Assembly (NCBI RefSeq): GCF_016583785.1
Contig: NZ_NRRU01000006.1
Coordinates: 1 to 64,000, forward strand
Source: Rubrivivax gelatinosus
GTDB taxonomy: Bacteria; Pseudomonadota; Gammaproteobacteria; Burkholderiales; Burkholderiaceae_C
Direction of reading: 5' to 3'
DNA: 64,000 nt
In this document: in pieces, positions 1 to 64,000 of the stretch
Position numbering within the stretch: position 1 is the stretch's first letter
Layout of the letters: each line of letters starts with the position of its first letter
Notes under the pieces: generated by a model
The model's input: the letters and a program-made list of their open reading frames with translations, nothing else
Database searches by the model: none
What the model was told of the DNA's origin: nothing
Program-made: the position numbers and the translations under genes

Positions 1-1520
1 GGATCGCGCTCGACCGGCGCCGCCGCGCGCGGCGCGGCAGGCACCGAGGCGGCGAACTCGGCCTCCGGCGGCGGTTCGTCGTCCATCCACGGCGGCGGGC
101 CGTCGTCCCAGGGAGCCGGGGCGGGCGTCGCAGGGGCAGGCGTCGCCGGCGCGGGTTCGGCGGCCGGTGCGGCAGCAGGCGTCGGCCGTGCAGCCGGACG
201 TTCGGCAACCGGGGCCGATGGCGGGCGGACGGCAGGCTGGGGCGGCCGGGCTGCTTTCGGCGTTTCCACCGGCGCCGGGCGCGGCGCGGCGGCGGCGGAC
301 GCTGCCGGGGCAGCAACCGGCACCGCCTTCGGCGTCACCGGCAAGCTCATCGCCGGCGGCGAAGGCGCCCGCAGCGGAGCCGAACGCGGCGCCTCGCGCG
401 CCGGGCCACCACGCGGCCCGCCTTCGGGCGGGAAGGCCAGCAGGCGCAGCAGCACCATCGTCAGCGCGCCGTACTCGTCGCTCATCAGCGAGAGCTCGGC
501 GCGGCCCTGCAGCACGATGCTGTAGAGCAGCTGGGTCTCGTCGGCCGGCAGCACGCCGGCGATCGTGCGCGCGTCCTCGGTGTCCGGGTCCTGGGTGTCG
601 AGCGCCCCCGGCACCGCCTGCTCGACGGCCATCTGCTGCAGCAGCATCGCCATCTCCTCGAGCGTGGCGCTCGCCGACAGGCCCGCCGCACGCAGCGCGT
701 CGACGCTGGCCAGCACCGAGGCGCCGTCGCGCTGCGCCAGCGCCTCGATCAGGCGGCGTGCATGGCCGCGGTCGACGGTGCCCAGCATGCCGCGCACCAC
801 GGCTTCGTCGACGCGGCCGCCGCCGTAGGCGATGGCCTGGTCGGTGAGCGAGAGCGCGTCGCGCATCGAGCCGCGCGCGGCGCGCGACAACAGCCGCAGC
901 GAGGGCTCGTCGTGCGCCACGTGTTCGGCCGCGAGCACGTGCTGCAGGTGTTCGTACACCGTCTGCGGCGCCATCGGCCGCAGGTTGAACTGCAGGCAGC
1001 GCGACAGCACCGTCGGCAGCATCTTGTCGGGGTCGGTCGTCGCGAGCACGAACTTCAGGTACTCGGGCGGCTCCTCCAGCGTCTTCAGCAGCGCGTTGAA
1101 GGCGTCCTTGGTGAGCTGGTGCGCCTCGTCGATCATGAAGACCTTGAAGCGGCCGATGCCGGGCTTGTAGGCGGCGCGCTCGATCAGGTCGCGGATCTCG
1201 TCGATGCTGCGGTTGCTGGCGGCGTCGAGCTCGATGTAGTCGATGTAGCGGTCGCCGTCGATCTCGGTGCAGGCGCTGCAGACGCCGCAGGGATGCGCGG
1301 TGATGCCGCCCTGGCCGTCGGGCCCGGTGCAGTTCAGGCTCTTGGCGAGGATGCGCGAGACCGTGGTCTTGCCGATGCCGCGTGTGCCGGTGAACAGGTA
1401 GGCGTGGTGCAGGCGCTGCTGCTCGAGCGCGTTGCTCAGCGCGCGCACGACGTGCTCCTGGCCGACCATCTGGTCGAAGCTGCGGGGGCGGTACTTGCGC
1501 GCGAGGACGACGTAGCTCAT
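1..1520 (-). CDS. dnaX: DNA polymerase III subunits gamma/tau (C-terminus cut by window edge)
   Basis: Clamp-loader ATPase of the replicative polymerase. The frame is open from the ATG at 1518-1520 to the left edge, giving about 506 visible residues. It begins MSYVVLARKYRP, has a Walker A motif GTRGIGKTT at residues 45-53, four zinc-type cysteines at residues 64, 78, 81 and 84, a Walker B/DEAH-like MIDEAH around 129-134, and a VLSRC sensor motif around 171-175. After the three AAA domains comes an Ala/Pro-rich linker (about residue 390 onward), as expected before the tau-specific domains. No A-rich slippery heptamer is visible, so a frameshifted gamma product is not indicated here. A -10-like TAGAAT (1530-1535) lies only 9 bases upstream of the ATG, with no Shine-Dalgarno sequence between. 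The gene diverges from the PurM-like gene. Confidence 0.96.
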   Translation of the reverse strand, partial: MSYVVLARKYRPRSFDQMVGQEHVVRALSNALEQQRLHHAYLFTGTRGIGKTTVSRILAKSLNCTGPDGQGGITAHPCGVCSACTEIDGDRYIDYIELDAASNRSIDEIRDLIERAAYKPGIGRFKVFMIDEAHQLTKDAFNALLKTLEEPPEYLKFVLATTDPDKMLPTVLSRCLQFNLRPMAPQTVYEHLQHVLAAEHVAHDEPSLRLLSRAARGSMRDALSLTDQAIAYGGGRVDEAVVRGMLGTVDRGHARRLIEALAQRDGASVLASVDALRAAGLSASATLEEMAMLLQQMAVEQAVPGALDTQDPDTEDARTIAGVLPADETQLLYSIVLQGRAELSLMSDEYGALTMVLLRLLAFPPEGGPRGGPAREAPRSAPLRAPSPPAMSLPVTPKAVPVAAPAASAAAAPRPAPVETPKAARPPQPAVRPPSAPVAERPAARPTPAAAPAAEPAPATPAPATPAPAPWDDGPPPWMDDEPPPEAEFAASVPAAPRAAAPVERD

Positions 1521-1561
1521 GTGCGGGGCATTCTACGGGCGGGGGGCGATAATCCCGGCCC

Positions 1562-2677
1562 ATGCAAGCACCCGCCTCCACCCCGCTGAGCTATGAACAG
1601 TCGGGCGTCGTCTACGACCTCATCGACCCCCTGAAGGTGGCCGCGCAGCGCGCCGCCGCCGCCACCGCCGGGCATCTGGCCGGACATGGCTTCACCGAAG
1701 TGAAGGCCTCGCGCGGGGAATCCGCCTACGTCGTCGACGTCGGCCCGTTCTACCTCGCCAGCATCGTCGAATGCCTGGGCAGCAAGGCCCTCGTCGCCGA
1801 CGAGATGCAGCGCCTGACCGGGCGCAGCTTCTACGCCTCGATCGCCCAGGACACGATCGCGATGGCGGTCAACGACCTGATCACCGTCGGCGCCACGCCG
1901 CTGGTGGTGCAGGCCTACTGGGCCGCCGGTGGCAGCGACTGGTTCGCCGACGCCGAACGCGCCCAGGCCCTGGTGGCGGGCTGGAAGGCGGCCTGCGACA
2001 CCTGCCGCGTCGCCTGGGGCGGCGGCGAGACGCCGGCGCTGGCCGGCATCGTCGAGAGCGGCCGCATCGACCTCGCAGCGTCGTGCACCGGCATCGTCAG
2101 CCCGAAGACGCGGCTGTCGCTGGGCGACGAACTGGAGCCGGGCAACGCCATCGTGCTGCTGGCTTCCAGCGGCATCCACGCCAACGGCCTGAGCCTGGCG
2201 CGCAAGCTGGTCGAGCGCCTGCCGCAGGGCTACCTCACCGAGGTCGAACCGGGCCTGACTTACGGCGAGGCGCTGCTGGCGCCGACGACGCTGTATTCGC
2301 CGGTGACCGAAGCGCTGGCCGCCGCCGGCGTGCGCGTGCGCTACGCCGCCAACATCACCGGCCACGGCTGGCGCAAGCTGCTGCGCCACCCGGGCACCTT
2401 CACCTACCGCATCGTCGCGGTGCCACCGGTGACGCCGGTGCTGGGCTTCATCCAGCAGCACGCCGGCCAGGACGACGCCGAGGCCTACGGCACGCTGAAC
2501 ATGGGCGCGGGTTTCGCGCTCTACGTCGCCGCCGAGGACGCCGAGCGCACCGTCGAGATCGCCCGCGCCCAGGGCGTCGAGGCCCTCGTCGCCGGCCGCG
2601 TCGAAGCCGGCCCCAAGCGCCTGATCGTCGAGCCGCTGGGCATCGAATGGGGCGACGACGCGCTGCAGCTGCGCTGA
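1562..2677 (+). CDS. PurM-like AIR synthase-related protein
   Basis: A 371-residue protein of the PurM/AIR-synthase superfamily. It keeps several cyclo-ligase landmarks: LSYEQSGV near the N-terminus (compare the TYKDAGV region of PurM), a GGGET segment around residues 156-160, LASSGIHANGLSL around 200-212 and NITGHGW around 263-269. PurM enzymes bind FGAM and ATP and make aminoimidazole ribonucleotide. The divergence here (for example GGETPALAG instead of the usual GGETAEMPG) suggests a paralogue, and the true substrate cannot be read from sequence. The ATG at 1562 is preceded by GATAAT (1548-1553) only 8 bases upstream and no ribosome-binding site, so the mRNA may be leaderless. It is divergent from dnaX and stands alone. 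Confidence 0.82.
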   Translation: MQAPASTPLSYEQSGVVYDLIDPLKVAAQRAAAATAGHLAGHGFTEVKASRGESAYVVDVGPFYLASIVECLGSKALVADEMQRLTGRSFYASIAQDTIAMAVNDLITVGATPLVVQAYWAAGGSDWFADAERAQALVAGWKAACDTCRVAWGGGETPALAGIVESGRIDLAASCTGIVSPKTRLSLGDELEPGNAIVLLASSGIHANGLSLARKLVERLPQGYLTEVEPGLTYGEALLAPTTLYSPVTEALAAAGVRVRYAANITGHGWRKLLRHPGTFTYRIVAVPPVTPVLGFIQQHAGQDDAEAYGTLNMGAGFALYVAAEDAERTVEIARAQGVEALVAGRVEAGPKRLIVEPLGIEWGDDALQLR

Positions 2678-2680
2678 GCG

Positions 2681-2698
2681 CCCCGGCCGGCGCCGGGG
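2681..2698 (+). terminator. Possible weak terminator hairpin after the PurM-like gene
   Basis: A 7-bp GC stem (CCCCGGC/GCCGGGG) with a 4-base loop begins 3 bases after the stop codon. No T-tract follows, so it is a weak or Rho-assisted candidate at best. Confidence 0.3.
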
Positions 2699-2730
2699 AC
2701 ACCCGGCGCTGCGGCTAGAATCGTCGGCGA

Positions 2731-2821
2731 CGGGCCTCCCCGCATGGGAGCGCGCCCAACCGGGTCAGGTGGGGAACCAAGCAGCCCTAAGCGTTGCAAC
2801 CAGTGCCGGGGGTAAGGCTCG
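2731..2821 (+). ncRNA. ffs: Signal recognition particle RNA, small (4.5S) bacterial type
   Basis: The region contains the SRP signature: GGGTCAGGTGGGGAACCAAG followed by CAGCC, i.e. a UGG-GGAA-CCA tetraloop hairpin flanked by the asymmetric AAGCAGCC loop that binds Ffh. The outer arms GGGCCTCCCC and CCGGGGGTAAGGCTC pair to close a rod of about 90 bases. A TAGAAT -10 hexamer at 2715-2720 places the transcription start near 2728-2731. The RNA works with Ffh and FtsY in co-translational targeting to the membrane. Ends are estimated from pairing. Confidence 0.93.
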
Positions 2822-2955
2822 TCACCCTCCCGTCTTCATCTCTTGCTCCTGCACGCGCCGCCCGGCGCCTTCGTGCTGCGTCGGCGGAGACTCGAACCCT
2901 TTCTGATCCCGCGCAAACGGCCAACGGCGTTGCGTTGCAAATCGCCCATGGCGCA

Positions 2956-2984
2956 TTGACGCTGGCTGTTTCGCTATGTAGCTT
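2956..2984 (+). promoter_or_regulatory. Sigma-70-type promoter for the outer-membrane protein gene
   Basis: TTGACG (2956-2961), a 17-base spacer and TAGCTT (2979-2984) sit about 55 bases before the ATG at 3040, predicting a leader of about 50 bases. The rest of the gap between the SRP RNA and this promoter (2822-2955) shows no convincing feature. Confidence 0.55.
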
Positions 2985-3039
2985 TGCTCTCCTGCTCGGC
3001 ATTCCTAGACCGCGCAGATAGCAAAACCACAGGGAAACA

Positions 3040-3573
3040 ATGAAGAAGATCGCAATGATCGCCGCCGCCGTTCTGGCCTGCGGCGCCGCGCAAGCCCAAA
3101 CGAATGCGTCGCCCATTTACGGCGAAATCGGCTACTCGCTGCTGACTGCCGACGTCGCCGGCACGGACTTCGACCTCGGCGCCGTTCGCGCCATCCTCGG
3201 CTACGACGTGCATCCGAACGTCGCCATCGAAGCGATGTTCGCCGTTGGCACCAGCGACGACTCGCTGAGCTCGGGCGGCGACACGTTCAAGATCAAGCTG
3301 CAGCACAGCTATGGCCTGTACCTCAAGCCGAAGGTCGAAGTCGCCGACGGCCTGGAGCTGTTCGGGCGTATCGGCTATGTGGAGAGCAAGCTGAAGGCGA
3401 CGCTGGTCGGCTACGGCAGCGCCACCAACAGCGACAACGACGTCTCGTTCGGCGTCGGCGCCAAGTACGCCTTCTCGAAGAGCATGTACGGCGTCATCGA
3501 TTACATGCGCTATTACAACAAGGACGACATCAAGGTCGACGGCTTCACGCTGGGCTTCGGCTACAGGTTCTGA
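3040..3573 (+). CDS. Small outer-membrane beta-barrel protein (OmpX/Ail-like)
   Basis: A 177-residue protein with a clear signal peptide (MKKIAMIAAAVLACG, cleavage after AQA at about residue 20). The mature part is rich in alternating aromatic/polar strands and ends in YRF, the C-terminal phenylalanine recognised by the Bam machinery. Size and pattern fit an eight-stranded barrel of the OmpX/Ail/OmpW-like group, and the ligand or role is unknown. The start is supported by AGGGA at 3031-3035, five bases before the ATG. It is monocistronic, with its own promoter and a strong terminator. Confidence 0.85.
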   Translation: MKKIAMIAAAVLACGAAQAQTNASPIYGEIGYSLLTADVAGTDFDLGAVRAILGYDVHPNVAIEAMFAVGTSDDSLSSGGDTFKIKLQHSYGLYLKPKVEVADGLELFGRIGYVESKLKATLVGYGSATNSDNDVSFGVGAKYAFSKSMYGVIDYMRYYNKDDIKVDGFTLGFGYRF

Positions 3574-3600
3574 AGCATCGCCACGTCCCCGACGTGAAAA

Positions 3601-3623
3601 GGCCCGCCCTGGCGGGCCTTTTT
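3601..3623 (+). terminator. Rho-independent terminator of the outer-membrane protein gene
   Basis: GGCCCGC, loop CCTG, GCGGGCC, then TTTTTG. The hairpin starts 28 bases after the stop codon and is a textbook intrinsic terminator. Confidence 0.9.
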
Positions 3624-3713
3624 GTTTCCAGCGCCGCAAGGCGTCTCGGTCGGGCACCGGCGCAATAATCCGCGGCATCACCCTTGCCTCCTGATGCACG
3701 ACGCAACCCACCG

Positions 3714-4442
3714 ATGATTCGCATCGCCATTTGCGACGACTTGCCGGATGAACTCCAGAGACTCGCCTCGCTGACCGCCCAGTACCTGAGCAAGCAAGGG
3801 GTCGACGCCGAGGTCACGGCATTCGCCGACGCCGATGCGCTGCTCGGCGCGACCCGGACGAGGAACTTCCACCTCTACCTGCTGGACATCGTCATGCCGA
3901 TGATCAGCGGCCTGGAACTCGGCCAGGAGATCCGCCGCGTCGACCGCGAGGCGCAGATCGTCTACACGACGAGCGAACCGCAGTTCGCGCTGCGCGCCTA
4001 TGCCGTGAACCCGCTGGGCTATCTCGTCAAACCGATAGCCGAGGCGCAGTTCTTCGAAACCCTGGCACTGGCCGTCGCCAAGGCCGACGTCGACGACGAC
4101 AGGACCTTCGCGGTCAAGACCGCCGACGGCCTGCGCGTGCTCCGGCTGGCCGACATCGCCTGCTGCGAGTACCACAACCATGCCGCCGTCTTCGGCCTCA
4201 AGGGCGGCGAGAAGGTGGCGAGCCGGAGCTTCCGCGAGAGTTTTTCCGAGTACTGCGCGCCGGCCTTCAACGACCGCCGCTTCGTGCAGTGCCACGCCGC
4301 CTTCGTCGTCAACATACGGCACGTCGAGCGTTTCTCGAAGGACAGCTTCACGCTGCCCGGCGGCAAGCTCGTGCCGATCGCCGAGAAACGCTACCCGGCG
4401 GTGCGCGACGCCTACCTGGACTATCTGGCGGGCCGCCCGTGA
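3714..4442 (+). CDS. LytTR-family response regulator
   Basis: A 242-residue regulator. A receiver domain covers residues 1-120, with acidic residues D8/D9 and the phospho-acceptor D58 in LLDIVMP. A LytTR DNA-binding domain covers about residues 135-240 (VLRLADIACCEYHNH through FVQCHAAFVVNIRHVERF). I chose the ATG at 3714 (MIRIAICDD), where the receiver fold begins, rather than the in-frame TTG at 3684. The stop overlaps the GTG start of the sensor kinase, so the two are translationally coupled. Its targets are unknown. Confidence 0.88.
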   Translation: MIRIAICDDLPDELQRLASLTAQYLSKQGVDAEVTAFADADALLGATRTRNFHLYLLDIVMPMISGLELGQEIRRVDREAQIVYTTSEPQFALRAYAVNPLGYLVKPIAEAQFFETLALAVAKADVDDDRTFAVKTADGLRVLRLADIACCEYHNHAAVFGLKGGEKVASRSFRESFSEYCAPAFNDRRFVQCHAAFVVNIRHVERFSKDSFTLPGGKLVPIAEKRYPAVRDAYLDYLAGRP

Positions 4443-5725
4443 GCGAGCATTTCCCCGACCTGCTGCGGGCACTCGTCACCGACCTGATGCTGATACTGCT
4501 GCTGTGCACGATGGCGATGCCGAAGTATCGCGCCAAGATAATCTATGTCGCAGCGACCGCGGTGATCCTCGTCGCCAACCTCGGCGCGAACTACTATTTC
4601 TATCGTGCCGGCGACTACACCGCGGTCTTCTACGTCGACCTGGCGATGCTGCTCGTGATCGGCATCGCGCTGAAACCGCTGTTCGCCGACGGCATCATGC
4701 AGTGGTGTTTCAGCTACATCACGATGATCAACATCTATGCCGCCATCGTCTTCCTCAGTTATTACTTCCGGGCAGCATTTCCCGATCCGGCATACGGCAA
4801 CACCTTTCTCCGCCTGATTCTTTTCGCGGCGGTCATCCTGGCATTCCGCCGCTGGGTTTCGAAGCTGTACCGCCAGGTCCTGGACTACTGGCACATCTAC
4901 ATCCTGCCGGCGTCCGCGCTGCTGCTGTGTTTCCTCGGGCACTTCTTCGGCGGTGACATCCAGCAGATGCTGACGGCCAACGACTCGCCGCTGCTCTATC
5001 TGACGCTGCTCGGCCTGTCGATCTACGTCGCCATCGTCCACTCGTTGCAGACGCTCACCCGGCAGTATCGGCTGCGCGAGCAGAACCTCGCCGTCGAGGC
5101 CCAGCGCGAGTACCTGCAACTCGCGACGACGGGGATGGCGGCGCGGCTGCAGCTGATGGAAGCGGCGTCGACGCAGAACAGCCGCGCGGCCCACGACCGC
5201 CGGCACTTCAACCGCGTCCTGTCGGGGCTGCTGGAACGCGGGCAGACCGCCGAGGCGGAGGCCCTGCTGCAGCGCGACGACCGGGCCGGCCCCGAGCTCG
5301 CCCAGGTGTTCTGCGAGAACCCGGTGGTGAATGCCGCGGTGGCGCACTACGCCGGCCTCGCCGAGCAGGCAGGCATCCGCACGCGGATCGAACTGGACAT
5401 CCCGGCCGAACTGAAGGTCGACGCGCTGGAACTGTCCATGGTGGTAGCCAACCTGCTGGAGAACGCCGTGCACGCCTGCACGCGCCTGTCCCGGGAGAGC
5501 CAGCCCGCCATCCGCTTCATCTGCCGCAACGCCGGGCGGCTGCTGCTGGAGATGGAGAACAGCTGCGGCGCCGACGCGAAGCTCGACGCGGTCGGCCAGC
5601 CGGCCGCGCGCGCCCAGGGCCGCGGCATCGGCAGCAGGAGCGTCGCAGCGTTCGCCCGGAAGTACGACGCGGAATTGCTGTACCGGATCGAAGCCGGCTC
5701 CTTCCGGGTGCGCCTGCTGGTCTAG
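4439..5725 (+). CDS. Membrane sensor histidine kinase, GHKL (LytS/AgrC-like)
   Basis: A 428-residue kinase starting at the GTG at 4439, inside a GTGA overlap with the response regulator stop. The first 200 or so residues form several hydrophobic segments with short loops (for example LILLLCTMAM, YVAATAVILVANLG, HIYILPASALLLCFLG). A cytoplasmic part follows, with AHDRRHFNRVLSGLL holding candidate phosphoryl histidines H252 and H256, and an ATPase domain with N-box NLLENAVHAC and a glycine-rich GRGIGSRSV segment. This is the architecture of peptide- or envelope-sensing GHKL kinases partnered with LytTR regulators. The signal is unknown. Confidence 0.85.
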   Translation: MSEHFPDLLRALVTDLMLILLLCTMAMPKYRAKIIYVAATAVILVANLGANYYFYRAGDYTAVFYVDLAMLLVIGIALKPLFADGIMQWCFSYITMINIYAAIVFLSYYFRAAFPDPAYGNTFLRLILFAAVILAFRRWVSKLYRQVLDYWHIYILPASALLLCFLGHFFGGDIQQMLTANDSPLLYLTLLGLSIYVAIVHSLQTLTRQYRLREQNLAVEAQREYLQLATTGMAARLQLMEAASTQNSRAAHDRRHFNRVLSGLLERGQTAEAEALLQRDDRAGPELAQVFCENPVVNAAVAHYAGLAEQAGIRTRIELDIPAELKVDALELSMVVANLLENAVHACTRLSRESQPAIRFICRNAGRLLLEMENSCGADAKLDAVGQPAARAQGRGIGSRSVAAFARKYDAELLYRIEAGSFRVRLLV

Positions 5726-5995
5726 CGGGCGCACCCGGGATTTGCCCCAGCGCAAATCGCGCAGACCTCCGGCAAAGATAGCCGTAGAACCCGAGAAATA
5801 TTACCGGAGAGACACTCCCAGGGCCTGCCGAGGCGGCTTGCGAAATACCGCCAGCGATTCTCACCGGCGCCTCCCGCGAAACGCTTTCACGTGCAAAAGT
5901 GCGCCGCTTGAGTGCAACAAAGAAATCGTTGAAACCGAGCGCTACGATTTGGACCAGAAATTTACAAGACAACATCCGGTTGTCGGAGGTCCAAA

Positions 5996-7318
5996 ATGTC
6001 TGTCTCGCGCAGAAACTTCATCAAGACGCTGGGCGCTGGTGCCGGCACGTGTATTACGACGCTGAACCTTGCCGGCTGCTGGGACAGCGGCTCGGACCCG
6101 ACGTCCGACGCCGCGCCGCTGTGGGCCGCCGGCGCCACCCGCAACAAGATCGTCGTCATCAGCGACCTGCACCTCGGCATCGAAGACCGTTATACCGAGA
6201 ACCTGAACAACCGGCCGCTGCTGATCAAGTTCCTGCAAAGCCTGCAGAACACCACCGACGTGCGCGAACTGGTGATCGCGGGCGATTTCCTGGACGAGTG
6301 GTTCCTGCCCGTCGATTACCCCGCCCACAGCGACCAGACCCGGTTCTACAAGGACGTGATCGCGAACAACCAGAGCGTGATCCGGGAGCTGAACTACGTG
6401 ATCGCCAGCGGCATCAAGCTGGTCTACGTGCCGGGCAACCACGACCTGACGCTGGAAGCGAAGGTGCTGCAGGACGCGATTCCCCTGCTCGTCCAGGTGC
6501 GCGATGTCAAAGGGCTGGGCGCCTACTACACCGGCGACCGCAACGAGATCGTCATCGAGCACGGCCACCGCTACGACTTGTTCTCGGCGCCGGACACGGT
6601 GTCGAACGCCGCGCTGTGCGGCAACGACGACACGATCCTGCCCGCCGGCTACTTCTACGCGCGTTATGCCGCGACCTGGGTGCTCGAAGGCCGCCCGAGC
6701 GTGCCCAAGAACCTGCCGACGGTCACGACCATCCCCGACCCGTCCGACGTCGACCAGTACGGCGCCTACCTCTATCACTCGGTGCTGAGGGGCATCTCGA
6801 TGCGGATGACGCCCTACGAGAGCGTGGACGCGAAGATCTTCGACATGCGCATCTGCGGGTTCAACGACCGCTACAGCTACCTGGATTTCTATCCGGCGCA
6901 GCAGGCGGACGGGACCATCACCGCGCCAATGCTCTTCCGCAACATCCAGCGCACCTGGGCCGAGCGCCAGGCGCTCAATCAGGTCAAGGTTCCGACCAGC
7001 TTCATCACGGCGATCGCCGGTGCCAGCGACTTCGAGGTCTTCTTCACCCAGGCCAAAGCGCAGTACCTGGAGAACCCCGCCGAGAACGTCGACGTGGTCG
7101 TCTTCGGCCACACCCACGTGCCGTCCTATCGGGCGCTGGCCAACGGCAAGGTCTACCTCAACTCCGGCACCTGGATCGACGACAACGTCGACTATCCGGA
7201 CGCCGAGCGCACCTTTGCCGTCGTCACCACCGGCGCCAGCGCCAAGACCGCCGTCTTCAGCTTCGTGGCGGAAGGCACGGTGACCGACATCAGCGACAGC
7301 CTCGGTCGCGACGCCTAG
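5996..7318 (+). CDS. Tat-exported calcineurin-like metallophosphoesterase, probable lipoprotein
   Basis: A 440-residue protein beginning MSVSRRNFIKTLGAGAG, a twin-arginine signal. LAGC at residues 25-28 could be a lipobox. Metallophosphoesterase motifs appear in order: SDLHLG (D57, H59), GDFLDEW (from residue 96), GNHD (147-150), EHGHRYD (about 187-193) and FGHTHVP (about 370). The set resembles LpxH-type hydrolases, but export to the periplasm argues for another phosphoester substrate. The 270-base gap upstream has no clear promoter. A small ACAAC-GTTGT inverted repeat lies beside the ribosome-binding site (GGAGG just before the ATG). It is convergent with the HDOD kinase gene. Confidence 0.87.
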   Translation: MSVSRRNFIKTLGAGAGTCITTLNLAGCWDSGSDPTSDAAPLWAAGATRNKIVVISDLHLGIEDRYTENLNNRPLLIKFLQSLQNTTDVRELVIAGDFLDEWFLPVDYPAHSDQTRFYKDVIANNQSVIRELNYVIASGIKLVYVPGNHDLTLEAKVLQDAIPLLVQVRDVKGLGAYYTGDRNEIVIEHGHRYDLFSAPDTVSNAALCGNDDTILPAGYFYARYAATWVLEGRPSVPKNLPTVTTIPDPSDVDQYGAYLYHSVLRGISMRMTPYESVDAKIFDMRICGFNDRYSYLDFYPAQQADGTITAPMLFRNIQRTWAERQALNQVKVPTSFITAIAGASDFEVFFTQAKAQYLENPAENVDVVVFGHTHVPSYRALANGKVYLNSGTWIDDNVDYPDAERTFAVVTTGASAKTAVFSFVAEGTVTDISDSLGRDA

Positions 7319-7367
7319 CCGAAGGCCGCCAGGCGCGGTGCCGCAGCCGCGGGCCGCGCCGGCCGCT

Positions 7368-9739
<2,372 letters not shown>

Positions 9740-9743
<4 letters not shown>

Positions 9744-11485
9744 GAAGCGGCTCCGGCGGTATTGCGGCTGGCGTCACCACGCGGCGCGGCCGCACGCCCG
9801 GCCGGGCGCTGCGACTCGTCGATGGCCTCCTGCAGCGACTTGGCCGAGAGCCCGAGCGCACGCCCGTAGCGCTGGGCGACGCGCTGCAGCACCGGCAGCG
9901 GCAGCGGGGCGCCGGCGTCGAGCAGGTCGACGACCTCGTTGCCGGCGCTGGCCACCTGGCGCAGCAGTTCGTTGTCGCCGTCGGCATGGCGCACCGGGGT
10001 TTCCAGCGGCACGCGCCGGATCATGTGCAACACCGTGTCGTCCAGCCCCCAGTGGCGTGCGACCGCGTGGCCCAGCGACTCGACGTCGATGCCGAGCACC
10101 GCGAACGACGCCGCCTGCTCGTTCATGCCCGGGTCGTCGCGCTCGGCGCCAGGGGCGGGCTGCATCAGGCGGCGGACCTGCTGCGCCTCCTCGGGAAAGT
10201 GGTAGTGCAGCACCAGGCGGCCCAGGTTCTGCAGCATCGCGATCAGCATCACGACCTCGGCGTCGTAACCCGCTGGCCGCAACGCCGCGGCGACGCGGCC
10301 GGCGCGTTTGACGCGCGCGATGAGCTGCAGCAGGTCGGTCGCGGCGTCGTCCGCCAGCGGACCGGGCCAGGGGCGCAGCGCGGTCGCGGCACGGCGTACG
10401 CCGTCGATGCCCAGCATCGCGATCGCCCGGCGCAGCGTCAGCACCGGCCCGCTGCCCGAGACCTGCACGCCGCGCACATGAGCGGTGTTGACGGCGCGCA
10501 GCAGCTCGAACGCGAGCGCCAGATCCTGCAGCGCGACCTCGGCGATCTCGTTGGTGCGCTGGCGCTCCATCGCGCCCAGCCGGTTCAGACGGCCGGCCGC
10601 GCCGGGCTGGGCCGGCAGCACGCCGGCCGCACGCAGGCGGTCGGACAGCAGCGCGAGCGCGCCGCCGCCGCCGGACTCGGCCTCGATCCAGCCTTCGAGT
10701 GCACGCGACAGCGTGCGCGCGGTGCGGTAGCGCTGGCGCTCCTGGCGGTCGGTGGCGCGGTTGACGATCGCGCGCAGCGGCTCCGGAATCAGGTTGGCCG
10801 TCGACCAGGGCAGGCGCACGAAATCGCGGCCCAGCGGCGGCAGGCGCTCGATGACGCGGCCGGTGTCGGCCTCGTCCAGCGCCGCCTGGCCCGACAGCGC
10901 CTGGTGCAGCAGCAGGCCGGCGGCGAGCACGTCGCGCTGCGCGGCGGCGCGCTGCGTGGCGAGCGTCGGCGCCTCGGCATCGAACGCGGACGCGACCTCC
11001 AGCCCGGCCAGGCGCACGCGGCCGTGGTCGTCGACGAGCGCCACGAAGCCCTGCGGGTCCTGGTGCGCGACCCCGGACTGGTGCGCGAACGCCAGGCCGC
11101 AGAGCAACTGCACCAAGACCGAGGCGCACTCGGAAGGCGGCAGCCCCTGGCTGCCCAGGCGTTCGGAGAGCGGCGCCGAGTCGGCGAGTTCGTAGGCGAC
11201 GTAGGGCCAGCCGTCCTGCACGCCGATGTCGACCGCGACCGCGAGGTTGGGATGCTGCAGACGCGACGCACGCTGCACCGTCTCGGTCCAGCGTTCGAGC
11301 GCGAGCAGGCCGGCCGGCTGCGTGCGCGGCAGCACCAGCAGCAGGTCGCGCCCTTCGCGCGGCGCGACGAGCCAGGCCATCGAGCGTTCGCTCTTGCCGG
11401 CCAGCCGCAGCAATTGATAGGTGCCGAAGTAGCGCACCGCGCCAGCGCGCGGCAACGCCTCCGTGACCGGGACGGGGTTGGTCAT
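9740..11485 (-). CDS. Degenerate kinase (pseudokinase)-HDOD protein
   Basis: A 581-residue protein from the ATG at 11485 (MTNPVPVTEALPRAG). The first 300 or so residues align by pattern with the kinase fold of the next gene but have lost the catalytic motifs: the HRD position reads HQD (VAHQDPQGFVAL) and the DFG position reads AGL (VRLAGLEVAS). An HDOD domain follows (about 310-545, with AMLQNLGRLVLHYHFPEEA closely matching the partner). It overlaps the downstream kinase-HDOD gene by 4 bases. The pair probably arose by duplication with loss of activity in one copy and may form a regulatory heteromer. It diverges from trxA. Confidence 0.8.
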
Positions 11486-11716
11486 GTGGCCGATTGGAAC
11501 CTGAGGAAGGGTGTGACGAAATCCGGATCTGCCGCTGGAATCGGGCACAGTTCCCATTCGCGACAGCCGGCCTGTCGGCTATCGCGGCCATAGCCCGGCC
11601 CCGGGGCGGCAAAACAGGTGTTTGTGCCAGAATCCGGCGCCCGCCCACGCACATTTCGGTCCAGTGCCACGCCTGCGTCCGCTCGCGTGGCCCCGCGCGG
11701 CGCCCGGAGATCCCCC

Positions 11717-12046
11717 ATGAGCAGCGAACTGATCAAGCACGTCACCGACGCGTCGTTTCCCAGCGACGTTCTCGAATCCGACAAGCCCGTCCTCGTCGAT
11801 TACTGGGCCGAATGGTGCGGCCCTTGCAAGATGATCGCCCCGATTCTGGACGAACTCGCGCCGGCCTATGACGGACGGCTTCAGATCGCGAAGATGAACG
11901 TCGACGAAAACCGCGAAGTGCCGGCCAAGTTCGGCATCCGCGGCATCCCGACGCTGATGATTTTCAAGGGTGGCGCGCTCGCGGCGACCAAGGTCGGCGC
12001 TCTTTCCAAGGCGCAACTGTCGGCCTTCATCGACAGCCATCTATAA
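11717..12046 (+). CDS. trxA: Thioredoxin 1
   Basis: A 109-residue thioredoxin with the active site WCGPC at residues 33-37 and the cis-proline region [11 protein letters not shown]. It reduces protein disulphides in the cytoplasm, recharged by thioredoxin reductase. The start chosen is the ATG at 11717 (MSSELIKHV), matching the family. An upstream in-frame extension to 11618 has no family support. A CAGAAT -10-like hexamer near 11628 is the likely promoter. The gene is followed by a perfect hairpin and rho, a common trxA-rho order. Confidence 0.97.
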
Positions 12047-12104
12047 TGCGGCCGATCGGCGCCTGAGCCACACGCTCGAAGGCGCCGACGGCACGCCCCC
12101 CGCC

Positions 12105-12156
12105 CCGCTGCTGGTCGGAAGGCCGGCCAGGGGGCCGGCCTTCCGACCAGCAGCGG
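12105..12156. repeat. Perfect 24-bp inverted repeat in the rho leader
   Basis: Arms 12105-12128 and 12133-12156 are exactly complementary over 24 bases around a 4-base loop (AGGG). It lies in the 204-base gap between trxA and rho, about 95 bases before the rho ATG, and has no T-tract on either side. It could be a Rho-dependent or attenuator-type control element for rho, a processing site, or a repetitive palindrome. Sequence alone does not decide. Confidence 0.9.
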
Positions 12157-12250
12157 CACGCGGGCCAGGCTCCCCCCCTTCAGCCTCTCGACGCCTCGGC
12201 GCCCTGCCCCGTATCCGGGCACGCGCCACGCGTGACCAGGGTCTCGACCC

Positions 12251-13516
12251 ATGCATCTGTCCGAACTGAAAGCGCAGCACGTCTCCGAGCTCATCAAGAT
12301 GGGCGAGGCGCTGGAAATCGAGAACGTCAGCCGCCTGCGCAAGCAGGAACTGATGTTCGCGATCATGAAAAAGCGCGCCAAGGCCGGTGAACAGGTCTTC
12401 GGCGACGGCGTGCTCGAAGTCCTGCCCGACGGCTTCGGCTTCCTGCGTTCGATCGAAGCCAGCTACATGGCCTCGACCGACGACATCTACCTGTCGCCGA
12501 GCCAGATCCGCCGCTTCAACCTGCACACCGGCGACATGGTCGAAGGCGAAGTGCGGGTGCCCAAAGACGGCGAGCGCTACTTCGCCCTCGTGAAGGTCGA
12601 CCGTGTCAACGGCGTGACCCCGGAGGAGAGCAAGCACAAGATCATGTTCGAGAACTTGACGCCGCTCTTCCCGAAAGAGCAGTTCAAGCTCGAGCGTGAC
12701 GGCCTCAAGGCCGAAGAGAACATCACCGGCCGCATCGTCGACCTGATCGCCCCGATCGGCAAAGGCCAGCGCGCGCTGCTCGTCGCCCAGCCGAAGACCG
12801 GCAAGACGGTGATGATGCAGCACCTGGCGCACGCGATGGTCGCCAACCATCCCGAGGTCCACCTGATCGTGCTGCTCGTCGACGAGCGGCCCGAAGAAGT
12901 GACCGAGATGCTGCGCACCGTGCGCGGCGAGGTCATCAGCTCGACCTTCGACGAACCCGCCGCGCGCCACGTGCAGGTCGCCGAGATGGTGATCGAGCGC
13001 GCCAAGCGCCTGGTGGAGCTGAAGAAGGACGTCGTGATCCTGCTGGACTCGATCACGCGCCTGGCCCGCGCCTACAACAACGTCCTGCCCTCGTCGGGCA
13101 AGGTGCTGACCGGCGGTGTCGACGCCAACGCGCTGCAGCGCCCGAAGCGCTTCTTCGGCGCCGCGCGCAACGTCGAGGAAGGCGGCTCGCTGACGATCAT
13201 CGGCACCGCGCTGATCGACACCGGCAGCCGCATGGACGAGGTGATCTACGAAGAGTTCAAGGGCACCGGCAACTGCGAGATCCACCTGGATCGCCGCATG
13301 GCCGAAAAGCGTGTCTACCCGTCGATCCTGATCAACAAGTCGGGCACCCGCCGCGAAGAGCTGCTGCTGAAGCCGGAGATCCTGCAAAAGACCTGGATCC
13401 TGCGCAAGCTGCTCTATCCGATGGACGAGATCGAGGCAATGGAGTTCATCCTCGACAAGATGAAGGCGACGAAGAACAACCTCGACTTCTTCGACATGAT
13501 GCGGCGCGGCGGCTGA
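12251..13516 (+). CDS. rho: Transcription termination factor Rho
   Basis: A 421-residue hexameric RNA helicase/translocase, close to the 419 of E. coli. The N-terminal helical domain [19 protein letters not shown] is followed by the cold-shock-like RNA-binding domain (about 50-120, PDGFGFLRS), Walker A in [11 protein letters not shown] (about 178-188), Walker [16 protein letters not shown] and the Q/R-loop region. The start ATG is unambiguous from family comparison. The 204-base leader holds the 24-bp hairpin. Rho genes are commonly autoregulated through their leaders, which is inference here. Confidence 0.98.
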
Positions 13517-13556
13517 AGCCCCGTCCATCACGCCTTGCGCGCTTCGTGCGCGCACC

Positions 13557-13579
13557 CGGGGCCCTGCGGGGCCCCGTTT
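13557..13579 (+). terminator. Probable rho terminator
   Basis: CGGGGCCC, loop TGCG, GGGCCCCG then TTT, 41 bases after the rho stop. The stem is strong and the T-tract short. Confidence 0.65.
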
Positions 13580-13668
13580 CACGCTAGAATCAACGGTTTT
13601 TCCGCCACCGGGCAAGTGCGCTGGACGTTTTTCCGGCGTGGCTGCCACAGCTGCACCCAAGAGGCACC

Positions 13669-13929
13669 ATGAAAGAAGGCATTCACCCGAACTACCGCGA
13701 GGTCTGCTTCCAGGACCTGTCCAACGGCTTCAAGTTCGTCACGCGCTCGTGCGTGCAGACGAAAGAGATGATCAAGCTGGACGACGGCCGTGAGCTGCCG
13801 CTGGTGAAGCTCGAAACGACGAGCGAGACCCATCCGTTCTACACCGGCACGCAAAAGAGCGTGGACAGCCTGGGCGGTCGCGTCGAGAAGTTCCGCAACA
13901 AGTTCGCCCGGGTCGGCCTCAAGAAGTGA
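13669..13929 (+). CDS. rpmE2: 50S ribosomal protein L31, type B
   Basis: An 86-residue L31 with typical start [14 protein letters not shown] and [18 protein letters not shown] near the C-terminus. It lacks the two CxxC pairs of zinc-binding L31 (only C13 and C28), which makes it the type B paralogue. Type B proteins usually replace the zinc form under zinc limitation. A TAGAAT -10 hexamer lies at 13584-13589, giving a leader of about 75 bases. A good terminator follows. Confidence 0.95.
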
Positions 13930-13971
13930 GGCTCGGGCCCGCCGGGGTCGGTACGCCGGCCCCCGCTGGAC

Positions 13972-14000
13972 AAGGCAGCCTCGGCTGCCTTTTCTTTTTT
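13972..14000 (+). terminator. Rho-independent terminator of rpmE2
   Basis: AAGGCAGCC, loop TC, GGCTGCCTT, then TTCTTTTTT. It lies 42 bases after the stop. Confidence 0.92.
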
Positions 14001-14028
14001 CCGCCTTCACGTTTTTAAGCGCGAACCG

Positions 14029-15726
14029 GTGAGCAGTCCCAACCCCGCCCTCGTCACGCAGCGTGGAGCCCGGCCTCTGCCGCGGCTGGCGCTGTTGATC
14101 TTCTGCGCCGCCTACGTGCTGCCCGGCGTGTTCCACCGCGACCCGTGGCGCAACGCGGACCTGGTGGCCTACGGGCTGATGGCGTCGATGGCCGAAGGCC
14201 GCACGCCCTGGCTCGCGCCGGCGCTCGGCGGCGTGCCGGCGGACGCCGCGCTGCTGCCGCACTGGCTGGGCGCGCTCGCGATCCAGTGGCTGGGGCCGCT
14301 GTTCGGCGACGGCGCCTTCGCCGCGCGCATTCCGTTCGCGCTGCTGCTGGGGCTGACGCTGGCGCTGGTCTGGTACACCACCTACTACCTCGCCCGCACG
14401 CAGGCAGCGCAGCCGGTGGCCTTCGCCTTCGGCGGCGAGGCCGACCCGGTGGACTACGCCCGCGCGATCGCCGACGGCGCGCTGCTGGCGCTGATCGCGA
14501 CGCTGGGCCTGCTGCAGCTCGGCCACGAGACCACGCCCGAGCTCGGCCAGCTGGTCGGCGTGGGCCTGTTCATGCTGGCACTGGCGATCGCACCGTTCAG
14601 GCGCTGGCAGCCGCGCGTGGCCATCGTCGCAGCGCTGCTGATCCTGGCCGGCAGCGGCGCGCCCGCCACTGCGCTCGGCATCGGCCTGGGCGGCGTGCTC
14701 GTTTGTCAGCGTTCGGCCTACGAACGCGTGCGCGCCTTCGTGCCCTGGGTGGCCGCGGCGACGCTGGGCTCGGCAGCGCTGGCCGCCTGGCTGGGTGCCT
14801 GGCACTGGCGCGCCTCGTGGCCCGACGCCGAAGACGCGATCACGCTGGCGCGGCAATGGGCCTGGTTCCTGTGGCCGGCCTGGCCGCTGGGCCTGTGGAC
14901 GCTGTGGCAGTGGCGGCGCCACCTGACGCACCGCCACATCTCGGTGCCGCTGGTGACCGTGGCCGTGGCGATGGCCGGCTGCATCGCGACCAACCTGAAC
15001 GAACGCCTGCTGATGCTCGCGGTGCCGGGTTTGGCGGTGCTGGCGGCCTTCGCGCTGCCGACGCTCAAACGCGCCAGCTCGGCGGCAATCGACTGGTTCT
15101 CGATGTTCTTCTTCAGCATCTGCGCGATCACCATCTGGGTGGTCTACGTCGCGATGCAGACCGGCACGCCGGCCAAGCCGGCGGCCAACGTCGCGCGCCT
15201 GGTGCCGGGTTTCGTCGTCCAGTTCGAGCCGCTGGAGCTGGTGTTCGCGGCCGTGGGCACGCTGGCCTGGCTGTGGCTGCTGCGCTGGCGCACCGGCCGC
15301 CACCGCGAGGCGCTGTGGAAGAGCATGGTGATCCCGGCCGGCGGCGTCGCGCTGTGCTGGCTGCTGCTGATGACGCTGTGCCGGCCGCCGCTGGACTACG
15401 CCCGCAGCTCGCGCCCCGAGGTCGAACGCCTGCGCGCCTATGTCGCGCCGGGCAGCTGCATCGCAGCGCCTTCGGCGCCAGCCGTTGCGGTCGCGGCGCT
15501 GGAGGTCTTCGGGCCCTACCGCGTCGACGCCCGCACCGAACTCGCCGCCACCGGCTGCGAGAACCTGCTCTACCGCGTGCGCGGCAGCAAGCCGCCGCCG
15601 GCGCCGCCGGGCTGGGTGCATGTCGCGACGCTGCAGCGCATGCAGGACCGCGACCGCGGCGAGCGGCTGGCGCTGTACCGGCGTCAGGCAGCGCCGGCGG
15701 GCGCGGTCGACGCCGGGGCGCGCTGA
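14029..15726 (+). CDS. Polytopic membrane glycosyltransferase-like protein (ArnT/PMT-type)
   Basis: A 565-residue membrane protein with about 10-12 hydrophobic segments. The N-terminal region HRDPWRNADLVAYGLMASM, with an acidic residue after the first transmembrane helix, and the following FPLLF-like loop (GALAIQWLGPLFGDGAFAARIP) match the GT39/ArnT layout, in which a lipid-linked sugar is transferred to lipid A or protein. The acceptor is unknown. The GTG at 14029 is the first plausible start and has no strong ribosome-binding site, so the true start could be further in. Its 3' end overlaps the 3' end of phoR by 43 bases on the opposite strand. Confidence 0.7.
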   Translation: MSSPNPALVTQRGARPLPRLALLIFCAAYVLPGVFHRDPWRNADLVAYGLMASMAEGRTPWLAPALGGVPADAALLPHWLGALAIQWLGPLFGDGAFAARIPFALLLGLTLALVWYTTYYLARTQAAQPVAFAFGGEADPVDYARAIADGALLALIATLGLLQLGHETTPELGQLVGVGLFMLALAIAPFRRWQPRVAIVAALLILAGSGAPATALGIGLGGVLVCQRSAYERVRAFVPWVAAATLGSAALAAWLGAWHWRASWPDAEDAITLARQWAWFLWPAWPLGLWTLWQWRRHLTHRHISVPLVTVAVAMAGCIATNLNERLLMLAVPGLAVLAAFALPTLKRASSAAIDWFSMFFFSICAITIWVVYVAMQTGTPAKPAANVARLVPGFVVQFEPLELVFAAVGTLAWLWLLRWRTGRHREALWKSMVIPAGGVALCWLLLMTLCRPPLDYARSSRPEVERLRAYVAPGSCIAAPSAPAVAVAALEVFGPYRVDARTELAATGCENLLYRVRGSKPPPAPPGWVHVATLQRMQDRDRGERLALYRRQAAPAGAVDAGAR

Positions 15727-17027
15727 CGCAACCGCGCCGCCGGGAAGCCCAGCTTGAAACGCGAGCCTTTGCCGGGCTCGCTGGCGACGTCGATCTCGCC
15801 ACCGTGGCGCTGCACCACGTGCTTGACGATGGACAGCCCCAGGCCGGTGCCGCCGGTGTCGCGCGAGCGGCTGCTGTCGACGCGGTAGAAACGTTCGGTC
15901 AGCCGCGAGAGGTGCTCGCGGGCGATGCCGACTCCGGTGTCGGAGACCTCGATGTCGGCGCCGCCGTCGTCGCGTTGGCGAAAGCGCAGCTCGATGCGCC
16001 CGCCTTCGGGCGTGTAGCGCACGGCGTTGCCGACGAGGTTGCCGATCGCACTCAGCAGCTCGGTCTCGCTGCCGGCGATCTCGGCGTCTTCGCCGCCGCT
16101 GGCCGTGATCTCGTGCCGGCCCGCCGACAGCGAACGGCCATCGGCCTGGGCACGCAGCAGCAGCGATGCCACCGGCCACCAGCGGTCGGGCGGTGGCCGC
16201 GGGCTGCCTTCGAGCTGCGCCAGCGTCAGCAGGTCCGACACCAGCGCCTGCATGCGGTCGGTCTGCTGCTCCATCAGCTTGAGCACACGCTCGCGTTCGA
16301 CCGGGGTCAGCGGCAGCGAGGCCATGGTCTCGACGAAACCGGCCAGCACCGTCAGCGGCGTGCGGATCTCGTGCGAGACGTTGGCGACGAAGTCGCGCCG
16401 CATCGCGTCGGCACGCTCGCGCTCGGTGACGTCGAGCGACAGCACCAGGCGCAGGCCCTCGCCGTACTCGCGCACGATGACCGAGAAGCTGCGCCGGCCC
16501 AGCGGGTCGACCAGCGTCAGCGGCTCGTCGAAAGCGCCGGCCTGCAGGAAGGCGACGAAGGCCGGCTGGCGCACGAGGTTGGTGACGCGCTGGCGCCGGT
16601 CGCGCACCGGGTCCAGGCCGAAATGGTCGGCTGCCACCGAGTTGCACCACTCGATCTGGCCGCCGGCATCGAGCAGCATGACGCCATTGGGCGAGGCTTC
16701 GATCGCCGACAGGAACTGCTCCAGCCGCCCGCGCTCGCGTTCGATCTGGTGTTCGCGCTGGCGAAAACCGCGTTCGACGCGGTAACCGAGCTCGCCCCAG
16801 AAGCCGGTGTCGCGCGGCGCGGCGCCGGTCTGCTCGGTGCGCAGCCAGGCCAGCAGCCGCCGGCCACGCCAGCCGTCGACCGCGGCAGCCAGCGCCGCCA
16901 GCAGCGCGGCGCCGACGGGCGCGCCGGTCGTTGCATGACCCCAGGCGTGGCCGACCGCGTCGCCGAGCAGCGCGCCCAGGGCCGCGGCCAGCATCGCCCA
17001 GACGGCGCGCGACAGCAGTGCAGACAT
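15684..17027 (-). CDS. phoR: Phosphate regulon sensor histidine kinase PhoR
   Basis: A 447-residue kinase. An N-terminal hydrophobic hairpin (about residues 5-60) is followed by a charged linker, a PAS domain (about 105-205, LSAIEASPNGVMLLD), a HisKA domain with H219 in VSHEIRTPLTVL, and a HATPase domain with N-box IGNLVGNAVRYT and the G-boxes DTGVGI and GGTGLGLSIVKH. It lacks a large periplasmic domain, as is usual for PhoR, which senses phosphate through PstSCAB-PhoU. It is the last gene of the pst-pho unit, 13 bases after phoB. Confidence 0.96.
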   Translation of the reverse strand: MSALLSRAVWAMLAAALGALLGDAVGHAWGHATTGAPVGAALLAALAAAVDGWRGRRLLAWLRTEQTGAAPRDTGFWGELGYRVERGFRQREHQIERERGRLEQFLSAIEASPNGVMLLDAGGQIEWCNSVAADHFGLDPVRDRRQRVTNLVRQPAFVAFLQAGAFDEPLTLVDPLGRRSFSVIVREYGEGLRLVLSLDVTERERADAMRRDFVANVSHEIRTPLTVLAGFVETMASLPLTPVERERVLKLMEQQTDRMQALVSDLLTLAQLEGSPRPPPDRWWPVASLLLRAQADGRSLSAGRHEITASGGEDAEIAGSETELLSAIGNLVGNAVRYTPEGGRIELRFRQRDDGGADIEVSDTGVGIAREHLSRLTERFYRVDSSRSRDTGGTGLGLSIVKHVVQRHGGEIDVASEPGKGSRFKLGFPAARLRQRAPASTAPAGAA

Positions 17028-17040
17028 GAAAGAAGGCGGA

Positions 17041-17754
17041 TCAGGCCGCCAGGCTGCCCAGTTGCTGCGTCATGCGGTAGCCGGCACCGCGCACGGTCTC
17101 GATCAGGGCCGAGCACTGCACCGGCCCCAGCGCCTCGCGCAGGCGCTTGACGTGCACGTCGACGGTGCGCTCCTCGATGAACACGTGGTCGCCCCAGACG
17201 CGGTCGAGCAGCTGGGCGCGGCTGTGCACGCGCTCCGGGTGCGTCATCAGGAAGTGCAGCAGGCGGAACTCGGTCGGCCCCATCTTCACTTCGCGCAGTT
17301 CGTCTTCGACGCGGCGCGTGACGCGGCGTGTCGCCGGGTCGAGCTTGAGCCCCGCGACCTCGACCGGGCTGTCCAGCGCCTCGGGCGCCTTGCGCCGCAG
17401 CACCGCGCGCATGCGCGCCAGCAGTTCCTTGGTCGAGAACGGCTTGGTGAGGTAGTCGTCGGCGCCGGCGTCGAGGCCGGCGATCTTGTCGGCCTCCTCG
17501 TTGCGCGCCGTCAGCATGATGATCGGGATGTCGCGCGTGCGCGCCTCGCCGCGCCAGCGGCGCGCGAGCTGCAGGCCGCTCTGGCCCGGCAGCATCCAGT
17601 CGACCAGCACCAGATCGGGCAGCACGCGGTCGACGGCCGCCTGCGCCTGGTCGGCGGTGGCGGCGATCGTGACCTCGTAACCGGCGTGGCGCAGGTTGAT
17701 CGAGATGAGTTCGGCGATCGCCGATTCGTCTTCGACGACGAGTACGCTGCTCAT
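17041..17754 (-). CDS. phoB: Phosphate regulon response regulator PhoB
   Basis: A 237-residue OmpR-family regulator. The receiver domain (1-120) carries phospho-acceptor D52 in LVDWMLPG and ends TKPFSTKELLAR. The winged-helix domain (about 135-230) contains MGPTEFRLLHFLMTHPERV and VDVHVKRLREAL. I chose the ATG at 17754 (MSSVLVVED). The in-frame extension upstream runs into phoU sequence. Phosphorylated PhoB should bind the GTCAC-type Pho boxes found upstream of pstS and the FAS1 gene in this window. Confidence 0.97.
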   Translation of the reverse strand: MSSVLVVEDESAIAELISINLRHAGYEVTIAATADQAQAAVDRVLPDLVLVDWMLPGQSGLQLARRWRGEARTRDIPIIMLTARNEEADKIAGLDAGADDYLTKPFSTKELLARMRAVLRRKAPEALDSPVEVAGLKLDPATRRVTRRVEDELREVKMGPTEFRLLHFLMTHPERVHSRAQLLDRVWGDHVFIEERTVDVHVKRLREALGPVQCSALIETVRGAGYRMTQQLGSLAA

Positions 17755-17773
17755 CGTGCCTCCTGTTGTAGCG

Positions 17774-18481
17774 TCAGCGCACGACGTTCTCGACCGCCTC
17801 GACCGAGGTGTGTCGAACGTCCGTGCCCTTGACGACGTAGATGATGGCCTCGGCCAGGTTCTTCGCGTGGTCGCCGACACGCTCGATGGCCTTGGCGACG
17901 AAGATCAGGTCGATGCTCGAGGAGATCGTGCGCGGGTCTTCCATCATGTAGGTGATGAGCTTGCGCAGCAGGCCGTCGAACTCCTGGTCGATCTGGTCGT
18001 CCTGCTTGAGCACCTCGAGCGCACGCGCGGTGTCCAGGCGGGCGAAGGCGTCGAGCGCCTTGCGCAGCTGGGCCAGCGCGAGGTTGGCCTCGAAGTCCAG
18101 GTCCGTGACCGGCAGCCGCATGCGGCTGGAGACGCCGGTGTTGATCAGGCGCTGCACGGTGCGGGCGATGCGCGCGGCCTCGTCGCCGACACGTTCGAGG
18201 TTGCCGATGGTGCGGCTGACCGCGATCAGCAGCCGCAGGTCGCGCGCGGTGGGCTGGCGCCGGGCGATGATGGCCGACAGGTCGCGGTCGATCTCGACCT
18301 CGAACTGGTTGACGCGTTCCTCCTGCTGCAGCACCTGCGAGGCGGTCTCGCCGCTGAACTGGGTCAGCGCGTACAGCGCCTGCGCGACCTGGGATTCGAC
18401 CAGGCCGCCCATCTCCAGCACACGGCTGGAGATGCCGCTCAGCTCGGCGTCGAACTGCGTCGAAAGGTGTTTGTCGGTCAT
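17774..18481 (-). CDS. phoU: Phosphate signalling regulator PhoU
   Basis: A 235-residue, all-helical protein with the repeated PhoU fold (two three-helix bundles; MGGLVESQVAQALYALTQF and the mirror MLEDPRTISSSIDLIF-type segment). It links PstB transporter state to PhoR and represses the regulon when phosphate is plentiful. It lies between pstB and phoB with short gaps (24 and 19 bases). Confidence 0.96.
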   Translation of the reverse strand: MTDKHLSTQFDAELSGISSRVLEMGGLVESQVAQALYALTQFSGETASQVLQQEERVNQFEVEIDRDLSAIIARRQPTARDLRLLIAVSRTIGNLERVGDEAARIARTVQRLINTGVSSRMRLPVTDLDFEANLALAQLRKALDAFARLDTARALEVLKQDDQIDQEFDGLLRKLITYMMEDPRTISSSIDLIFVAKAIERVGDHAKNLAEAIIYVVKGTDVRHTSVEAVENVVR

Positions 18482-18505
18482 GGGTTCCTTCCTCGACGCT
18501 GGAGG

Positions 18506-19291
18506 TCAGCCGAAGCGGCCGGTGATGTAGTCCTCGGTGTCCTTCTTCTTCGGCTTCATGAAGATGTCGGTCGTGGCACCGAATTCGACCAGATCGCCCA
18601 GGTACATGTAGGCGGTGTAGTCGGAGCAGCGGGCCGCCTGCTGCATGTTGTGGGTGACGATCATCACCGTGTAGTCGGCCTTGAGCTCGTGGATCAGCTC
18701 CTCGATCTTGCCGGTGGAGATCGGGTCCAGCGCCGAGCAGGGTTCGTCGAGCAGCAGCACCTCGGGCTTGATCGCGATGCCGCGCGCGATGCACAGCCGC
18801 TGCTGCTGGCCGCCGGACAGGCCCGCGCCGCTCTGGCCCAGCTTGTCCTTGACCTCGTTCCACAGCGCCGCCTTCTTCAGCGCCCACTCGACCCGCTCGT
18901 CCATCTCGACGCGCGGCAGCGACTCGAACAAGCGTACGCCGAAAGCGATGTTGTCGTAGATCGACATCGGGAACGGCGTCGGCTTCTGGAAGACCATGCC
19001 GACCTTGGCCCGGATCAGCGAGACGTCGGTACGGCTGTTCAGGATGTTCTCGCCGTCGAGCAGGATCTCGCCTTCGGCGCGCTGCTCGGGGTAGAGCTCG
19101 AACATGCGGTTGAAGGTGCGCAGCAGCGTGCTCTTGCCGCAGCCCGACGGACCGATGAAGGCCGTGACCTTGCGCTCGGGGATGTCGAGGTTGATGCGCT
19201 TCAACGCATGGAAGCTGCCGTAATAGAAGTTCAGATCCCGAACCGAGACCTTGACCTTCTCGGTGGTCGGCAGGTCGACATGACGATCCAT
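18506..19291 (-). CDS. pstB: Phosphate ABC transporter ATP-binding protein PstB
   Basis: A 261-residue ABC ATPase with Walker [11 protein letters not shown]-loop [12 protein letters not shown] (the diagnostic PstB segment), signature LSGGQQQR, Walker [13 protein letters not shown] and the H-loop VTHNMQQA. It drives high-affinity phosphate import with PstSCA. It starts at the ATG at 19291, 14 bases after pstA. Confidence 0.98.
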
Positions 19292-19305
19292 CGCGGGTTA
19301 CCGCC

Positions 19306-20175
19306 TTATTGCTTGTTGCGGAACAGCACGCGGGCGAGGATGTTCAGCCCGAGTACGCCCAGCGTGATGAGGAAGACGCCGGCCCATGCGAGCTTCTGCC
19401 AGTTCTCGTAGGGGCTCATCGCGAACTTGAAGATCGTCACCGGCAGGCTGGCCATCGGCTTGCTGATGTCCAGCGTGAAGAACTGGTTGGACAGCGCCGT
19501 GAACAGCAGCGGCGCGGTCTCGCCGGCGATGCGCGCCAGCGCCAGCAGCACGCCGGTGACGACGCCGGCCAGCGAGGCCTTGAGCGTCACCGTCGAGATC
19601 ACCTTCCACTTCGGCGTGCCGAGTGCGTAGGCGGCCTCGCGCAGCGAGTTCGGGATCAGCCCGAGCATCGTCGCCGTGGTGCGCACGACGACCGGGATCA
19701 CGATCAACGCCAGCGCCAGCACGCCAGCGAAGGCCGAGAAGCTCTTGGTGTGCGCGACCACCGCCGAGTAGACGAACAGGCCGATGACGATGGACGGTGC
19801 CGACAGCAGGATGTCGTTGATGAACTGCGTGGTGTTTCCGAGCCAGGAGCGCTGACCGTATTCGGCCAGGTAGATGCCGGCGAGCACGCCGATCGGCGTG
19901 CCGACGAAGGTCGCCAGCCCGACCATCACGAGCGAGCCGACGATGGCGTTGGCCAGCCCGCCGACTTCGGCCTGCGGCGGCGGCGTCGATTCGGTGAAGA
20001 CCTGCAGCGCCAGCCCCGCCCAGCCCAGGCGCACGGTCTCGAACAGGATCCAGACCAGCCAGAAGACGCCGAAGGCCATTGCGGCCAGCGCCAGCGTCAG
20101 CGCGACCAGATTGACACGTTTGCGGCGGCGGTGCATCGCCAGCCGGCCGGCGCCGAAAGAGTCGGCGAGGCTCAT
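19306..20175 (-). CDS. pstA: Phosphate ABC transporter permease PstA
   Basis: A 289-residue inner-membrane permease with six predicted transmembrane segments. The BPD-transport segment includes [20 protein letters not shown], the EAA loop that contacts PstB. It overlaps pstC by 4 bases (ATGA). Confidence 0.97.
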
Positions 20176-21149
20176 GAACGGCTCCCTTCACCCTTGCGCA
20201 GGCGCATCAGCAGCAGCCGCGACAGGCTCAGAACGACGAAGGTGATCAGGAACAGCACCAGCCCCAGGTAGATCAGCGAGGCCTGGTGCAGGCCGGCTTC
20301 GGCCTCGGCGAACTCGTTGGCCAGTGCCGAGGTGATGCTGTTGGCGGCCTCGAACAGCGAAAGTGAATTCAGCTGGTTGAAGTTGCCGATGACGAAGGTG
20401 ACGGCCATGGTCTCGCCGAGCGCACGCCCGAGGCCGAGCATGATGCCGCCGACGACGCCCGTCTTGGTGTAGGGCAGCACGACCTTCCAGACGACCTCCC
20501 AGGTCGTCGCGCCCAGGCCGTAGGCCGATTCCTTCAGCATCGGCGGCGTGACGTCGAAGACGTCGCGCATCGTCGCGGCGACGAAGGGGATCACCATGAT
20601 CGCCAGGATGATGCCGGCCGACAGGATGCCGATGCCCACCGGCGGGCCGCTGAACAGCGCGCCGAGCACCGGCACCTCGCTGAACACGGCCTGCAGCGGG
20701 CCCTGGACATAGGTGGCGAGGATGGGGCCGAAGACCAGCAGGCCCCACATGCCGTAGACGATGGAGGGCACCGCAGCGAGCAGCTCGATCGCGATGCCCA
20801 GCGGCCGCTTCAGCCACTTGGGCGCCAGCTCGGTCAGGAACAGCGCGATGCCGAAGCTCACCGGCACCGCGATCAGCAGCGCGATCAGCGAAGTCGCCAC
20901 CGTGCCGTAGATCATCACCAGGCCGCCGAACTTCTGCTGCACCGGGTCCCATTCCTTGGACCACAGGAAGCCGAGGCCGAACTCGTGGATCGCCGGCGCG
21001 GCGCCGATCAGCAGCGAGATGATGATGCCGGCCAGCAACGCCAGCGTCAGCAGTGCGGCGCCGTGTGCCAGCGCAGAGAAGAGTGCGTCGGCCCAGGGAC
21101 CGTCCCGCCGCTTGCGCGGCGGCTGGCCCTTCGGGGCCGCTCGTGCCAT
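20172..21149 (-). CDS. pstC: Phosphate ABC transporter permease PstC
   Basis: A 325-residue permease from the ATG at 21149 ([16 protein letters not shown]), supported by AGGA 9 bases upstream. The in-frame TTG at 21194 is less likely. It has six transmembrane segments, with the EAA loop at [19 protein letters not shown]. It has a basic cytoplasmic N-terminus and is coupled to pstA by a 4-base overlap. Confidence 0.96.
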
Positions 21150-21237
21150 GTCGCGATCCTGCTCGTAGGAAGTCGCGGGGAGTGTAGCGGCCAAGAGGTG
21201 CTCCGGTTCCGGGGTCAGACGCGCTCGGTGTGGCGCT

Positions 21238-22278
21238 TTACTTGAAGGCGACCGGCTTGCCGGCGCCGTCCTTCAGCTCGGCCGACCACTGCTTGCGGAT
21301 CAGGTCCTTGACGGCGCCCGGCAGCGGCACGTAGTCCAGTTCCTCGGCCATCTTGTCGCCGCTGGTGTAGGCCCACTCGAAGAACTTCAGCGCCGCCGAG
21401 CCGCTGACCGGCTTGTCCTGCGCCTTGTGCATCAGGATGAAGGTGGCGCCGGTGATCGGCCAGCTGTCCTTGCCGGGCTGTTCGGTCAGAACCTGGTAGA
21501 AGCTCTTGGCCCATTCGGCGCCGGCGGCGGCGGCCTTGAAGGCGCTGTCGTCCGGGGCGACGAAGCTGCCGGCCTGGTTCTTCAGCAGCACATAGGACAT
21601 CTTGTTCTGCTTGGCGTAGGCGTACTCGACGTAGCCGATCGAGTTCGGCAGGCGCTGCACGAAGGCCGAAACGCCTTCGTTGCCCTTGCCGCCGGCGCCG
21701 GTCGGCCAGTTCACGGCCGTGCCTTCGCCGACCTTGGCCTTCCACTCGGCGTTCACCTTGGACAGGTAGTTGGTGAACAGGAAGCTGGTGCCCGAGCCGT
21801 CGGCGCGGCGCACCGGGGCGATCTTGGCGTCAGGCAGCGCGACGCCGGGGTTCAGCGCGGCGATCGCCGGGTCGTTCCACTTCTGGACCTTGCCCAGGTA
21901 GATGTCACCCAGGACCTGGCCGGTGAGCTTCAACTGGCCCGGCTTGATGCCCGGAACGTTGACCACCGGCACGACGCCGCCGATCACGGTCGGGAACTGG
22001 ATCAGGCCGTCCTTGGCCAGTTCGGCGTCCGACAGCGGCGCGTCGCTGGCGCCGAAGTCGACCGTCTTGCCGCGGATCTGGCGCAGGCCGGCGCCGGAGC
22101 CGACCGACTGGTAGTTGATGCGCACGCCGCTGGCCTTGTTGTAGGCATCGGCCCACTTGGCGTAGACGGGGGCGGGGAAGGAGGCGCCGGCGCCGGTCAC
22201 GTCCTGCGCCCAGGCGAAGCTGGTGCCGAGCGCCATCGTGGCGGCCAGCGCGATACCGCGGGTAAGGTTCAGAGTCAT
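21238..22278 (-). CDS. pstS: Periplasmic phosphate-binding protein PstS
   Basis: A 346-residue binding protein. The signal peptide ([18 protein letters not shown]) ends in SFAWAQ. The mature protein begins [17 protein letters not shown], the PstS hallmark, and has the phosphate-binding segments GSGAGLRQI and [15 protein letters not shown]. The ATG at 22278 is preferred over the GTG at 22287 because AAGG lies 8 bases upstream of it. It is the first gene of the operon and is driven by a Pho-box promoter (22330-22361). Confidence 0.98.
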
Positions 22279-22329
22279 CGAATGCACCTTGGGGTGGATG
22301 AGGAGAAGAGTCCTTCTGCTTCAAACAGG

Positions 22330-22361
22330 ACTCTAGGAAGCAACCGTGACGGTGATGTGAC
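22330..22361 (-). promoter_or_regulatory. Pho box and -10 element for pstS
   Basis: Read on the minus strand, two direct repeats TGTCACA and CGTCACG are spaced 11 bases start to start (GTCAC at 22361 and 22350). TAGAGT follows 15 bases after the second GTCAC (22335-22330). This matches the PhoB box layout of 7-bp CTGTCAT-like repeats with 4-bp spacers replacing the -35. Confidence 0.82.
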
Positions 22362-22394
22362 ACCCCCAGGGTCCGCTGTCACGAAGTTGAAGTC

Positions 22395-22437
22395 GTCACA
22401 ACGCCGTCACCGGACCGTCACGAAGCCTGCCTAGCCT
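22395..22437 (+). promoter_or_regulatory. Triple Pho box and -10 element for the FAS1 lipoprotein gene
   Basis: GTCAC recurs at 22395, 22406 and 22417, exactly 11 bases apart. TAGCCT (22432-22437) starts 15 bases after the last repeat, the same geometry as the opposing pstS promoter. A further GTCAC at 22378 is out of phase. Confidence 0.8.
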
Positions 22438-22474
22438 TGCGCCCGACGATTTCCCTTCAGACCGGAGACCTTTG

Positions 22475-22966
22475 ATGACCCGTTACACCCGCCCTCTTCT
22501 CGGCGCCCTGGCCGTCACCGCCGCGGCCTGGCTCGCCGGCTGCGCCACCACCCCGGCACCGACGACGATCGCCGACACGGCCGCGCGCACGCCGCAGCTG
22601 TCGACGCTGAACCGCCTCATCCAGGAAGCCGGGATGGCCGATACGCTGCGTGCCGCCGGCCCCTACACCGTGTTCGCGCCCAGCGACGAGGCCTTCAAGG
22701 CGGTGCCGGCCAAGACCATGGCCGAGCTGTCGACGAACAAGGAACTGCTGAAGTCGGTTCTCGGCTACCACGTGCTGCCCGCCAAGCTGGCGCTGGCCGA
22801 CGTCAAGGACGGCCAGGCGACGACGCTGCAGGGCGCCAAGGTGGCGGTGGCGCACGCCGGTGACTTCGTCACCGTCGACGAAGCGCTGGTGCAGACCGGC
22901 GACGTGCAGGCGACCAATGGCGTCGTGCACGTGATCGACCGCGTGCTGATGCCGCCGAAGAAATAA
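22475..22966 (+). CDS. FAS1 (fasciclin) domain lipoprotein, predicted PhoB-controlled
   Basis: A 163-residue protein with a lipoprotein signal ending LAGC. A single FAS1 domain follows (IADTAARTPQLSTLNRLIQ, YTVFAPSDEAFKAVP, LKSVLGYHVLP, ATNGVVHVIDRVLMP). FAS1 domains mediate adhesion or bind small ligands, and the specific role is unknown. GGAGA precedes the ATG at 22475. It is divergent from pstS and carries its own Pho boxes, so it is probably induced by phosphate starvation. Confidence 0.9.
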   Translation: MTRYTRPLLGALAVTAAAWLAGCATTPAPTTIADTAARTPQLSTLNRLIQEAGMADTLRAAGPYTVFAPSDEAFKAVPAKTMAELSTNKELLKSVLGYHVLPAKLALADVKDGQATTLQGAKVAVAHAGDFVTVDEALVQTGDVQATNGVVHVIDRVLMPPKK

Positions 22967-22993
22967 ACCGGCGCGCCGCCCGCGGGCGGCATG

Positions 22994-23039
22994 AAAACGA
23001 CACGAGCCGCGGGGGCGTTCGCCCACGCGGCTCGTGTCG
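22994..23039 (-). terminator. Terminator of glmM (long hairpin between convergent genes)
   Basis: Arms CGACACGAGCCGCG (22998-23011) and its exact complement (23026-23039) enclose an inner GGGC/GCCC stem. On the minus strand the hairpin is followed by TTTT, fitting termination of glmM. It may also stop the convergent FAS1 transcript. Confidence 0.82.
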
Positions 23040-23063
23040 CTGGTCAAACCGGGACCAGCAGCC

Positions 23064-24398
<1,335 letters not shown>

Positions 24399-24461
24399 GA
24401 CTGGATTGTCGCGGCTGCCGGCGCTGCGCTCGGCCCCCGCATCGATGGATTTTGTGGCGCC

Positions 24462-25310
24462 TCAGACGCGGCGCAGCGCCGCCACGGCCGACCAGAGCTT
24501 GAGCGCGTCGACGGTGGCCGCGACGTCGTGCACTCGCACGATCGCCGCGCCGCGTTCGACCGCCATCAGCGCCGCGGCGACGCTGGCCGCCGTGCGTTCG
24601 GCCACCGGCCGGCCGGTCACGGTGCCCAGCGTGGACTTGCGCGACCAGCCCAGCAGCAGCGGCAGGCCGTCGGCCAGCAGTTCACGCTGGCGCGCCATCA
24701 GTTCCAGGTTGTGCTCGGGCGTTTTCGCGAAGCCGATGCCGGGGTCCAGCGTGATGCGTTCGCGCGCGACGCCGGCGGCCTCGAGCACGGCGACCCGCTC
24801 GCGCAGGAAGCCGGCGACCTCGGCAACGACGTCGTCATAAACCGCCTCGGCCTGCATCGTGCCGGGCTCGCCGCGCATGTGCATCAGGCAGACGCCGGCG
24901 CTGGGGTGCTCCGCGACCGCCTCGACCGCACCCGGTCGGCGCAGCGCGCGCACGTCGTTGACGATGTCGGCGCCGGCCTCAAGCGCAGCACGCATCAGCT
25001 CGGGCCGGCTGGTGTCCACCGACACCGGCACGCCCAGCGTCACCGCGTGCCGCACCAGCGGCAGCACGCGCTCGAGTTCTTCGTCGAGCCCGGGCGCGCG
25101 CGAGCCCGGCCGCGTGGATTCGCCGCCGATGTCCAGGATGTCCGCACCCTCCTGCAGCAACTGCTCGCAGCGCGCACGCGCTGCGTCCAGGTCGACATAG
25201 CGCCCGCCGTCGGAGAACGAGTCAGGCGTGACGTTGACGATGGCCATCACGCGCGGGCGCGACAGCTCGATGCGAAAACGTGCGGTCTGCCAGATCGGGG
25301 TGTGAGCCAT
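24462..25310 (-). CDS. folP: Dihydropteroate synthase
   Basis: A 282-residue TIM-barrel enzyme joining p-aminobenzoate to 6-hydroxymethyl-7,8-dihydropterin diphosphate in folate synthesis. Family motifs are VNVTPDSFSDGG near residue 26, DIGGESTRPG around 60-70, and LDPGIGFAKTPEHN. It lies between ftsH and glmM, the common order. Confidence 0.97.
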   Translation of the reverse strand: MAHTPIWQTARFRIELSRPRVMAIVNVTPDSFSDGGRYVDLDAARARCEQLLQEGADILDIGGESTRPGSRAPGLDEELERVLPLVRHAVTLGVPVSVDTSRPELMRAALEAGADIVNDVRALRRPGAVEAVAEHPSAGVCLMHMRGEPGTMQAEAVYDDVVAEVAGFLRERVAVLEAAGVARERITLDPGIGFAKTPEHNLELMARQRELLADGLPLLLGWSRKSTLGTVTGRPVAERTAASVAAALMAVERGAAIVRVHDVAATVDALKLWSAVAALRRV

Positions 25311-25331
25311 CGTCGTGATCGAGAGGCGGAA

Positions 25332-25358
25332 AACAAAACGCGGGGCATAAGCCCCGCG
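25332..25358 (-). terminator. Terminator after ftsH
   Basis: The stem CGCGGGGC/GCCCCGCG (25339-25358) with a 4-base loop is followed, on the minus strand, by TTTTGTTTTCC. It begins about 20 bases after the ftsH stop and should limit read-through into folP. Confidence 0.88.
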
Positions 25359-25377
25359 TGTGATGGTAGACGGCCGC

Positions 25378-27285
<1,908 letters not shown>

Positions 27286-27424
27286 CGCGGCTCCTTTTCC
27301 TGTTCAACGGCGCGGCGGGCAACAACGCGGGCCCGCCGAATTCCACGGTAGATGGGGATCATTCTATTCGACACAAGAGAGCCGGCCGGGGGGCGGAAAC
27401 GCCATTGAGACGGGTCTATTGCGT

Positions 27425-28102
27425 TCATTTTCCGTCGTTGCCGACGTCCTTGCCGGATTTGGGGCCGATGCCGAGCAAAAAGGTCTCGGCCGACTTGTCG
27501 CGCGAAGCCTTGGGCTTGACCGGCTTGACGATACGAAAACTCTCCTTGAAGAGCTTGACCAGCTGGCTGTAGCCGCTGCCGTGGAAGGCCTTGCACACCA
27601 GCGCGCCTTCGGGGCGCAGATGCTGGAGCGAGAACTCGACCGCGAGTTCCACCAGATGCGCCACGCGGGCGGCGTCCGACACCGGGATGCCCGACAGGTT
27701 GGGCGCCATGTCGGACACGACCAGGTCCACCGGCCTGCCGTCCAGCGCCTGCACCAGGCGCGCGGCGACCTCGTCCTCGCGGAAGTCGCCCTGCAGGAAG
27801 GTGACGCCTTCGATCGACTCGAAGTCCAGCAGGTCGAGCGCGATGATCGTGCCGTGCAGTTCACCGGCCGCGGCGCCCTCGGGGGCGAAGCGGCGGCGCA
27901 GGTATTGGCTCCAGGCGCCGGGGGCAGCCCCGAGGTCGACGACCACCTGGCCGGGCTTGATCAGCCCGAAGCTCTCGTCGATCTCCTTGAGCTTGTAGGC
28001 AGCGCGCGAACGGTAGCCTTCGCGCTGCGCGGCCTTGACGTAGGGATCGTTGAGGTGGTCGTGCAGCCACGCCCGGTTGACACGTTTGTTCTTCGGTTTC
28101 AT
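27425..28102 (-). CDS. rlmE: 23S rRNA 2'-O-methyltransferase (Um2552)
   Basis: A 225-residue RrmJ/FtsJ family enzyme. The start is the ATG at 28102 ([19 protein letters not shown]). SAM motif [14 protein letters not shown], catalytic [10 protein letters not shown] and VCKAFHGSG supply the K-D-K-E tetrad with K38-type N-terminal lysine (AAYKLKEID). The rlmE-ftsH order is classical. It is divergent from yhbY. Its -10-like TATTAT (28113-28118) lies 10 bases upstream of the ATG. Confidence 0.96.
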
Positions 28103-28123
28103 TCGTCGGTCGATAATACGGCG

Positions 28124-28597
28124 ATGCCCGCCATTCAACTCACGCCCGCCGAGCGCAAGCAACACCGCGCCGACGCCCACCACCTCGACCCGGTCGTCCA
28201 GATCGGTGCCGACGGGCTCACGCCCGCGGTGGTCAAGGAAGCCGACGCTGCGCTGAAGGCGCACGGGCTCATCAAGATCCGCGTCTTCTCGGACGACCGG
28301 GCCGCACGCGAAGCGCTGCTGGTCACGCTCGCCGAGCAGCTCGACGCCGCGCCGATCCAGCACATCGGCAAGCTGCTCGTGCTCTGGCGCCCGATCCCGC
28401 CCAAGGAGAAGGCCGAACGCGAGGACCGCAAGTCCGGTCCGCGTGTGGTCAAGCTCGTCAAATTCTCCAAGAGCGGCAACCACCGCGCGACGGTCACCAA
28501 GGTCAAGGTCTTCGGCAACCAGCGCGTCACCGCCGGCGGCCAGATCAAGCGCGTGAAGCCGCGCGCGACCAGCGTCAAGAAGAAGGTCGCCGAGTAA
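28124..28597 (+). CDS. yhbY: CRS1-YhbY domain RNA-binding protein
   Basis: A 157-residue protein. The CRS1-YhbY (CRM) domain spans residues 1-97 ([27 protein letters not shown]) and is followed by a basic, Lys/Arg-rich tail of about 60 residues that is longer than in E. coli YhbY. It probably acts in 50S ribosome assembly. The ATG at 28124 is 6 bases after GATAAT (28112-28117), suggesting a leaderless transcript. Confidence 0.93.
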
Positions 28598-28643
28598 GGC
28601 CTGGCCTGCGGCGCCCGGCGGTGCCGCAGGTCAGCGTGCGACT

Positions 28644-29078
28644 TCAGGCCCGTGGGCCGAAGCTCGCGCGCCAGGCCAGCGTCAGCACCAGCGCGCACTT
28701 GAGCGCGTAAATCGTCGTACTGATGCCGTGCAGCGCGCCGAAACTCAGCGGCCCCTGCCCCAGGCGCGCCGCCGGCATCAGCGGCTGGATCACGAAGTAG
28801 CCGAGCACGGTGCAGAACACGGCACCGAGCGCGAGTCCGAAACCCCAGGAAAACTGCGAGCCGCCGCCGTAACGCGCGGCCGCTCGCTCCAGCAGCAGCA
28901 TCACCACGCCGAGCGCGAGGCTGGTATAGGCCTCCTGCGCCAGCATGCGCGCGGCCAGCCGGCCGGCGTCGGCCTGCGGCAGCAGCGCGAAGCCCGCCGG
29001 TGTGGCCAGCAGCGCGACGCACAGCAGCCACCCGGCCCACAGGCCGGGCAGGAAGCGGCGCCAGCGCTCGACCGCCAT
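28644..29078 (-). CDS. DUF4149-type membrane protein
   Basis: A 144-residue protein with four predicted transmembrane segments (LPGLWAGWLLCVALLATP, ALGVVMLLLERAAA, GFGLALGAVFCTVLGYFVI, LHGISTTIYALKCALVLTL). The pattern, with a central acidic/aromatic motif, fits the DUF4149 family, whose function is unknown. The start ATG at 29078 lies 2 bases after the greA stop, so it is the distal gene of carA-carB-greA. Confidence 0.78.
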   Translation of the reverse strand: MAVERWRRFLPGLWAGWLLCVALLATPAGFALLPQADAGRLAARMLAQEAYTSLALGVVMLLLERAAARYGGGSQFSWGFGLALGAVFCTVLGYFVIQPLMPAARLGQGPLSFGALHGISTTIYALKCALVLTLAWRASFGPRA

Positions 29079-29080
29079 CG

Positions 29081-29557
29081 TCAGAGGTACTTCACCTCGA
29101 CGATCTCCCAATGCTTGACGCCGCCCGGCGCCTGCACTTCGGCAACGTCGCCGGCCTGCTTGCCGATCAGCGCGCGCGCGATCGGGCTGCTGATCGAGAT
29201 CCGGCCCTGCTTCAGATCGGCTTCGTCGTCGCCGACGATCTGGTAGGTCACTTCGGCGCCGCTGTCCTCGTCGGCCAGGTCCACGGTCGCGCCGAAGACC
29301 ACCTTGCCGCCGGCGTCCAGCGTCGCCGGGTCGATGATCTGCGCGGCCGAGAGCTTGGCCTCGAGTTCCATGATCCGGCCCTCGATGAAGCCCTGCTTGT
29401 CCTTGGCCGCGTCGTACTCGGCGTTTTCGGACAGGTCGCCTTGCGCGCGAGCCTCGGAGATCGCCTGGATCACCGCGTGGCGCTCGACGGTCTTCAGGCG
29501 TTGCAGTTCTTCCTTCAGCTTTTCGGCGCCGCGCCGGGTCAGGGGGATGGTGGCCAT
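29081..29557 (-). CDS. greA: Transcription elongation factor GreA
   Basis: A 158-residue factor. It has an N-terminal coiled coil with the tip acidic residues in [16 protein letters not shown], then the FKBP-like C-terminal domain ending in [17 protein letters not shown] and YL. It rescues backtracked RNA polymerase by stimulating transcript cleavage. The ATG at 29557 gives the standard length. The upstream extension to 29581 is not supported. Confidence 0.97.
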
Positions 29558-29588
29558 CGTGAGCGTCTTGTGTGCGGACAAAGTGAAG

Positions 29589-29622
29589 CCGCCGCAGGGG
29601 CCCCATCGGGCACCTGCGGCGG
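29589..29622 (-). terminator. Hairpin between carB and greA
   Basis: CCGCCGCAGG (29589-29598) pairs with CCTGCGGCGG (29613-29622) around a 14-base loop. There is no T-tract, so it may attenuate or stabilise the carB transcript more than end it. Confidence 0.45.
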
Positions 29623-29641
29623 ATCAGCGAAGGCTAGGAGT

Positions 29642-32887
<3,246 letters not shown>

Positions 32888-32890
32888 GGG

Positions 32891-34045
<1,155 letters not shown>

Positions 34046-34076
34046 GAGAAAAGCTCCGGGATTCGCGCGCCCAGCG

Positions 34077-34164
34077 CCACCCGGCAACGGGTGGGTCCGA
34101 GGGGAAACCTACGACGGAGTTTCGCTTGGGGCTGCGGTGATGGCGGGTAAACCGATCAATTATA
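34077..34164 (-). promoter_or_regulatory. carAB promoter -10 element and leader hairpin
   Basis: On the minus strand a perfect TATAAT (34164-34159) lies about 114 bases upstream of the carA TTG start, though the -35 region is poor. The predicted leader contains a 7-bp hairpin, CCACCCG/CGGGTGG (34077-34094), about 30 bases before the start. The remainder of the 306-base carA/BI-1 gap (34165-34290) shows nothing I recognise. Confidence 0.5.
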
Positions 34165-34295
34165 GCGGCACTCGCCCCTGCTCCCGGCCTGGCCGGACCG
34201 CCGGGCTCGCCGCAGCCCGTGGCAGCCGCCCGCGAGAGGGTTCGCGGCGAGCCGCTCCCCGCGCGCCGAGGGGCTTTGCGACCCGGCACGGAACC

Positions 34296-34301
34296 TACAA
34301 T
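34296..34301 (+). promoter_or_regulatory. -10 element for the BI-1 family gene
   Basis: TACAAT about 50 bases upstream of the ATG at 34352. No convincing -35 is visible. Confidence 0.45.
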
Positions 34302-34351
34302 GCGCCATCGGCTCAAATGGAGTCGTTACACCTGTTCCACACGGAGGTCGA

Positions 34352-35047
34352 ATGAATCGCAACTCGCCTACCTACGGCGTTCTCGCAGGCGGCGGTGCTG
34401 TTTCAGCGCAGCGCAACCGCGTTCTGCGCAATACCTATGCGCTGCTCGCGCTGTCCCTGGTGCCGACCGTGCTCGGCGCCTGGATCGGCGTGGCCACCGG
34501 CATCACCACCAGCCTCGGCATGGGGATGAGCGCGATGGTGTTCCTGGGCGGCGCGTTCGCCTTCATGTTCGCGATCGAGAAGACGAAGGACTCGGCCGCC
34601 GGCGTCGGCGTGCTGCTGGGCTTCACGTTCTTCATGGGCCTGATGCTGTCGCGCATGCTGGCGGCGGTGCTGGGCTTCTCCAACGGCGCGTCGCTGATCA
34701 TGACCGCCTTCGGCGGCACGGCCGCGGTCTTCTTCTCGATGGCGACGCTGGCGACGGTGGTCAAGCGCGACCTGTCGAACCTGTCGAAGTTCCTGTTCAT
34801 CGGCGCGATCCTGCTGCTGGTGGCCGGGGTCATCAACATCTTCGTGCAGTCGAGCGCGCTGATGCTGACGCTGTCGGTGGCCGCGATCGGCATCTTCTCG
34901 GCCTTCATGCTGGTCGACGTCAAGCGTGTCATCGACGGTGGCGAGACCAACTACATCAGCGCCACGCTGGCGATCTACCTGGACATCTACAACGTGTTCC
35001 AGAGCCTGCTGATGCTGCTGGGCGTGTTCGGCGGCGAGCGCGACTGA
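34352..35047 (+). CDS. Bax inhibitor-1/YccA family membrane protein
   Basis: A 231-residue protein with seven predicted transmembrane segments and the UPF0005/BI-1 pattern (RNTYALLALSLVPTVLGAW, GFTFFMGLMLSR, LDIYNVFQSLLMLLG). YccA of E. coli modulates FtsH, and others in the family act as pH-gated Ca2+ channels. The function here is unproven. CGGAGGTCGA precedes the ATG. A terminator follows. Confidence 0.92.
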   Translation: MNRNSPTYGVLAGGGAVSAQRNRVLRNTYALLALSLVPTVLGAWIGVATGITTSLGMGMSAMVFLGGAFAFMFAIEKTKDSAAGVGVLLGFTFFMGLMLSRMLAAVLGFSNGASLIMTAFGGTAAVFFSMATLATVVKRDLSNLSKFLFIGAILLLVAGVINIFVQSSALMLTLSVAAIGIFSAFMLVDVKRVIDGGETNYISATLAIYLDIYNVFQSLLMLLGVFGGERD

Positions 35048-35084
35048 ACACCGGCCGCCCCGACGGCGGCCGACAGAAGCGAAA

Positions 35085-35109
35085 ACGGGGCCCTCGGGCC
35101 CCGTTTTTC
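35085..35109 (+). terminator. Rho-independent terminator of the BI-1 family gene
   Basis: ACGGGGCC, loop CTCG, GGCCCCGT, then TTTT, 38 bases after the stop and close to the convergent rlmD end. Confidence 0.92.
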
Positions 35110-35125
35110 ATGGTCACGCGCCGGC

Positions 35126-36553
35126 TCAGGCGCTCTCGTCCGTGACGATGGCCTCGCTGGCGACGATCTCCGGTGCCGGCTCGCTGGCCGGACGCGGCAG
35201 CAGCGCCGCCTCGCTGCGTTCGAAGACCGCGACGCTCTCGACGTGCGCGGTGTGCGGAAACATGTTGACCACACCCGCCGCGGTGCAGCGGTAGCCCGCC
35301 AGGTGCACGATCAAGCCGGCGTCGCGCGCCAGCGTCGACGGGTTGCAGCTGACGTAGACGATGCGCCGCGGCGGCGTCCAGCCTTCGCGCCCGCGCAGCT
35401 CCGCCAGCGCCTTGGCGAGCGCGAACGCGCCTTCACGCGGCGGGTCGACGAGCCAGGCGTCGGCGGCGCCGCTCGTTGCCAGCTCGTCGGGCGTCATCTC
35501 GAACAGGTTGCGCGCGGCGAAGCTGGTGCGCGCCGTCAGTCCGTTGGCGGCGGCGTTCTCGCGTGCACGCTGTACCAGCGTCTCGCTGCCTTCGATGCCG
35601 TGCACCGCGCCCGCACGCCGCGCCAGCGGCAGCGTGAAGTTGCCCAGGCCGCAGAACCAGTCGACGATGCGCTCGTGCGGCTGGGGGTCCAGCATGCGCA
35701 CCGCGCGGTCGACGAGCACGCGGTTGATCTGCGGATTCACCTGGGTGAAGTCGGTGGGCTTGAACGGCATCGTGACGCCGTACTCGGGCAACGAATACGC
35801 GAGCTGCGGGCCGCCTTCGTCGAGCCGGTGCACCGTGTCCGGCCCCTTGGGCTGCAGCCACCACTGAACCTCGTGTTCGACGCCGAAGGCGCGCAGCTTC
35901 GCAGCGTCGCCGGCCGACAGCGGCTCCAGGTGGCGCAGCACCAGCGCCACGACCTCGTCGCCGGCGGCCAGTTCGATCTGCGGCAGGCGGTCACGCTGCT
36001 CCATCGCGCCGATCAGCGCGCGCAGCGCCGGCAGCATCGCGCTGACGCGCGCCGGCAGCACCGGGCATTCGCCCATGTCGGCGACGTAGCGCGACTTGCG
36101 CTCGTGGAAACCGACCAGCACCGTGCCTTTCTTCGGCACGTAGCGCACCGACAGCCGCGCGCGCCAGCGGTAGCCCCAGGCCGGCCCGTGGACGGGCCGC
36201 AGCAGCCGCTCGGGTTTGACCTTGCCGAGGTGCCAGAGGTTGTCCTCCAGCACGCGCTGCTTGACCGCGACCTGCGCCGCCGGATGCAGGTGCTGCATCT
36301 TGCAGCCGCCGCAGGCGCCGGCATGCAGCCCGAAGTGCGGGCAGCCCGGGCGCACGCGCTGCGAGCTCTCGCGCGCCAGCGCCGACATCGGCCCCTGCTC
36401 CCACTGGTTCTTGCGCCGCGAGACCTGCACCTGCACCGTCTCGCCGGGCAAGGCGCCCTCGATGAACACCACCTTGCCGTCGGCGCGATGCGCGACGCCC
36501 TGGGCCTCGAGGTCGAGCGACTCGACCTGCAGCCATTCCATACCTGAACTCAT
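35126..36553 (-). CDS. rlmD: 23S rRNA (uracil-1939-C5)-methyltransferase
   Basis: A 475-residue enzyme. A TRAM domain (residues 1-65) precedes the iron-sulphur cysteines (CPHFG, CGGC) and the RNA-binding central domain. The SAM fold has [21 protein letters not shown] and the catalytic cysteine region [12 protein letters not shown]. The C-terminal tail past residue 445 is variable. The ATG at 36553 is 6 bases after GATAAT (36560-36565) with no Shine-Dalgarno sequence, a likely leaderless start. Confidence 0.95.
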
Positions 36554-36598
36554 CCGCGGATTATCCCGGGCCGCGGCGTGCCGCGGCAGCGGCCGTGC

Positions 36599-37570
36599 TC
36601 AGAACAGCGCGTCGCGGTCCACGCCCTGGCGCACCATGCGGCGCTTGAGCTTGAGCAGCGCCTCCTGCTGGATCTGGCGGATGCGCTCGCGCGTGAGGCC
36701 CACACGCACCGCGAGCTCCTCCAGCGTCTCGGGCTCGCGGTCGTGCAGGCCGAAGCGGCCGGCCAGCACCTCGCGCTCGCGCTCGTTCAACTCGGCCAGG
36801 CCGTTCTCCAGCAGCAGCGCAGCCTCGCGGCTGAGCGTCAGGCCGAGCGGGTCGACCGCCTGCTCGTCGGCCACGGTGTCGACCATGGCCTCGCCGCCCT
36901 CGCGCTCGATCGGCATGTCCAGCGAGGTCGGCTGCTCGGCGAGCTTCAGCAGTTCGGCGACCTCGTCGACCGGACGGCCGAGCGCGGAGGCGACCTCGTC
37001 GACGGAGACCGGACGTTCGGTGTCGCCGTGGCGCGCCGACTCCAGCGCCCGCCGCGCCTTGAGCACCTGGTTGAGCTCGCGCACGACGTGCACCGGCAGC
37101 CGGATCAGCCGCGCCTGATGCATGATCGCGCGCTCGATGCTCTGGCGTATCCACCACGAGGCGTAGGTCGAGAAGCGAAAACCCCGCTCGGGCTCGAACT
37201 TGCCCGTCGCGTGCATCAGCCCGAGGTTGCCTTCCTCGATCAGGTCGATCATCGGCATGCCGCGACCGACGTAGTGTTTGGCGATGCTGACGACCAGGCG
37301 CAGGTTGCGCTCGATCATCATCTGCCGCGCCGGGAAGTCGCCGGCGCGCGCGCGCAGCGCGGTCGCATGCTCTTCCTCGGCGCTCATCAGCGGCGCCCGG
37401 CGGATGTCGCGCAGATAACTCTGCAGCGTGTTGCCGTGGTCGGCGTCGCCTTCGGCCGGCAACGGGGCGGCGGCGCTCTCGGGCGGGGCGCCGGCAGCCG
37501 GCCCCTCGCCCGCGTCGAACGTGTCGGGGCCTTCGGCGGGGCCGTCGTGCGCTTCGCGCCGCGTGACCAT
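36599..37570 (-). CDS. rpoS: RNA polymerase sigma factor RpoS
   Basis: A 323-residue group 2 sigma factor, stationary-phase/general stress. Region 1.2 has [21 protein letters not shown]-like sequence, region 2 has [13 protein letters not shown] and [17 protein letters not shown], and region 4 ends in [20 protein letters not shown] Gly/Ala/Pro-rich N-terminal stretch of about 50 residues precedes region 1.2. It lies 20 bases downstream of nlpD, as in many proteobacteria, so promoters within nlpD may drive it. Confidence 0.97.
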
Positions 37571-37590
37571 CCGCCCGGCCCTCCTGGCCG

Positions 37591-38541
37591 CTACCGCGGC
37601 GGCAGCAGTTTCGCCGGATCGACCGGCTTGCCCTGACGCCGGATCTCGAAGTGCAGCTGCACCCGGTCGGCGTCGCTCGCCCCCATCTCGGCGATCTTCT
37701 GGCCACGCCGCACGACCTGGTCCTCCTTGACCAGCAGCGCCTGGTTGTGCGCGTAGGCCGAGAGGTAGGTGGCGTTGTGCTTGACGATGATGAGGTTGCC
37801 GTAGCCGCGCAGGCCCGAGCCGGCGTAGACCACGCGGCCGTCAGCGGCGGCGTAGACCGGATCACCGGCCTTGCCGACGATGGCCAGGCCCTTGCTGCGC
37901 ACGTCGTCGAAACCGGCTGCGACCGAGCCGGCGGCCGGCCAGGTCCAGTTCAGGTCGTCGTCGCCGTCACGCGCGGCGGAAGACGTCGACGACGGTGCCG
38001 TCGGCGTCGGCGTCGGCGCCGCGCTCGCCGGCGCGGTGGCGGATGCGGCCGGGGCGGCAGCCGCCGACGGCGCACTCGAGGCGCCGGAAGCCGAGCCGTT
38101 GGCCGCACGCGTCTCGCCACGGCTGGCCGGCAGCACCGGACGCACGACGACACCGTTGGTGTCGGCTGCCGGGGGTTGCACACGCACCACCTGGCCGACT
38201 TCGATGCGGTCGGGGTTCTCGAGGTTGTTCCAGCGCGCGATGTCGCGCCAGTTCTGGCCGTTCTCCAGGCCGATGCGGATCAGTGTGTCGCCGGGCTTGA
38301 CCGCGTAATACCCCGGTTTGCCCAGGTTCTCCTGGCCCGGCGGGGGCTTGGGCGCCACCTCCGGCGCCGCGGTGGCGGTGGGGCCGGCCTGGCGGCTGCC
38401 ACGGTCCTCGACCGGCGCGCGGTGCGAGGGGTTGGCGCAGCCGGCCAGCACGGCGGCTGCCAGTGCCAGAGGCAGGAAAGCGGACGCGGGGCGGGCCCCG
38501 GTCACGCGGCGGTTCAGCTCGATCGTTGCGTCGTATGTCAT
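37591..38541 (-). CDS. nlpD: NlpD-type LysM/LytM lipoprotein (degenerate M23)
   Basis: A 316-residue lipoprotein. The lipobox LAGC lies near residue 35, a LysM domain at about 78-122 ([29 protein letters not shown]), an Ala/Pro/Ser linker, then a LytM domain from about 205 ([31 protein letters not shown]). The metal ligands are degraded: the HxxxD position reads SKGLA and HLHFE reads QLHFE. It should therefore be an amidase activator, not a hydrolase, as for E. coli NlpD. It overlaps pcm by 4 bases. Confidence 0.92.
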
Positions 38542-39353
38542 GCCGTGCCGGATTTTAGGGGCACGAAATGCACGGCATCGTGAACCTGGCGCCGCAAGCC
38601 CTCCGGCCGGCGGTCGACGACGACCAGCACCTGGCCGCCGGCAGCCGGGTCGTGCATCGGCGCGACGAGCCTGCCGCCTTCGGCGAGCTGGTCGAGCCAG
38701 GCGGCCGGGATGTCCTCGCCACCGGCGGCGGCGACGATGCTGTCGTAGGGCGCCAGCGGGGCGTGGCCGAGGCGGCCGTCGCCGTAGATCAAGCGCACGT
38801 CGCCCGGGGGACGCCAGCCGCCGAGGTTCTCGCGCGCCTTGTCGTGCAGCGGCTTCAGGCGTTCGATCGACAGCACGTGGCGCGAGATCAGCGCCAGCAG
38901 CGCGGTCTGGTAGCCGCAGCCGGTGCCGATCTCGAGCACACGGCCTAGGTGGCCACCGGCAGCGGCACGTTCACCTTCGAACAGCAGCCCGAGCATGCGT
39001 GCGACAACCGACGGCTTGGAGATCGTCTGGCCGAGTCCGATCGGCAGGCTGGTGTCCTCGTAGGCCTGGGTCGCGAGCGCGCTGTCGACGAAACGGTGGC
39101 GCGGCACGCTGGCGAAGGCCTGCAGCACCGGATCGCAGCGCAGGCCGTCGGCACGCAAGCGCGCCACCATGCGCTCGCGCACCGCGGGCGAGTCCAGCCC
39201 CAGGCCGCTGGGTGCGCTGCGGCGCGCGGCGTCGCGCGCGGCTTCCTGCAGCGGGCGCTGCGGCCGCAGCAGCTCGCTCGTCGGCCGCGCCACCGCGGCC
39301 TTGGGCTGAAGCTTGTTCAGGCCGACCGGAAAGCGCGGGCTCTTGCTCGTCAT
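38538..39353 (-). CDS. pcm: Protein-L-isoaspartate O-methyltransferase
   Basis: A 271-residue repair enzyme. The catalytic region [15 protein letters not shown] and the SAM motif [16 protein letters not shown] are clear. It carries about 55 extra N-terminal residues (from [15 protein letters not shown]) compared with the 208 of E. coli. The ATG at 39353 overlaps the surE stop by 4 bases, which supports this start. Confidence 0.94.
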
Positions 39354-40117
39354 GCGAGCGCCACGCCGAGCCGCGACGCCCAGGCGCCACGCATCGCATG
39401 GTCGGTCAGGTCGACCTGCAACGGCGTGATCGAGACCGCTCCGGCGGCGACCGCATGGAAGTCGGTGCCCTCGGCGGCATCGCGCGCGTCGCCGGACGGG
39501 CCGATCCAGTAGATCGGCTCGCCGCGCGGGTTGGTCTGGTGGATCACCGGCTGGCTCGCGTGGCGCCGGCCCAGGCGCGTGATCAGCCGCGGCAGCGTCA
39601 GCGCATCGGCGCGGTTCGGGATGTTGACGTTGAGCAGCCAGGGTCCGGCCGGCGGGCCGCTGGCCAGCACTTCCTCGACGATCGCCCGCGCGGTGGCGGC
39701 GGCGGCGTCCAGGTGCGCCCAGCCCTTCTCGGCCTGCGAGAACGCGATCGCCGGCACGCCGAACAAGTAGCCCTCCATCGCCGCGGCGACAGTGCCCGAG
39801 TACAGCGTGTCGTCGCCCATGTTGGCGCCCTGGTTGATGCCCGAGAGCACCAGGTCCGGACGGTGCGGCAGCAGCCCGGTGAGCGCGACGTGGACCGAGT
39901 CCGACGGCGTGCCGTTGATGACCCGAAAGCCATTCACCGGCTCGCCGCGGGCTTCGAAGACCGACAGCGGCCGGTTCAGCGTCAGCGCGTTCGAGGTGCC
40001 GCTGGCGTTCTGCTCGGGGGCGATGACGTCGATCGTGCCCAGCCCCTCGCAGGCCTTGACGAGGGCGGCGATGCCGGGAGCGAGGTAGCCGTCGTCGTTG
40101 GCGATGAGGATGCGCAT
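39350..40117 (-). CDS. surE: 5'/3'-nucleotidase SurE
   Basis: A 255-residue phosphatase starting [16 protein letters not shown], with D8/D9 as metal ligands, then [22 protein letters not shown], the SurE signature. It removes phosphate from nucleoside monophosphates and is induced by stress. It heads the surE-pcm-nlpD-rpoS operon. TACAAT (40124-40129 read on minus) is 6 bases upstream of the ATG, a leaderless pattern. Confidence 0.96.
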
Positions 40118-40226
40118 CGCGGCATTGTAGGGAGTCGTTACGTGGCGTCCGTCGCCTCGGCGACGGAGCCGGCGCGGCGACGCTGCCTAAGATCGCCGCC
40201 ACCGGCACGAAGACGAGGAGACGACG

Positions 40227-41207
<981 letters not shown>

Positions 41208-41281
41208 GGCAGGGGGTGGCACCGTTCCGGCAGCGTGGGTAAAGCGCTAGGATGGCGCCGACAAAGACGGGGAGGTCGGCT

Positions 41282-42019
41282 ATGGCCGTCAAGGTGCTGA
41301 TCCTGGAAGACAACCCGGTGGCGCGGAGTTTTCTCTGCCGGGTCGTGCGCGAGAGTTTCAGCGACGCGAACCACATCACCGAGGCCGGCGATCTGGAGAG
41401 TGCACGACGCCACATCACGCTGGCCGGTGGCGCCACCGGGCTGCACGGCGTCGACCCGTTCAAGCTCATATTGATCGACCTCGAGCTGCCCGACGGCAAC
41501 GGGATGGAGCTGCTGGCCGAGCTGGCGCACTACCCGGCGACGAAGATCGTCACGACGCTGTACTCGGACGACGAGCACCTCTTCCCCGCCCTGCAGCACG
41601 GCGCCGACGGCTACCTGCTGAAGGAGGACCGTTTCGAGGTCCTGGTCGAGGAGCTGCAGAAGATCGTGCGCGGCCAGCCACCGCTGTCGCCGGCGATCGC
41701 GCGCCGCCTGCTGACCCACTTCCGCCACGGCGCCGGCCCCGACGTCGCACCCGACAGCGGCTTCGTCAACACCACCGGCTTCACGACCAGCCGGCCGGTG
41801 CCGATGGAAAAAGCCCTGCCCGAGCACGAGCGCCTGACGCCGCGCGAGAGCGAAGTCCTGACCTACCTGAGCAAGGGCTTCACGATCAAGGAGATCGCGA
41901 GCCTGATGGGCATCAAGTGGTTCACCGTGAACGACCACATCAAGTCCATCTACAAGAAGCTCAACGTCTCCAGCCGCGCCGAAGCCGCCGTGCTGGCGAG
42001 CAAGCAGGGATTGGTCTGA
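41282..42019 (+). CDS. NarL/LuxR-family response regulator
   Basis: A 245-residue regulator. The receiver domain (1-125) has phospho-acceptor D66 in ILIDLELPDGNG. The LuxR-type helix-turn-helix (about 183-243) reads LTPRESEVLTYLSKGFTIKEI then ASLMGIKWFTVNDHIKSIYK. I chose the ATG at 41282 (MAVKVLILED), with GGGGAGG about 8 bases upstream, over the one at 41252. The sensor kinase follows after 37 bases. Confidence 0.9.
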   Translation: MAVKVLILEDNPVARSFLCRVVRESFSDANHITEAGDLESARRHITLAGGATGLHGVDPFKLILIDLELPDGNGMELLAELAHYPATKIVTTLYSDDEHLFPALQHGADGYLLKEDRFEVLVEELQKIVRGQPPLSPAIARRLLTHFRHGAGPDVAPDSGFVNTTGFTTSRPVPMEKALPEHERLTPRESEVLTYLSKGFTIKEIASLMGIKWFTVNDHIKSIYKKLNVSSRAEAAVLASKQGLV

Positions 42020-42056
42020 AGCCAGCGGCGGTCATCGAACCGCCGCTTCCCTCGCC

Positions 42057-44294
42057 ATGACGGAACGTCCCGCCGTCCCCGGCGACTCCAGTTTCGGCAA
42101 CTCGGCGCTCGAGCCCACGCTCGAGGCGCGCAGTGCCGCGCGCTGGGTCGGCTGGCGGCGCCAGCTGTTGCTGCTGCTGGCCGTCGCCGCCAGCCTGGGG
42201 CTCTTCGGCCTGATGCGCTGGGTGGCGGCGAGCCCGTCGCTGGACATCGTGCTGCTGGCCGGCCCGAGCGGCCCGCCCAGCATCCTCGCGACCTCGATCG
42301 CGGCGCTCGAGCCGATGACCGGGCGTGCGCCGATCGCGCTGCGCAATGCCGACGGCCAAGAGGTGCTGGTCGACGCGCAGCTGCTCGAGCGCTCGCCACG
42401 CTGGCAGGTCGACGACGCCGCGCGGCTGCGGCTGACGGCGCAGCAGGAGGCCCTGGCCACGGTGCTGGCGGGACACGAGGTCTTCATCGAGTTTCGCAAC
42501 GGCGTCGAGATTCCGGTCCTGGCCCGGCCTCGCGGCATCGGCGGGCTGGGGCTGTTGTTCTGGCCGCTGGCGGCACTGGCGCTGACGCTGTACCTCGTCG
42601 GCGCTGCCGTACTGCTGGCACGACCGCAGGCGCGCAACCTGCTCTACCTGACGGTCTCGCTGAGCCAGGCGGCGACGCTGCTGTTCGTCGCCGTCGGATC
42701 GATGCGAGGCCTGGGCCTGCCGAGCGGCTTCGCGACCGTCGAGCCGATCGTGCGCATGGCGCTGGACCTGGCCACCGGCGCGGCGGTGGTGCACGCGTTC
42801 ACGCTCCACCCCCGGCCGCTGCCATACCGGCTGGCGATCGCCGCCGCGGCCTGGCTGCCGGTGCTGCTGCTGCCGGCGCTGGCCCATGCCGGCACGCTGG
42901 TGCACGCCTGGTGGTGGACGCAGGCGGCGATGCTGGCGCAGGGGCTGGCGGCGCTGGCGACCATCCGCTGGTCCTACCGCATCGAAGCCAACCCGTTCGC
43001 TGCGGTGCTGCTGCGGCTGGGCACGATCAGCGTCGTCACCTTCGCGCTCGTCACGCTGGGCATGGGCGCGGCCGCCGGCAGCCCCGGCACGCCCGGTGCG
43101 ATCGCAGCCGCGGGGCCGGTGATCTGGCACCTGTTCTTCGCCTCGCTGCTGCTGCTGGTGCCGTTCCTGTCGCGTTCGCGCATCGCGCTGCGCGAGCTGG
43201 CGATGCTGGCCGGCATCAGCACCATCGCCGTCTCGCTGGACCTGCTGTTCGTCGCCATCTTCTCGCTCGGCCCGTTCACCTCGCTGACGCTGGCCGTGTT
43301 CCTGGCGCTGGGCGCCTACGCCGGCGCGCGCCAGTGGATCCTGAACCAGACCATCGGCACCGAGGTGCTGACGACCGAACGCACCTTCGAGCAGCTCTAC
43401 CGCGTCGCGCGCGAGCTGCAGAAGCGGCCGACGCGCTACTCGACGCTGGTCTCGGATCTGCTGCGCGACATCTTCGAGCCGCTGGAGGTGCTGCGCCTGG
43501 AGCGCGAGTCGGCGCGTTCGTCGGTCGTCGGCGGCGGCGCGGCGTTGGTGGTGCCGGTGAGGAGCGGGCGCAGCGGCGGCCGGCCGCTGTCGCTGGTGCT
43601 GCGCTTCGCGCGCCGCGGCCAGCGCCTGTTCTCGCGCGAGGACGCACGCCTGGCCGACCGCGTCGTCGACCAGTTGAAACGCGCCGTGGCCTACGACCAG
43701 GCGGTCGAACGCGGCCGCCACGAAGAACGGCTGCGCATCGCCCAGGATCTGCACGACGACATCGGCGCACGCCTGCTGACGCTGATGTACCAGGCGCAGA
43801 CGCCGGAGATGGAGGACTACATCCGTCACACGCTGCTCGACCTGAAGACGCTGACGCGCGGGCTCGCCGCTTCGGAACACCGGCTCTCGCACGCCGCCGC
43901 CGAATGGAAGGCCGACCTGACGCAGCGCCTGAACGCGGCCCAGGTGCAGCTGGGCTGGTCGGTCGAGTACGACCGCGACGTGCGCCTGACGGTGGTGCAG
44001 TGGTCGGCGCTGACGCGCGTGATCCGCGAGCTGGTGACGAACTCGCTCTACCACGGCCACGCGACGCGGGTCGACGTGCAGCTGGTGCTGGCCGGCGCCC
44101 GCCTGAGCCTGCTGGTAGCCGACGACGGCGAAGGCCACGACCCGCAAGGCTGGGCCCACGGCCTGGGCCTGGGCGGCGTCAGGAAACGCGTGAAGCTGCT
44201 CGGCGGCGAGGTGCGCTGGCGCGAGAACGAGCCCTCGGGCATCGCCTGCGAGGTGCAACTGCCCGACTTCCAGACGCCCGACGAGGACGGCTGA
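42057..44294 (+). CDS. Multi-pass sensor histidine kinase (HisKA_3 type)
   Basis: A 745-residue kinase. One N-terminal transmembrane segment (about 38-58), an exterior domain of about 90 residues (60-155) and a block of seven or so transmembrane helices (about 160-440) precede a cytoplasmic region. The transmitter has H566 in RIAQDLHDDIGARLL, the HisKA_3 motif that pairs with NarL-type regulators, and an ATPase domain with RELVTNSLYHG and GLGLGGVRKRV. The layout resembles 7TM sensor kinases. The signal is unknown. It borders the photosynthesis cluster. Confidence 0.85.
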   Translation: MTERPAVPGDSSFGNSALEPTLEARSAARWVGWRRQLLLLLAVAASLGLFGLMRWVAASPSLDIVLLAGPSGPPSILATSIAALEPMTGRAPIALRNADGQEVLVDAQLLERSPRWQVDDAARLRLTAQQEALATVLAGHEVFIEFRNGVEIPVLARPRGIGGLGLLFWPLAALALTLYLVGAAVLLARPQARNLLYLTVSLSQAATLLFVAVGSMRGLGLPSGFATVEPIVRMALDLATGAAVVHAFTLHPRPLPYRLAIAAAAWLPVLLLPALAHAGTLVHAWWWTQAAMLAQGLAALATIRWSYRIEANPFAAVLLRLGTISVVTFALVTLGMGAAAGSPGTPGAIAAAGPVIWHLFFASLLLLVPFLSRSRIALRELAMLAGISTIAVSLDLLFVAIFSLGPFTSLTLAVFLALGAYAGARQWILNQTIGTEVLTTERTFEQLYRVARELQKRPTRYSTLVSDLLRDIFEPLEVLRLERESARSSVVGGGAALVVPVRSGRSGGRPLSLVLRFARRGQRLFSREDARLADRVVDQLKRAVAYDQAVERGRHEERLRIAQDLHDDIGARLLTLMYQAQTPEMEDYIRHTLLDLKTLTRGLAASEHRLSHAAAEWKADLTQRLNAAQVQLGWSVEYDRDVRLTVVQWSALTRVIRELVTNSLYHGHATRVDVQLVLAGARLSLLVADDGEGHDPQGWAHGLGLGGVRKRVKLLGGEVRWRENEPSGIACEVQLPDFQTPDEDG

Positions 44295-44354
44295 CCACAG
44301 CGGAGCCCCCCAAGGCGTCGCTCGCCAGGCGCAGGTCCTAACGGGGAGTCGGGC

Positions 44355-44600
44355 TCAGCGCTTCCAGCGCCGCCGCAGGTCCAGCAGGTGGGCGACGCCG
44401 GCGGCGGCCAGCCCCGCGGCAACCCAGGTCCAGGCGGCGCCCGCGAGCGCCGCGCGCACCGCCAGCATCAGCGCCAGCCCGGCGCACAGGTTGGCGGCGA
44501 AGTCGCGCGGCGCCAGGCCGCGGCCGGTGCGGGCGTGGAAGACCGCGAGCACCGCGGCTTCCAGCAGCGTGACGGCGATGACGAGGTCGACGAGCGCCAC
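44355..44600 (-). CDS. Small hydrophobic membrane protein downstream of bchP
   Basis: An 81-residue protein from the GTG at 44600, 9 bases after the bchP stop. Three transmembrane segments are likely (about 4-24, 34-54 and 55-75), with a basic C-terminus RRRWKR. I do not recognise a family. Strand, spacing and codon pattern fit a fourth gene of the bchG-pucC-bchP operon. No clear Shine-Dalgarno sequence is present, so translation would depend on coupling. Confidence 0.6.
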   Translation of the reverse strand: MALVDLVIAVTLLEAAVLAVFHARTGRGLAPRDFAANLCAGLALMLAVRAALAGAAWTWVAAGLAAAGVAHLLDLRRRWKR

Positions 44601-44609
44601 GCGCGGCCG

Positions 44610-45812
44610 TCAGACCCGCGCCAGCCCGAGCAGGTGCGCGATGTCCTTGAAGAAGATGCGCACGTGGGCCATCGGCTTGCGCCGCGTCAGGCGCTTGTTC
44701 ATGTACGAGTCGAAGGTCAGCTGCTGCACGTCCTTGTCCTTGCAGATGCTGACGAAACGCTCGCGCCGCTTGTCGCTGGAATACCAGAAACGCTGCAGCA
44801 TGCCCAGGATCCAGAAGACGCGGCCATGTTCGCGCATGAAGTTGCGGCGCGCGCTGGCCAGCGCCTTGGCGTCGCCGGTGCGCAGCATCTCCAGTACCGC
44901 CTCGCCGGCGAAGCGGCCGCCGGCCAGGGCGTAGTAGATGCCTTCGCCCGAGGCCGGCGCGACCACGCCCGAGGCGTCGCCGGCGAGCACGACGTCGCGG
45001 CCGTTGTCCCAGCAGCGCAGCGGCTTGAGCGGAATCGGCGCACCTTCGCGGCGGATCGTCTTGCACTCGGCCAGGCCGGCGTCCGCGCGCAGCTTGGCGG
45101 TGGCGTTGCGCAGCGAGAAGCCCTTGTCGGCGCTGCCGGTGCCCACGCTCATCGTCTTGCCGTGCGGGAACACCCAGCCGTAGAAGTCGGGCGAGATCGT
45201 GCCGCGGTAGTAGACGTCGCAGCGCGAAGGGTCGTAGTCGGGGTGGCCGGGCTCGGGCGCCTCGATGATCTCGTGGTAGGCGAACACGTACTCGACCTCG
45301 TGCGCGCAGGCGATCTGCTGGCGCGCAACCTCGGAGCGGGCGCCGTCGGCGCCGATGATCGCGCGGGCGCGCACCGCGGCCTCCTGGCCTTCGCCGCGCT
45401 CGCCCTTCTCGTGCGGGCGGTAGCGCACGATGGCGCAGCCGTCGGCATCGCGGTCGATGCGTTCGAAGGTGCCGGTGCGCCGCACAGCGCCGCACTGGCG
45501 CGCACGTTCGCGCAGCCACTCGTCGAACTGCTCGCGGTCGACCAGGCCGACGTAGCCGTTCTCGATGTGGATGTCGACCTTGACGTCGGTGGGCGAGATC
45601 ATGCGCGCGCACAGCGCCTTGGCGACGATCATCTCGTCGGGGATGCCGAAGTCGCGGATCGCACGCGGCGGGATCGCGCCGCCGCAGGGTTTGATGCGGC
45701 CGGCGCGGTCCAGCAGCAGCACGCTGCGGCCCTGCCGCGCGATCTCGGTGGCCGCCGTGGCGCCGGCCGGGCCGCCGCCGACGACGACGACGTCGAAGGT
45801 CTCCAGTTGCAT
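44610..45812 (-). CDS. bchP: Geranylgeranyl-bacteriochlorophyll reductase
   Basis: A 400-residue FAD-dependent reductase that saturates the geranylgeranyl tail of bacteriochlorophyll to phytyl. The Rossmann motif VVVVGGGPAGATAATEIA sits at residues 8-25, then KPCGGAIPPRAIRDF, and the second FAD motif VVLAGDASGVVAPASGEGI. The ATG at 45812 is 1 base after the pucC-like stop. It follows bchG, which supplies the substrate. Confidence 0.95.
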   Translation of the reverse strand: MQLETFDVVVVGGGPAGATAATEIARQGRSVLLLDRAGRIKPCGGAIPPRAIRDFGIPDEMIVAKALCARMISPTDVKVDIHIENGYVGLVDREQFDEWLRERARQCGAVRRTGTFERIDRDADGCAIVRYRPHEKGERGEGQEAAVRARAIIGADGARSEVARQQIACAHEVEYVFAYHEIIEAPEPGHPDYDPSRCDVYYRGTISPDFYGWVFPHGKTMSVGTGSADKGFSLRNATAKLRADAGLAECKTIRREGAPIPLKPLRCWDNGRDVVLAGDASGVVAPASGEGIYYALAGGRFAGEAVLEMLRTGDAKALASARRNFMREHGRVFWILGMLQRFWYSSDKRRERFVSICKDKDVQQLTFDSYMNKRLTRRKPMAHVRIFFKDIAHLLGLARV

Positions 45813-45813
45813 C

Positions 45814-47133
45814 TCAATCCACCTTTGCCACCGCGGGTTCGACATACAGGCGCGGCGTCGCGGTGGCACGCGGCCGGGCATCGATCTTGGCCGCCAGGAA
45901 AGCGGACAGCACGAACAGCAGCGCCTCGAAGGCGAAGACGCTGGAATAGGCGACGGAAGCTTCGCCCAGAAGCCAGTGCGCGAGGTCGCTGGCGCCGGTG
46001 CCGACGACTCCGCCCAGGCCGAAGGCCACGGCCTGAGCCGCGCCCCAGAGCCCCATGCGCACGCCTTCGCGGCCCTGCTTGCCCTCGCCGGCCAGGCGCA
46101 TCATCGAACCGACGGCGGCGATCGAGAACGCGCCGTTGGCCACGCCGAGCAGGAACACCGTCGGCGTGAACGGCCAGCCGGGGCCGACGATGCCGGCCGC
46201 GACCAGCGACCCCAGGCAGAGCGCCGACGCGATGCAGCCGCCGACGGACCAGGCGCGCAGCGTGCCGAAACGCTGGCCGGCGAGCGCGACCAGGATCATC
46301 CCGGCGAGCACACCGCCGTGCTGCATGCCCGACAGCGAAGTCGACTCGCCCGGCGTGAACCCGAAGACGGTGCCGGCAAAGGGCTCCAGGATCAGGTCCT
46401 GGGCGCTGAAGGCCAGCATCGAGACGAAGATGAAGATCGTGAAGCGGCGCGCGTCGGTCTCCGACCAGACCTCGGCCAGCACCTGGCGGAAGTCGGGCTT
46501 GGCCTCGGCATCGGCCACCGGTGCCCGGCCTTCGCCTTCGACGCCGTAGAGCGCGATCGTCGCCAGCACGAAGGCCAGCACGGCGACGCCGGTCACGACA
46601 GCCATCAGGCGTGCCGACGAATAAGGGTCCAGCAGCTTGCCGGCGACGCCGGCGGTCACGGCCAGGCCGACGATCATCATCATCCAGACGATGGTCGCGG
46701 CCGGCGCCCGCCGGCTCTCGTGCACACGCTGCGCCAGCAGCACCAGCAGCGAGGTGCCGGCCGCGCCGACGCCCAGGCCGATGACGACGAAGGAGACGAA
46801 GGCGGCGACGATGCCCGGCACACGCGCCACCGGCATCAACGCCACCGAAGCCGCGGCGCCGATGCCGCCGACGGCCAGCACCGCCAGCCCGCCGATGATC
46901 CAGGGCGTGCGCCGGCCGCCGACGTCGGAGCCGAAGCCCATGCGCGGGCGCAGCATCTGCACCATGTAGTGCACCGCGACCAGCAGCCCCGGCAGCAGCG
47001 CCGGCAGCGCCAGCTCGACGACCATGATGCGGTTGAGCGTCGAAGTCGTCAGCACCACCATCGCGCCGATGCAGGCCTGCACCAGCCCGAGGCGGACGAC
47101 GGAGACCCAGCCGAAGTCCGGGCCCCGGCTCAC
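45814..47133 (-). CDS. PucC-family (BCD) membrane protein
   Basis: A 439-residue MFS-like protein with about 12 transmembrane segments. Family marks are STLNRIMVVELALPALLPG, the RPRMGFGSDVGGRRTPWI loop and AFSAQDLILEPFAGTVFG. It equals the gene usually found between bchG and bchP in purple bacteria (called orf427 in Rhodobacter), proposed to move or hold (bacterio)chlorophyll for pigment-protein assembly. It starts at a GTG overlapping the bchG stop (GTGA). Confidence 0.9.
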   Translation of the reverse strand: MSRGPDFGWVSVVRLGLVQACIGAMVVLTTSTLNRIMVVELALPALLPGLLVAVHYMVQMLRPRMGFGSDVGGRRTPWIIGGLAVLAVGGIGAAASVALMPVARVPGIVAAFVSFVVIGLGVGAAGTSLLVLLAQRVHESRRAPAATIVWMMMIVGLAVTAGVAGKLLDPYSSARLMAVVTGVAVLAFVLATIALYGVEGEGRAPVADAEAKPDFRQVLAEVWSETDARRFTIFIFVSMLAFSAQDLILEPFAGTVFGFTPGESTSLSGMQHGGVLAGMILVALAGQRFGTLRAWSVGGCIASALCLGSLVAAGIVGPGWPFTPTVFLLGVANGAFSIAAVGSMMRLAGEGKQGREGVRMGLWGAAQAVAFGLGGVVGTGASDLAHWLLGEASVAYSSVFAFEALLFVLSAFLAAKIDARPRATATPRLYVEPAVAKVD

Positions 47134-48014
47134 GCGCCGCCCCCGGTGACGCGCAGCGCGAACGCGCTGACCATCATGCCGCTGACGAACAGCGGCACAC
47201 CGAAGCCGCTGTAGAACAGCGCGCGCTTGACCGGGTCCTTCAGGAACCAGGCCATCAGCACGCCCTGGGCGACGAGCAGCGCGCCGATCGCGGTGGCATG
47301 CCAGGGCGCACCCCACTGCACCAGCATCGCGATGACGACGACCTGCGGCACCGCCATCACGAAGCAGGCGGTGCGCGCGGCGCCGTCGACGCCCAGGCGC
47401 ACCGGCAGCGAGCCGACGCCCATCTTCTTGTCGCCTTCGATCGCCTTGAAGTCGTTGAGCGTCATGATGCCGTGCGCACCCAGGCTGTAGAGCAGCGCCA
47501 GCGCCAGCGAATGCGAGGCCGGCATCGCGCCGCCGGCCATCACCGCAGCACCGGTGACCCAGGCCAGGCCTTCGTACGAGATGCCGCAGGCGGCGTTGCC
47601 CCACCAGCCGTTCTGCTTGAGCCGCAGCGGCGGCGCGCTATAGGCCCAGGCGAGGATCAGGCCGAGCACCGCAGCACCGAAGCCCCAGGGTCCGAGCTGC
47701 GTGGCCACGACCAGCGACAGCACGGTCCAGCCGATGGCGATGTACAAGCCCCAGCGGCCGGGTATGCGGCCGCTGGGGATCGGGCGGTTGGGCTCGTTGA
47801 TCGCGTCGACGTGGCGGTCGAACCAGTCGTTGACGGCCTGGCTGGTCGCGCAGACCAGCGGCCCCGCGAGCAGCACGCCGAGGAAGACGAGGATCCAGTT
47901 CGCCGTGATCGGCTGTCCCGATGCGACCACGCCGCACGAGAAAGCCCACATCGGGGGGAACCAGGTAATCGGTTTGAGCAACTCCGCTACAGCGGACAAC
48001 GCGGGCCTTGCCAT
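47130..48014 (-). CDS. bchG: Bacteriochlorophyll a synthase (geranylgeranyl/phytyl transferase)
   Basis: A 294-residue UbiA-family prenyltransferase with about eight transmembrane segments. The prenyl-diphosphate site is NDWFDRHVDAINEPNRPIPS. It attaches geranylgeranyl to bacteriochlorophyllide a. The ATG at 48014 (MARPALSAVAELLKPITWF) is preferred over the in-frame TTG at 48038. Its predicted -35 (TTGACG) lies inside the PpsR-type palindrome shared with crtI, and the -10 (about 48023-48028) is only 8 bases from the ATG. Confidence 0.95.
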   Translation of the reverse strand: MARPALSAVAELLKPITWFPPMWAFSCGVVASGQPITANWILVFLGVLLAGPLVCATSQAVNDWFDRHVDAINEPNRPIPSGRIPGRWGLYIAIGWTVLSLVVATQLGPWGFGAAVLGLILAWAYSAPPLRLKQNGWWGNAACGISYEGLAWVTGAAVMAGGAMPASHSLALALLYSLGAHGIMTLNDFKAIEGDKKMGVGSLPVRLGVDGAARTACFVMAVPQVVVIAMLVQWGAPWHATAIGALLVAQGVLMAWFLKDPVKRALFYSGFGVPLFVSGMMVSAFALRVTGGGA

Positions 48015-48045
48015 GGGGCTGAATCTTGCGCTTGACAAAACAGAG

Positions 48046-48063
48046 CGTCAATTGTCGTTGACA
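48046..48063. promoter_or_regulatory. PpsR/CrtJ-type palindrome between bchG and crtI
   Basis: CGTCAATTGTCGTTGACA is TGTC-N10-GACG on the minus strand, one base off the PpsR/CrtJ consensus TGT-N12-ACA. Its arms are TTGACG (minus, -35 of bchG) and TTGACA (plus, -35 of crtI), so a bound dimer would occlude both promoters. Confidence 0.7.
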
Positions 48064-48092
48064 CAATCCCTGCCTTAGGACAAGCTCAGCGG

Positions 48093-49637
48093 ATGCTGAT
48101 GAAGTCGGATGCCGCAGCCACAGGCGCGGCCGGAAAGCAGGATCGGGTTGCGCCGGTGGCGCTGGTGGTGGGAAGCGGGTTCGGCGGCATGGCCGCGGCG
48201 ATCCGCCTGGCCGCCAAGGGCTACCGCGTCACCATTCTGGAAAAGCTCGACGCCCCGGGCGGGCGCGCCTACGTGCACCGGCGCGAGGGCCACGTCTTCG
48301 ACGCCGGCCCGACCATCGTCACCGTGCCCTATCTCTTCGACGAGCTGTGGGCGCTGGCCGGGCGCAAGTTCAGCGACGACATCGAGCTGAAGTCGCTGGA
48401 CCCGTTCTACCGCATCCGCTTCGACGACGGCGACCACTTCGACTACAGCGGCGACCCGGCGCGCATGCGCGCCGAAGTGCGCCGCATCTGCCCGTCCGAC
48501 GCCGAAGGTTTCGAGCGCTTCATGCGCGAGGCCGACCAGTGCTACGAGCTGGGTTTCCGCACGCTGGGCGACAAGGCCTTCGACACCATCGGCGACCTGA
48601 TCAAGGCGGCGCCGCTGATCGTCAAGCTGCGCGGCTGGCGCAGCCTGCACCAGATGGTTTCGAGCCATCTGAAGCACCCCAAGCTGCGCATCGCGATGAG
48701 CCTGCAGTCGCTGCTGATCGGCGGCAACCCGTTCTCGGTGACGAGCATGTACGCGCTCGTCAACGCGCTCGAGCGCCAATGGGGCGTGCACTGGGCGATG
48801 GGCGGCACCGGCGAGCTGATCCGCGGCCTGGTCGACGTCTTCGAAGGCATGGGTGGCACGCTGCGGCTGAAGTCCGAGGTCAGCCGCATCGAGATCGACA
48901 ACGGCGTCGCCACCGGCGTGACGCTGGCCGACGGCGAGCGCATCGCCGCCGACATCGTCGTCTGCAACGGCGACACCGGCCACGTCTACAAGCACCTGGT
49001 CGACGCCCGCTGGCGCAAGCACTGGACCGACCAGCGCATCGAGCGCGGCCACTACTCGATGGGCCTGTTCGTCTGGTACTTCGGCACCGACCGACGCTAC
49101 GAGGACGTGCCGCACCACATGATGGTGCTGGGCCCGCGCTACCGCGAACTGCTGCAGGACATCTTCAAACGCAAGAAGCTGGCCGGCGACTTCAGCATCT
49201 ACCTGCACCGCCCGACCGCCACCGACCCGTCGATGGCGCCTGAGGGCTGCGACACCTTCTACGCGCTGATGCCGGTGCCGCACCTGGACAGCGGCACCGA
49301 CTGGGAGACCCAGGCCGAGCCCTATCGCCAGTCGGTCCAGGAGGCACTGGAGCGCACCGTGCTGCCGGGCCTGGGCCAGCACCTGCGGGTGTCGTTCTGC
49401 ACCACGCCGCTGGACTTCAAGCACCGGCTGCTGTCGTACAAGGGCGCCGGCTTCGGCCTGGAGCCGCTGCTGTTGCAGAGCGCCTACTTCCGCCCGCACA
49501 ACCGCAGCGAGGACGTGAAGAACCTGTTCATGGTCGGCGCCAGCACCCACCCGGGCGCCGGCGTGCCGGGCGTGATCATGTCGGCCAAGGCGCTGGAGTC
49601 GGTGCTGCCCGACCCGGCGACGTTCGGGCGGCGCTGA
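48093..49637 (+). CDS. crtI: Phytoene desaturase (carotenoid dehydrogenase)
   Basis: A 514-residue FAD protein. The dinucleotide fold VALVVGSGFGGMAAAIRLA lies near residues 22-40, then GGRAYVHRREGHVFDAGPT. The C-terminal signature QSAYFRPHNRSED plus FMVGASTHPGAGVPGVIMS is that of CrtI rather than CrtD. It introduces double bonds into phytoene, giving neurosporene and/or lycopene. The ATG at 48093 has AGGA 12 bases upstream, and an ATG at 48099 is an alternative. No crtB is adjacent. Confidence 0.9.
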   Translation: MLMKSDAAATGAAGKQDRVAPVALVVGSGFGGMAAAIRLAAKGYRVTILEKLDAPGGRAYVHRREGHVFDAGPTIVTVPYLFDELWALAGRKFSDDIELKSLDPFYRIRFDDGDHFDYSGDPARMRAEVRRICPSDAEGFERFMREADQCYELGFRTLGDKAFDTIGDLIKAAPLIVKLRGWRSLHQMVSSHLKHPKLRIAMSLQSLLIGGNPFSVTSMYALVNALERQWGVHWAMGGTGELIRGLVDVFEGMGGTLRLKSEVSRIEIDNGVATGVTLADGERIAADIVVCNGDTGHVYKHLVDARWRKHWTDQRIERGHYSMGLFVWYFGTDRRYEDVPHHMMVLGPRYRELLQDIFKRKKLAGDFSIYLHRPTATDPSMAPEGCDTFYALMPVPHLDSGTDWETQAEPYRQSVQEALERTVLPGLGQHLRVSFCTTPLDFKHRLLSYKGAGFGLEPLLLQSAYFRPHNRSEDVKNLFMVGASTHPGAGVPGVIMSAKALESVLPDPATFGRR

Positions 49638-49643
49638 AGCTGC

Positions 49644-49664
49644 AGGCCGGCCTGGCGCCGGCCT
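49644..49664. terminator. Possible bidirectional terminator between crtI and ppsR
   Basis: AGGCCGGC, a 5-base loop and GCCGGCCT form an 8-bp hairpin in the 42-base gap between convergent genes. There is no T-tract. Confidence 0.35.
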
Positions 49665-49679
49665 CGGCCCGGGGCCGGC

Positions 49680-51134
49680 CTATTTCTCGGCTTCGGCCGG
49701 CGTGCCGCTGCCCAGGTCGCCCAGGCCGTAGCGGCGCAGCTTGACGTACAGGCTCTGGCGCGACAGGCCCAGCATTTCCGCCGCCGACGCGCGGTTGTCG
49801 CGCGTGAGTTCGAGCGCGGCCTCGATGCACAGCTGCTCGATCAGGTCGGTGGTCTCGCCGACGATGTCCTTCAGCGGCACCCGGCCGACGAGTTCGGTCA
49901 GTTGCCCAACCGAACGCGGCAGCTCGCGCGTCGTGCGTGCGTCGTGGCCCGCCAGGCGGCGGCCGACGTCGCGGATCGTGAAGCCCAGGAAGGGCCGGTC
50001 GCCCGGCGCCACCATCGTCGCCGAGATCTCGACGTCGGTGACGGCGCCGTATTCGCCACGCAGCGTGGTCGCGAACAGGCGCACCTGGCCGCGCTGGCGC
50101 AGGTTGGAGATCATCACGCTCAGGTCGACACCGGTGCGGCCGAGCCAGCGGTCCAGCGTCTCGCCGCGCACCTGCTCCTCGGTCGTCAGCTGAGCCAGCT
50201 CGACGAAAGCCGGGTTGGCCGAGATCACCCGGCCTTCGAGATCGGTGACGACCAGGCAGTCGGGTGCGCTCTGCACCAGCTTGAGCAGCATCGAGCCGGT
50301 CGACGGCGCCACCTCGGTGCTGACCTGCGACTGCACGCGCGACAGGCGCACGAGGAAGTGCGAAACCAGGTCCTGGCGGTAGGTCGAGACTGCCACCGTG
50401 ACCTCGCCGCGGGCGTCCGACAGCTCGGCCCGACCCTCGTCGGCACGGCCGGTGGCACGCACGCCGGCCAGCAGCAGGTTGAGCTGCTCGGCGCCGTGCG
50501 CATCGACGCCGGTCGGGAAGGCCAGCCCGACCAGGCTGCCGGTGCCGCCTTCGGCGAGCAGCCGGGTCGCGGCCGGGTTGGCTTCAAGGATCTTCTGCGT
50601 CGTCGCGTCGACGACGAGCACGGCTTCGGACGCCACCTGGAACAGGTGGCGGTAACGGGTCTCGGCGTGGCGGAACTTCCAGTAGTCGCGCTCCATCGCC
50701 TGCTGCGCCTCGACCAGGCGCTGCTGCAACGCAGCCACCGCGCGCAGGTCGCGGCCGAAGCCGAGCACGGTGCCGCCACGGCCTTCACTGCCTCCGAGGC
50801 GCACGGCGACGAAGAGCAAGGGCACTTCGCGCTCGCCGGAGAGCACGAAATTCAGGTGGCGCCAGCGGATCGGGCCGACCGCATCGGGCGCGGCCTCGCG
50901 CAGCAGGGCCTCGACCTTGTCGCGGCTTTCCGGCGTGACGACGTCGATCCAGCGCTTGTCGATCCACTCCGCACCCGCCTCGCGCGCGAAGTCATCGCTG
51001 CTGCAGGCGAGATCGCGCACGACGCCATGGGCGTCGACCACCAGCGTAATGTCGTTCGCAACCGACAACAGCGCCCCGGCCGTCTCGGCGTTCACGCCGC
51101 CGAACGTCTTCTCCGGTGCTCCAAACGGTCTCAT
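49680..51134 (-). CDS. ppsR: Photosynthesis gene regulator PpsR/CrtJ
   Basis: A 484-residue redox-responsive transcription factor with tandem PAS domains (about residues 20-125, 155-270 and 275-400) and a C-terminal FIS-type helix-turn-helix (RDNRASAAEMLGLSRQSLYV then KLRRYGLG). A cysteine just before the helix-turn-helix (LIEQLCIEAALELT) is at the position of the redox-active CrtJ cysteine, and another is in the PAS region (SAPDCLVVTD). It binds TGT-N12-ACA sites at bch, crt and puc promoters. It follows aerR, with a 100-base gap that has its own ribosome-binding site (AAAGGCGGG). Confidence 0.95.
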   Translation of the reverse strand: MRPFGAPEKTFGGVNAETAGALLSVANDITLVVDAHGVVRDLACSSDDFAREAGAEWIDKRWIDVVTPESRDKVEALLREAAPDAVGPIRWRHLNFVLSGEREVPLLFVAVRLGGSEGRGGTVLGFGRDLRAVAALQQRLVEAQQAMERDYWKFRHAETRYRHLFQVASEAVLVVDATTQKILEANPAATRLLAEGGTGSLVGLAFPTGVDAHGAEQLNLLLAGVRATGRADEGRAELSDARGEVTVAVSTYRQDLVSHFLVRLSRVQSQVSTEVAPSTGSMLLKLVQSAPDCLVVTDLEGRVISANPAFVELAQLTTEEQVRGETLDRWLGRTGVDLSVMISNLRQRGQVRLFATTLRGEYGAVTDVEISATMVAPGDRPFLGFTIRDVGRRLAGHDARTTRELPRSVGQLTELVGRVPLKDIVGETTDLIEQLCIEAALELTRDNRASAAEMLGLSRQSLYVKLRRYGLGDLGSGTPAEAEK

Positions 51135-51234
51135 TCGGAGACCCGCCTTTCAGCTCTTAAATACTGCGTTGATCGAAACAGCGGCACTTGGTTCATGCAG
51201 CCGCTTCCGAATACCGACTCCTGCAGCCGCCTAT

Positions 51235-52074
51235 TCATCGTCGGCCCACTCTTGCGGCGACGAGCCGCGAGGCCAGCGCCGGCGCATCGCGTGCGTCGTT
51301 CGCGGTGCCGTCGGCACCGACTTCCGCCGCCCGCTCGGGGTCGGCAGCAAACACCGGGCCACCGACCAACACCGCGAGGGCGCGGTTGCGGGAAGCGCGG
51401 CGCATCGTCGTGATGCCTTCGCGCAGCCGGTCCAGCCGCGCCTCGACACCGACGGAGATGCCGACGACGTCGAACCACTCGCGCCGCAGGCGGCGCACCG
51501 GGTCGATCGAACGGCTGTCCAGTTCGCAGACCACTTCCCAGCCGGCCTGGCGAAAGAACTCCGCCACCATCGACAGGCCGAAGGTGTGCTGCTCGCCGGC
51601 AGCCGGCAGCAACAGCGCCCGGTGGCCGTCGACCGGCAGCTGGTGGTCGTGTCCGAGCGAGGGGCTCAGCCCACGCATGATGCGGTGCAGGCGCCCGAGC
51701 GCGACGGTGACGTCGCTGAACATCACCAGGTCCTGCTCCCACATCTGGCCGAGCTGGCGCGCAGCCGGGGCGAGCAGATCAAGATAGATGGACTCGACCG
51801 GCACGCCGCGCTCGCGCAACTGGACGATGGTCGCGGTCCAGCCGGCGTCACCCGATGCGAGCACGCACTCGACGAATGCCGGCAGCTCCTCCGGCGCGAG
51901 CGAGTCCTCACGTCCGGCCTGGGCAGCGCGCGCGACCAGGGGCGCGAACTCGCTCTCGATGCTGCGCACGATGCGCGCGAAAGGCTCGGGCAGGCGACGG
52001 ACGCCGGCGTCCGTCTGCTCGCCTTCGACGACCGAAGCCCGCTCGGCCCTCGCGGCGCAGACGGCCGGGCTCAC
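51235..52074 (-). CDS. aerR: AerR/PpaA antirepressor with B12-binding domain
   Basis: A 279-residue protein from the GTG at 52074, which has GGAG 7 bases upstream. A helical region (about 30-150) precedes a cobalamin-binding fold (about 150-270) with GEQHTFGLSMVAEFFRQAGW, including the conserved histidine, and VVGISVGVEARLDRL. AerR/PpaA family proteins bind B12 and modify PpsR/CrtJ repression in response to light and oxygen. The frame stays open 65 codons further upstream, so a longer isoform from a non-ATG start is possible. Confidence 0.88.
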   Translation of the reverse strand: MSPAVCAARAERASVVEGEQTDAGVRRLPEPFARIVRSIESEFAPLVARAAQAGREDSLAPEELPAFVECVLASGDAGWTATIVQLRERGVPVESIYLDLLAPAARQLGQMWEQDLVMFSDVTVALGRLHRIMRGLSPSLGHDHQLPVDGHRALLLPAAGEQHTFGLSMVAEFFRQAGWEVVCELDSRSIDPVRRLRREWFDVVGISVGVEARLDRLREGITTMRRASRNRALAVLVGGPVFAADPERAAEVGADGTANDARDAPALASRLVAARVGRR

Positions 52075-52202
52075 GGTCGGGCTCCGCGCGACTGCGGGGC
52101 CTCGGCCGTATCCGGCGACGACGCACAGACGAGCACGCCCGCCGGGCGGCGCGCACGGCGCGTCAGCGGTACCGGTACTCCGGCGTCGATCATGGCGAGC
52201 AT
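52071..52202 (-). CDS. Upstream ORF overlapping the aerR start
   Basis: A 43-codon ORF from the ATG at 52202 (a second ATG at 52193) whose TGA overlaps the aerR GTG in a GTGA. AGGGG precedes the first ATG. The peptide (MLAMIDAGVPVPLTRRARR onward) resembles nothing I know and may serve only to couple translation to aerR. It may also be chance. Confidence 0.4.
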   Translation of the reverse strand: MLAMIDAGVPVPLTRRARRPAGVLVCASSPDTAEAPQSRGARP

Positions 52203-52240
52203 TTCCCCTCAGCGCAGGTGACTGGAACCCACACAAGTCA

Positions 52241-52304
52241 AGGGTAGTGTCAGGTTCGCATGACGTCAACCCCTGTTGACATCAGGGGTGTCCCCGCATA
52301 GATT
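52241..52304. promoter_or_regulatory. Divergent aerR/bchF promoters with two PpsR-type sites
   Basis: Site 1 is TGTCAGGTTCGCATGACG (52248-52265) and site 2 is CGTCAACCCCTGTTGACA (52264-52281). Both are TGTC-N10-GACG palindromes. bchF promoter: TTGACA (52276-52281), 17 bases, TAGATT (52299-52304). aerR promoter on minus: TTGACG (52269-52264), 17 bases, TACCCT (52246-52241). Both -35 boxes are the arms of site 2, and site 1 covers the aerR spacer. Confidence 0.75.
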
Positions 52305-52311
52305 CTGAGTC

Positions 52312-54101
<1,790 letters not shown>

Positions 54102-54102
54102 C

Positions 54103-55693
54103 ATGCAGTTGACGCTCTGGACCTATGAAGGCCCGCCGCACGTCGGTGCGATGCGGGTCGCCACCGCGATGGAGGACGTGCACTACGTTCTGCACGCACC
54201 GCAAGGCGACACCTACGCCGACCTGCTGTTCACGATGATCGAGCGGCTGCCGCGGCGCCCGCCGGTCACCTACACGACCTTCCAGGCGCGCGACCTGGGC
54301 AGCGACACCGCGGACCTGTTCAAGACCGCCTGCTCGCAGGCCTACGAACGTTTCCGCCCGAACGCGATGCTGGTCGGTGCCTCGTGCACCGCCGAACTGA
54401 TCCAGGACGACCCGGGCGGCCTGGCGCGTGCGCTCAACCTGCCGGTGCCCATCGTGCCGCTGGAGCTGCCGTCCTACCAGCGCAAGGAAAACTGGGGCGC
54501 CTCGGAAACCTTCTACCAGATCGTGCGCACGCTCGCCGGCCCGCACGCTCCGGCTCCCGGCAGCAAGCGCGCCCCGCGCGACGCCGGCGTCGCGCCGAGC
54601 TGCAACCTGCTGGGCGCGACGGCGCTGGGTTTCCGCCACCGCGACGACGTGCGCGAGATCACCGGCCTGCTGAACGAACTCGGCGTCGAGGTGCGCACGG
54701 TCGCGCCGCTGGGCGCCTCGGCCGACGACATCGCCCACCTGGGCGACGCCGACTTCAACGTCGTGCTCTACCCCGAGACCGGCGCGCAGGCCGCGAGCTG
54801 GCTGCAGCGCTTCTTCGGCCAGCCCTTCACGAAGACGATCCCGATCGGCGTCGGCGCGACCAAGGCCTTCATCGCCGAGGTGCTGCAACTCGCCGGGCTG
54901 CCGGCAGACACGCCGCTGCCCGACTCGCTGTCGCGTTCGCCCTGGTACTCGCGTTCGGTCGACTCGACCTACCTCACCGGCAAACGTGTCTTCATCTTCG
55001 GCGACGCCACCCACGTCATCGCCGCGGCGCGTGTTGCGCACCAGGAGATGGGCTTCACCGTCGTCGGCCTGGGCACCTACAGCCGCGAGTTCGCACGCGA
55101 CGTGCGCGATGCCGCCAAGCTCTACGGCGTCGAGGCGCTGATCACCGACGACTACCTCGAGGTCGAGGCCAAGGTCGCCGAGCTGCAGCCCGAGCTGGTG
55201 CTGGGCACGCAGATGGAGCGCCACATCGCCAAGCGCCTGGGCGTGCCGTGCGCGGTGATCTCGTCACCGGTGCACGTGCAGGACTTCCCGGCGCGCTATT
55301 CGCCGCAGATGGGTTTCGAAGGTGCCAACGTCATCTTCGACACCTGGGTCCACCCGCTGATGATGGGGCTGGAAGAACACCTGCTGACGATGTTCCGCGG
55401 CGACTTCGAGTTCCACGACGGTGCCGCCGCCTCGCATCTGGGGCGGGCAACGGCCGCGTCCGCACCGGCCCGAAGCGAAGAAGTCGCCGCCGACACCACC
55501 CCCGAGACCACGCCGGCAGCGGCGCTGGCCCCTCCCGCAGCTTCTTCCGCGGCTATCGCCGTCGCCCAATGGGCGGCCGATGCGCAGAAGGAACTGCAGA
55601 AGATCCCGTTCTTCGTGCGCGGCAAGGCACGTCGCAACACCGAACGCTTCGCCGCCGAGCGCGGCCTCGCCACCATCACCGTGGAAACGCTGT

Positions 55694-55722
<29 letters not shown>
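54103..55722 (+). CDS. bchB: Light-independent protochlorophyllide reductase subunit B
   Basis: A 539-residue subunit beginning [21 protein letters not shown]36 ([10 protein letters not shown]) is at the position of the aspartate ligand of the NB-cluster. An Ala/Pro-rich linker (about 450-490) joins the core to the C-terminal BchB-type domain ([18 protein letters not shown]). It starts 1 base after bchN and overlaps bchH by 29 bases. Confidence 0.97.
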
Positions 55723-60362
<4,640 letters not shown>

Positions 60363-60367
60363 GCGCC

Positions 60368-61069
60368 ATGGACAACGCCAGCTATCAGAACCGCCGCGGC
60401 GAGGTCGAGCACTACTTCGACCGCACCGCCGCCCAGACCTGGGCGCGGCTGACCTCGGACGCCCCGGTCAGCGGCGTGCGCGCCACCGTGCGCGCCGGCC
60501 GCGACCGCATGCGCACGACGCTGCTGTCCTGGCTGCCGCAGGACCTGCGCGGCCGGCGCGTGCTCGACGCCGGCTGCGGCACCGGCGCGGCCTCGATCGA
60601 ACTCGCGCGCCGTGGCGCCGACGTGCTCGCGATCGACCTGTCGCCGACGCTGGTCGGCTTCGCCCGCGAACGCCTGCCCGAGTCGCTCGGCCCGGGCTCG
60701 ATCGACTTCCGCAGCGGCGACATGCTCGACGCCGCGCTCGGCCGCTTCGACCACGTGATCGCGATGGATTCGGTGATCCATTACGACGCGCCCGACGCGG
60801 TACAGGCGCTGGCCCGACTGGCCGAACGCACCTCGACCTCGATGGTGTTCACCTTCGCGCCGCGCACTGCGCTGCTGGCGCTGATGTTCGCCGTCGGCCG
60901 CGCCTTCCCGCGCGGCGACCGCTCGCCGTCCATCGTGCCGGTGGCGCCCGAGAAGCTGCGCGCGCTGATGGCGGCGCATCCGGATCTGGGCGACTGGCAG
61001 TGGGGCCGCAGCGAGCGTGTTTCCAGCGGCTTCTACACCTCGCAAGCCACGGAGTGGAGACGCACTTGA
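60368..61069 (+). CDS. bchM: Magnesium-protoporphyrin O-methyltransferase
   Basis: A 233-residue SAM enzyme methylating the ring-C propionate of Mg-protoporphyrin IX. The SAM motif is VLDAGCGTGAASIELA, followed by IDLSPTLVGFARERLP and MDSVIHYDAPD. The C-terminal SSGFYTSQ is typical of BchM. It starts 5 bases after bchL and overlaps lhaA by 4 bases. Confidence 0.96.
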   Translation: MDNASYQNRRGEVEHYFDRTAAQTWARLTSDAPVSGVRATVRAGRDRMRTTLLSWLPQDLRGRRVLDAGCGTGAASIELARRGADVLAIDLSPTLVGFARERLPESLGPGSIDFRSGDMLDAALGRFDHVIAMDSVIHYDAPDAVQALARLAERTSTSMVFTFAPRTALLALMFAVGRAFPRGDRSPSIVPVAPEKLRALMAAHPDLGDWQWGRSERVSSGFYTSQATEWRRT

Positions 61070-62514
61070 AGGCAACCCCGGCCCTGCCCGACCCGCTGCG
61101 CGAATGGCTGCAGCGCGTCGTGCCGCGCCTGATGCCTTTTGCCGACGCCGCCAGCCCGGGGCTGCCGCTGCCGCGCCTGCTGCGCCTGGCGCTGTTCCAG
61201 GTCTCGGTCGGCCTGGCCACGGCGCTGCTGGTGGGCACGCTCAATCGCGTGATGATCGTCGAGCTCGGCGTGCACGCCTGGATCGTCTCGATCATGGTCG
61301 CGCTGCCGATGCTGGCGGCGCCCTTCCGGGCCTTCGTGGGTTTTCGCTCCGACGTGCACGCCTCGGTCATCGGCTGGCGCCGCGTGCCCTACATCTGGCT
61401 GGGCACGCTGATGCAGTTCGGCGGCCTGGCGATCATGCCGTTCGCGCTGCTGGTGCTGACCGGCCAGGGCCAGCTCGGCCTGGGCTGGGTCGGGCAGATC
61501 TTCGCCGGCATCTCGTTCCTGCTGGTCGGCGCCGGCCTGCAGACGACGCAGACCACCGGCCTGGCGCTGGCGACCGACCTGGCAAGCGAAGAGTCCCGCC
61601 CGCGTGTCGTCGCGCTGATGTACGTGATGCTGCTCGTCGGCCTGGTCGGCGGCGGCATGAGCTGCGCGGCGCTGCTGTCGGACTTCTCAGAGCAGCGCCT
61701 GGTGCAGGTCGTGCAGGGTGCGGCGCTGCTGACGGTGGCACTGAACCTGATCGCCGTCTGGAAGCAGGAAGCGCGCGACCCGAACCGGCGCCGCAGCAAG
61801 GACCAGCCCGCGCCCGAGTTCCGCACGATGTGGCGCGGCTTCATCGAGCAGCCCGACGCGCGCCGCTTCCTGTGGATGGTCGGCCTGGGCACCGCGGCCT
61901 TCAACATGCAGGACATCGTGCTCGAGCCTTACGGCGGCGAGATCCTGAAGCTGAGCGTCAGCGCCACCAGCACCCTGACGGCGCTGCTGGCGGCCGGCTC
62001 GCTGGTCGCGTTCGCGCTCGCTGCACGCTTGCTGGCGCGCGGCTCGGACCCCTTGCGCGTGGCCGCCAGCGGTGCCGTCGTCGGGCTGCCGGCCTTTGCG
62101 CTCGTGCTGTTCGCCGCGCCGCTGGACTCGCCGATGATGTTTCGCGTCGGCACCGTGCTCATCGGCTTCGGCGCCGGGCTGTTCTCCGTCGGCACGCTGA
62201 CCGCGGCGATGGGGATGGAGCGCCGTGAACACGTCGGCCTGGCGCTCGGCGCCTGGGGCGCCGTGCAGGCCACGGCGGCGGGTGGTGCCGTTGCGGCCGG
62301 CGGTGCCGTGCGCGACCTCGTGTCGGGCATGGCGACTCAAGGTTTGCTCGGACAGGTACTGGTCAGCCCCGTGACCGGTTATACGTTCGTGTATCAGTTC
62401 GAGATCGTCCTGCTGTTCGCGGCGCTCGTCGCGATCGGCCCGCTGGTAGGCCGCGCGGGGCGGCGGCGGCAGACTGCACAAAACCAATTCGGACTGGCCG
62501 ATTTCCCCGGCTAG
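61066..62514 (+). CDS. lhaA: Light-harvesting 1 assembly protein LhaA (PucC family)
   Basis: A 482-residue membrane protein with about 12 transmembrane segments and the BCD/PucC marks VGTLNRVMIVELGV, FRSDVHASVIGWRRVPYIW and AAFNMQDIVLEPYGG. It helps assemble the LH1 antenna. The start is taken as the TTG at 61066, with GGAG 7 bases upstream and a TTGA overlap with bchM. A GTG at 61054 is an alternative. It is a paralogue of the PucC-like gene downstream of bchG. Confidence 0.93.
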   Translation: MKATPALPDPLREWLQRVVPRLMPFADAASPGLPLPRLLRLALFQVSVGLATALLVGTLNRVMIVELGVHAWIVSIMVALPMLAAPFRAFVGFRSDVHASVIGWRRVPYIWLGTLMQFGGLAIMPFALLVLTGQGQLGLGWVGQIFAGISFLLVGAGLQTTQTTGLALATDLASEESRPRVVALMYVMLLVGLVGGGMSCAALLSDFSEQRLVQVVQGAALLTVALNLIAVWKQEARDPNRRRSKDQPAPEFRTMWRGFIEQPDARRFLWMVGLGTAAFNMQDIVLEPYGGEILKLSVSATSTLTALLAAGSLVAFALAARLLARGSDPLRVAASGAVVGLPAFALVLFAAPLDSPMMFRVGTVLIGFGAGLFSVGTLTAAMGMERREHVGLALGAWGAVQATAAGGAVAAGGAVRDLVSGMATQGLLGQVLVSPVTGYTFVYQFEIVLLFAALVAIGPLVGRAGRRRQTAQNQFGLADFPG

Positions 62515-62539
62515 CGAGATTCGCGAGAAGGAGAACCCC

Positions 62540-63298
62540 ATGGGAACTGGTGCCATCACATCCTACGTCGACGTTGCGCAGCTCGTGCTGTACGCCTTCT
62601 GGGCGTTCTTTGCGGGCCTTGTCTATTACCTCGTGCGCGAGAACCACCGCGAGGGCTACCCTGACATGGACAGCGGCACGGGCCGCGGTGTCATCACCGG
62701 CTGGCCGGTGCCCGACGCCAAGACCTACAAACTCGCCGACGGCCATGAACACGTCGTGCCGAAGGCCGAGCCGTCGCAGGCCGACATCGCCGCCGAACCC
62801 GCGCACGCCTGGACCGGCGCGCCGCTGGTCCCGACCGGCAACCCGCTGCTCGCCGGCGTCGGCCCGGGCTCGTGGACCGAACGTGCCGACCGCGTCGACA
62901 CCGACGGCGACGGCGGCGTTCGCATCCTGCCGCTGCGCCTGGTGCCGGACTTCGACGTCGCCCATCAGGACCGCGATCCGCGTGGCCTGCCGGTGGTCGG
63001 CGCCGACGGCGTCGAAGCCGGAACGGTCGTCGACCTCTGGGTCGACACGCCGGAAAACCTGTTCCGTTACCTCGAAGTCGAACTGCCCGGCGGTGCGCGC
63101 AAGCTGCTGCCGATCAACTTCGTCAACTTCAAGCGTGACGCGGTCAAGGTCAAGGCCATCCTCGGCTCGCAGTTCGCCGACGTGCCGACGACCAAGCACC
63201 CGGAACAGGTGACGATGCTGGAAGAAGAGAAGATCTGCGCCTACTACGGCGCCGGCACGCTGTACGCCGAGCCGTCGCGGCAGGAGCCCCTGCTGTGA
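62540..63298 (+). CDS. puhA: Photosynthetic reaction centre H subunit
   Basis: A 252-residue subunit with a single N-terminal transmembrane helix (VAQLVLYAFWAFFAGLVYYLV, residues about 11-31), then the cytoplasmic barrel (RILPLRLVPDFDV, GARKLLPINFVNFK, AYYGAGTLYA). It stabilises the L/M complex and tunes proton delivery to QB. GAAGGAG precedes the ATG. It overlaps puhB by 4 bases. Confidence 0.97.
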   Translation: MGTGAITSYVDVAQLVLYAFWAFFAGLVYYLVRENHREGYPDMDSGTGRGVITGWPVPDAKTYKLADGHEHVVPKAEPSQADIAAEPAHAWTGAPLVPTGNPLLAGVGPGSWTERADRVDTDGDGGVRILPLRLVPDFDVAHQDRDPRGLPVVGADGVEAGTVVDLWVDTPENLFRYLEVELPGGARKLLPINFVNFKRDAVKVKAILGSQFADVPTTKHPEQVTMLEEEKICAYYGAGTLYAEPSRQEPLL

Positions 63299-63978
63299 CA
63301 CAGGGCCACCGGCACACCACCGGGCACGAGCACGATTACGAGCCCGTGCACGGCCTGCCGGAGGTCCTGCCTGTCCAGGAGCACATGCTCTGGCAGGGCA
63401 GCCCCGACTGGCGCGCGCTCGCCCGGCGCGCCTTTCACGTGCCCGCGCTGGTGCTGTACTTCGCCGCCGTTCTGGCGGCGCGTGTCGCTTACGTGCTGAG
63501 CCAGGGCGGCAGTTCCGTCGACGCACTGCGTGCGCTCGTCGTGCTGCTGCCGCTGGTCGTGTTCGCGATCGCGCTGATCGTCGGTCTCGCGTGGCTGACC
63601 GCTCGCGGTTCGGTCTACACGATCACCGACCGGCGTGTCGTGATGCGCGTGGGCATCGTGCTGACCGTCACCTTCAACATCCCGTTCAAGCGCATCGCCG
63701 CCGCCGGGCTGCGCCGTCATCGCGACGGCACCGGCGACATCCCGATCGCGCTGCTCGGCACCGACCGCATCGCCTTCCTGCACATCTGGCCGCACGTGCG
63801 CCCCTGGCGCTTCAGCAAGCCCGAGCCGATGCTGCGCTGCGTTCCCGATGCCGAGACCGTCGCGCGGCAGCTCTCCGAGGCCTGGTCGCGGGCCAACGAG
63901 ACGCCGGCCGTTCCGGCCGCTGCCACCGACGGCCGCAGCGCCGCCGGCACGCTGGCCGGCCATGGCGCTGCCGCATGA
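63295..63978 (+). CDS. puhB: Photosynthetic complex assembly protein PuhB
   Basis: A 227-residue membrane protein starting at the GTG at 63295 (GTGA overlap with puhA). Two transmembrane segments (about 47-65 and 80-100) precede a PH-like domain (YTITDRRVVMRVGIVLTVTF). It assists reaction-centre assembly in purple bacteria. The C-terminal 25 residues are Ala-rich. Confidence 0.92.
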   Translation: MTQGHRHTTGHEHDYEPVHGLPEVLPVQEHMLWQGSPDWRALARRAFHVPALVLYFAAVLAARVAYVLSQGGSSVDALRALVVLLPLVVFAIALIVGLAWLTARGSVYTITDRRVVMRVGIVLTVTFNIPFKRIAAAGLRRHRDGTGDIPIALLGTDRIAFLHIWPHVRPWRFSKPEPMLRCVPDAETVARQLSEAWSRANETPAVPAAATDGRSAAGTLAGHGAAA

Positions 63979-64000
63979 GCGACGCGATGCCTGAGCAGAC
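63975..64000 (+). CDS. puhC: Start of the next puh gene, probably puhC (cut by window edge)
   Basis: An ATG at 63975 overlaps the puhB stop (ATGA) and opens MSDAMPEQ before the edge. Identity as puhC rests only on the usual puhA-puhB-puhC order. Confidence 0.5.

Follow-up and report, generated by a model that had tools for sequence, protein, structure and literature searches.

A candidate fused PpsR-type operator between the divergent bchF and aerR promoters of Rubrivivax

Control of photosynthesis genes by PpsR/CrtJ and by the B12-light antirepressor AerR has been worked out mainly in Rhodobacter, whose PpsR sites at bchF are separate. The aerR-bchF region of Rubrivivax gelatinosus carries two PpsR-type sites that overlap, and it raises the question of whether such a pair could serve as one operator for two divergent promoters and what its odd GACG half-sites signify. 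The window, i.e., the whole stretch of 64,000 nucleotides that was analysed, contains a Rubrivivax-like photosynthesis gene cluster; best-segment identity of its BchF was 89% to R. gelatinosus and 91% to R. benzoatilyticus. The following genes were annotated around the region:

47130-48038, minus strand: bchG (Pfam and NCBIfam)
48093-49637, plus strand: crtI (Pfam and NCBIfam)
49680-51134, minus strand: ppsR, downstream of aerR on the same strand (TIGR02040 PpsR-CrtJ, 673 bits vs. a cut-off of 275)
51235 to ~52074, minus strand: aerR, B12-binding antirepressor (B12-binding domain; no equivalog match over the cut-off)
52312-52821, plus strand: bchF (TIGR02020, Pfam and NCBIfam)

The PpsR protein of the window has PAS and Fis-type HTH domains, and the cognate regulator is thus encoded in the genome. 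The name aerR was given according to gene position and the literature on the aerR-ppsR pair, and comparison of three Rubrivivax species places its putative start at the GTG at 52074. An aerR frame reaching upstream of this codon is unlikely, with a stop present in that frame in R. gelatinosus. An Rfam search of the aerR leader for a cobalamin riboswitch returned nothing except a chance-level microRNA match. The leader also contains a small ORF (52071-52202, minus strand; approximately 36-43 codons from the leader ATG), which is open in the three Rubrivivax species and whose TGA overlaps the aerR GTG start (GTGA). The codon-position G+C signal of this ORF was absent in every frame in the three species; it may be a chance ORF or a translational coupling leader.

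Between aerR and bchF, the following elements were delineated, the promoters being predicted:

52248-52281, no strand: composite PpsR-type operator TGT-N12-ACGT-N12-ACA, 34 bp, with the sequence TGTCAGGTTCGCATGACGTCAACCCCTGTTGACA (sole exact match in the 5.35-Mb genome; conserved at bchF)
52248-52265, plus strand: palindrome 1, PpsR-type TGT-N12-ACG, over the aerR spacer (pattern and PWM, 14.6 bits, rank 6 in the 85-kb contig)
52264-52281, minus strand: palindrome 2, PpsR-type (cGT-N12-ACA on the plus strand), over the bchF -35 box (PWM 20.2 bits, rank 2 in the contig)
52263-52266, no strand: central ACGT, with the CG pair 52264-52265 common to both palindromes
52276-52281, plus strand: bchF -35 box TTGACA, coinciding with the operator right arm (conserved)
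52299-52304, plus strand: bchF -10 box TAGATT, 17-bp spacer (TAnnnT at 17 bp in 93 of 106 aligned loci)
52269-52264, minus strand: aerR -35 box TTGACG, at the operator centre (TTGACG in 56 of 106 aligned loci)
52246-52241, minus strand: aerR -10 box TACCCT, 17-bp spacer (TAnnnT at 17 bp in 27 of 106 loci)

A sequence-only reading of the locus had proposed TGTC-N10-GACG sites at 52248-52265 (plus strand) and 52264-52281 (minus strand) with a two-base overlap, and both were found exactly as placed. Each palindrome has five of the six core letters as well as the TGTCA/TTGACA extensions, and both read as 18-bp TGT-N12-ACA sites with a tolerant outer letter. Their centres lie 16 bp apart, approximately 1.5 helical turns. 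The classical tandem spacing of 8-9 bp between palindromes does not occur at aerR-bchF; the palindromes overlap by 2 bp instead.

The same reading took the site arms as -35 boxes of divergent promoters with 17-bp spacers. The aligned loci support this prediction strongly for bchF and moderately for aerR. On the bchF side, TAnnnT was found at other spacers in ten further loci (eight at 18 bp, one at 16 bp and one at 22 bp), and on the aerR side any other spacer tried, from 12 to 23 bp, accounted for at most 4 of the 106 loci. With only 6 bp between the bchF and aerR -35 boxes, simultaneous occupancy of both promoters is improbable. An in-frame bchF start codon lies 6-7 nt past the -10 box in 46 of the 106 loci, which suggests a leaderless bchF mRNA in many relatives. 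Among the other loci, the first in-frame start was more than 12 nt away in 37 and 2-5 nt away in 3, and the script found no in-frame bchF start before the aligned part in 20. In the window, the bchF ATG is 7 nt past the -10 box and an earlier start is excluded by the in-frame TGA at 52306-52308; the bchF mRNA is probably leaderless here.

A perfect 21-bp inverted repeat, ACCCCTG-N7-CAGGGGT (52269-52289), surrounds the bchF -35 box in the three Rubrivivax species. None of 103 other aligned loci matched it at more than five of the seven arm positions. The bchF spacer is likewise almost invariant among the three species, so a second regulator may bind.

The reading that we favour, with a probability of about 0.78, is that the element acts as one fused PpsR operator common to the divergent promoters, repressing bchF and the ppsR-containing operon together. 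We infer binding and repression by PpsR at this element: bound at the right palindrome, PpsR would cover the bchF -35 box, and bound at the left palindrome, it would cover the aerR -35 box and spacer. A single operator would thereby repress the bchF operon and the ppsR operon (aerR-ppsR here), resulting in negative autoregulation; in species with AerR, this protein would lift or remodel PpsR binding. Co-occupancy is conceivable: compared with the N8 tandem, with its 26 bp between centres, the present 16 bp is shorter by one helical turn, and two dimers could again occupy opposite faces of the DNA. PpsR of R. sphaeroides forms dimers, tetramers and octamers (PMC3949515), and a CrtJ ChIP signal was reported upstream of R. 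capsulatus bchF (PMC5362033). Counted against the favoured reading is a report on Roseateles depolymerans, in which deletion of an RpoH-family sigma factor lowers bchF and has little effect on ppaA/ppsR (PMC10037100). As for the earlier proposal of PpsR-type sites on divergent -35 boxes beside aerR-ppsR, the sites are well supported, and the accompanying autoregulation of the ppsR operon is plausible, with ppsR itself divergent from bchF in Chromatiaceae.

Geometry also allows a choice switch, in which the overlap makes the sites mutually exclusive and one PpsR dimer sits on either the aerR or the bchF side. The palindromes share two base pairs, their inner arms abut and the -35 boxes are separated by only 6 bp. 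However, the 16 bp between centres would put dimers on opposite faces, the better score of the right site (20.2 vs. 14.6 bits) would bias the choice strongly, and the tetramers and octamers made by R. sphaeroides PpsR (PMC3949515) also speak against single-dimer occupancy. We regard such a switch as rather doubtful, at a probability of about one in four, and retain the fused operator with joint repression.

The arrangement differs from that of the neighbouring PpsR-type site in the window:

48020-48063, no strand: bchG-crtI tandem (TGa-N12-ACA)-N8-(cGT-N12-ACA), comprising TGAATCTTGCGCTTGACA, 8 bp and CGTCAATTGTCGTTGACA (from sequence; same arrangement footprinted in R. gelatinosus, PMC4452267)

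The R. gelatinosus crtI tandem was reported, footprinted and gel-shifted with purified PpsR (PMC4452267). The suggestion that bchG-crtI has the same operator architecture as aerR-bchF did not hold: the site there is half of an N8 tandem, with no overlapping second site. A PWM built from other genera, without Rubrivivax, was used to scan the 85-kb contig, and its six top-ranking positions (48046, 52264, 80081, 82317, 80107 and 52248, in this order) are all intergenic. In 20 shuffled contigs, the top score had a mean of 11.9 and a maximum of 17.1. The sites at 52248 (14.6) and 80107 (15.3) are therefore not significant alone and are carried by their partners and by conservation. Sites 80081 and 80107 together form an N8 tandem, (cGT-N12-ACA)-N8-(TGT-N12-ACA), at positions 80081-80124 of the contig, upstream of a gene that is probably bchC, judging by its sequence and a bchX-like neighbour. 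A lone full palindrome, TGTCAACTGATTCTGACA, occurs at 82317-82334 between a crtE-like gene and a small cytochrome-like gene on the opposite strand (genes named by eye).

Occurrence by chance was assessed for the bare pattern and for the composite. The window shows no enrichment of the bare 18-bp TGTC-N10-GACG pattern: there are 3 occurrences, all intergenic, vs. 4.3 expected. The exact composite was present once in the window, and 2 of 200 shuffled windows held one. Genome-wide, it occupies one place (aerR-bchF), and a reversed control pattern occupies two. The rarity of the composite alone thus proves little, and the case rests on conservation.

Among the three Rubrivivax species, 4 of 72 positions vary in the segment 52236-52307, and both flanks diverge. 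R. gelatinosus has exactly the same 34-bp element, and R. benzoatilyticus has it with a single base difference. For a broader comparison, bchF loci were collected in three sets. The first comprised 46 loci fetched besides the window, from the 47 of 299 genomes of the window's family that carry bchF; the second, the best 80 of 553 matching stretches in a BchF search of named genome contigs; and the third, loci from 26 of the 27 additional genomes with bchF that were found among 398 of the phylum, with one genome (G679) left out for having no locus.

The exact composite was found in 86 of 125 distinct bchF upstream regions (the window and the first two sets), and 20 more had 9 of 10 letters. It was likewise present in 11 of the 26 phylum loci; 9 of 10 letters were matched in 7 more, three of which (L176, L179 and L180) were rejected as composites by a 34-column score. 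Using this score, which was trained on exact matches of the same set (partly circular) with a cut-off of 16 that was our own choice, a composite was detected in 121 of the 150 alpha-, beta- and gammaproteobacterial bchF upstream regions that could be scored. The best of 60 shuffled regions scored -6.9, and one region was too short to score.

Palindrome pairs at offset 16 occurred in 86 of the 125 regions, whereas 100 shuffles gave 0.05 such regions on average and never more than 1; pairs at offset 15 were found in no region and at offset 17 in two. In a strict scan of 127 loci, 63 had the offset-16 pair upstream of bchF, and the pair turned up at one other place. This exception (L124) lies approximately 630 bp upstream of bchF, past the limit of the scan; the 34-column score subsequently classed it as a bchF composite. 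Because the strict filter overlooks degenerate tandems, the small number of 26-bp pairs that it returned is uninformative. Across the 299 family genomes, a 12-base form matched in 41 genomes, at 34 places at bchF (47 bchF-bearing genomes) and 7 elsewhere; its reversed control matched at 18 places in 17 genomes. The composite was also seen in the bchF loci of an Archangium MAG (L094) and a MAG titled Bordetella parapertussis (L130); these titles are ill-suited to phototrophs, and the sequences are probably mis-binned or mis-titled.

The two-base overlap offers an account of the GACG half-site. It means that both sites cannot be perfect, as one needs CA and the other TG at the shared positions. 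With CG in the overlap, the inner GT/AC letters of both sites are kept, and only the weakly conserved outer T/A is lost. Among bchF-promoter sites, whose counts are non-independent through descent (an independent-pairs test yielded 1 pair on supported branches), 109 start with C, and 105 of these have an overlapping partner (TGT at the partner position); among the 25 that start with T, a partner is missing in 21. By eye, a degenerate partner can be seen in three of the four C-type exceptions. This count covers 134 of 151 regions, the remaining 17 having no promoter-linked site by our rule, although 9 of those 17 are composites by score.

Degenerate arms are found elsewhere as well: upstream of the probable bchC (80081, same contig), at pucB and crtI of R. 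gelatinosus (PMC4452267), and at R. sphaeroides prrA, listed as CGTCAAAGGAAGTTGACA in a ChIP table (PMC4344238). The CrtJ ChIP motif is printed as tGTN12ACa, with a weak outer letter (PMC5362033). At R. gelatinosus crtI, changing both degenerate arms to the full motif strengthened binding, from an affinity of ~80 to one of 31 nM (PMC4452267). The notion of GACG replacing GACA as a local autoregulatory rule finds no support in these data, since the G follows the overlap (105/109 vs. 21/25) and the arm also occurs at promoters other than those of ppsR or aerR. Across the regions compared, GACG accompanies the overlap, not local autoregulation, and is neither new nor autoregulation-specific.

The composite was present in 104 of 125 regions with a divergent aerR adjoining bchF. 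A tie of the element to aerR was not upheld: of the 20 regions that were long enough to judge and had no adjoining aerR, 14 carry the element; six more regions were too short. In Chromatiaceae (Thiocapsa, Chromatium, Marichromatium, Thiorhodococcus and Thiocystis), ppsR is divergent from bchF and the composite is kept in 10 of 10 loci. The fetched stretches of these ten loci yielded no aerR, and the ppsR match begins roughly 290-600 bp away. The constant partner is thus the ppsR-holding operon rather than aerR. The Chromatiaceae composites (L084, L085, L088, L091, L092, L093, L102, L107, L125 and L126) have TTGACG instead of TTGACA as the right arm.

By score, the composite is absent in 29 of 150 regions, two of them just under the cut-off of 16 (14.5 and 13.8). 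These include all 14 Rhodobacter-type loci examined, namely 10 of 10 loci of one family (f55), Rhodobacter viridis, Rhodovulum robiginosum, a Rhodobacteraceae MAG and a Roseobacter MAG, which constitute one branch of the BchF tree (SH-aLRT 86). Family f55 was taken as Rhodobacter-like because it shares that branch. In place of the composite, each of the ten f55 loci contains two or more TGT-N12-ACA palindromes, complete and separate. Three loci of Polynucleobacter type and, within the window's family, a branch of five loci are also without it. In a branch of that family made up of L071-L074, aerR does not adjoin bchF, and a single full TGT-N12-ACA is found at bchF with no composite. On the BchF tree, which is weakly supported, the presence/absence label requires 8 changes vs. 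26.7 with shuffled labels; whole-cluster gene transfer would blur this reading.

These distributions bear on the idea that conservation merely reflects overlapping -35 boxes, TTGACA and TTGACG, with no repressor site. The right arm and centre do coincide with -35 boxes at the exact 17-bp spacing. However, the CAA of the left arm TGTCAA is conserved (0.88, 0.91, 0.71) even though it was not in the search pattern and lies outside both promoters' hexamers, a TGT-N12-ACA palindrome persists at the bchF -35 box in 20 of the 29 regions scored as lacking the composite, and the same PWM recovers the known crtI site and the tandem upstream of the probable bchC. We consider promoters without a repressor site improbable. 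Equally slim are the chances of the ACGT centre being a site of another regulator (RegA, AerR or other) between PpsR half-sites: the centre is often TTTACGTCAA, or TTTACGTAAA in 10 Chromatiaceae, and PrrA and MppG also act at R. sphaeroides bchF (PMC4263372), but ACGT stands exactly in the half-site register of both palindromes (offset 16, rather than 15 or 17), and the element persists at loci that yielded no aerR, against AerR as the reader of the centre.

The fused PpsR operator accounts for the odd GACG half-site and predicts a leaderless bchF mRNA in many species. Extending it, we tentatively suggest that the fused operator could be the older, widespread form of the divergon of bchF and the ppsR operon, with the separate Rhodobacter sites as a derived split. 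The fused form might then work as one homeostatic switch, through opposite-face dimers, polymerase competition between the closely spaced promoters and a bchF mRNA without a leader. This single 34-bp element would pit the repressor operon against the first bacteriochlorophyll operon, and in species that have AerR it would be tuned by that protein together with vitamin B12. If many purple bacteria use a fused operator, the independent-site picture does not transfer to them; if true, one short DNA fragment would suffice to test how pigment synthesis and the regulators of that synthesis feed back on each other. In open-licence papers, we found no description of an overlapping PpsR composite, of the cross-class layout or of the Rubrivivax aerR-bchF region.

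Tandem operators with 8- or 9-bp spacing, such as those at R. capsulatus bchC and at R. gelatinosus crtI and pucB, resemble the element in having two TGT-N12-ACA-type palindromes on a promoter, tolerant outer letters and approximately the same helical phase (PMC5362033, PMC6199135, PMC4452267). They differ in that their centres are 26-27 bp apart, whereas the aerR-bchF element has 16 bp between centres, a 2-bp overlap and two divergent promoters. The bchF-ppaA regions of Dinoroseobacter shibae (PMC10890935) and R. sphaeroides (PMC4344238) have the same divergent pair, with PpsR sites on the bchF -35 box. In D. shibae, half-site changes at bchF derepress this gene, and the ppaA promoter drives a single operon of ppaA and ppsR; from the mutated positions given, the starts of motifs 1 and 2 can be calculated to lie 34 bp from each other (PMC10890935). 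In R. sphaeroides, PpsR ChIP showed binding upstream of both ppaA and bchF (PMC4344238). In contrast to the Rubrivivax element, the sites described for these two species are separate, complete and unfused. The PpsR operator itself is thus known; what appears to be new is the fused geometry, to which the best-studied lineage, Rhodobacter, is the exception.
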